DNA of 35,318 nt, from NCBI GenBank assembly GCA_016872595.1, contig VGZJ01000026.1:1-35318 (forward strand), given 5' to 3'. Made by a program: the position numbers and the translations under genes. This stretch comes from Planctomycetota bacterium. Lineage in GTDB: Bacteria; Planctomycetota; Planctomycetia; Gemmatales; Gemmataceae. The stretch's first letter is position 1. Each line of letters opens with the position of its first letter. Under the pieces are notes generated by a model. It was not told the DNA's origin. It searched no databases and worked only from the letters and a program-made list of their open reading frames with translations. Of this stretch, positions 1-35,318 are shown piece by piece.

Positions 1-65
1 CGCCCCGTCGTCACACGGTGATGATGAAGAACGTCGCCGGACTCCACAACCGGATGTACGGGTAA
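1..65 (+). CDS. 3' end of an unidentified gene (partial)
   Basis: A reading frame open from the left edge ends at a TAA at 63-65. Its last residues are MMKNVAGLHNRMYG. Too little is present to name a family. It is called only because the frame is open to the edge and a GalT-family gene starts 95 bp further on in the same direction, so it may be the upstream gene of that unit. It could be a chance open frame. Confidence 0.35.
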   Translation, partial: PRRHTVMMKNVAGLHNRMYG

Positions 66-160
66 CGACCACACAGGATCGTCTGGCCGAAGTGCGACTG
101 AACCAACACCTATTGCGCAACGAGTCTACTGAATCGGCGCGGTCGCGCCGAGCGACTCCT

Positions 161-1153
161 ATGAGTGACGAACCCGAACTGAGGCGCGACCCGGTGACGG
201 GCCGGTGGGCGGTGGTCGCCCCGGCCCGCGCGGCGCGCCCGCACGAACTGGGCGACGCCCGGCCGCGCTGCGGCCCGGCCGCGGCGCTCGCGTGCCCGTT
301 CTGCGAGGGCGCGGAACACGACACCCCGCACGAGGTGTACGCGCTCCGCGCCGCCGGCTCCGCGCCCAACGGTCCCGGCTGGCGGCTCCGCGTCGTACCC
401 AACAAGTTTCCGGCGCTCCAAACGCTCGCGAAGCCGCAAGCGGCTTATGGCTGTGCCGAAGTGCTGATCGACTGCCCCGAACACGTCGAGAACCCGGCCG
501 ACCTCTCCGACGCGCACCAGCGCGACGTGTTGTGCGCGTACCGCGCGCGGCTGGCGGCGCACGCGGCCGACCCGCGACTGGCGCACGTCGCCGTCTTCAA
601 GAACGTCGGGGCGGAAGCGGGCGCGTCCATCGCGCACACGCACTCGCAACTCATCGCGCTGCCCGTTGTGCCCGGGCTCCTTCAGGCCGAACTCAGTGGC
701 GCGGAGGCCCACTTCGCGCGCGCCGGCCACTGCGTGTTCTGCGAACTTGTGGAGCGCGAGCGCACGGACGGCACGCGCGTCGTAGCGGAAACGGCGTACT
801 TCGTCGCGGTCGCGGCTTACGCGCCGCGGTTCGCCTATGAAGTGTGGCTGTTGCCGAAGGAGCACGCGCCATGCTACGAAGCGATTGCTGACGGCGCGGC
901 GCTGGAACTGGCGGGGCTGATGCGGCGCGTACTGCGGGCGCTCGACGCCGTGGCCGGCGCGCCGGCGTACAACTGGTTCCTGCACACGTCGCCGCTGCGC
1001 GCCGGCGACCTGCCCCATTACCACTGGCACATCGAACTGATGCCGCGAACGGCGCGCCCGGCCGGGTTGGAGTGGGGCTTCGGGGCGCACATCGTTACCG
1101 TTGCCCCTGAGCGCGCGGCGTCGGCGCTACGGGCCGCACTACCGGCACAATGA
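161..1153 (+). CDS. galT: GalT-family galactose-1-phosphate uridylyltransferase
   Basis: This 330-residue protein belongs to the HIT-superfamily GalT group, which transfers a nucleotidyl group between hexose-1-phosphate and UDP-sugar through a histidine intermediate in the cytoplasm. Visible motifs are a CPFC zinc pair at residues 45-48, VVPNKFPAL near 78-86, the active-site HTHSQ at 159-163 (HPHGQ in classical GalT, with the second His as nucleophile), a second CVFC at 191-194, and HYHWH at 286-290. The ATG at 161 was chosen because family similarity begins there; an earlier in-frame start at 92 adds 23 unconserved residues. The change from HPHGQ to HTHSQ means the true substrate may differ, for example another sugar phosphate or an ADP-glucose type reaction. 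Residues 89-95 (LAKPQAA) are encoded by a dispersed repeat unit. The 3' end overlaps the convergent gene by 59 bp. Confidence 0.85.
   Translation: MSDEPELRRDPVTGRWAVVAPARAARPHELGDARPRCGPAAALACPFCEGAEHDTPHEVYALRAAGSAPNGPGWRLRVVPNKFPALQTLAKPQAAYGCAEVLIDCPEHVENPADLSDAHQRDVLCAYRARLAAHAADPRLAHVAVFKNVGAEAGASIAHTHSQLIALPVVPGLLQAELSGAEAHFARAGHCVFCELVERERTDGTRVVAETAYFVAVAAYAPRFAYEVWLLPKEHAPCYEAIADGAALELAGLMRRVLRALDAVAGAPAYNWFLHTSPLRAGDLPHYHWHIELMPRTARPAGLEWGFGAHIVTVAPERAASALRAALPAQ
425..445 (+). repeat. Intragenic palindrome-rich 21-bp repeat, copy 1 (in galT)
   Basis: The unit is C followed by TCGCGAAGCCGCAAGCGGCT and contains the palindromic core AAGCCGCAAGCGGCTT. It lies in frame in galT, encoding LAKPQAA. 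Identical 21-bp copies are at 21719-21739, 34523-34543 and 34552-34572, all inside other coding genes. Confidence 0.85.
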
Positions 1154-1841
1154 GCGGGTCGATCGGAAACGCCGACGACGGCAACCGGCCGTCGTCCGGC
1201 TTCGGCGCGGGCAGGGGCGGCAGCGGGTCGGGGAAGGTCAGCGGCGGCGCGGCGCTGGGGCGGTTGGGCCACAACCGCTCGCGCAGGTCGCGCAGTCGTG
1301 CGCGTAAGCGGTCGATCTTCGCTTCCACATCGGGCGTCAGCTTGGTTTCCTCCGTCAGCCGCTTAATCTCCTTGCGAATCAGTTCGAGTTCGGCGCGGGT
1401 CAGGTCGTCCTCGAGTTCGGCGACCTCCCGATCCGCCGCACGGCGCGGCTGCACCGCCGGTGTCGGGAACGGTGGCGGAAGCGGGTCCGACTCGGTGCCG
1501 GTGGCGACGCGGACCTTTTGCATCGGGGCGAACTCGGCCGGGTTCGCCGGGTTCAGCGTGCCGTCCTTCGCCTTCACCTGTGCCGTGAACCAGTACTCGC
1601 CGGGCTTCTTCGCGCAGAACGTGAACGCGGTCTTGTCGGGCGTAATCGTCTCGTACAACTCCCACATCTGGCCGCGGTCGCGCGAGACGAACAGCCGAAC
1701 GCTGTCCACGTTCTTCGCGTCGTCCTTGAGCGCGGCGAGCTTGCACGGGATTTGGAAGTTGGGGCCGGGAACTGTGTGAACGTCAGGTTCCGGTTCGTAG
1801 GCGGCGGCGAGCGCGCCGACCATCAGTAAGGATGCGACCAT
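1095..1841 (-). CDS. Secreted protein with beta domain, coiled coil and proline-rich tail
   Basis: This 248-residue protein is not assigned to a named family. The ATG at 1841 gives a short hydrophobic leader (MVASLLMVGALAAAYEPEPD) consistent with a signal peptide. An upstream in-frame start at 2039 would translate a repeat element and is rejected. Residues about 20-115 look like a beta-sandwich of the kind that reports stress or load in planctomycete envelope proteins, with phrases such as RLFVSRDRGQMWELYE and KKPGEYWFTAQVKAKDG. A proline-rich spacer follows. Then comes a charged coiled coil around 140-195 (AELEDDLTRAELELIRKEI, DRLRARLRDLRERLW) and a proline-rich C-terminus. It probably acts in the periplasm or cell envelope, by inference only. 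It is convergent with galT, and the last 59 bp of both genes overlap. Confidence 0.7.
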   Translation of the reverse strand: MVASLLMVGALAAAYEPEPDVHTVPGPNFQIPCKLAALKDDAKNVDSVRLFVSRDRGQMWELYETITPDKTAFTFCAKKPGEYWFTAQVKAKDGTLNPANPAEFAPMQKVRVATGTESDPLPPPFPTPAVQPRRAADREVAELEDDLTRAELELIRKEIKRLTEETKLTPDVEAKIDRLRARLRDLRERLWPNRPSAAPPLTFPDPLPPLPAPKPDDGRLPSSAFPIDPLIVPVVRPVAPTPRAQGQR

Positions 1842-1917
1842 GCGGGCCTCCGTGCGAATGGCGAGCCTTGTACCGCGGCCCGCGCCGCGGTCAATCCCGA
1901 CGAACACCCGCGAAGAA

Positions 1918-2119
1918 GAATGGCCACGAAATGGCACAAAAGCCACAAAAGAAGACAGCAGCAATAGCAGAAGGCAGAAGAGTTTTGACAGGATGAACAG
2001 GATGAACCACGATATCGAAGAGCGTGCCGTTCTCTTCATCCCGCTTCATCTTGGCCATCCCGTCAAAACTCTTCTGCCTTCTGCTATCTTGTGACTCTTG
2101 TGCTTTTTTGTGGCCATTC
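1918..2119. repeat. Long imperfect inverted repeat in the nadD upstream spacer
   Basis: The 296-bp spacer between the divergent genes at 1841 and 2138 is mostly this element. The arms are about 1918-2006 and 2036-2119, with a perfect 26-bp core (1964-1989 against 2062-2087, containing AGAAGGCAGAAGAGTTTTGA). It is markedly A-rich compared with its surroundings and includes the phrases ATGGCACAAAAGCCACAAAA and ACAGGATGAACAGGATGAA. The element must contain or displace the promoters of both flanking genes. Confidence 0.85.
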
Positions 2120-2137
2120 TGCTTTGGGCGATCAGCC

Positions 2138-2746
2138 ATGCGCATCGGCATCTTCGGCGGCACGTTCGACCCGGTTCACGTCGGGCACCTGATCCTCGCG
2201 GAGCAGTGCCGCGCGCAGGGGAAGTTGGACGAAGTGTGGTTCGTGCCCAGCGCGCACCCGCCGCACAAGGACAAGGGCGTGACGCGGTTCGAGCAGCGGT
2301 GCGAGATGCTCGAACTGGCAACCGCCGGGCACGCGGGGTTCCGCATCGACCGCATCGAAAAGGAACTGCCCGAACCGAGCTACACCGCGCGCACGCTCGC
2401 GGAGTTGCACGCGCGGCACCCCGGCAACGAGTTCTTCCTGCTGCTCGGCTCGGACTGCCTGCCGGACCTGCCGGGCTGGTACGAACCGCGACAGGTGATC
2501 GCCCGCGCCGGGTTGCTCGTCGTGCCGCGGCCGGGCGTCATGCTGTGGACCGCGGAGCGGCTGGCCGCGGCGCTGGGCGTGCCAGAGGCCGACGTGCGCA
2601 TGAAGTTCGTGGCGTGCCCGCCCATCGACCTCGCCAGTCGCGAGTTGCGCCGCTCGGTCGCGGACGGCATGAGCGTGCGGTACATGGTGCCGCGCGCGGT
2701 CGAGGAGTACGTTCGCGAGCGCAAGCTGTACACCGCGGGGGCGTGA
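2138..2746 (+). CDS. nadD: Nicotinate-nucleotide adenylyltransferase
   Basis: NadD joins nicotinate mononucleotide and ATP to give deamido-NAD in cytoplasmic NAD synthesis. The 202-residue protein opens with the nucleotidyltransferase signature GGTFDPVHVGH at residues 6-16, continues with VPSAHPPHK, then SYTARTL (family SYTxxTL) and LLGSDCLPDLPGWYEP, and ends with ASRELRRSVADG, matching the family's ISSxxIR region. The ATG at 2138 is chosen because it starts the conserved MRIGIFGG; the frame is open back to 2024 but only through repeat DNA. The next gene begins 3 bp after the stop, so the two are probably co-transcribed. Confidence 0.93.
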   Translation: MRIGIFGGTFDPVHVGHLILAEQCRAQGKLDEVWFVPSAHPPHKDKGVTRFEQRCEMLELATAGHAGFRIDRIEKELPEPSYTARTLAELHARHPGNEFFLLLGSDCLPDLPGWYEPRQVIARAGLLVVPRPGVMLWTAERLAAALGVPEADVRMKFVACPPIDLASRELRRSVADGMSVRYMVPRAVEEYVRERKLYTAGA

Positions 2747-2749
2747 CCC

Positions 2750-3331
2750 GTGACCGAACACGACTGGCTGACCGGCAGCGACTCGCGCCCGATGTTCGAG
2801 TTGGTGCGCAAACACTCGCGCGCTACGCCGCGCGTGTGGCGGCTGTTCATGCACGGGTTCTGGCTGGGCCAACTGCCGTTCATTTTGGAGAAGTCGGCCC
2901 GCGCCGAGTTCCTGCGTCGGATGAACCAGTTGGAGAAGTGGGCCGACACCGGGCGCGGCCCGCGCCGCCGCTATCTGAACGTGTTCATGGACCGCGACGC
3001 GGAGGAGGCGATGCGCCGCACCGTGGGCGTGGCGTCGCAGCAAGGCCCGTCGTGGAAGACCGCGTTCCAGCGCCAGAGCGACCTGTTGCGCGAGCTGTTC
3101 GGGAACCCGTTCCGCCCGGTCGAACTCGACCCGGATTGGCTCACCACCGACGTGCTTCTGCTCGCGCAGGGCATCTACGACGACAAGGCGTTCGACCGGA
3201 TGCCGATTCTGGCCGACGCGCTGCAAGACGCCGGCTGCGCCACCGACGACGTGCTGAACCACTGCCGCGACGCGACCGCTACCCACGTCCGCGGCTGCTG
3301 GATGCTGGATTTGCTGTTGGGGGAAGGGTGA
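2750..3331 (+). CDS. Planctomycete hypothetical protein
   Basis: This 193-residue cytoplasmic protein has a GTG start 3 bp after the nadD stop, indicating translational coupling. It begins TEHDWLTGSDSRPMFELV and has a C-terminal block GNPFRPVELDPDWL, then DRMPILADALQDAGC, DDVLNHCR and HVRGCWMLDLLLG. From memory, the combination of DWL...PM at the N-terminus with GNPFRP and DRMPILADALxDAGC at the C-terminus is a recurrent uncharacterised protein type in Gemmata-like genomes. The middle of this copy (residues about 30-95) differs from the Cys-rich middle I associate with the family. No catalytic motif or membrane segment is visible and the function is unknown. Confidence 0.8.
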   Translation: MTEHDWLTGSDSRPMFELVRKHSRATPRVWRLFMHGFWLGQLPFILEKSARAEFLRRMNQLEKWADTGRGPRRRYLNVFMDRDAEEAMRRTVGVASQQGPSWKTAFQRQSDLLRELFGNPFRPVELDPDWLTTDVLLLAQGIYDDKAFDRMPILADALQDAGCATDDVLNHCRDATATHVRGCWMLDLLLGEG

Positions 3332-3380
3332 CGCGCCAGAGTAGTAGGCACACGGAGTGTGCCTACTACTCTGGCGCGTC
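3330..3380. terminator. Near-perfect 24-bp hairpin between convergent genes
   Basis: The arms 3330-3353 and 3357-3380 are perfectly complementary, leaving a 3-nt loop (GGA). The core is AGTAGTAGGCACAC. The stem includes the last two bases of the upstream stop codon. No T-run follows on either strand, so it may be a bidirectional factor-dependent terminator, or a small palindromic mobile element lodged at the convergent border. Confidence 0.75.
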
Positions 3381-3400
3381 GCTACGCGCCGATAGTGCGC

Positions 3401-4645
3401 TTACTCCGCGGGCTTGACCGCGAACTTGCGCGCGACCGGGGTCGCGAGCTTGTAGATGTCGGCCTGCGCCGCGTCGATCTTCTCCATCCGCTTTTGCAGC
3501 TCCAGCGGCTTGCGCTCCTTCGCCACGTCCGCGAGCCAGTCCGGGGCGTTGAACATCACCACGCCGAAGAACCGCTGCGACACCAGTTGGTTCTTTGCGT
3601 TGATCGCCTGCAGCACCTTGTTGCCCTGCTCCCACACCGGCCCCGCGGTCACGGTGCCGAGGTTCACCCCGTCGGCCAGTTGCTTCGCGCTGTACTTGCC
3701 CACCGCGACCCCGTCGATGCTCACGGTGTAGTCACCGGCCTTCAGCCCCTTCACGGTCAGGCCGTAGTAATTGAGGTCGCGCAGCTCGTTCGTGTACGGC
3801 AGCATCGGCAGCCAGTCCTTCTGCACCGGCATCGGGAGCGCGTCGTCGGTGCGGGTGAAGCTCACGCCCGAAGCGTTCGGGAAGCCCGCGAGGTCTTCGA
3901 CCTTGCACTTGGTCGGGGTCGCCTTGCCGTTCTCGATGACGACATCGCTGACAGCGGCCGGGGCCTTGAGGCCGGTGAGGATCGAGTGGGCCATCAGCAT
4001 GCCGCCGGGCGACGACGTGTGGAACCCGTCGTAGTACGGCACCGCCTTCTTCGCCGTCGGGTCGTCGATCTCCATCTTGTCGGTCGCGGCGCGGGTGATC
4101 GCGTACTGATCGACGAAGCTCGTCTTGTGCTTGGCCGCGAGGTCTTTGAGCGGCGCGTAGAACTGCTTCTGGGTCTCGACGTACTCCTTGCCGTTGCTCT
4201 TGTTGCGGCGGTCCACGGCGTTCGGCGACAGCAGCGCGACGCGCACCCCGGCCTTGTTCGCCATGTCCAGCATCGCGCTCGTGCGCTCGGCGAACCGCTT
4301 GCTCGCGTCCGGGTTGAACTTGCCGTACCCGCCGTCGTTCATCCCGAAGTTGATGGTGACCGCGGTCGGCTTCTCGTTGAGCACGTGACTCTGGAACCGG
4401 CCCGCGCCGCCGTTGGCCGTGTCGCCGCCGATCCCGGCGTTCAGGAACGTGAAGTTCCCCTTCGGCATCCGCGTCGTCAGGTACAGCTCGATGTAGCTCG
4501 AGTACTGGTACTGCGCGGTGATGCTGTCGCCGAGGAAGACGACGCGGTCGTTGGGCTTGAAGAAGAACTCGGTGTCGTCGGCGCGAGCCGCGGGGGCGAA
4601 CACCACGACCGCGACAAGCGCGGCGAGGGCGGACAGGCGGAACAT
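3401..4645 (-). CDS. Secreted SGNH/GDSL-family hydrolase
   Basis: This 414-residue protein has a signal peptide (MFRLSALAALVAVVVFAPAARA, cleavage near residue 22). A SGNH hydrolase fold follows: block I FLGDSITAQ with Ser41, block II NAGIGGDTANGG with the oxyanion Gly, block III NFGMNDGG with Asn103, and block V DGFHTSSPGG with Asp206 and His209. The catalytic set is complete, so it should be an active esterase acting outside the cytoplasm, perhaps on acetylated or sulfated polysaccharide; the substrate is inferred. The C-terminal 150 residues (from about 250) form an extra region with YGLTVKGLKAGDYTVSIDG, typical of planctomycete SGNH proteins. It faces the preceding gene across a strong hairpin and starts divergently from the gene at 4964. 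Confidence 0.88.
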   Translation of the reverse strand: MFRLSALAALVAVVVFAPAARADDTEFFFKPNDRVVFLGDSITAQYQYSSYIELYLTTRMPKGNFTFLNAGIGGDTANGGAGRFQSHVLNEKPTAVTINFGMNDGGYGKFNPDASKRFAERTSAMLDMANKAGVRVALLSPNAVDRRNKSNGKEYVETQKQFYAPLKDLAAKHKTSFVDQYAITRAATDKMEIDDPTAKKAVPYYDGFHTSSPGGMLMAHSILTGLKAPAAVSDVVIENGKATPTKCKVEDLAGFPNASGVSFTRTDDALPMPVQKDWLPMLPYTNELRDLNYYGLTVKGLKAGDYTVSIDGVAVGKYSAKQLADGVNLGTVTAGPVWEQGNKVLQAINAKNQLVSQRFFGVVMFNAPDWLADVAKERKPLELQKRMEKIDAAQADIYKLATPVARKFAVKPAE

Positions 4646-4757
4646 GGGACGGGCCTCGTGCGAAGGGGAGACACGAGGCGGATTGTAAGTGCCCCGCGCG
4701 CCGGCGGCGAGCGCGAACCCCGCGGCGTCTTGCTGGCCCCAACGGGGTCGCCGTGCA

Positions 4758-4868
4758 CACCGTAGTCCTCACGCTCCGCACGAGGTCCGGGGGCGTAGGC
4801 GCGATGGGCGCGGACCGGCGCGACTCCACACCCCAGCGGTCCTTACGCGTAGCGTGAGGACTACGGTG
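4758..4868. repeat. Inverted repeat in the 318-bp divergent spacer
   Basis: The spacer 4646-4963 contains arms at 4758-4788 and 4838-4868. The outer 18 bp (CACCGTAGTCCTCACGCT and its complement) are perfect and the inner 13 bp imperfect, around a 49-bp centre. Left of it is a small hairpin-like stretch near 4734-4748 (GGCCCC AACG GGGTC). The rest of the spacer shows no gene. The promoters of both divergent genes should be here, but I see no clear -35/-10 pair. Confidence 0.75.
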
Positions 4869-4963
4869 ACGGCGCTGGAATGGCTCGCGCCGGCCGACGT
4901 TACACCTCTGGCGGGCGCTCACGTCACCCTCGCGCCCGCGTCACACCGACGGAGGCGTTCGCC

Positions 4964-6190
4964 ATGTCTCATTCGTCGCGCCGCGCGTTCACGCTCATGG
5001 AACTGTTGGTCGTCGTGGCGGTCATCGCCGTGCTCATCGGGATGCTGCTCCCGGCCGTGCAGAAAGTGCGGCAGGCGGCCGTTTCGAAGAAGCTCGCGAG
5101 CGGGGCACCGCAGCAGCACGAGGCGGTTCCGCACGCCGCGGCCGACGCGCCGAAGGGCGCGGACCCGGCCAAGCCGCCCGCGCCGCGGCCCCGCGCCCGC
5201 GTGTCGTTGTTCGTGGCGAACGTTGAATTGACACCGAAACTCAGCGTCGGCACCGCGACCCCGGAGTCCATCTACGAGGCCCGCTTCACCGGGAAGCTCC
5301 GCGCGCAGAAGCCGACCGAGGCCGCGGGCGAGTGCGAACTGGAACTGCCGCTCCCACCACAAACGATCTCCCTCGCCGACCTCACCATCACCGCGGACGG
5401 CAAGCCGAGTACCGCGGTGAGCCTGCGCGACGGCAAACTCGTGTGGCGCGGCACGCTCGACCAGCCGACCGCGATGGAGGTGACGTACAGCGCCGTGGGC
5501 AAAGGGCTGTACGAACTGTCCGTGCCGCCCGGCGGGAGCCTCGATCAGTTCCAGATCACCCTGACGGCCAACGGCTCCGACGTGCGCCTGCTGGAACTGT
5601 CGCTACAGCCGACGCGCCTCGAGCGCACCGCCGGCGCGACCGTGTACACGTGGGATTACAAGCAACTGCTGTTCGGCCAGCCGGTGCGGTTGGATGTGCT
5701 CGGCATCTCGCCCATCGACCGGCTCGGCGAGCTGACGTGGCTCGGCCCGCTCAGCGTGTTGATCTTCGGCCTGCTCGTCGGGCTGGTGGCGCAGGCGTTC
5801 GAGGTGACGAAGTTCGACCGCTGGATGCTGCTGCTCACGGTGGGCACGTTCGCGGGTGCGTACCCGCTGATGTACTTCGCGCAAGAGTTCATCCCGCTGG
5901 GCGCGGCGGTCGCGGCGTCGGCCGGGGTCGCGCTGCTGATTATCGGCGTGCGCGCCGTCACCCTCATGGGCGCGCGGCTGGCACTCGCGGGCGTGGTGAC
6001 GCCCGCCGCGGCGATCCTGACCGTGACCATGCTGGCCGCGACGTTCCCGCGGCTTCAGGGCGTCTTGCTCACGGCCGAGGCCATCGGCGTGTTCATCGTG
6101 GCGATGGTGCTGTTCCCGCGGCTCAAGTTCGCACCGCTGGTTCCGCCCGCACCCGCGCCGGCCCCGGCCCCGGCCCCGGCGACGGCGTGA
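4964..6190 (+). CDS. Prepilin-type N-terminus fused to a polytopic membrane protein
   Basis: This 408-residue protein starts at the ATG at 4964, behind GGAGG at 4951-4955. Residues 5-40 are a type IV prepilin signal of the DUF1559 kind ([16 protein letters not shown], then [14 protein letters not shown]). It has the cleavage site between Ala8 and Phe9 and the mature Glu5 (Glu13 here). The usual DUF1559 continuation (Asn-rich NNLKQ segment and H-type C-domain) is absent. Instead there is an Ala/Pro linker (45-78), a beta-rich domain (about 79-250, with [17 protein letters not shown] and [15 protein letters not shown]), five or six hydrophobic helices (about 257-388) and a PA-repeat tail. The C-terminal part resembles inner-membrane proteins of the CreD type only loosely. 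The function is unknown. It could be a membrane sensor that borrowed a pilin leader for insertion or processing. Confidence 0.75.
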
Positions 6191-6198
6191 ACCCACCC

Positions 6199-6314
6199 GC
6201 CCGGGTTTGAAACCCCGGGCTATTGCACGGTGGCCCCGCTGGGGCCAATACGACGGCGCTGGTTTTGTGACGCCAACGGCGTCACCGAAAATAGCCCGGG
6301 GTTCAACCCCGGGC
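6199..6314. repeat. Composite palindromic element between the fusion gene and the dipeptidase
   Basis: The outer arms 6199-6224 and 6290-6314 are near-perfect inverted copies (core CCCCGGGCTATT). Each is itself close to palindromic (CCCGGGGTTCAACCCCGGG). The centre carries two further small stems, GGCCCCGCTGGGGCC at 6232-6246 and TGACGCCAACGGCGTCA at 6268-6284. A transcript would fold as a branched cross. It occupies most of the 180-bp spacer before the dipeptidase. Confidence 0.8.
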
Positions 6315-6370
6315 GCGCGGGCGCATATAACCGACAGCACCCGCCTTCCTCTTCCCCCCGCGTGTGCCAC

Positions 6371-7456
6371 ATGCGCCCGATGATCGACGCCCACCTCGAC
6401 CTCGCCCTCAACGCGCTCAACTACAACCGCGACCTGATGCTCCCGGTCGCGCGGCTGCGCGAGATCGAAAAGGACTTCACCGACATCAAGGGGCGCGGGC
6501 GCAACACGCTCACGCTGCCGGAACTGAAGCGGTGCCGCGTGCCGGTGTGCGTCGCGACCGTGCTCGCCCGCAGCGGGCCGGACGCCGCCGAGCGCTGGGG
6601 CTTCAAGCGCGGCGACATCGACTACGCCACCCAGCAGATCGCCTACGCCCACTGCTACGGCTCACTCGGTTACTACAGATTGCTTGAATCGCAAGGTTTC
6701 CTCAAGTTCCTCTACACGCGCGGCGATCTCGCGGCGCACTGGGCCGCATGGGAAGCGAACCCGGACGGCACGCCCCTCGGCATCATCCTGAGCATGGAAG
6801 GCGCGGACCCCATCGTTACACCCGAACAGACGCAGCACTGGTTCGACCTCGGCCTGCGCGCTGTCGGCCCGGCGCACTACGGCCGCGGGCAGTACGCCTA
6901 CGGCACCGCGACCGACGGCCCCATGACCCCGGCCGGCGTGCAACTGCTGAAGGAGTTCATGAAGGTCGGGATGATCCTCGACGTGACGCACCTTTCGGAC
7001 CAGTCGTTCTGGACCGCGATGGACGTGTACGACGGGCCGATGCTCGCGAGCCATCACAACCTGCGCGCGCTCGTGCCCGGCGACCGGCAGCTCACCGACG
7101 AGCAGGTGAAGGAGCTTATCAAGCGGAACGCGGTGATCGGCTCCGCGTTCGATGCGTGGATGATGTACCCCGGTTGGGTGCGCGGGAAGACGCAGCCGGA
7201 AGTGGTCGGCCTCGAAGCCATCGTCAATCACGTGGACCGCATCTGCCAGTTCGCGGGCAACACGAGGCACGTCGCGCTGGGCACGGACCTCGACGGCGGC
7301 TACGGCACCGAGCAGACCCCGCGCGACCTCGACACCATCACCGACGTCCACAAGCTCGAAGACATCTTCGCGCGCCGCGGGTACAGCGGCGCCGACATCG
7401 ACGCCTACTTCTTCGGCAACTGGCTCCGCTTCTTCGGGTCCGCGCTGCCGAAGTGA
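6371..7456 (+). CDS. Membrane dipeptidase (peptidase family M19)
   Basis: This 361-residue zinc dipeptidase of the renal-dipeptidase family cleaves dipeptides, including D-configured C-terminal residues. Metal and catalytic positions visible are HLD (His8, Asp10), SMEGADP with the bridging Glu, LDVTHLSD and ASHHNLRAL with the two zinc histidines, and GTDLDGGYG with the catalytic Asp near the C-terminus. There is no signal peptide, so it is probably cytoplasmic and may serve peptide or peptidoglycan-peptide turnover. The ATG at 6371 is used; an ATG at 6380 is also possible. The frame is open back to 6230 only through the palindromic element. It is followed after 85 bp by the kinase gene in the same direction. 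Confidence 0.9.
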   Translation: MRPMIDAHLDLALNALNYNRDLMLPVARLREIEKDFTDIKGRGRNTLTLPELKRCRVPVCVATVLARSGPDAAERWGFKRGDIDYATQQIAYAHCYGSLGYYRLLESQGFLKFLYTRGDLAAHWAAWEANPDGTPLGIILSMEGADPIVTPEQTQHWFDLGLRAVGPAHYGRGQYAYGTATDGPMTPAGVQLLKEFMKVGMILDVTHLSDQSFWTAMDVYDGPMLASHHNLRALVPGDRQLTDEQVKELIKRNAVIGSAFDAWMMYPGWVRGKTQPEVVGLEAIVNHVDRICQFAGNTRHVALGTDLDGGYGTEQTPRDLDTITDVHKLEDIFARRGYSGADIDAYFFGNWLRFFGSALPK

Positions 7457-7541
7457 CCCGACCCCGACTTGCGGTGGCGCGGTACGAAGGCCGTTCGGCC
7501 GAACTGTTACCAGACGCGCGCCACCCGTGCGGAGGTATCCC

Positions 7542-10463
7542 GTGCCCAACGATCCCGTTGCGACTACCGGCTTCGACCCCGAACCGGCCGAACTCGCCCC
7601 GGCTCTCGCGCCCGTACGGCCCGAGCGCTACCTGATCGGCCCCGAACTCGCGCGCGGCGGTATGGGCATCGTGTACCGCGCGACCGACACCGTGCTGAAC
7701 CGCGCGGTCGCGGTGAAGGTGCTCCAGAACCGCTTCGATCCCAACTCGGCCGTTGCGCGGCGGTTCGCGACCGAGGCGCAAATCACGGCCCAGCTACAGC
7801 ACCCGGGGATTCCGCCCGTTCACGACCGCGGCGCGCTCGCCGACGGCAGCCCGTTCCTCGCGATGAAGCTGATTAACGGGCACACCCTCGACGCGCTCCT
7901 CGATCAGCGCCCCGACCCGGCCGACGGGCGCGGGCGGTTCGTGGCCGCGTTCGAGCAGATCGCGCAGGCCGTCGCGTTCGCCCACACCCAACGGATCATT
8001 CACCGCGACCTGAAGCCCGCGAACGTCATGGTCGGCGACTTCGGCGAGGTACAGGTGATGGACTGGGGCTTGGCGAAGCAACTCGACACCGCGGAGCCGG
8101 CCGAACCGGGAGCACCCGCCGCGCGGGTTCGCGCGCCCGCCGACGCGAACCGAACGACCGTCCACCAACCCACGGACGAATCGACCGACCCGCGAACGGT
8201 CGCCGGGCAGGTGATGGGCACGCCCGCGTACATGTCGCCCGAACAGGCCCGCGGCGACACCGCGCGCGTCGGGTGCCGGTCGGACGTGTTCGCGCTCGGC
8301 GGCGTCCTCTGCGCGATCCTCACGGGCAAACCGCCCTTCACCGGCGGCGGCGAGCAGACCATCCGCCGCGCCGCCGCCGGCGACCTGTCCGGTGCGTTCG
8401 CGCGGCTCGACGGTTGCGGCGCGGACCCGGAGCTAATAGCCCTCGCCAAGCGGTGCCTCGCCCCGGACCCGGACGACCGGCCCGCGGACGGCGCGGACGT
8501 CGCCGAACTGGTGGCCGCGTACCGTGCCGGGGTCGAGCAGCGCCTGCGTGCCGCCGAGTTGTCGCGCGCCTCGACCGAGGCGAAGGCCCTCGAACAGCGG
8601 AAGCGGCGGCGGGCGCAAACGGCGCTCGTGGGGACCGTCGCGCTGCTGCTCGCGGGCCTCGGCGCGTTCGGCTGGTGGGCCGACCGCCAGAGCCGCGCGC
8701 GCGCCGCCGAACGGGACCGAACCGAGACCGAAACGCGGGCCGCACAAGAGCGCGCCGACGGGGAGAAGCGGGCCGCGGACCTGCGGCAACAGTTGGACGA
8801 CGAGCGCCGCGCCGCGGACGAGCGGAGCCGGCTCGCGCGCAACGGCGACGCCATCGCCGCGCTCGCGGGCCGCTGCGAGCAGCACCTGCGGCGCGGGGAA
8901 ACGGAGGCCGCGGGGGTCGCGCTCGCGGAGGCCGAGCGCCGCGCGAAAGAGGGCGGCGGGGAACCCGTCGCCGCGCGGCTCGCCCGGTGCCGGGCCGACT
9001 TCGTCCTGCTCGCCAAGCTCGACGCCGTGGACCGCTTCGCGTGGAGCCCGATCAACGGCAACCTCCCGGCCAACTTCCAGATCGTCGCGCTCTGGCGCGA
9101 CACCTTCGGGAACGCCGAAATGTTCGGCCATCAGGTCGCCCCGAAAGACGCCGCGGCCCGCGTGAGGCAGTCGCTCGTCGCCGACAAGGTGCTCACCGCG
9201 CTGGACAGTTGGCTCGCGCTCGAGCAGTCGAACTGGCTGCGCGACATGCTGCACGAGGCCGATCCCGATGCGTACCGGGACGGGGTGCGCGCGGCCCTCC
9301 GCGCCGGCGACAAGGCGCGAGTCGTGGACCTGATCGCGCAACCGCAAGTGGAGCAGCAGCCCGCGCGATTCGCCGCGGCGGTGGGCTACATGGACGCGAT
9401 TCCGGTTACGCGCCGCCTCAAGGTTCTTGAGGTCGCGCTGCGCGCCCGGCCGGACGCGCTCGCGCTCCTCATGCTGCTCGGCAACTTGCACGACCGTGCC
9501 GGCAGCGCCGGCGCGCGCCTGCGCTGGTACCAAGCGGCGGTCGCGGCCCACCCGCGGAACGCCGCGGCGCGCGTCGGGTTGGCCGACGCGCTCGCGAACA
9601 CCGGCGACACCGACGGCGCGCTCGCCGCGTACCGCGAGGCCACCCGGCTCGATCCCGCGCTTGTCGCCGCGTTCAACAACCTCGGGAACGTGCTCGCTGG
9701 GAAGAGCGATCACGACGGGGCCGCGACCGCCTACGCGGAGGCCATCCGCCTCGACCCCGAGCTGGCCGCGGCGCACTTCAACCTCGGTCTCGTTCGGGGC
9801 AAACAGGGCCAGCGCGACAAGGCGATTGCGTGCTACCGCGAGGCCCTCCGCATCGACCCGGCACTCGCGCAAGCGCACCTCAGTCTTGCCGACGCGCTGT
9901 CGGCCCGGAACGACAAGGCCGAAGCGATTACCAGCTACCGCGCGGCGCTCAAACTGGACCCGAACCTGACCGGGGCGCGCGTGAACCTCGGCACCGTACT
10001 CAGCGACACCGGGGACCGCGACGGGGCCATCGAGCAGTACCGCGCGGCGATCCGCACCGACCCGAAGCTGGCCCCAGCCCACTACAATCTGGGCCTCGGG
10101 CTGAAGGCGAAAGCGGACTGGGCCGGCGCGAGCGCGGCGTTCCGCGACGCGGCCCGACTCGACCCCGCGCTGCCGGACGTTCACAACAACCTCGGCATCG
10201 CACTGGCGCGCAACAAGGAGTTCGTGGCCGCGGTCGCGGCGTTCCGCGAGGCGGTGCGGCGCGACCCGAAGAACGCCGGGGTGCACTTCAACTTGGGCGT
10301 CGCACTCGTGGACGTCGGCGACCTCGACGGGGCACTCGTCGCCATCAAGGAAGCGAGCCGGCTGGAGCCGAAGAACGCGGTGTTCGCGTCCGCCATCGGT
10401 AAGGTCGAAGGGGCGATCAAGAAGCGCGGCCCCATGCCCGAACCGCCCCCGCCGAAGCAGTAA
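7542..10463 (+). CDS. Ser/Thr protein kinase with membrane anchor and TPR array
   Basis: This 973-residue Hanks-type kinase starts at the GTG at 7542, with GGAGG at 7531-7535. The kinase domain spans about residues 29-330, with the glycine loop LARGGMGIVY, the VAVKV lysine near 59, HRDLKPANV (Asp156), and DWG at 174-176 in place of DFG, as is usual in planctomycete kinases. MGTPAYMSPEQ and SDVFALGGVL follow. A single membrane helix lies near 361-379 (TALVGTVALLLAGLGAFGWW). A charged coiled coil (about 380-450), a region of unclear fold, and about nine 34-residue TPR units (about 625-955, for example AAFNNLGNVLAGKSDHDGA) complete it. The kinase is cytoplasmic and the TPR part should be on the other side of the membrane, which would make it a receptor that binds protein partners. 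No obvious substrate is encoded next to it. Confidence 0.93.
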   Translation: MPNDPVATTGFDPEPAELAPALAPVRPERYLIGPELARGGMGIVYRATDTVLNRAVAVKVLQNRFDPNSAVARRFATEAQITAQLQHPGIPPVHDRGALADGSPFLAMKLINGHTLDALLDQRPDPADGRGRFVAAFEQIAQAVAFAHTQRIIHRDLKPANVMVGDFGEVQVMDWGLAKQLDTAEPAEPGAPAARVRAPADANRTTVHQPTDESTDPRTVAGQVMGTPAYMSPEQARGDTARVGCRSDVFALGGVLCAILTGKPPFTGGGEQTIRRAAAGDLSGAFARLDGCGADPELIALAKRCLAPDPDDRPADGADVAELVAAYRAGVEQRLRAAELSRASTEAKALEQRKRRRAQTALVGTVALLLAGLGAFGWWADRQSRARAAERDRTETETRAAQERADGEKRAADLRQQLDDERRAADERSRLARNGDAIAALAGRCEQHLRRGETEAAGVALAEAERRAKEGGGEPVAARLARCRADFVLLAKLDAVDRFAWSPINGNLPANFQIVALWRDTFGNAEMFGHQVAPKDAAARVRQSLVADKVLTALDSWLALEQSNWLRDMLHEADPDAYRDGVRAALRAGDKARVVDLIAQPQVEQQPARFAAAVGYMDAIPVTRRLKVLEVALRARPDALALLMLLGNLHDRAGSAGARLRWYQAAVAAHPRNAAARVGLADALANTGDTDGALAAYREATRLDPALVAAFNNLGNVLAGKSDHDGAATAYAEAIRLDPELAAAHFNLGLVRGKQGQRDKAIACYREALRIDPALAQAHLSLADALSARNDKAEAITSYRAALKLDPNLTGARVNLGTVLSDTGDRDGAIEQYRAAIRTDPKLAPAHYNLGLGLKAKADWAGASAAFRDAARLDPALPDVHNNLGIALARNKEFVAAVAAFREAVRRDPKNAGVHFNLGVALVDVGDLDGALVAIKEASRLEPKNAVFASAIGKVEGAIKKRGPMPEPPPPKQ

Positions 10464-10519
10464 CGTGACACCGGCGCGCCCGCGGGTATCATGTGGGCAC
10501 ACCCACCGGAGCCACCGCC

Positions 10520-11962
10520 ATGCCCGCCCCGACGCGCTTCGACCTCATCGTAATCGGAGCCGGACCGGGCGGCGTGGCCGCGGCCGACACCGCGGCGCTG
10601 CTCGGCAAGCGCGTCGCGCTCGTCGAGCGCCACTCGGTTGTGGGCGGGGCCGCGGTCAACACCGGCACCATTCCCAGCAAGACCCTGCGCGAGACCGCGC
10701 TCGCCATTTCCGGGGTCAAGGCCCGCGCGCTCGTCGGCGTCGACGTGTCGGTGCGCCGGCAGGCCAAGATCGAAGACCTCGTGCGCCACGAGCGCGCGGT
10801 GAAGGCCAGCGAGGCGCACCAGATGCGCACGCTGCTGGACCGCTACGGGGTGAGCGTGTACCGCGGCAGCGGCGCGTTCCTCGACCCCAACACCGTGCGC
10901 GTGACCCACCCGTCGCCGCCCGGCGGCCACACCGACCTGTGCGCCGACAAGATCGTCGTCGCCATCGGCTCCACGCCGGTGCGCCCGCCCGTGTTCCCGT
11001 TCCACCACGGGCGCGTTCACGACTCCGACGAACTGCTGTACATCACCAGCATCCCGCGGTCGCTCGCAGTGGTCGGGGCCGGCGTGATCGGCAGCGAGTA
11101 CGCCTGCATGTTCGCCGCGCTCGGCGTGCGCGTCCACCTCATCGACGGCCGCGACGTGCTGTTGCCGTTCCTCGACGCCGACCTGTCCGAGGGGCTGCGC
11201 CGCGCGATGGAGGCGCAGGGCATCGTATTCTGGTGGAAGGATCAGATCGAAACGTGCCACGCCCCGCACTCCGGCGAGATCGAACTGAAGCTGAAGTCCG
11301 GGAAGGAACTGGCGGTCGATCACCTGCTGGTGTGCGCCGGGCGCACGAGCGCCGCGGCGAGCCTGTGCCCGGAGAAGGCCGGGTTCGGCCTCACCCCGCG
11401 CGGGCTGATCCCGGTGGACGAGCACTTCCGCACGACGGCCCCGCACATCTACGCGGTGGGCGACGTGATCGGGTTCCCGGCGCTCGCCAGCACCAGTTCC
11501 GAGCAGGGCCGCGTCGCCGCGTGCCACGCCTTCGGCTCGAACGCGAAGCAGGCCCTCGCGCAGTTTCTCCCCGCCGGCATCTACACCATTCCCGAAGTGA
11601 GTTCCGTGGGCCTAACGGAGCAGCAGGCGCGCGAGAAGAACGTGCCCGTGGTGATCGGCCGCGCGGACTACGACCAGAACCCGCGCGGCAAGATCATCAA
11701 CGACAAGACCGGGTTCCTGAAGTTGGTGTTCGCCCGCGACGACCTCAAGTTGCTCGGCGTCCACGTGATCGGCGAACAGGCCACCGAGCTGATTCACGTC
11801 GGCCTGATGGCAATGATGACCGGCGGGAGCGCGGACCTGTTCCTCGCGACGTGCTTCAACTACCCCACGCTGGGCGACCTGTACAAACTCGCGGCGCACG
11901 ACGCCATCCTGAAGCGCGCCGAACTACAGGGCAAGGCCCAAATGGGGATCAGCCGCTGGTAG
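10520..11962 (+). CDS. sthA: Soluble pyridine nucleotide transhydrogenase (SthA type)
   Basis: This 480-residue FAD enzyme of the dihydrolipoamide dehydrogenase superfamily exchanges hydride between NADPH and NAD+ in the cytoplasm. The FAD motif GAGPGGVAAA is at residues 13-22. The stretch that holds the redox disulfide in lipoamide dehydrogenase reads GGAAVNTGTIPSKTLRE, with no cysteine pair; NTGTIPSK is the hallmark of the SthA branch. The second dinucleotide motif VVGAGVIGSEYA, the YAVGDVIGFPALAS block and the C-terminal dimerisation domain (FNYPTLGDLYKLAAHDAI) are present. The ATG at 10520 follows GGAG about 10 bp upstream. The gene begins 56 bp after the kinase stop with no evident functional link. 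Confidence 0.9.
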   Translation: MPAPTRFDLIVIGAGPGGVAAADTAALLGKRVALVERHSVVGGAAVNTGTIPSKTLRETALAISGVKARALVGVDVSVRRQAKIEDLVRHERAVKASEAHQMRTLLDRYGVSVYRGSGAFLDPNTVRVTHPSPPGGHTDLCADKIVVAIGSTPVRPPVFPFHHGRVHDSDELLYITSIPRSLAVVGAGVIGSEYACMFAALGVRVHLIDGRDVLLPFLDADLSEGLRRAMEAQGIVFWWKDQIETCHAPHSGEIELKLKSGKELAVDHLLVCAGRTSAAASLCPEKAGFGLTPRGLIPVDEHFRTTAPHIYAVGDVIGFPALASTSSEQGRVAACHAFGSNAKQALAQFLPAGIYTIPEVSSVGLTEQQAREKNVPVVIGRADYDQNPRGKIINDKTGFLKLVFARDDLKLLGVHVIGEQATELIHVGLMAMMTGGSADLFLATCFNYPTLGDLYKLAAHDAILKRAELQGKAQMGISRW

Positions 11963-12123
11963 CGCCGCGGCTCGTGTAAAATCGGAGCGCTTCGCCGGCG
12001 ACCGATCGTTGCGGCGGACGCACGGACCCGCGCCAACGGACCCGGTCACCACACGAAACCCGCGGTTCGATACTCTGTAACTGCCCCGGCACGTTCGCCT
12101 TGACTCAATCCCCGAAGCCGCCT

Positions 12124-13041
12124 ATGCCCGCCGACTGCCCGGTTCACGCCAGCGTGTTGCCGGTCGAAGTTCTGGAGTTGCTCGCCCCGAAGCCGGGCGA
12201 AACGTGGGTCGATTGCACGACCGGCGGCGGCGGGCACACACGCCCGATCGCCGAGCGCGTCGGGCCGACGGGTCGCGTGATCGCGCTCGACCAAGACCCG
12301 ACCATGCTCGCGCTCGCCCGCGGGCAGCTTGACGGGCTGCCGGTCGAACTGGTTCACGCGAACTTCGACCAACTGACGGAAGTGTTGGCCGCGCGCGGGT
12401 TCGTACAGGTGAACGGCGTGTTCGCGGACCTCGGGTTCAGTTCGGACCAACTGGCGCGGGCCGACCGCGGGCTGAGCTTCCGCGCCGACGGCCCGCTCGA
12501 CATGCGGCTCGACCCGACCGGCGGGGCGACCGCGGCCGACCTCGTGAACCGGATGAGTGAGGCCGCACTCGCGGACGTGTTCTGGGAGTTCGGCGAAGAG
12601 CGCCACAGCCGGCGCGTGGCCCGGCGGATCGTCGAGCGACGCGCGGCGACCCCGTTCGCCACCACCGCGGACCTCGCCGACGTGGTGCGCGGGTGCGTGC
12701 CACGCGCGGGCGGCATCGACCCGGCGACGCGCGTCTTTCAGGCGCTGCGCATCGCCGTCAACGACGAACTCGGCGCGCTCGACCGCTTGCTCGCGGCGCT
12801 GCCGAAACTGGTGAAACCGGGCGGCCGGGTGGGGGTCATCAGCTTCCACTCGCTCGAAGACCGGCGCGTGAAGCAGGCGCTCCGCACCGCGACCGTGTGG
12901 CGGCCGGTGACGAAGAAGCCCGTCGAAGCCGGGGCCGAAGAGACCGCGCGCAACCCCCGCGCCCGCAGCGCGAAACTGCGCATCGCGGAGCGCATCGAAC
13001 CCAACAGTGAGGTCACGGATGACCGATCCCATCGCCGTTGA
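12124..13041 (+). CDS. rsmH: 16S rRNA (cytosine1402-N4)-methyltransferase
   Basis: RsmH (MraW) methylates N4 of C1402 in the 16S rRNA decoding centre using S-adenosylmethionine. The 305-residue protein has HASVLPVEVLELL, the SAM motif DCTTGGGGHT, VIALDQDPTMLA, ADLGFSSDQL, the substrate segment SFRADGPLDMRLDP, and the C-terminal GVISFHSLEDRRVKQ. The ATG at 12124 is preferred; an in-frame TTG at 12100 would add 8 residues. The next gene starts inside its last 23 bp, as ftsL often follows rsmH in other bacteria. No mraZ, mur or ftsI genes are nearby, so the usual division and cell-wall cluster is not preserved here. The 161-bp spacer upstream shows nothing notable. Confidence 0.95.
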   Translation: MPADCPVHASVLPVEVLELLAPKPGETWVDCTTGGGGHTRPIAERVGPTGRVIALDQDPTMLALARGQLDGLPVELVHANFDQLTEVLAARGFVQVNGVFADLGFSSDQLARADRGLSFRADGPLDMRLDPTGGATAADLVNRMSEAALADVFWEFGEERHSRRVARRIVERRAATPFATTADLADVVRGCVPRAGGIDPATRVFQALRIAVNDELGALDRLLAALPKLVKPGGRVGVISFHSLEDRRVKQALRTATVWRPVTKKPVEAGAEETARNPRARSAKLRIAERIEPNSEVTDDRSHRR

Positions 13042-14461
13042 CGTGCCCAAGCCGTCGTTCGCGCGCTCGGTGCCGGGGTCGGTGCCGCCCGCGGCCCTGC
13101 CGCCGCTGCCCGCGCCGTTCGTGCCGAAGCCGGACCCCAAACCGGAGCCGAAGGCGGACGCGGCCAAGACCGAGCCGCCCGCGCCCCCGCCTGTTCCGTC
13201 CACGATCACGCCCGCCCCGCCCGCGCCGGACGGCTCCGCAAAGTGGCTGGGACTGTTCACCAAGAAGCAGCTTACCATCGGTGCTTCCGCGGTGTTCAGC
13301 CTCGCGGCGGGGATCGGCGCGCTGCGCCTGATGTTCCCCGCGAAGGACCAGCCGAAGCCCGCGACGACCAGTTCTCAGGAGTGGGCCGCGACCCCGCGCG
13401 CCGAGCCGAAGGAGCAACCGAAGCCCACGGCCCCGCCGACCATTAGCCCCGATCCCCTGCCGCCGATCCCGCCACCGGATTTGCCGTTCCCGACTTCGCC
13501 CGTCGCGCGGCCGACCGGCATCACGCCGGTGCCGCCGCCCGCGCCGAGCGTGTTCCCGCCGCCGGTCCTTGAACCGGAGCGCCCGAAGTTGCCACCGCTC
13601 CCGCCGCCGTCGGGCTTCGAGCCGACGCTTCCCCCTCTGCCCGTCATTCCGATTAGCGGCACCGAGCCGAAGTTGCCCGCGCTCCCGCCGCTGCCCGGCG
13701 CGCCGATGGTCCCCGCGGTCCCGCCGCCCAGCGGACTCGATCCGATCATTCCGCAACCGCCCGGCCCGCCGAAGGTCGAGCCGCATGTGACCCCGAAAGT
13801 CGAGCCGGTGCTGCCGCCGATCCCCGCGCCCGGTGGCGGGCCGAGCGTGCCCGTGGTTCCGCCGCCGGTGTTCCCGCTCGATCCCAAGCCCGAACCGAAA
13901 GTCGAACCGAAGTTGCCGGACCCGTTCCCGCCCGTCGGCACGCCCACGGGCTTCACCAAGCCCGGCGGCACCACGGACCCGAAGCCGTTCGTGCCCGAAG
14001 TGCTGCCGAAGACGAACTTCGACGTCGACCTGTACGAACCGCGGGCGAGCGACACCTACGATTCGATCAGCCAAGAGTTCTACAACGACAGGCGGTTCGC
14101 CGCGGCGCTGCGGGCGTTCAACCGGAACCAAGCGCTGACCGCGGTGCGGTACGTCGAGGTGCCGCCGATACACGTCCTGCGGCGGCAGTTCGGCGGGCAG
14201 GTGGGCGCGGCCCCGTCCGGCACCGGCACCGGTGCGCCGCAGTGGGGCGCGGCCGACCCCACCCCGCCGCCCGCCGCCCGCGGGCGCACCACGTTCGTTG
14301 TTCCGCCGGGCGGCATGACGATGCGCGCCGTGGCCCGCGAGACCCTCGGCAGCGACCTGCGCTGGAACGACATCTACGACCTGAACCCGCAGTTCAAGCC
14401 CTCGGAACTGATCCCGGCGGGCACTGAACTGAAGGTGCCCCCCGGCGCGCGGGTGCAGTAG
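13019..14461 (+). CDS. Proline-rich single-pass membrane protein with LysM-like C-terminus, in the ftsL position
   Basis: This 480-residue protein overlaps rsmH by 23 bp; its ATG is preceded by GAGG at 13009-13012. Residues 1-80 are proline-rich and cytoplasmic. A single helix (about 85-106, IGASAVFSLAAGIGALRLMF) is followed by about 220 residues of Pro/Lys/Glu-rich linker (many PPLP and PEPK phrases). Two LysM-like modules follow: DLYEPRASDTYDSISQEFYN with RAFNRNQALT (about 330-380) and FVVPPGGMTMRAVARETLG with LNPQFKPSELIPAGTELKVP (about 430-477). LysM modules usually bind peptidoglycan, so the protein probably spans from membrane to cell wall. Gene position resembles FtsL, but length and domains do not; homology to FtsL is not claimed. 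Confidence 0.8.
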   Translation: MTDPIAVDVPKPSFARSVPGSVPPAALPPLPAPFVPKPDPKPEPKADAAKTEPPAPPPVPSTITPAPPAPDGSAKWLGLFTKKQLTIGASAVFSLAAGIGALRLMFPAKDQPKPATTSSQEWAATPRAEPKEQPKPTAPPTISPDPLPPIPPPDLPFPTSPVARPTGITPVPPPAPSVFPPPVLEPERPKLPPLPPPSGFEPTLPPLPVIPISGTEPKLPALPPLPGAPMVPAVPPPSGLDPIIPQPPGPPKVEPHVTPKVEPVLPPIPAPGGGPSVPVVPPPVFPLDPKPEPKVEPKLPDPFPPVGTPTGFTKPGGTTDPKPFVPEVLPKTNFDVDLYEPRASDTYDSISQEFYNDRRFAAALRAFNRNQALTAVRYVEVPPIHVLRRQFGGQVGAAPSGTGTGAPQWGAADPTPPPAARGRTTFVVPPGGMTMRAVARETLGSDLRWNDIYDLNPQFKPSELIPAGTELKVPPGARVQ

Positions 14462-14513
14462 TCCGCGCGCGCGATTCGACCCAGATTGCCAAAAAGAGAT
14501 CGTCAATTCCCGA

Positions 14514-14613
14514 CCCAGAGCGCCAGTCCGCCACCCCAGAGCGCCACTTTTCTCGAAGTGGCGCTCTGGATCAAAGGCTTGTTTTTCCAGCGTTTCGACC
14601 CCCAGAGCGCCAG
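14514..14613. repeat. Four CCAGAGCGCC units including a 14-bp hairpin
   Basis: The 360-bp spacer 14462-14821 has no gene. It carries the unit CCCAGAGCGCCA at 14514, 14535 and 14601 and an inverted copy at 14559-14569. Units two and three form a perfect 14-bp stem (14536-14549 with 14556-14569, 6-nt loop) that could end transcription of the gene finishing at 14461. The remaining 14614-14800 shows no further structure I can name. Confidence 0.7.
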
Positions 14614-14821
14614 ACCGCCAATTTCTAAACTCGTCTGGGGTTCCCGGTCGCGGGGCCGGATACGCAAGCACATCACTTTCTGATGTCGACAACCACGAGG
14701 TTCGACTTCGGGCGCGCGTTCAACCCACGGACCGGAACAGAATCGCTCCGCGCGGTCCCGCTTCAGATCCGGTTCGCCGAGACCTCCTACTACTATCTTG
14801 GTGACTTTCGGAGGGCGAGAC

Positions 14822-15172
14822 ATGAAGCGAATCGTTGCCGGGGCGGTGGTGTGCGCGGTGCTGCTGTGCGCCACCGGCTGCGGCGGGCCGGACTCGTTGA
14901 TTCGCGAGCTGATCGTGAACCTGAACGCCTACGCCGAGACCGTCGAAAAGAAGGAACCGCCCGACAAGCAACTTGCGGCCCGCGACCGCGCCCGCGCTAC
15001 TGCGGAGAAGATCGACAAGCTGAAGTTGAGCAAAGAGGACCAAGAGAAGCTGCTGAAGAAGCACGAGGCCGCGCTGCGGAAGGTGTTCGACCGGATCCAA
15101 GCGGCGCACAAGAATCAGGCGATGGAGGGCGGCGCGGTCCCGCCCGACGTGCTCGACGGGTTCTTCAAATAG
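14822..15172 (+). CDS. Small probable lipoprotein with helical charged body
   Basis: This 116-residue protein starts at the ATG at 14822 behind GGAGGG at 14810-14815. The leader KRIVAGAVVCAVLLCATGCGG ends in a lipobox-like ATGC, so Cys20 is the likely lipidated residue, although position -3 is Ala rather than the favoured Leu. The rest is almost wholly charged helix (TVEKKEPPDKQLAARDRARA, KLKLSKEDQEKLLKKHEAAL), suggesting a coiled coil or helical hairpin on the outer face of a membrane. I recognise no family. It converges on gyrB across a 66-bp inverted repeat. Confidence 0.7.
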   Translation: MKRIVAGAVVCAVLLCATGCGGPDSLIRELIVNLNAYAETVEKKEPPDKQLAARDRARATAEKIDKLKLSKEDQEKLLKKHEAALRKVFDRIQAAHKNQAMEGGAVPPDVLDGFFK

Positions 15173-15236
15173 GTCGCACGTCGTAAGGTCGAAACCCCCG
15201 CCAACTCAGGTCTTCGACTTTCCGACTTGCGACCTT
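15171..15236. repeat. Imperfect inverted repeat between the lipoprotein gene and gyrB
   Basis: AGGTCGCACGTCGTAAGGTC at 15171-15190 is mirrored imperfectly by 15211-15236 (complement AAGGTCGCAAGTCGGAAAGT). It lies between convergent stop codons and could serve as a bidirectional terminator. It is built from GTCG-rich near-repeats. Confidence 0.6.
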
Positions 15237-15252
15237 CAGACGTTACGCACGA

Positions 15253-17742
15253 CTACGCCCCGTAGTCGATCTCTTCCACGCTCTTGAGCGTGTTCTTGAA
15301 GATGAACGCGCGGCGGTCTTGAACCTCTTTGCCCATCAGCGTGCGGAACATCTCTTCGGCTTTGAAGGCGTCGTTCAGCGTCACCTTCAACAGCGTGCGG
15401 TGTTCGGGGTTGAGCGTGGTGGCCCACAGTTCTTCCGGGTCCATCTCGCCCAGCCCTTTGAACCGCGTGATCGAGATGCCCTTTTCGCCCAGCCGCCGCA
15501 CTTCGAGCGGCAGCTCGCGCAGGCTCACGAGTTCCTTGCGGCTGTCGCCGTGTTCGAGGGTGAAGCGCACGGGCGGCTCGCGTCCGGCGACGCGCGGCAG
15601 CGGCACGAGGTCCGCGGCGGCGAACTCCAGCCCCTTCAGCTTGACGAGCGTGCGGTTCAGGGCCTTCAGTTCGTGCCACTCGTCGAGGGTGTAGTCCTCG
15701 CCCACGACCGGCTCGCGCGTCAGTTCGGCCGCGAGCGTGGTCTTGAACGCGCTCACCTCGTCGGTGGAGCGGAACCAGTGGTCCCCGCCCTTCGCGCGGA
15801 TGTGGTACGAGGGGAACGCGCCGTCGGTCGCCGTGAAGTCTTCGAGGGTGCGCCCGCGGCGCTCCAACCCGACGACGGCGGTCTCGGCCTCGGCGAGCAG
15901 CGGGAGCAACTTGGCGAGGTCGGCCGCGGCGAGCGCGCGGTCGGTGCCGGTGCCGCGCCCGGCGGCGCTGACGCGCAGGGCCGTGCCCTCCAGCCCGCGG
16001 TTCGTTAGTTCGGCGGTCATCTCTTCGCGCGTCTGCACGAACCGCGTGTTCTTCTTCTGCGTGACCTTGAACAGCGGCGGGCGCGCGACGAACACGTGCC
16101 CGGCCTCGATGAGCTTGCGCATCTGGCGGAAGAAGAACGTGAGCAGCAGCGTGCGGATGTGCTGCCCGTCCACGTCCGCGTCGGTCATGATAATCACCTT
16201 CCCGTAGCGGACCTTGCTCACGTCCTCCACGTTCTCAATGTCCACGCCGATGGCCGCGATGAGCGCGGAGATTTCGTTGTTCTCCAACAGCTTTTCGAGG
16301 CGGGCCTTCTCGACGTTCAGCACCTTACCGCGCAGGGGCAAGATGGCTTGGAACATGCGGTTCCGCCCGCTCTCGGCGCTGCCGCCGGCGGAATCACCTT
16401 CGACGAGGAACAGCTCGCTCTTGTCGCGCTCGCGCGAGGTGCAGTCGTAGAGCTTGCCGGGTAGCCCGCCGCCGCTCAGCGCGGTCTTGCGGTCCTTGAG
16501 GGCGTCGCGGGCCTTCTTCGCCGCGATCCGCAGCTCCGCGGTCAGCGCCACCTTCTTGCAGATGCGCGTCGCTTCCTTCGGGTTCTTCTCCAAGTACTCC
16601 GAGAGGAAGTCGTACACGACGCTGTTGACGATGCCCTCGACTTCGGGGTTGTTCAGCTTGATCTTGGTTTGCGACTCGAACAGCGGGTCCGGGTGCGCGA
16701 GGCTGACGACCGCCGTGAGGCCGGCGCGGAAGTCCTCGCCCTTCACTTCGAGGTCGGGCTTGAAGTGCCCTTCCTTCTTGCCGTAGGCGTTGATGGCCTT
16801 TGTCAGCCCGGCGCGGAACCCGCTGAGGTGCGTACCGCCCACGGGATTGTAGGCGTTGTTCGTGTAGCAGCGGATGCGCTCGTCGTCGCCGTTGGTGTAC
16901 TGGAGCGCGACCTCGACCGCGATCTTGAGGCCCATGCCCTGCGTTTCGGGCGTGGTGTGTTCGACCTCTTTCTGAACGTAAATCGCCGTGTGTTCCGCCT
17001 TCTCGCCGCTCGTCTCGTTCAGCCAGACGACGTACTCGGCGATGCCGCCGACGAACTCGAAGTGCGCCGTCTTCGGATCCGGCTTCTCGCGCTCGTCCAC
17101 GAGGGTCAGCGCCAAGCCCTTGCACAGGTAGGCGATTTCGCGGAAGCGGTCTTCGAGCGTGGTGTAATCGAACTCGAGCGCGCCGAAGAACTCCGCGAGC
17201 GGGTCCGGGCGGAAGGTGATCGTGGTGCCGCGCGCGCCGGCGGGCGCGGGGCCGAGGTCTTGGAGCGCGCTGGTGGCGTACCCGCGCTCGAACTCCATCT
17301 TGTGGACGCGCCCGTCGCGCCGCACCTCCACCTCGCACCACTCGGACAGCGCATTCATAGCCTTCGCGCCCATCCCGTGCAGACCGAGCGAGACGCGGTA
17401 CGCCGCGTTGTCGAACTTGCCGCTGTTCCCGGCGACCGTGAGCGCCTCTTCGAGCGCGCTCTTGCCGGTGTCCTTCTTGATGCCGACCGGGATGCCGCGC
17501 CCGTCGTCGGCCACGGTAATGGAGCCGTCGTCGTGAACGGTAACGCGGATGCTCTTGCAGTGCCCCGCGAGCCACTCGTCGACGGAGTTGTACACGATCT
17601 CGTACACGAGGTGGTGCAGCCCCGCGGACTGCGTGTTCCCGACGTACATGCCGGGGTTCTGGCGGATGTGGGCGGCGTCCTTGAGGCTCTTCATGTGAGC
17701 CTCGGTGTATTCCCCAACGGCCGGCGTCGTCTCGGTGCTCAT
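15253..17742 (-). CDS. gyrB: DNA gyrase subunit B
   Basis: GyrB is the ATPase subunit of gyrase, which introduces negative supercoils. The 829-residue protein has the GHKL ATPase elements YEIVYNSVDEWLAGH, DDGRGIPVG and GLHGMGAKAMNALS, the transducer domain with the QTKIKLNN lysine loop, the TOPRIM block LFLVEGDSAGGSAESGRNR and IIMTDADVDGQHIRTLLLTF, and the C-terminal RFKGLGEMDPEELWATTLNP. Between TOPRIM and this tail lies an insertion of about 170 residues, similar in placement to that of proteobacterial GyrB. ParE is an alternative, but the position next to dnaN and dciA favours GyrB. The ATG at 17742 has GAGGAC about 10 bp upstream. It is the last gene of the dnaA-dnaN-dciA-gyrB block; gyrA is not adjacent. 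Confidence 0.93.
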   Translation of the reverse strand: MSTETTPAVGEYTEAHMKSLKDAAHIRQNPGMYVGNTQSAGLHHLVYEIVYNSVDEWLAGHCKSIRVTVHDDGSITVADDGRGIPVGIKKDTGKSALEEALTVAGNSGKFDNAAYRVSLGLHGMGAKAMNALSEWCEVEVRRDGRVHKMEFERGYATSALQDLGPAPAGARGTTITFRPDPLAEFFGALEFDYTTLEDRFREIAYLCKGLALTLVDEREKPDPKTAHFEFVGGIAEYVVWLNETSGEKAEHTAIYVQKEVEHTTPETQGMGLKIAVEVALQYTNGDDERIRCYTNNAYNPVGGTHLSGFRAGLTKAINAYGKKEGHFKPDLEVKGEDFRAGLTAVVSLAHPDPLFESQTKIKLNNPEVEGIVNSVVYDFLSEYLEKNPKEATRICKKVALTAELRIAAKKARDALKDRKTALSGGGLPGKLYDCTSRERDKSELFLVEGDSAGGSAESGRNRMFQAILPLRGKVLNVEKARLEKLLENNEISALIAAIGVDIENVEDVSKVRYGKVIIMTDADVDGQHIRTLLLTFFFRQMRKLIEAGHVFVARPPLFKVTQKKNTRFVQTREEMTAELTNRGLEGTALRVSAAGRGTGTDRALAAADLAKLLPLLAEAETAVVGLERRGRTLEDFTATDGAFPSYHIRAKGGDHWFRSTDEVSAFKTTLAAELTREPVVGEDYTLDEWHELKALNRTLVKLKGLEFAAADLVPLPRVAGREPPVRFTLEHGDSRKELVSLRELPLEVRRLGEKGISITRFKGLGEMDPEELWATTLNPEHRTLLKVTLNDAFKAEEMFRTLMGKEVQDRRAFIFKNTLKSVEEIDYGA

Positions 17743-17769
17743 CGTGTTGGTGTCCTCTCTAGTGTCTTG

Positions 17770-17851
17770 GCGAGGGGGACGTAAGCCCCCTGTTCGATCT
17801 CAACAGTAATTTCCGTTGTCCAGCCAACAGGGGGCTTACGCCCCCCGCTCG
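17770..17851. repeat. Inverted repeat between dciA and gyrB (GGGGGCGTAAGCCCCC family)
   Basis: The arms 17770-17794 and 17826-17851 read, on their respective strands, GCGAG...CGTAAGCCCCCTGTT, with a 31-nt loop. The G-run/CGTAAG/C-run heart makes each arm a small hairpin as well. The same motif forms the hairpin at 27466-27493. It occupies most of the 116-bp spacer inside the replication block and would fold in the transcript just before gyrB. Confidence 0.8.
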
Positions 17852-17858
17852 CCTCGCG

Positions 17859-18170
17859 CTACCACGCGGCGGCGCGGAACTTCAGGTCGGTAAGCGTCAC
17901 ACCGGGCATGGCGGCCCGCAGTTTCGTGAGAAGCGCGCGCTTGTGGAACTGGGCCAGTTCCGACATCAGCACCGCGTTGCGCACCGCGACCTCCATCACC
18001 CCGCGCTTGATGACCAGAACTTGCGTGTCCTTCAGCCACTCCGCGCCGGCCGCGGTCGCCCACGCCGACTCCAGCCGCAGCCGGTCGTTCTTCCGCCCCC
18101 ACCCGCGGGACGTGAACAGCCGGCCGAGGATGTCGGCGAGGTTCTCCGGGCCTTTGTTGTCGTTCGCCAT
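17859..18170 (-). CDS. dciA: DUF721 / DciA-type replicative helicase factor
   Basis: This 103-residue protein of the DUF721 family (DciA) acts in loading or operation of the DnaB helicase in bacteria without DnaC or DnaI loaders. Visible family features are LADILGRLFTSRGWGRK near residues 11-27, LRLESAWATAAGAEWLKDTQ with the conserved W...AG pattern, LVIKRGVMEVAVRNAVLMSEL with the V.V.N..L.SEL core, and a final LKFR. It is on the short side for the family and consists essentially of the folded domain. It lies between dnaN and gyrB, where the order dnaN-recF-DUF721-gyrB is common in other phyla; recF is not present. The spacers on both sides contain hairpins. Confidence 0.88.
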   Translation of the reverse strand: MANDNKGPENLADILGRLFTSRGWGRKNDRLRLESAWATAAGAEWLKDTQVLVIKRGVMEVAVRNAVLMSELAQFHKRALLTKLRAAMPGVTLTDLKFRAAAW

Positions 18171-18186
18171 TGGTTCTCGCTCGCCT

Positions 18187-18253
18187 GCCTTCTGTAGCCG
18201 GGGCTACGCGACACGCTCAGCTTCCGGGGTCACAGACCCCGGCTACAGAAGGC
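18187..18253. repeat. Inverted repeat between dnaN and dciA (CTTCTGTAGCCGG family)
   Basis: The perfect 17-bp arms GCCTTCTGTAGCCGGGG at 18187-18203 and 18237-18253 flank a 33-nt loop. The right arm ends 2 bp from the dnaN stop codon. The outer sequence CTTCTGTAGCCGG is shared with the element at 24425-24501. Confidence 0.85.
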
Positions 18254-18255
18254 AA

Positions 18256-19386
18256 TCAGCCCGTCAGCGGCATGACGAGGTACGAATAGTCGTCGCCGCA
18301 AGTGAACAGCGCGGCCCGCGCGCCGGTGGACATTTCCAGCACCACGGTCGGCTCGCCCTCGAGCGCGCGCAGGAACTCGATCAGGTACTGCGGGTCGAAG
18401 GCGATTTCGGTGCGCGGGCCGGTGTGGTCCGGCAAGTCGAGCGTGACTTCGCTGGACCCGGTGTTCGCGCCGCGGGCCTTCATCGTGACGCGCCCGGCGT
18501 CGAACGTCATGTCCACGCGCATGCTCTCGTCGTCCGTCATGATCGCCGCTTGGCGCACGCGCGACAGGAACGCATCCACCGGCAGCGGGATCCGCTGCGT
18601 CGCTTCCTTCTTGGTCTTCGAGATAATCTCGCGGTACGGTGGGAACTTGCCCTGCACCAGCGACGTGTAGATCATCGCGCGCTCGGTCTGGAACAGCGCG
18701 TCGTTGGTGCGCAGCCCGACGCGGACCAGTTCGTTGTCGTCGGTCAGGTTCCGTTCGAGGATGCCGACCGTTTTGAGTGGGACGAGGTGAACGGCCTTCA
18801 CGGTGTCGGCCGGGCCGTACACGGTGGCCGGCCCCGAACACACCGCGAGCCGCTTTGTGTCGGTCGCGATCAGGCGCGTCGTCTTCCCTTCCGCTTCCCA
18901 CAGCACGCCGGTCAGGGCGAACTTCGCGGTCGTGTCCTTCTTGTCCGCGGCGAACGCCGTGCGCTTGATGAGCGTGCGGAGCGTGCCCGCGGTCACCTCG
19001 TGGTAGCGCCCGCCGTCGTCGAACGCCGGGATGTCCGGGAACTCGTTCACGTCGAGGCTCGGCATCTCGTACCGGCCGCCGGCCCGCGCGTGGATCGCGT
19101 CCTTCCCCGCGTCGAGGCTGATTTCGGGAACGGTGCTCTCGCGCAGAATCTGGATGAGTTGGTCCTTCGGCAGAATGCACGAGCCGGCGCGGGCGACCGT
19201 AACGCCGCGCAGCTCGTAGCGAATGCCGACGCCCTGTGTCGGATCGAAGGCAACGAGCAAGAGTGCGTCGTCGTGAGCCGTGGCCTTGAAGTTCTTGAGG
19301 GCCGGGATCGTGGTGTGTGCGGGCACGGCTTGGGCGACCGCCTGACACGCGGTCAGCAAGCTGTCCTTCTGACACGTCAGCTTCAT
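18256..19386 (-). CDS. dnaN: DNA polymerase III sliding clamp (beta subunit)
   Basis: DnaN is the ring-shaped processivity clamp of the replicase. The 376-residue length and three-domain pattern match the family. The N-terminus is MKLTCQKDSLLTACQAVAQA with HTTIPALKNF; mid-protein segments include AKFALTGVLWEAEGKTTRLI followed by ATDTKRLAV; the C-terminus contains FDPQYLIEFLRAL and ends YSYLVMPLTG, the usual LVMP(L/M) end of bacterial clamps. The ATG at 19386 fits the family N-terminus; the frame is open upstream to 19716 through the origin-like spacer but those codons are not conserved. It is followed by dciA after 85 bp. Confidence 0.95.
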   Translation of the reverse strand: MKLTCQKDSLLTACQAVAQAVPAHTTIPALKNFKATAHDDALLLVAFDPTQGVGIRYELRGVTVARAGSCILPKDQLIQILRESTVPEISLDAGKDAIHARAGGRYEMPSLDVNEFPDIPAFDDGGRYHEVTAGTLRTLIKRTAFAADKKDTTAKFALTGVLWEAEGKTTRLIATDTKRLAVCSGPATVYGPADTVKAVHLVPLKTVGILERNLTDDNELVRVGLRTNDALFQTERAMIYTSLVQGKFPPYREIISKTKKEATQRIPLPVDAFLSRVRQAAIMTDDESMRVDMTFDAGRVTMKARGANTGSSEVTLDLPDHTGPRTEIAFDPQYLIEFLRALEGEPTVVLEMSTGARAALFTCGDDYSYLVMPLTG

Positions 19387-19729
19387 GGCCGTCTCCTCTT
19401 CCCGTCCGTGGGTTTGGGTCTTTGTTCGTTGTGCTTGGGCCGCGGAACCAGATACCTTTAGTTCTTGATTCTTAACAACCAGTAGCAGTAGTAAAGCGAA
19501 GCCGGTTTCTGGCGCGCACTCTTCGTTCGTGCGCCGTAAGCCTTGTTTCACAAGCGAATCGTTCGCGCGGGCACCTGTGGAAAACGTGGCGCGCGACTGG
19601 CGCGCCCGTGTTGCCCCGCGGCGCGCGATCCGGGGCCGTTGTTCGGTGTTCGTAACTCGGACCCGTGCGCGCCAGTTGCGAAAGCCCGCGCGCCAGTCGC
19701 GCGCCACGTTTTCCACAGGGTGCGCGCCG
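19387..19729. other. Candidate chromosomal origin (oriC) in the dnaA-dnaN spacer
   Basis: This 343-bp gene-free spacer lies between the dnaA stop and dnaN start, a common oriC location. It holds a perfect 32-bp inverted repeat (19574-19605 with 19688-19719) separated by 82 bp. Each outer end carries a TTTTCCACA box, one mismatch from the Escherichia coli DnaA box TTATCCACA, with the boxes in opposite orientation. An AT-richer stretch near 19451-19497 (with CTTTAGTTCTTGATTCTTAA) could be the unwinding element. The dnaN promoter should also lie here. The assignment is inference from position and motifs; an origin upstream of dnaA, in the AT-rich 20777-20860, is the alternative. Confidence 0.6.
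19574..19719. repeat. Perfect 32-bp inverted repeat capped by DnaA boxes
   Basis: The arms 19574-19605 and 19688-19719 are exact inverted copies beginning CCTGTGGAAAACGTGGCGCG and ending GACTGGCGCGC. A third partial copy, GCGCGCCAGT, begins near 19667 in direct orientation to the right arm. The DnaA-box-like 9-mers are at 19576-19584 (minus) and 19709-19717 (plus). Confidence 0.9.
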
Positions 19730-20776
19730 TCATTTCAGCACCGTGCGAACGGCACGCACGGTTTGAGCCAACCCCGGATCGTTCGCGCAATCGGTTTCGA
19801 TCTTCCGGCAGGCGTGCAATACGGTGCTGTGGTCGCGCGCGAAGGCCGCGCCGAGTCGCGGGAGCGAGAGGCCCGTTAGCTCGCGGGCGAGGTAAATCGC
19901 CACCTGCCGCGCTCGCATCACGCCGCGGAGCCGGCTCGCGCCCAGTAGGTCGGCTTCCTTCACGCCGAACGCCGCGGCCACACGCTTGACGATCTCCGAA
20001 ACGCCGGGCGCGGCCGATGTCGGTTGCCCGGTTCCGGCGAGCGCCTGTTCCACGTTCGCCCGAGTCATCGGACCCGGGAACGCCTTCGCGACCTGTGCCA
20101 AGTTTTGGAGCGAGCCGAGCGCGGCCCGCACCCCGCTGGTCGCGCGTTCGGCGAGGGCGTCGAGCGCGTCCGGGGTCAGGCGCAGCCCCTTCGCGGTGGC
20201 GGCGTCGGCGAGGACCGCGCGGCGGCTCGCGACGGCGAGGGGTTCCAGTTGAACGACCAACCCGGCGGCGAGGCGCGAGGTGAACCGCTGCGGCAGGTGC
20301 GGCAGCCCCGCGGGGCCGGCGCTGGCGGTGGCGACGGTCGCGCGCCGCCGGGCCGCGCGCCGGTCGATCAGGTCAGAGGCCGCGTCCGCGGCGCGCCCGG
20401 ACAGGTGTTGAACGTCTTCGAGCGCGAGCAGGTCGCAGTCGAGCAGGTCGCGGTCGGTTAGGCTCTCGTCGGGCGCGCGGGCGAGGTCGCCAACGGACAC
20501 GACGCGCACGGTGAGGCCGTCGGGCGCGGCCGAAAGGTGCGCCGCGACCGCCGCGAGCAATCGCGTTTTGCCGGTGCCCGGCGGCCCGTGCAGTACGAGC
20601 GGCGCGGCCGGCGGGCGCTTGTGCGCCGCGACCGCGCGACACTGGGCGCGGGCCGCGCGGGCGGCCGACTTGTTTTCGGGGAGAACGAGGAAGCCGTGCC
20701 ACCGCGGACCCGTCGCCGGGGCGTCCCGGTGCGGCTCATCCGTGAGTGAAATCGGCGTCCGCGAAGAGCTGTTCAT
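19730..20776 (-). CDS. dnaA: Chromosomal replication initiator DnaA, lacking domains I and II
   Basis: DnaA is the AAA+ protein that opens the replication origin. This copy is 348 residues, against about 450 in most bacteria. Only about 28 residues precede the AAA+ start (GFLVLPENKSAARAARAQ), so the usual domain I, which contacts DnaB, and the domain II linker are missing. Walker A is HGPPGTGKTRLL (63-74). Walker B reads LLALEDVQHL, with Glu where the family normally has the first Asp of DDIQ. Domain IV is intact: ADLLGASRLRGVMRARQVAI and the signature LGAAFARDHSTVLHACRKI for DnaA-box binding. Location beside dnaN supports the main initiator rather than a Hda-like or DnaA paralog, which would lack domain IV. 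Confidence 0.92.
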   Translation of the reverse strand: MNSSSRTPISLTDEPHRDAPATGPRWHGFLVLPENKSAARAARAQCRAVAAHKRPPAAPLVLHGPPGTGKTRLLAAVAAHLSAAPDGLTVRVVSVGDLARAPDESLTDRDLLDCDLLALEDVQHLSGRAADAASDLIDRRAARRRATVATASAGPAGLPHLPQRFTSRLAAGLVVQLEPLAVASRRAVLADAATAKGLRLTPDALDALAERATSGVRAALGSLQNLAQVAKAFPGPMTRANVEQALAGTGQPTSAAPGVSEIVKRVAAAFGVKEADLLGASRLRGVMRARQVAIYLARELTGLSLPRLGAAFARDHSTVLHACRKIETDCANDPGLAQTVRAVRTVLK

Positions 20777-20860
20777 TCGACGTGTATTTTAGCAATTTTC
20801 GCCCCGCATAAAAAGGGCAAACACCGCTGTCGCGCCGCGGATTTTCCAGTGTTTCCGCCG

Positions 20861-21985
20861 CTATCCGCCGCGTACGCGGGCGACACATTCGGCCACGCGG
20901 CGCGCCGCCTCGTCGGGCTCCTCCGGCGGTTGCGTCGGCGCGAAGCTGAACCGTAGCGCGGAGCGCAGGCGCTCGTCCGAAACGCCCATCGCGCGCAGCA
21001 CCGGGCTGGGCAGCAAACTGCCGCTCGAACACGCAGAGCCGGTCGAACACGCCACGCCCGCGAGGTCGAGCGCCATGAGCAGCAAATCGGCGCGGCACCC
21101 CGGAAACGAGACGTTCAGCGTCGTGGGGATCACGTCGGCCGCGCCGATCTCCGGGCCGTTGAGCACGACCGGCGCGCAGGTGCGTTCCAACGCGGCCCAG
21201 AAGCGCGCCCGGAGGTGTTCGGCCTTTGCGCGGTTCGCTTCCAGATCGCGCGCCGCGAGTTCGAGGGCCGCGGCCGTTCCCGCCACGAGCGCGACCGGCT
21301 CCGTGCCCGGCCTGCGGCCCTGCTGTTGGTGGCCGCCGAACGTAAGCGGGGCGAGCGCCGTGCCGCGCCGCACCAGCAGCGCGCCGACGCCCTTCGGCCC
21401 GCCGAACTTGTGCGCGCTGAGCGAAAGCGTGGTCGCGCCGAGGTCGCGAAAGGAAACCGGAATCTTGCCGACCGCTTGCACCGCGTCGCAGTGCAGGTGC
21501 GCGCCCGGCGGCAGCGTGCGGGCCACGTCGCGCACCGGCTGCACGGCCCCGGTCTCGTGATTGGCGAGCATGAGGCAGAAAAGTGAAGCCGCAGATGGCG
21601 AGCCGCGAACGACGCCGCGCGCGTCGGCCGCGAGCCATTCGACCTTCGCCCCGCGCGCTTCGAGCTGCCGCAGCGGTTCGATCACGCAGGGGTGTTCGAT
21701 GTGAGAGGCGAAGGCGACAGCCGCTTGCGGCTTCGCGAGTGACGTGAACCCAAAGATGGCGAGGTTATTGGCCTCGGTCGCGCCGCTGGTGAACGTCACC
21801 TCATCGGGCTGCGCCCCCAGCAGCGCCGCGACGCGCTCGCGGGCGTCGTCGAGGGCGCGGCGCGCCGCGCGCCCGGCGGCGTGCGCGCTCGACGGGTTCC
21901 CCGGCGGCGCGGCGCTCATCGCCTCCCACACGCCGGGCAGGAGCGGGGTCGTCGCGTTGTGATCGAGGTAGATCGTCTGCATCAT
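20861..21985 (-). CDS. Cysteine desulfurase (NifS/IscS family)
   Basis: This 374-residue PLP enzyme takes sulfur from cysteine for Fe-S clusters and thio-modifications. It shows IYLDHNATTPLLP, FTSGATEANNLAI, ASHIEHPCV, MLANHETGAVQPV, HCDAVQAVGKIPV, the PLP lysine in LSAHKFGGPKGVGAL, the PGTEPVALVAG loop, and the sulfur-carrying Cys in VACSTGSACSSGSLLPSPVL. The short active-site loop is of the NifS/IscS (group I) type. No iscU, mnmA or other partner is next to it. Start: ATG at 21985, with an alternative at 21982. Residues 83-89 (LAKPQAA) come from the 21-bp repeat. It is divergent from the DUF1501 gene, with 59 bp between starts. Downstream 20777-20860 is an AT-rich spacer before dnaA, with no gene. 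Confidence 0.93.
   Translation of the reverse strand: MMQTIYLDHNATTPLLPGVWEAMSAAPPGNPSSAHAAGRAARRALDDARERVAALLGAQPDEVTFTSGATEANNLAIFGFTSLAKPQAAVAFASHIEHPCVIEPLRQLEARGAKVEWLAADARGVVRGSPSAASLFCLMLANHETGAVQPVRDVARTLPPGAHLHCDAVQAVGKIPVSFRDLGATTLSLSAHKFGGPKGVGALLVRRGTALAPLTFGGHQQQGRRPGTEPVALVAGTAAALELAARDLEANRAKAEHLRARFWAALERTCAPVVLNGPEIGAADVIPTTLNVSFPGCRADLLLMALDLAGVACSTGSACSSGSLLPSPVLRAMGVSDERLRSALRFSFAPTQPPEEPDEAARRVAECVARVRGG
21719..21739 (-). repeat. Intragenic palindrome-rich 21-bp repeat, copy 2 (in the desulfurase gene)
   Basis: This is an exact copy of the unit at 425-445, oriented with the gene and in the same reading frame as in galT, again giving LAKPQAA. It falls in the variable loop between GATEANNLAIFGF and ASHIEHP. 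Confidence 0.85.
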
Positions 21986-22044
21986 TCGATTGTAATTGCC
22001 CCGCGGCCGGCGCATAATCGGGTTCTCGCCAGAGGTTCCCGCCG

Positions 22045-23418
22045 ATGCCGCTCTCGCTCCTCTCCCGTCGCGATTTGCTCTGTGCCGGTGGCGTTGCTGT
22101 CGGCGCAAGTGTGTTGCCCTTTGCGCACGCGCGCAACACGCGCGACAACGCGAGGGCCAAGAGCGTCATTTACCTGTGGCTCGCGGGCGGGGTCACGCAC
22201 CACGAGTCGTTCGACCCGAAGCCGACTGCGCCGGAAGAGATTCGCGGTACGTTGAGCACGATTCAGACTACGCTCCCCGGCGTGCGGTTCGCCGAAGTCA
22301 TGCCCCAGATGGCGAAGCAAGTGGATAAGATCGCGCTCGTGCGGACCTTCGCCGCGGGCACAGACGACCATTTTCAGGCACAGGCCCGCGCGCTGAGCGG
22401 GCGCATGGTGAACTTGCAGCAGATCGACACCGAACCGAACATCGGGGCCGTGGTGTCGAAGCTGAACGGGCCGCGCGCGGGCTTCCCCGGTTACGTCGCG
22501 GTGCCCGGCATCACGCGGCCCGGCCCGCCGCCCAAGAATCTGTTCGTCGGCGGGTGGCTCGGGCGGCAGTACGGGCCGTTCATGACCGGCGGCAAGTCGA
22601 AGAACGAGGACTTCACCGCTGGCGTGAAAGAAGACGTGCCCGAAGAGGAGTTCACCAAGCAAGCCGTGCGACCCGGCGCGGGGCTGGACGAATCGCGCCT
22701 CGCGGGGCGCAGCTCGCTGCGCGAAAAGCTCGACCGCGCGCTGAAGCACTCGGAGCCGGCGTCCGCAGTGGCCGACGAGTTCCGCGGCGCGTTCGGAATG
22801 TTGCTGTCGCCCCAAGTGCGGGCCGCGTTCGATCTCGGTAAGGAGACGGAGAAGGTCCGCGACCGCTACGGCAAAACCAAAATCGGCACCCGCTGCTTGC
22901 TCGCGCGGCGGTTGGTCGAAGCCGGCGCGCCGTTCGTCATGGTCGATTACGGGTACGACCCCGAATACGGGAACCTCTGGGACCAGCACAACGCGCCGAG
23001 CCAGAACTTCCCCCACATTTGCGAGATGGCAAAGAAGCCGTACCACCTCGCCGGCGTGGACCGAGCGTTCGCGGCGCTGCTCGACGACCTCGCGGTTCGC
23101 GGGCGGCTGAACGACACGCTCGTCGTGTTCCTGACGGACTTCGGGCGCACGCCGAAGATCAACAAAGAAGGGGGCCGCGACCACTGGGGGCGCACGGGCA
23201 GCATCTTCTTCGCCGGCGGCGGCACGAACGGCGGGCAGGTGATCGGCGCGACCGACGCCCGCGGCGCGGACCCCGTGACCGCGGCCTACACCCCCGCGGA
23301 CGCCGCCGCGACCATCTACGACGCGCTCGGCCTCGACCTCGCCACCGTGCTGCACGACCGCGAGGGCCGCGAGATCCCCATGCTCCCCACCGGCACACCC
23401 ATCAAAGGCGTGCTGTGA
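22045..23418 (+). CDS. DUF1501 family protein with twin-arginine leader
   Basis: This 457-residue protein of the DUF1501 family, very abundant in planctomycetes, has an alkaline-phosphatase/sulfatase-like fold. The N-terminus LSRRDLLCAGGVAVGASVLPFAHA is a probable Tat signal, so export in folded form is likely. Typical blocks are VIYLWLAGGVTHHESFDPKP, TFAAGTDDHFQAQARALSG, GTRCLLARRLVEAGAPFVMV, NDTLVVFLTDFGRTPKIN and GGRDHWGRTGSIFFAGGG. In planctomycetes these genes are usually paired with a DUF1549/DUF1553 cytochrome-like gene; no such partner is present. The biochemical role is not established. AGAGG at about 22031 precedes the ATG. Confidence 0.9.
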   Translation: MPLSLLSRRDLLCAGGVAVGASVLPFAHARNTRDNARAKSVIYLWLAGGVTHHESFDPKPTAPEEIRGTLSTIQTTLPGVRFAEVMPQMAKQVDKIALVRTFAAGTDDHFQAQARALSGRMVNLQQIDTEPNIGAVVSKLNGPRAGFPGYVAVPGITRPGPPPKNLFVGGWLGRQYGPFMTGGKSKNEDFTAGVKEDVPEEEFTKQAVRPGAGLDESRLAGRSSLREKLDRALKHSEPASAVADEFRGAFGMLLSPQVRAAFDLGKETEKVRDRYGKTKIGTRCLLARRLVEAGAPFVMVDYGYDPEYGNLWDQHNAPSQNFPHICEMAKKPYHLAGVDRAFAALLDDLAVRGRLNDTLVVFLTDFGRTPKINKEGGRDHWGRTGSIFFAGGGTNGGQVIGATDARGADPVTAAYTPADAAATIYDALGLDLATVLHDREGREIPMLPTGTPIKGVL

Positions 23419-23434
23419 GGGCGGCACAGAATGA

Positions 23435-23537
23435 GCCGCCCGATTAGCGCAGAACAGACACGATCAGACAAGAACCGAGATTGATTTGAACGCGGTCTTC
23501 TGTCTTGATCGTGTCTTCTCTGTGTTGATCGTGCGGC
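23435..23537 (-). repeat. 103-bp dispersed imperfect palindrome, copy 1
   Basis: The element starts GCCGCACGATCAACACAGAG when read on the minus strand from 23537 and ends with the inverted form of that sequence at 23435. It aligns over its full length, with roughly 80 percent identity by eye, to 29093-29197. It lies between the DUF1501 and alkD-like genes, and the alkD-like ribosome-binding site follows about 15 bp after its end. Confidence 0.8.
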
Positions 23538-23561
23538 TCTTGTCTTTTCCAGAGGTGCCAC

Positions 23562-24269
23562 ATGACCGCGAAGGACGTGCTCGCGCAGCTCAAGAAGTTG
23601 GGGACGGAGCAGACCAAGAAGACGTGGCTGCGCCACGGGGCGAAGGAGCCGATCTTCGGCGTGAAGGTCGGCGACTTGAAGGTGCTGCAAAAGAAGATCA
23701 AGACCGATCACGCGCTCGCGCTCGAACTGTACGACAGCGGGAACTCGGACGCGATGTACCTCGCGGGCATGATCGCCGACCCCGAGGCGTTCACGAAGGC
23801 TCAACTCCAGAAGTGGGTGAAGGGCGCGTACTGGTACATGATCAGCGGGTTCACGGTGCCGTGGGCCGCTTCGGAATCGAAGTTCGGGCGCGAACTGGCG
23901 CTGGAGTGGATGGACAGCAAGAAGGAACAGATCGCCAACGCCGGCTGGTGTACCTACGGCTCGCTGCTCTCGATCAAGCCCGACACCGATCTCGACCTCG
24001 CCGAGATCGAGAAGCTGCTCAATCGCGTGCAGAGCGACATCGGCACCGTGCCGAACCGCGTGCGGTACGCGCTGAACAACTTCGTCATCACGGTGGGCGC
24101 GTACGTCGCGCCACTGACGGAGAAGGCGAAGGCGGTCGCGAAGGCGCTGGGCACGGTCGAAGTGGACATGGGCGACACGTCGTGTCAGGTGCCGGATGCC
24201 TACGAGTACATCGCGAAGATCGAAACGATGGGCCGCGTCGGGAAGAAGCGGAAGCGCGCCGGGTGCTGA
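23562..24269 (+). CDS. DNA alkylation repair protein (AlkD-like)
   Basis: This 235-residue all-helical HEAT-like protein belongs to the DNA alkylation repair family, whose characterised members (AlkC, AlkD) excise 3- and 7-alkylpurines. Family traits seen are GTEQTKKTWLRHGAKEPIFG with GVKVGDLKVLQKKIK, a series of two-helix units, WMDSKKEQIANAGWCTYG, and a Lys/Arg-rich end (RVGKKRKRAGC). I cannot place the catalytic Asp of AlkD with confidence, and this subfamily may bind DNA without the same chemistry. The ATG at 23562 follows AGAGG. A tRNA gene begins 48 bp downstream. Confidence 0.85.
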   Translation: MTAKDVLAQLKKLGTEQTKKTWLRHGAKEPIFGVKVGDLKVLQKKIKTDHALALELYDSGNSDAMYLAGMIADPEAFTKAQLQKWVKGAYWYMISGFTVPWAASESKFGRELALEWMDSKKEQIANAGWCTYGSLLSIKPDTDLDLAEIEKLLNRVQSDIGTVPNRVRYALNNFVITVGAYVAPLTEKAKAVAKALGTVEVDMGDTSCQVPDAYEYIAKIETMGRVGKKRKRAGC

Positions 24270-24317
24270 GTTGTCGGCGCACGCCCGCGCGCCTATGCTG
24301 AAAGTTCCGACGCCCAC

Positions 24318-24405
<88 letters not shown>

Positions 24406-24424
24406 TTCCCTTCAACTGCAACTT

Positions 24425-24501
24425 CTTCTGTAGCCGGCCTCTGTGAGGCCGGTGCGATTTGTCTGGTGACGCTCCGGCCTCACAGAGGCCGGCTACAGAA
24501 G
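24425..24501. repeat. Perfect 28-bp inverted repeat between tRNA-Ser and ruvB
   Basis: The arms 24425-24452 and 24474-24501 are exact inverted copies starting CTTCTGTAGCCGGCCTCTGT, with a 21-nt loop. Each arm contains the inner palindrome GGCCTCTGTGAGGCC. It is located between convergent transcripts and may terminate both. The outer CTTCTGTAGCCGG is shared with 18187-18253. Confidence 0.88.
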
Positions 24502-24506
24502 ACCGC

Positions 24507-25544
24507 TCACTCGAACAGCGTGCCCTGCTTGTCGTCGGGCTTCGCCTTCGGCGGCAGCTTGCCGAGCGCGGTGTAGGCGCGCGGCATCGCCACCCGGCCG
24601 CGCGGCGAGCGCGTGATGTACTGCTCGCGCAGCAGGTACGGCTCGATCTCGTCCGAGAGCGTGTCCGATGCGAGGTTGATCGTCGCCGCGAGCGCCTCCA
24701 CCCCGGTCGGCCCGCCGCCGTATAGTTCGATCAGCACTTCCAGATACTTACGGTCGTTCTTGTCGAGGCCGCCGCGGTCCACTTCGGCCATGTCGAGCGC
24801 GGCCCGCGCGATCGGCTCCGTGATGTTGCCGTCGTGCCGCGCCGCGGCGTAGCTCCGCGCCCAGTACAGGCGCGAGTTGGCGACGCGCGGCGTGCCGCGG
24901 CTGCGCTGCGCCAGTTCGAGCGCGGCCCCGTCGGTGATCGGCGTGTTCAGCTTGGCCGCGTTGATGCGGACGATCTGCGCCAGTTCCTCGACGCTGTAGA
25001 ATTCCAAGTGTTCGTGCATCTTGAAGCGGTCGCGCATGGGGCCGGACAGCATGCCGCTGCGCGTGGTCGCGCCGATCAGCGTGAACCGCTTCAGGTTCAT
25101 GCTGATGGTCCGCGCGCTCATGCCCTCGCCGAGCACGATGTCGATGCGGAAGTCTTCCATCGCCGGGTAGATGAACTCTTCCACCACGCGCGGCATGCGG
25201 TGGATCTCGTCGATGAACAGGATCGAGCCTTCGTCGAGGTTGGTGAGGAACGGCAGCATGTCCGCGGGCTTGGAGAGCGCCGGCCCGCTGGTGAGCTGAA
25301 TGGACGTTCCCAGTTCGTTCGGCAGCACGGTGGCGAACGTGGTCTTGCCCAACCCCGGCGGGCCGTCGAAGAGGATGTGGCCGAGCGGCTCGTTCAGCTT
25401 CTTGGACGCCTGAACCGCGACCTCCAACTTCTCCGCGACCTTGCGCTGCCCGATCACCTCTTTGAGCAGCTTCGGGCGCAGGGCCGCGTCGTGCGTCTTG
25501 ACCTCGTCGGCCGGCACCGTGGTAATCACCTTCTCGCGCGCCAT
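24507..25544 (-). CDS. ruvB: Holliday junction branch migration ATPase RuvB
   Basis: RuvB is the AAA+ motor that, with RuvA, moves Holliday junctions during recombinational repair. The 345-residue protein has LRPKLLKEVIGQ, Walker A DGPPGLGKTTFA, Walker B ILFIDEIHRM, sensor 1 LIGATTRSGMLSGPMRDRF with the arginine finger region, RSRGTPRVANSRLYWARSYA, and the winged-helix C-terminus GGPTGVEALAATI with YLLREQYITRSPRGRVAMPRA. It is the last gene of the leftward ruvC-ruvA-TIGR03067-ruvB unit, separated from the TIGR03067 gene by 38 bp. Confidence 0.96.
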   Translation of the reverse strand: MAREKVITTVPADEVKTHDAALRPKLLKEVIGQRKVAEKLEVAVQASKKLNEPLGHILFDGPPGLGKTTFATVLPNELGTSIQLTSGPALSKPADMLPFLTNLDEGSILFIDEIHRMPRVVEEFIYPAMEDFRIDIVLGEGMSARTISMNLKRFTLIGATTRSGMLSGPMRDRFKMHEHLEFYSVEELAQIVRINAAKLNTPITDGAALELAQRSRGTPRVANSRLYWARSYAAARHDGNITEPIARAALDMAEVDRGGLDKNDRKYLEVLIELYGGGPTGVEALAATINLASDTLSDEIEPYLLREQYITRSPRGRVAMPRAYTALGKLPPKAKPDDKQGTLFE

Positions 25545-25582
25545 CGGTCGCTTCCTGTGGGGTGAGAGTGGGGCGAGCGCGG

Positions 25583-26035
25583 TTACTTCTTCCCGCGCGT
25601 GTACGTGACGAGCAGGAGCATGGTGTCCGCCTTGCTCTCGAACTTCTCCGGGCGCTTCCCCTTCTCGATGTCGTAGTCGTAGCAGATGGTGAGGGTGTTG
25701 CCGTCGAGCTTGTAAATCGCCTTCACGGTTTTGCCCCTGTGGGGGCCACCGTTCGGCTTCACGTCCATCTCCTTCGGGGCCTTTGCCGCGTCAACGGTGA
25801 ACGCCGCGTCGTCTTTCTCCTCGCCGACCTGCGCGGTGTACTTGCCGCCCTCGCGGATGTCGAACTTCAGTACTTTCAGGTGCTCGGTGATGTCCTTCCC
25901 GCCGATTTCGGCCTTCTCGACCTTCCAGTCGCCGACCAGCGCCTTGAGATCGGCCTCGTTCTTCTTGTCGTCCGCGAGCAGCGAACCGCCGAGGCACAGG
26001 ACCGCGACGACCGCGAGGGAACGGAACGCGAGCAT
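25583..26035 (-). CDS. Secreted TIGR03067-domain protein inside the ruv operon
   Basis: This 150-residue protein has a signal peptide (MLAFRSLAVVAVLCLGGSLLA) and a lipocalin-like beta domain of the planctomycete TIGR03067 type. Features include LVGDWKVEKAEIGGKDIT, LKFDIREGGKYTA, a stretch around MDVKPNGGPHRGKTVKAIY, LDGNTLTICYDYDIEKGKRP and a closing LLLVTYTRGKK. The function of the domain is unknown; small-molecule binding in the envelope is a guess from its shape. The ATG lies 4 bp after the ruvA stop (TAAGTCTATG), so translation should be coupled to ruvA, and ruvB follows 38 bp later. A secreted protein has no obvious reason to be in this operon. Confidence 0.88.
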   Translation of the reverse strand: MLAFRSLAVVAVLCLGGSLLADDKKNEADLKALVGDWKVEKAEIGGKDITEHLKVLKFDIREGGKYTAQVGEEKDDAAFTVDAAKAPKEMDVKPNGGPHRGKTVKAIYKLDGNTLTICYDYDIEKGKRPEKFESKADTMLLLVTYTRGKK

Positions 26036-26039
26036 AGAC

Positions 26040-26756
26040 TTACCCTTTCTGGGAGTAGATGAGGGTGATGGCTTCTTGCAGGTTGCGGAACGGCTTACCG
26101 CAGGTGAGAAGGCTGTCGAGGCGCTCGCGGGCTTCCAGCGGGTTGTGGCCGAGACCCATGAGCGCTTCGTACACGTCTTCGATCAGTCGCCCTTCGACGA
26201 CGCTCGCTTCGGTCGAGGTCGCGACCGGCTCCGGTTCTGCCTTCTTCGTGGGCTTACCCTTCTTGGCGGTCCCCTTCTCGTCAACCACGGCGTCCGGTTG
26301 CGGGACGCTCGCGGCCGGCGCGCTGAGCATCACGAACGGCGCGACCTTGCGCTTGAGCGTGGTGACGATCTGCTCCGCGGTGGTGGGGCCAATGCCGGGG
26401 AGCGACGAGAGCCACTTCGCGTCCTGACGGCTGATCGCGTCGGCGATGGTTTTCACCGGGAAGGCCATCGCGCGCAGGGCCTTCTTCACGCCGATCTTTT
26501 CGACCGTGCAGAACAGTTCGAAGAAGTCGAGTTCCGCCTCGGAGGTGAAGCCGACGCGCCGCGGCACGAACCGGCTGCCCGCCGAGTTGCCCTCGAAGTA
26601 TTCCGTGATGTGGAACGTGATCTCTTGGCCAACGCGCAGTTGCACCTGCCGGCGCACGGCTTCCGGCACCATCACCGCGTACTCGAACGGGCCGACCTGT
26701 AGCCGCACCTCTTCGTCGAGCGCGCGGGTCAGAACGCCCGTCATCTTGGTAATCAT
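26040..26756 (-). CDS. ruvA: Holliday junction DNA-binding subunit RuvA
   Basis: RuvA forms the tetramer that holds the Holliday junction and recruits RuvB. The 238-residue protein has the N-terminal OB fold (MITKMTGVLTRALDEEVRLQ, GQEITFHITEYF), the helix-hairpin-helix region (FCTVEKIGVKKALRAMAF, LSSLPGIGPTTAEQIVTTLK) and a C-terminal domain III (EDVYEALMGLGHNPLEARERL). It is longer than the usual 190-205 residues because of a Lys/Pro/Ala linker (about 150-190, AVVDEKGTAKKGKPTKKAEP) before domain III. Its ATG overlaps the ruvC stop, giving ATGA. Confidence 0.93.
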   Translation of the reverse strand: MITKMTGVLTRALDEEVRLQVGPFEYAVMVPEAVRRQVQLRVGQEITFHITEYFEGNSAGSRFVPRRVGFTSEAELDFFELFCTVEKIGVKKALRAMAFPVKTIADAISRQDAKWLSSLPGIGPTTAEQIVTTLKRKVAPFVMLSAPAASVPQPDAVVDEKGTAKKGKPTKKAEPEPVATSTEASVVEGRLIEDVYEALMGLGHNPLEARERLDSLLTCGKPFRNLQEAITLIYSQKG

Positions 26757-27379
26757 GCCGATTCGCTCACTTCGGTAAGGTCGTCGGGGTCGTCGCCGAA
26801 CAACACTTTGAGGTTCACGCCGGTGAAGGTGGCCGAGCGCGCGCCGCCCATGATGCTGGTGCCGCCGGTGGCGAAGTAGTGGCACAGGGCGATACCGAGG
26901 GCGTCGGCCACGTCGTGCGGTTCGGGCGGCCCGGCGAGGCCGAGTTCGCGCGCCACCGCGTGCTGCATCTGCTCCTTGCTGGCGCGCCCGCTGCCGGTCA
27001 CGAGCTTTTTCACCTTCGTCGCCGCGTAGCTGATCACCGGGATGTCGCGCTGTCCGCCGGCGAGGAAGTACACGCCGCGGGCGTGGGCCATGAGGATCGC
27101 CGTTCGTGGGTGTTCGTAGTGGGCGTACAGTTGCTCCACGGCCATCGCGGACGGCTTCCACTCGTCAAGCACTTCACACAGCCCATCGTAAAGGGCGCGG
27201 ACGCGCTGTGCCATGTCGGAAGGATCGCGCCCTTCGGCCGAACGGATCACGCCGGCGTCGACGACGCGCGGCCCGCGGTCGGTGGCCTCAAGGACGCCGT
27301 AGCCGGTGGTTTGCAAGCCGGGATCGAGACCGAGCACGCGGCGCGGCTTGGGAACGGAAATGGGGGGCGGCGTGAGCAT
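26753..27379 (-). CDS. ruvC: Crossover junction endodeoxyribonuclease RuvC
   Basis: RuvC cuts Holliday junctions symmetrically. The 208-residue protein has the four acidic residues of the family: GLDPGLQTTGYG (first Asp), AVEQLYAHYEHPRTA (Glu), and HDVADALGIALCH (last two Asp), with the basic GSGRASKEQMQ segment between. About 14 residues precede the conserved start, and about 35 unconserved residues follow the catalytic core (TFTGVNLKVLFGDDPDD). It heads the ruv unit and overlaps ruvA by 4 bp. The upstream spacer 27380-27524 contains a hairpin. Confidence 0.95.
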   Translation of the reverse strand: MLTPPPISVPKPRRVLGLDPGLQTTGYGVLEATDRGPRVVDAGVIRSAEGRDPSDMAQRVRALYDGLCEVLDEWKPSAMAVEQLYAHYEHPRTAILMAHARGVYFLAGGQRDIPVISYAATKVKKLVTGSGRASKEQMQHAVARELGLAGPPEPHDVADALGIALCHYFATGGTSIMGGARSATFTGVNLKVLFGDDPDDLTEVSESA

Positions 27380-27465
27380 GGCAACGGTCCCGACGCGGAA
27401 GGGTTTTCTTCGCTGATACCCGGAGCGCGCGCGCCCCGGAATGTCGGAACGATATCTTTTCCGGG

Positions 27466-27493
27466 CGAGCGGGGGGCGTTAGCCCCCCGCTCG
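27466..27493. terminator. 12-bp hairpin between cysS and ruvC
   Basis: The perfect arms CGAGCGGGGGGC (27466-27477) and GCCCCCCGCTCG (27482-27493) enclose a 4-nt loop. The sequence matches the arm heart of the element at 17770-17851. It lies 32 bp past the cysS stop and could limit read-through into ruvC. No T-run is present. Confidence 0.75.
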
Positions 27494-27524
27494 ATACTGC
27501 CCGCAGAGAGCGAACGCGGCGCGC

Positions 27525-29072
27525 CTACCCCACGCGCCACGTCGTTCCCGTGGGGCGGTCTTCGAGGGTGACGCCGAGTTCGCCGAGCCGCTTGCGGATC
27601 AGGTCCGTCTGGTCGAACAGCGGCTTCTTCAGCGGGTTGTCCTTCGCCGCCTCCTTCGCGATCCCGCGCAGGTTGTTACGCAGGTCGAGGAGCAACTGCA
27701 TCAGGCCGGAGACCAGTTCGTTGCCGCCGCCGAGTTCCTTCTCTTCGGGTTTTGTCGAGAAGAGGCCGAGGACTGCACCCATGTTGCGAAGGAACCGGCC
27801 CACTTCTCGCAGCGATTGTACTCGCTTTTCTCGCTCGGTCGTATCTTGGCATTCCTCGACGTAACCAGCCGCACCGTTCGCGATATTGCGCATCATGAAT
27901 AGGTCGCCGATTGCTCCCCCTGTGTTGAAGTCGTCGTTTAGGTACGCGATGAACTCCTTGTAGTACCAGCGGGCCTGATGTTGTGACGGGTCGAGTCTGG
28001 ATGCGTACTCGTCGAGATTTGGTTCCCAACCGCTGTTGCTGTCCGGTTTAATGGCATAGAAATCCTCACCCGTCGCAGCCAGATACCGCTCAAAGAGGCG
28101 ATAGAAAGCCTTGAGTGTCATCGCGACTTCATCCAGCCGTTCTTCGCTGTACTCGATTGGGCTGCGGTAGTGTGTGCTGAGGAGTAGGAAGCGCACGGTC
28201 TCCGCGCTGTGCTTCTTGAGCAGGTCGGCGATGTTCACGACGTTGCCGACGGAGCCGGCCATCTTCGCGCTGCCCATCTTTAGCAGCCCGTTGTGCATCC
28301 AGACGCGCGCGAAGGGCTTGTCGGTCCAGCTTTCGCTTTGGGCCAGTTCGTTTTCGTGGTGGGGAAACTGCAGGTCCAACCCGCCGCCGTGGATGTCTAG
28401 CGTTTCGCCGAGTTCCTTGATCGCCATGCAGGTGCATTCGATGTGCCAGCCGGGGCGACCGCGCCCGCACTTGAACGGGCTGTCGAACTGCACTTCCGCC
28501 GGCTCGCCGGGCTTGCTCTTCCAGAGCGCGAAGTCGCCGGGGTTGCGCTTCTTCGGGTTCGGTTCGAGGCGCGCGCCCGCTTCCATCTGCTCCGGGTCGC
28601 GGTTGCTCAGTTTGCCGTAGTCCTCGTCCTTGCTCACGTCGAAGTAAACGCCGTCGTCCACCTCGTAGGCGATGTCCCTCTTGATGAGCGCGTTGATGAC
28701 GTCGATCATGCCGCCGATGTGCTCGGTGGCTTTCGGGAACGAGTCGATGCCGGTGACGTTGAGCGCCTTGAGGCACGCGAAGTAGTCCTCCGTCATTTGC
28801 GCCGCGAGCGCCGGAACCGTCGTGTTCAGTTCGCCGGCGCGCTTGATGAGCTTGTCGTCCACGTCGGTGATGTTGACGACCCACTTCACCTTGTAGCCGA
28901 GGTAGGTGAGGTAGCGCTTGACGGTGTCGAAGATGACCGGGCCGACCATGTGCCCGATGTGGCTCGGCTTGTAGACCGTCGGCCCGCACAAGTACATCGT
29001 GACCGCGTCGCCCGACTTCTTGTGGAACGGTTCCTTCTTGCGGGTCAGCGTCGAATACACTTGCAGGGCCAT
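27525..29072 (-). CDS. cysS: Cysteinyl-tRNA synthetase
   Basis: CysRS charges tRNA-Cys. The 515-residue class I enzyme has the zinc and HIGH region YLCGPTVYKPSHIGHM (Cys29, HIGH 38-41), NITDVDDKLIKRA, GRPGWHIECTCMA (zinc Cys), GGGLDLQFPHHENELAQSES (zinc His and Glu) and a C-terminal helical DALR-type domain. The ATG at 29072 gives the family start MALQVYSTLTRKKEPF. Two oddities are visible. The KMSKS signature is KMAGS at residues 270-274 (codons AAG ATG GCC GGC TCC at 28265-28251), so the second lysine is replaced by glycine. And positions about 27780-28190, encoding residues near 295-430, are clearly poorer in GC than the rest of the gene. The frame is intact. Confidence 0.93.
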   Translation of the reverse strand: MALQVYSTLTRKKEPFHKKSGDAVTMYLCGPTVYKPSHIGHMVGPVIFDTVKRYLTYLGYKVKWVVNITDVDDKLIKRAGELNTTVPALAAQMTEDYFACLKALNVTGIDSFPKATEHIGGMIDVINALIKRDIAYEVDDGVYFDVSKDEDYGKLSNRDPEQMEAGARLEPNPKKRNPGDFALWKSKPGEPAEVQFDSPFKCGRGRPGWHIECTCMAIKELGETLDIHGGGLDLQFPHHENELAQSESWTDKPFARVWMHNGLLKMGSAKMAGSVGNVVNIADLLKKHSAETVRFLLLSTHYRSPIEYSEERLDEVAMTLKAFYRLFERYLAATGEDFYAIKPDSNSGWEPNLDEYASRLDPSQHQARWYYKEFIAYLNDDFNTGGAIGDLFMMRNIANGAAGYVEECQDTTEREKRVQSLREVGRFLRNMGAVLGLFSTKPEEKELGGGNELVSGLMQLLLDLRNNLRGIAKEAAKDNPLKKPLFDQTDLIRKRLGELGVTLEDRPTGTTWRVG

Positions 29073-29092
29073 ACCAGAAATCCTATTTGTTT

Positions 29093-29197
29093 GCCGCACG
29101 ATCAACGCAGAGAAAGACACGATCCAGACAGAAGGCAGGGTTCAAGACAAACTCGGCTTTGGTCTGATCGTGTTTTTCTCTGTGTTTATCGTGCGGC
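29093..29197 (+). repeat. 105-bp dispersed imperfect palindrome, copy 2
   Basis: The terminal arms of about 35 bp (29093-29128 and 29163-29197, outermost GCCGCACGAT) are inverted with a few mismatches. The whole element matches 23435-23537 in reverse orientation. It fills the spacer between ispF and cysS, and its right arm supplies the last codons and the TAA stop of ispF. Confidence 0.85.
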
Positions 29198-29677
29198 TTC
29201 TCCTTGTTGAATCAATACGACCGCGTGCGCGCCGATGGCTTCGCCGCGGCCGATGTGCCCGACCTTCTCGCCGGTTTTCGCCTTCACGTTCACGCAGTCC
29301 GCGGGCAGGCTCAGCAGGTGCGCGAGGCTGGTCTTGATCGCGGCCTTCGCCCCGCCGAGCTTCGGCTCTTGCGCGAAGATCGTCACGTCCAGATTGACCG
29401 GCTTCCAGCCCATCTGGTTCAGGCGCGCGAGCGTTTCCGTCAGGAACAACCGCGAGTCCGCGTCCTTCCACTTGGGGTCCGTGTCCGGGTAGGCGTCGCC
29501 GATGTCGCCCAGCGCCGCCGCGCCCAGCAGCGCGTCGGTCACGGCGTGCAGCACCGCGTCGGCGTCCGAGTGGCCGACGAGACCCTTCGTGTGCGGGACG
29601 ATGACGCCGCCGAGGATCAGCGGTCGGCCTTCGGCCAACCGGTGTGTGTCGTGTCCGCTGCCGACGCGAAAGGGCAC
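29186..29677 (-). CDS. ispF: 2-C-methyl-D-erythritol 2,4-cyclodiphosphate synthase
   Basis: IspF closes the cyclodiphosphate ring in the MEP pathway of isoprenoid synthesis. The 163-residue form shows GSGHDTHRLAEGRPLILGG with the zinc Asp10 and His12, GLVGHSDADAVLHAVTDALL with the third zinc His, ALGDIGDAYPDTDPKWKDAD, and TGEKVGHIGRGEAIGAHAV. The GTG at 29677 is preferred because it sits just before the conserved start behind GGGAG and gives the usual length of about 160; an in-frame ATG at 29743 would add 22 residues. The final residues EAAR and the stop codon are encoded by the arm of the 105-bp repeat. It follows moaA by 78 bp. Confidence 0.92.
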   Translation of the reverse strand: MPFRVGSGHDTHRLAEGRPLILGGVIVPHTKGLVGHSDADAVLHAVTDALLGAAALGDIGDAYPDTDPKWKDADSRLFLTETLARLNQMGWKPVNLDVTIFAQEPKLGGAKAAIKTSLAHLLSLPADCVNVKAKTGEKVGHIGRGEAIGAHAVVLIQQGEAAR

Positions 29678-29755
29678 CGCGCATCTCCCGTAGTTCGACG
29701 TGAAGGGATTGTAATCGCGTGGCGCGAACGGGCACAACGCCAACAGCGGGCGCGG

Positions 29756-30811
29756 CTAGCCGCCGATGGCGTGCATGGTGCGGTCGGGTTTCACGAAGGT
29801 CGCGGCGTTGATCTCGTGGCCCTCCCGCTTGGCCCACACGCTGCGCCGCAGCGCGTCCGCGACTGCCGATTCGGGCACGGGCGAGTCGCGCAGCAGCCCG
29901 CGGACGTCGGTCTCGTCGAGTGCGAACAGGCAGTTACGGAGTTTACCGTCCGCGGTCAGGCGGATGCGGTTGCACTGGGCGCAGAACGGGCGCGACACGC
30001 TGGCGATCACGCCCACGGTCCCGCCGCCGTCGCGGTAGGCGTAGTCGAGGGCCGGGGCGGACGGGTCGTGATTCGCCGGCACCAACGCGCCCACTTCGCG
30101 GCCGATCAGGTCGAGGATTTCCGCCGCGAAGAACACCTTGTCGCGCTCCCACGCCTCCGCGCCGATGGGCATGTACTCGATGAACCGCAGCTCGAAGCCG
30201 TGGTCGCGGCAGTAGCGCGCGAGTGGGATAACGTCGTGCTCGGCGAACCCGCGGATCGCGACCGCGTTCAGCTTGATCGGGGCGAAGCCGGCGCGCTTGG
30301 CGGCGGCGAGGCCCGCGAGCACCTTCTCCACACCGTTGCGCCGGGTCAGTTCGCGGAACCGGCCGGGGTCGAGCGCGTCGAGCGAGACGTTGAGCCGCCG
30401 CAATCCGGCGTCGAACAGCGCGCCGGCTTGTTCTTCAAGAAGAATGCCGTTGGTGGTGAGTCCGACATCGGTGATGCCGGGAACCGCGACCAGCAACCGC
30501 ACCAGTTTGTGCAGCTCCTTCCGCATCAGCGGTTCGCCGCCGGTCAGCCGCACCTTGTTCACGCCGAGGGCCGCGGCCACGCGCACGAATGTCGCGATTT
30601 CCTCAAAGGTGAGCAACTCGGAGCGGTCGCGGAACGTCACGTCTTCCGGCATGCAGTACGTGCAGCGCAGGTTGCAGCGGTCCGTGACCGAGACGCGCAG
30701 GTTGTTGTGAACGCGGCCGAACGAATCGATCAGGATTTTCGATTGCAGATTTTCGATTGCAGATTGAAAACCTGCTTCGCCGGCCAGTCGTAATGGGGTT
30801 CGCGCGCTCAC
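29756..30811 (-). CDS. moaA: GTP 3',8-cyclase (molybdenum cofactor step 1)
   Basis: MoaA is the radical-SAM enzyme that starts molybdopterin synthesis from GTP. The 351-residue protein carries the SAM cluster motif CNLRCTYC (Cys46, 50, 53), VRLTGGEPLMRKEL, LTTNGILLEE, LNVSLDALDP, and the C-terminal second cluster FCAQCNRIRLTADGKLRNC. It ends in Gly-Gly, as MoaA proteins need for activity. The start is a GTG at 30811. Residues about 15-26 (FQSAIENLQSKI) are encoded by a 14-bp tandem repeat and are not part of the conserved enzyme, which begins at IDSFGRVHNNLR; a later non-ATG start is possible. Together with moaD and moaE upstream it makes a partial molybdopterin set. Confidence 0.93.
   Translation of the reverse strand: MSARTPLRLAGEAGFQSAIENLQSKILIDSFGRVHNNLRVSVTDRCNLRCTYCMPEDVTFRDRSELLTFEEIATFVRVAAALGVNKVRLTGGEPLMRKELHKLVRLLVAVPGITDVGLTTNGILLEEQAGALFDAGLRRLNVSLDALDPGRFRELTRRNGVEKVLAGLAAAKRAGFAPIKLNAVAIRGFAEHDVIPLARYCRDHGFELRFIEYMPIGAEAWERDKVFFAAEILDLIGREVGALVPANHDPSAPALDYAYRDGGGTVGVIASVSRPFCAQCNRIRLTADGKLRNCLFALDETDVRGLLRDSPVPESAVADALRRSVWAKREGHEINAATFVKPDRTMHAIGG
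30735..30770. repeat. 14-bp tandem repeat within the moaA start
   Basis: ATTTTCGATTGCAG is repeated exactly at 30735-30748 and 30749-30762, followed by a partial third unit. A related phrase (TCAATTGCAAATCTTCAATC) occurs at 30833-30852 in the spacer. The DNA is AT-rich compared with the body of moaA. Confidence 0.8.
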
Positions 30812-30860
30812 GGTTGGCTTCCGTATTCAATCGTCAATTGCAAATCTTCAATCGGACATA

Positions 30861-31433
30861 TCAACTGTTCCACACCTTAATCGCCGGTTCTTCGAGCCGG
30901 TGGTGGTTGAAGCTCAGGACGCTGATGGTGGCCGTGCCGAGCAGCATGCAGGTGCCGAGCGTGAGCGATTGGTCGATCCAGCGCACCGCGAGGACGCGGA
31001 GGATGTGCCCGTGTGCGAAGCACAGCACGTTGCCGGTCATGGCCTTCAACCGGGCGACGAGCTTGTCGATGCGCTCGATCACTTCGGCGGGGCTTTCGCC
31101 ACCGGGCGCGCCGTGGCGGAACAGGTTCCAACCGGGGCGCTTGGCGGCGATCTCGGCGCTCTTGAGCCCCTCGTAGTCGCCGTAGTCCCACTCTAACAGG
31201 TCCGGCTCGATCTCGGGCGCGAACCCGGCCAACTCCGCGGTGCGCTTGGCGCGCGTCAGCGGGCTGGTGAACACGCGCGAAAAGGTGACGCCGGCGAGCC
31301 GCGGGCCGAGCAGCTTCGCGGACTCCTCGCCCGCGGGGAGCAGCGGCAGGTCCGTGCGCCCGGTGTGCTGGCCGGAGCGCGACCACTCGGTTTCGCCGTG
31401 GCGCGCGAGGTAGATCGTGGGCAGGGCGCTCAT
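30861..31433 (-). CDS. Histidine phosphatase superfamily protein (phosphoglycerate mutase-like)
   Basis: This 190-residue cytoplasmic phosphatase has the catalytic IYLARHGETEW (RHG with the phospho-accepting His), FTSPLTRAKRTAELAG, LLEWDYGDYEGLKSAEI, GGESPAEVIERIDK and the second histidine in CFAHGHILRVLAVRW. This is the cofactor-type phosphatase pattern rather than a true glycolytic mutase. The substrate cannot be told from sequence. Its ATG overlaps the moaE stop by 2 bp (TGATG-type junction), so it is translated with moaE, which raises the possibility of a role linked to molybdopterin precursors. Confidence 0.88.
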   Translation of the reverse strand: MSALPTIYLARHGETEWSRSGQHTGRTDLPLLPAGEESAKLLGPRLAGVTFSRVFTSPLTRAKRTAELAGFAPEIEPDLLEWDYGDYEGLKSAEIAAKRPGWNLFRHGAPGGESPAEVIERIDKLVARLKAMTGNVLCFAHGHILRVLAVRWIDQSLTLGTCMLLGTATISVLSFNHHRLEEPAIKVWNS

Positions 31434-31879
31434 GAGTTCTCCGGTCGCTGACGCTCCCGGCTCGCAGGGGCTGATTGGTGGACCCACTCCCCAGTTCCGT
31501 CCGGGGCGTTCTCCTTCTTCCAGATCGGCACAAGCTCTTTGAGTGTGTCGATGGCGAACCGCACGGCTTCGAACGCTTCTCCGCGGTGCGGGGTGCTGAC
31601 CGCCACCGCGACGCTCACGTCGCCCACGTCGAGCCGGCCGAGGCGGTGAACCATCGCGACCTCGCCCACCGGCCAGCGCCGCCGCACGTCCGCTTCGATC
31701 TCCGCGAGCTTCTTCTCCGCCATCGGCCCGTAGGCCTCGTAGTCGAGGAACACGGTCACTTGCTCGCCGGTCAGGTCGCGCACGGTGCCGAGGAACAGCA
31801 CCACCGCGCCGCAGTGCGGGTCGCGCACGCTGTCCGTGAGGGCGTGGAAGTCGATGGGGTCGCGCGTGAGCCGGAACAT
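31430..31879 (-). CDS. moaE: Molybdopterin synthase catalytic subunit
   Basis: MoaE, with MoaD-thiocarboxylate, inserts the dithiolene sulfurs into precursor Z (cPMP). The 149-residue protein shows GAVVLFLGTVRDLTGEQV, LDYEAYGPMAEKKLAEI, MVHRLGRLDVGDVSVAVAVS, HRGEAFEAVRFAIDTLKE and the catalytic lysine end VPIWKKE. The last 15 residues, including ASRERQRPENS, are beyond the family end and are encoded by GC-rich DNA with palindromic parts (31441-31470), so they look like a repeat-derived tail. It lies 15 bp after moaD. Confidence 0.94.
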   Translation of the reverse strand: MFRLTRDPIDFHALTDSVRDPHCGAVVLFLGTVRDLTGEQVTVFLDYEAYGPMAEKKLAEIEADVRRRWPVGEVAMVHRLGRLDVGDVSVAVAVSTPHRGEAFEAVRFAIDTLKELVPIWKKENAPDGTGEWVHQSAPASRERQRPENS

Positions 31880-31894
31880 GGGGCTAGTATACCG

Positions 31895-32140
31895 TCAGCC
31901 GCCGCTGACGGGCGGAATCACCGCGACTTCGTCGCCCGCACTCAGCGCGTGGTCGTTCTCTACAAGGTCGTGATTGACCGCGACCCCGGAGCGCACGAGC
32001 AGCGACCGCGCGAGCGGTATTTGCGCGCCGAGCGCGCGGCGCAGTTCGCCCACGGTCGCCCCGTCGGGCACCTCCACCTCAACCACCTCGTCGCCGGTCA
32101 GGTCGCGCATCGCGGCGAACAGCTTCACGCGAATCGTCAT
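31895..32140 (-). CDS. moaD: Molybdopterin synthase sulfur carrier subunit
   Basis: MoaD is the ubiquitin-like small subunit that carries sulfur as a C-terminal thiocarboxylate. The 81-residue protein has IRVKLFAAMRDLTG, VEVPDGATVGELRRAL, VRSGVAVNHDLVENDHALSA and ends DEVAVIPPVSGG, with the required Gly-Gly. The ATG at 32140 is used; an in-frame GTG at 32149 would overlap the upstream gene. Only one base separates it from the stop of the FAD/Fe-S gene, so it depends on that transcript. Confidence 0.94.
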   Translation of the reverse strand: MTIRVKLFAAMRDLTGDEVVEVEVPDGATVGELRRALGAQIPLARSLLVRSGVAVNHDLVENDHALSAGDEVAVIPPVSGG

Positions 32141-32141
32141 G

Positions 32142-35123
32142 TTAATCACTCACCAACTTCCCCAGCGCGCGGCCGAAGCGGGCTTCGAGTTCCGGCATCA
32201 GCCCGTACGCATACGCGAGGTACTGCACCGGGTGGAGCGTGCGCTTCCCGGTGCCCTCTTGCATCTGGAGGCGGCACGAACTGCACTCGGTACTACCGAG
32301 TAGCACGCGCGGGCGGTTCAGCTCCGCGAACATGCCCGCGCCGGCGCTCAGTGAGGTCGCGTAGTTCTCGGCCTTCAGCCCCCACGTGCCCGCCATGCCG
32401 GAACAGCCGGCGTCAATCGTATGCACGCGCAGGCCGGGAACGAGCGACAACAGGCCCGGCGAGTTGGTGGGGCCGCGGAGTGCCTTCAGGTGACACGGGA
32501 CGTGGTGGCCGAGCGTGAGGTCGAGGCGGCGGAAGTCGGTGCGGAGCTTGCCCGCGGTGTGCAACTCGCCCAAGTACGTCGTGAGTTCGACCGTGTTCGC
32601 GGCGACCGCGGCCGTGTCCGGGTCGTCGAGGATGTCGAGGTAATCTTGCGTCAGCATGAGGGCCGCGCTCGGCTCCGGCGTCACGATGCGGTAGCCCTGC
32701 CGCGCGAGGTCGGCGAGCGCGCGGACGTTGCGGCGCGCGGCGCGGCGCGCGGCGTCGAGGTCCCCGCGCGCGAGCGGCGCGATCCCGCACCCGACCTGCC
32801 GCGACGGGACGAACACTTCGACCCCGTTGTGCTGCAACACCGCGACCGCGGCCAGCCCGATGCCGGGGTCGTTGTACGCGGCGTAGATGTCGATGAAGAG
32901 CGCGACGCGCGGCCCGCTCGCGGCGGTGCGCGGCTTCTCGCGCGTCAGCCCCATGCCGCGCGCCTTGCGGAAGAAGTTGCGCAGCGCGAACGCCGGCAGC
33001 CGGCGCTGGCGCGACACGCCGAACACCTTCTCGATAAGCCAGCGCACCGGCCGGCGGCCCAGCACGATGTTGATGAGCGGGGCGAAGTTGCTTCCGATGG
33101 CGGCCAAGCCTTCGGCGCGCGCGAGCAGCCAATCCGCGCGGTCGAGGCCGTGCTCTTCGTGCTGGCGCGCCTTCGCTTCGAGCATCAGCTTGGGTACGTT
33201 CACCTTCGCGTCGCACTCGTCGCGACACTGCTTGCAGTTCACGCACAGGTCGGCGACCGCGTACACCTCGTCGGGCGTCACGGCGGTCGGGTCGGCCAGC
33301 AGGCGGAGCATGTTCGCCATGCCGCGCGGGGTCGCGGCCTCGGAGCCGGTCGCGCGGAACGTGGGGCACATGCGCTCCGGTGCGGTCCGCGTCCGGCAGT
33401 CGCCGCACCCGCTGCACCGCGCGACCTCGGCGCTCGGCGGCTCCTTCCACACCAGCAGAGGAACGGGCGCGCTCGCCTGCGGCTCGCGGCTAACGGCCTC
33501 TTCTGTCTTCTCTTCGCTGCCCACTGTCCGTTGCCCACTGCCCACTCGTAAAGGCCACGCCTCGCGGCTCGGGTCGGGGCCGATGATCTTGCCGGGGTTC
33601 AGCAGCCCCTTCGGGTCGAAGACGCGTTTCAGCTCGCGGAACACCGGGAGCAGCGGGCCGTACTGCCGTTCCACCCACGGCGTTCGCGCGATGCCGGTTC
33701 CGTGCTGCGTGCTGACGGTGCCGCCGAGGGCGAGCGCGAGGCCGTGGACCGCCTCCGCGACCGGCCACAGCTTCGCGCGGTCGCCGGGGTCGTTCAGGTC
33801 GATGAGCGGGCGCGTGTGAACTTGGCCGGTGAGGGCGTGAACGAGGAACGTGCCGGACACCTCGAAATGCTTCAAGATGTCTTGGACGCGGGTGAGGAAC
33901 TCGGGCAGCGCGTCGGCGGGAACGCCGACGTCCTCGATGAACGCGAGCGGGCGCGGGCCGTTGGCCGCGTACAGCCCGGACACCGCCGCGGCGCGCAGGC
34001 CGCGGACGTGGGCCACCCCGTCCGGGGCGCACGTCGGTTCGGCCAGCACGCGCAACACGTGCTGTTCTTGGAGCGCTTCGACCGCGCCCCACGCGCGCTC
34101 GCGCGCCGCGCGCTCGGTATCGGCCTCGAACGTCACGACGAGCGCCGCGCCGACCGACGGCAGGACCGCGCCGCGCGTGACCGAGAGCAACCGGCGGTCG
34201 AGCAGGTCGCACGCGACCGGGCCATATTGTCGCAGCGCCAGCCCCGCGCGCACGGCCGCGTCGAGCGTGGGGAAGCCGAGCAGCGCGAGCGCGGTCCCGC
34301 CCGCGACCGGCACCGTGCGCAGGGTCGCCTCGGTGATGATCGCGAGTGTGCCTTCGGACCCGGCCAGCAGCTTCGCCAGATCGACGCCGCCCGCGGTGAG
34401 TACGCCGTGGAGCAGGTACCCGCAGCGGTCGAACGGCGTCCGCGGGCGCGTCAGCGCGATGCGCTCGGCGTTGGCGCGCAGGAGGTCGGTCACTTGTTGA
34501 GCGATGAGCGCCGTTCGCTCCGAGCCGCTTGCGGCTTCGCGAGTTGGCGCGCTCGCGAAGCCGCAAGCGGCTTGTTCCCCTGAATCCCACACCACGCCCA
34601 ACCCCGCGACGTAGTCGCGCGTGTAGCCGTGGTGGAAGGCGTTGCCGCCGCTGGCGTTGGTGGCGATCATCCCGCCGAGGGTGCAGCTCGCGCCGCTGGC
34701 CGGGTCCGGGGCGAACCGCCGGCCGACCTTCGCGAGCTGCGCGTTCAGTTGGTCGAGCACCACGCCCGGCTGAACGGTCACGGTGTCCGCGCCGATGTGC
34801 GTGATCGCGCGGAAGTGGACGCTCATGTCTAGCACGACGGCGGGGCCGAGCGACTCGCCGGCCAGCCCGGTGCCCGCGCCGCGCGGGACGATGGCGATGT
34901 TGTGCCCGTGGCAGTAGCGCACCAGCGCCGCGACGCTCTCCGCGTCCTCCGGCACCGCGACCGCGAGCGGCTCGATCTGGAACGCGCTGGCGTCGGTGGA
35001 ATACAGCCCGCGCGTGAGCCGGTCGAAGTGCAGCCGCCCGCGGAACACGCCGCGGAGGTCGTCGGTGATTTGCTTGGTGTCGAGCACAGTTTCCAGTGAC
35101 GACAGTAACGGGTACGCCTTCAC
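32142..35123 (-). CDS. FAD-linked oxidase fused to Fe-S (GlcD-GlcF / YdiJ type) dehydrogenase
   Basis: This 993-residue fusion starts at a GTG at 35123. Residues about 30-500 are a PCMH-type FAD-binding dehydrogenase (IVPRGAGTGLAGESLG, GASCTLGGMIATNASGGNAF, LLAGSEGTLAIITEATLR, STQHGTGIARTPWVE, KRVFDPKGLLNPGKI). Then come two 4Fe-4S motifs (CSGCGDCRTRTAPERMCP and CVNCKQCRDECDAKVNVP) and a C-terminal GlcF-type part with cysteine motifs (HVPCHLKAL, DAGCSGMAGTWG, TECSSCRLQMQEG). The family oxidises 2-hydroxy acids such as D-lactate, glycolate or 2-hydroxyglutarate and passes electrons on through the clusters. The substrate is not decided by sequence. Two stretches look inserted: residues about 184-200 (a double 21-bp repeat) and the domain linker at about 520-545. 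Confidence 0.92.
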   Translation of the reverse strand: MKAYPLLSSLETVLDTKQITDDLRGVFRGRLHFDRLTRGLYSTDASAFQIEPLAVAVPEDAESVAALVRYCHGHNIAIVPRGAGTGLAGESLGPAVVLDMSVHFRAITHIGADTVTVQPGVVLDQLNAQLAKVGRRFAPDPASGASCTLGGMIATNASGGNAFHHGYTRDYVAGLGVVWDSGEQAACGFASAPTREAASGSERTALIAQQVTDLLRANAERIALTRPRTPFDRCGYLLHGVLTAGGVDLAKLLAGSEGTLAIITEATLRTVPVAGGTALALLGFPTLDAAVRAGLALRQYGPVACDLLDRRLLSVTRGAVLPSVGAALVVTFEADTERAARERAWGAVEALQEQHVLRVLAEPTCAPDGVAHVRGLRAAAVSGLYAANGPRPLAFIEDVGVPADALPEFLTRVQDILKHFEVSGTFLVHALTGQVHTRPLIDLNDPGDRAKLWPVAEAVHGLALALGGTVSTQHGTGIARTPWVERQYGPLLPVFRELKRVFDPKGLLNPGKIIGPDPSREAWPLRVGSGQRTVGSEEKTEEAVSREPQASAPVPLLVWKEPPSAEVARCSGCGDCRTRTAPERMCPTFRATGSEAATPRGMANMLRLLADPTAVTPDEVYAVADLCVNCKQCRDECDAKVNVPKLMLEAKARQHEEHGLDRADWLLARAEGLAAIGSNFAPLINIVLGRRPVRWLIEKVFGVSRQRRLPAFALRNFFRKARGMGLTREKPRTAASGPRVALFIDIYAAYNDPGIGLAAVAVLQHNGVEVFVPSRQVGCGIAPLARGDLDAARRAARRNVRALADLARQGYRIVTPEPSAALMLTQDYLDILDDPDTAAVAANTVELTTYLGELHTAGKLRTDFRRLDLTLGHHVPCHLKALRGPTNSPGLLSLVPGLRVHTIDAGCSGMAGTWGLKAENYATSLSAGAGMFAELNRPRVLLGSTECSSCRLQMQEGTGKRTLHPVQYLAYAYGLMPELEARFGRALGKLVSD
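33517..33546. repeat. Three TGCCCACT units in the linker of the FAD/Fe-S gene
   Basis: TGCCCACT occurs at 33518-33525, 33532-33539 and 33539-33546 (the last two share one T-containing boundary region). Next to it, 33471-33497 holds another GC-rich phrase, CTCGCCTGCGGCTCGCGGCT. Together they encode the unconserved linker GSGQRTVGSEEKTEEAVSRE between the FAD and Fe-S domains. Confidence 0.6.
34523..34572. repeat. Inverted pair of the 21-bp intragenic repeat, copies 3 and 4
   Basis: Two exact copies of the unit seen at 425 and 21719 stand in opposite orientation (34523-34543 and 34552-34572) around an 8-bp spacer TTGGCGCG. They lie in frame in the FAD/Fe-S gene, encoding AACGFASAPTREAASGS at a loop of the FAD domain that is short in relatives. 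Confidence 0.88.
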
Positions 35124-35124
35124 C

Positions 35125-35318
35125 TTACCGGATGATCCTGCACTTCGGCAGCGCCTTCTGGAGTTCTGCCACCCCCGCGTCCGTCACCTTCGTTTTGACT
35201 ACTGATCCGCAGGTAGGGAATCCTGTCTATCTCCTCCTCGCATATGGGAAGGGTAGGTCGGACCCGTCCCACAGACTCCGGAGGAGGTCCGGGTCGCACT
35301 TCAGCTCGATGAGGCGGT
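35125..35318 (-). pseudogene. Degenerate 3' end of a leucine-rich-repeat-type gene (partial)
   Basis: Reading leftward from the window edge, one frame gives RLIELKCDPDLLRSLWDGSD, then a TAG near 35229, then VVKTKVTDAGVAELQKALPK followed by CRIIR and a TAA at 35125-35127. The phrase KVTDAGVAELQKALPKC is the standard last repeat of planctomycete leucine-rich-repeat proteins. The internal stop, and an LRR-like phrase IPYLRIS in a neighbouring frame, suggest a broken remnant. Only the 3' part is in view. It ends 1 bp before the FAD/Fe-S start codon, so the promoter of that gene would lie within the remnant. Confidence 0.45.

Follow-up and report, generated by a model that had tools for sequence, protein, structure and literature searches.

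In Escherichia coli, the replication origin oriC is described in the accessible part of PMC5742627 as an array with six DnaA boxes pointing one way and five the other, with the strong R1 and R4 boxes at its ends and neighbouring sites 2-4 bp apart. For the basal unwinding system (BUS) of B. subtilis, the available portion of PMC8287927 gives the rule of a DnaA box within 16 bp of at least three DnaA-trios, where the box may differ at no more than two positions from TTATCCACA or a species-specific box. Searches of the open-access literature yielded no paper on an origin of the kind described below in planctomycetes, or on paired DnaA proteins there: dnaA is mentioned just as the start of numbering in the available sections of PMC5177795 and PMC13092639, the subject of PMC4072686 is an armatimonad, and the accessible text of PMC5835720 contains nothing on such origins or paired DnaAs.

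The locus compared here lies in a stretch of 35,318 nucleotides from a planctomycete of the family Gemmataceae, which was analysed as a whole and is called the window. As far as the E. coli origin is covered in the above source, the locus resembles it in having strong opposed boxes at its ends, weaker inward sites in two opposed half-arrays, and adjacent sites separated by one helical turn (a step of ~11 bp in the window). It differs in that the array is shorter and near-symmetric, with 133 bp from box to box and arms identical over 32 bp, in that the inner sites are GGCGCGC, and in that the trio and the AT-rich tract are located 90 bp beyond one of the boxes and not at the R1 edge. As in the basal unwinding system outlined in the same part of PMC8287927, a run of trios has a site at a distance of 15 bp and AT-rich DNA on its far side, but the trio-adjacent site is GCGCGCCA and not a box within two mismatches of TTATCCACA. 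Read from its sequence, the locus appears to combine a compact mirrored DnaA array of the E. coli type with an unwinding module of the B. subtilis type.

Gene setting and identity of the probable origin

The dnaA-dnaN spacer is very probably the chromosomal replication origin, oriC, an identification that had been put forward as a candidate in a sequence-only reading of the window and is now backed by the dnaA-dnaN-dciA-gyrB setting, by the conserved opposed boxes and trio, and by a change in GC skew at the locus, seen in the window as well as in two of the four relatives sampled. On the minus strand, the gene for a short DnaA is followed by the 343-bp spacer, dnaN, dciA and gyrB (Table 1), and two exact DnaA boxes are clustered in the intergenic region between dnaA and dnaN. 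Among the relatives, the skew minimum that had been proposed as a check was clear in one, local in a second, weak in a third and absent in the fourth. Cumulative skew in the window is lowest at 17-20 kb. Among the relatives, for which skew was taken from 20-kb samples, the clearest case is G010, with 13 of 14 samples negative across the last 275 kb before the locus and nine of ten positive across the first 200 kb after it. In G026 the change from -0.043 to +0.028 is a local switch, with mixed signs farther out; in G011 the change (-0.002 to +0.054) is weak and signs are irregular elsewhere, and the samples of G051 show no usable pattern.

Table 1. Coordinates of the probable origin region and its neighbouring genes in the window
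Feature	Position	Strand	Remark
gyrB	15253..17742	-	
dciA (helicase operator)	17859..18170	-	
dnaN (sliding clamp)	18256..19386	-	
AT-rich tract, probable unwinding region	19450..19479		composition
DnaA-trio, CAGTAGCAGTAGTAA on +, TTACTACTGCTACTG on gene strand	19480..19494	+	exact in 11/26 family spacers
Trio-side site, TGGCGCGC on +, GCGCGCCA on gene strand	19510..19517	+	15 bp from trio
32-bp arm, dnaN side	19574..19605		exact reverse complement of other arm
Outer DnaA box TTTTCCACA, dnaN side	19576..19584	-	exact; 133 bp from partner box, conserved spacing
Phased inner site TGGCGCGC	19587..19594	+	11 bp inward of box; G invariant at this offset, 28/28 segments, both arms
Phased inner site TGGCGCGC	19598..19605	+	further 11 bp inward
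Phased inner site CGGCGCGC	19619..19626	+	further 21 bp inward
Phased inner site TGGCGCGC	19667..19674	-	mirror of 19619-19626, 21-bp step likewise
Phased inner site TGGCGCGC	19688..19695	-	in phase with box
Phased inner site TGGCGCGC	19699..19706	-	in phase with box
32-bp arm, short-dnaA side	19688..19719		exact reverse complement of other arm
Outer DnaA box TTTTCCACA, short-dnaA side	19709..19717	+	exact
Short DnaA, 348 aa: strong HTH, weak AAA+ match, shortened single-strand-binding motif	19730..20776	-	domain matches, alignment

Inverted repeat and outer boxes

The two arms in the spacer are exact 32-bp reverse complements with 82 bp between them, and each carries an exact TTTTCCACA box, the two in opposed orientation, that begins 2 bp inside the outer end of the arm. 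This is as the sequence-only reading had described it, and its AT-rich tract at 19451-19497 was confirmed as well (64% AT versus 37% for the spacer). When the 343-bp spacer was dinucleotide-shuffled 300 times, no perfect inverted repeat exceeded 12 bp, compared with the 32 bp observed. Of the 12 copies of TTTTCCACA in the 6.81-Mb genome, two are in the dnaA-dnaN spacer, and box-like sites with one mismatch allowed number six in the window versus 2.86 expected, a count reached by 8 of 100 shuffles and hence no clear enrichment. Arms that belonged to a common dispersed repeat had been named as evidence against an origin; such a repeat is ruled out, as a 146-bp query has no second copy in the genome (next best match 37 bits, E 0.005) and the arm core TGGCGCGCNNNTGGCGCGC is exact at only two places genome-wide, both in the spacer. 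With one mismatch allowed, this core is found at 13 places versus 19 for the reversed control, so that the looser motif is not enriched genome-wide.

Several inverted repeats were also observed elsewhere in the window. A perfect 24-bp repeat with a 3-bp loop at 3330-3380 has a core, GTGTGCCTACTACT, that occurs 62 times in the genome, often in close opposed pairs (reversed control 0), and is a dispersed palindromic (REP-like) element. The 33-nt repeat at 24424-24502 (97% complementary), with its core GGCCGGCTACAGAAG present 63 times in the genome and its reversed control absent, represents a second dispersed palindromic family, and a stretch related to it is located at 18224-18251, just below dnaN. 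The remaining cases are a 50-nt inverted repeat at 1964-2087, 86% complementary with copies 24 nt apart, and a 60-nt inverted pair at 23458-23517 and 29114-29173, 83% complementary and 5.6 kb apart.

Conservation of the layout in related genomes

In the family, the layout of the origin is conserved while most of its sequence is not. Among the 26 family spacers, namely loci with dnaA and dnaN adjacent, the opposed boxes are 133 bp apart in 25 and 134 bp apart in the remaining one. Conservation of the arms themselves, which had been suggested as a check, did not hold up: perfect 32-bp arms are present in just three of these spacers (L011, L017, L021), and the longest inverted repeat in the others is 9-29 bp and in L024 is not even at the arms, so a conserved long cruciform is ruled out. 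When dnaA-side stretches from the family and the class were scanned, a box pair with at least 16 of 18 matches was identified in 43 of 58, at spacings of 133 bp (28 pairs), 135 bp (8), 134 bp (4) and 123, 124 and 136 bp (one each).

A whole-genome scan for the strict pair, with the gap left free over 31 values, identified it in 47 of 95 family genomes, at one place each, versus 1 of 95 for the reversed control. The overall lengths of these pairs are 142 bp (29 genomes), 143 (9), 144 (3), 141 (1) and 132 (5). Most of them (38 of 47) are on the contig of the short dnaA, within about 1.5 kb of its match, and the other nine are either on a different contig or in genomes with no short gene listed. 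The 48 family genomes that lack the strict pair include many with degenerate or other pairs. In the class sample the strict pattern was found in 44 of 248 genomes, 37 of them in the family, and the seven class matches outside the family, versus three control matches, are near noise.

The five genomes of genus g36 (G080, G081, G084, G085, G086) have opposed boxes that span 132 bp overall versus 142 bp, about one helical turn less, and their inner sites are AT-richer. Box pairs on a contig other than that of the short dnaA were observed in three genomes (G035:C228:62669-62811, G043:C301:33148-33290, G040:C214:757-899), and in some genera the origin may therefore have moved away from dnaA, the assemblies being drafts.

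Phased inner sites and the mirrored array

Inward of the boxes, the window contains six GGCGCGC-type sites in phase with them, three per half at matching 11- and 21-bp steps. Neither these nor a seventh site, at 19510-19517 on the trio side, had been noticed in the earlier reading. Across 28 segments, G is invariant at offsets 1, 12 and 23 inward from the box in both arms; at offset 34 it is present in 28/28 in one arm and 9/28 in the other, and at offset 44 in 27/28 and 26/28. Sites starting with TG are repeated inward from each box with a period of ~11 bp, most of them being TGGCGCGC in the clade of the window. Linkers in the two arms also match within genomes (158 versus 127.5 under permutation, sd 5.5, reached in 0 of 5000), the within-genome match exceeding that to the three nearest relatives in 18 of 28 genomes and falling below it in 8. 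Such covariation would be expected from copying between the arms, from a hairpin and from a shared reader alike.

Judged by these positions, the inverted repeat is two mirrored half-arrays of phased sites, with opposed strong boxes at the ends and weak sites of the same direction inward of each. To describe it as a long palindrome with a box at either end, as the earlier reading did, is right only superficially; the palindrome dissolves into the two arrays, and its perfect form is restricted to the few spacers named above. We are confident, though not certain, that the origin combines a mirrored phased array of putative DnaA sites with a trio module, and an initiator-binding scaffold, which the earlier reading had raised, is the best inference from this anatomy.

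Trio-side site and probable unwinding tract

With the trio consensus taken from the available part of PMC8287927, at least three trios, likewise unnoticed in the earlier reading, are found in TTACTACTGCTACTG at 19480-19494 on the gene strand. In 20 of the 26 family spacers the gap from the end of GCGCGCCA to the trio is exactly 15 bp, the other six having no exact copy, and the distance from the right box to the trio is 79-92 bp in 25 of 26 (for L033 the scan picked a place at 171). In 17 other loci that were scored, GCGCGCCA was found at the trio-side position in none, and a box-like site lies 14-17 bp before the trio in four of them (L163, L165, L166, L172). Since GCGCGCCA differs from TTATCCACA by more than two mismatches and is not a canonical DnaA box, the locus falls outside the published box rule; it would pass only with GCGCGCCA as a species-specific box, which is the hypothesis itself.

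DnaA at the outer boxes probably seeds two head-to-tail filaments, as on the E. coli origin, and these would extend inward across the weaker phased sites. DnaA at the trio-side site would load subunits onto the trio strand, as in the basal unwinding system of B. subtilis, and these subunits would open the AT-rich tract.

Two DnaA proteins

A second, longer DnaA (open frame of 517 aa), which the earlier reading had likewise not noticed, is encoded on another contig of the genome. Both proteins belong with the DnaA family in passing the Pfam cut-offs for Bac_DnaA and Bac_DnaA_C, but unlike the usual DnaA they occur as a pair in one genome, with the strengths of the two domains exchanged: the short DnaA scores 36 bits for AAA+ and 87 bits for HTH and the long one 145 and 56 bits. 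In addition, the single-strand-binding motif of the short one is shortened. On the NCBIfam DnaA equivalog (cut-off 344 bits), the short DnaA reaches 188 bits and a 325-aa piece of the long DnaA 308. A third Bac_DnaA match in the genome (C310) was rejected as a DnaA, as it reads by eye as what is presumably an IstB-like ATPase.

A search with the short DnaA matched every one of the 95 family genomes, in 79 cases at two or more places, and a DnaA C-terminal domain was identified in 148 of 148 class-sample genomes, with two or more in 129 and one in 19. The 19 include the sampled genomes of genus g52 and, in contrast to the bulk of the class, all four sampled members of family f2 of the same order. 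In a tree, the long DnaAs group with the B. subtilis protein (100/99), and the short ones fall into several groups whose shared ancestry is not settled by the tree.

Residues were numbered from an alignment of 30 long and 29 short family DnaAs with B. subtilis DnaA, in which I190 serves single-strand binding and R264 is the arginine finger, according to the accessible part of PMC8287927. The I190 position is occupied by V or L in each of the 30 long DnaAs, and the alignment has a gap there in 17 of the 29 short proteins; the I193 position is a gap in 27 of 29 short ones, and D214 is replaced by E in 29/29 short DnaAs but kept as D in 30/30 long ones. The single-strand-binding motif is thus mostly not intact in the short DnaAs of the family, and as short DnaAs of other families are full length at this motif, its loss belongs to the family of the window. 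Loss of the arginine finger from the long DnaA was rejected, R264 being kept in 29/29 short and 30/30 long proteins, for the latter by gapless MAFFT placement. The recognition helix reads RDH in 28 of 29 short DnaAs, and in the long ones it reads KTH (16), RNH (10) or KNH, KQH, RQH and RSH (one each), so that the canonical D before the conserved His is present in 0/30 and is replaced by T, N, S or Q. The short DnaA of the family has kept the canonical DNA-reading helix and mostly lost the single-strand-binding motif, and the long DnaA has kept this motif with an altered helix.

Possible readers of the inner sites

The helix of the long DnaA was compared with the inner sites in the 31 genomes for which both a box pair and a long DnaA were available. 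Where K stands two residues before the conserved His, the first inner site is of GC type in 17 of 18 genomes, versus 3 of 13 with other residues (one mismatch allowed; Fisher p 6e-5, a value that is not tree-aware). Exact GGCGCGC gives 15/18 versus 2/13 (p 3e-4, again not tree-aware), and exclusion of G035 and G043, which have their pairs away from the short dnaA, gives 16/17 versus 3/12. In lineages without GC sites, the first inner site is mostly TGTTG-, TGTTC- or TGTCG-like at the same offset. The outer boxes and the helix of the short DnaA do not vary along with the inner sites in the family.

Together with the differences in the single-strand-binding motif and the complementary domain scores, this association suggests a division of work, in which two DnaA paralogs, each with a site code of its own, would together fire the origin, a reading to which we give close to an even chance. 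The short DnaA, without single-strand binding, would fix the outer canonical boxes, and the long DnaA, with its re-coded helix, would fill the GGCGCGC sites and grip the trios; the initiator would be a mixed complex, and the inner-site code of the clade would have switched together with one protein. A member of another family (G120) provides a separate case in favour. Against the two-paralog reading, full TGGCGCGC is not enriched before the long dnaA (0 versus 1.1 expected in the 10 of 30 promoters that were anchorable, with boxes at 0 versus 0.7), the match is broken by G059, which has K without a GC site, and by G004, which has R with one, and most K genomes belong to one clade, so that the match may reflect a few events and not 31.

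The same two exceptions and the same clade structure are accommodated by an origin with one reader, which we regard as a serious possibility, somewhat short of even. Here a single DnaA would bind the boxes strongly and the inner sites weakly, with the other DnaA as a regulator, and the GGCGCGC sites would be degenerate DnaA sites shaped by a GC-rich genome, much as inner sites of the E. coli origin match the box poorly (PMC5742627, part available). However, GGCGCGC keeps constant offsets, in the two arms as well as beside the trio, which random drift would hardly produce, and the outer boxes did not drift with the inner sites. A single reader would also leave aside that the short DnaA has mostly lost its single-strand-binding motif and that the helix of the long DnaA is altered.

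We know of no DnaA that reads GGCGCGC, and it is conceivable, if unlikely, that these sites are read by another protein, such as a regulator or DNA methyltransferase-linked control, with DnaA confined to the boxes and trio. Upstream of the long dnaA, TGGCGC occurs 23 times versus 6.5 expected (10 of 30 promoters anchorable; one of five patterns tried), and TTGGCGC and TGGCGCG, from the same promoters and patterns, are likewise enriched. This may hint at a shared reader, and it fits a shared regulator as well as DnaA. The phasing of the GGCGCGC sites with the boxes argues for DnaA instead, as does the GC site at the trio side, where the four other-family origins have box-like sites.

That the arms act as a cruciform or hairpin, as the sequence-only reading had considered, is quite unlikely. 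The predicted single-strand fold is indeed very stable (-74 kcal/mol, z -10.1, 0 of 200 shuffles as good), and the covariation of the arm linkers within genomes fits pairing, but it fits copying between arms or a shared reader too, and as arm length is not conserved in the family, a cruciform is possible and not needed. An origin at the long dnaA, with the spacer serving only as the dnaN promoter region, is highly improbable even though, of the two proteins, the long DnaA is better conserved in the family, and was rejected on skew, as no minus-to-plus switch occurs at the long dnaA in G010 (where it lies ~264 kb before the locus, near a plus-to-minus change) or G026, and on the few boxes upstream, up to one mismatch in 4 of 30 regions, with the exact GC motif in one.

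Implications

The geometry of the box pair provides a simple search pattern for origins of the family, and the locus illustrates how an origin can come to carry a long palindrome that need not act as a cruciform. Bacteria are generally assumed to have a single DnaA as initiator, but most sampled genomes of the class keep two. The class, with the complementary weak points of the two proteins in the family of the window and an origin in which the inner sites have changed but not the outer boxes, would offer a natural experiment on the separate tasks of the parts of DnaA and of oriC.
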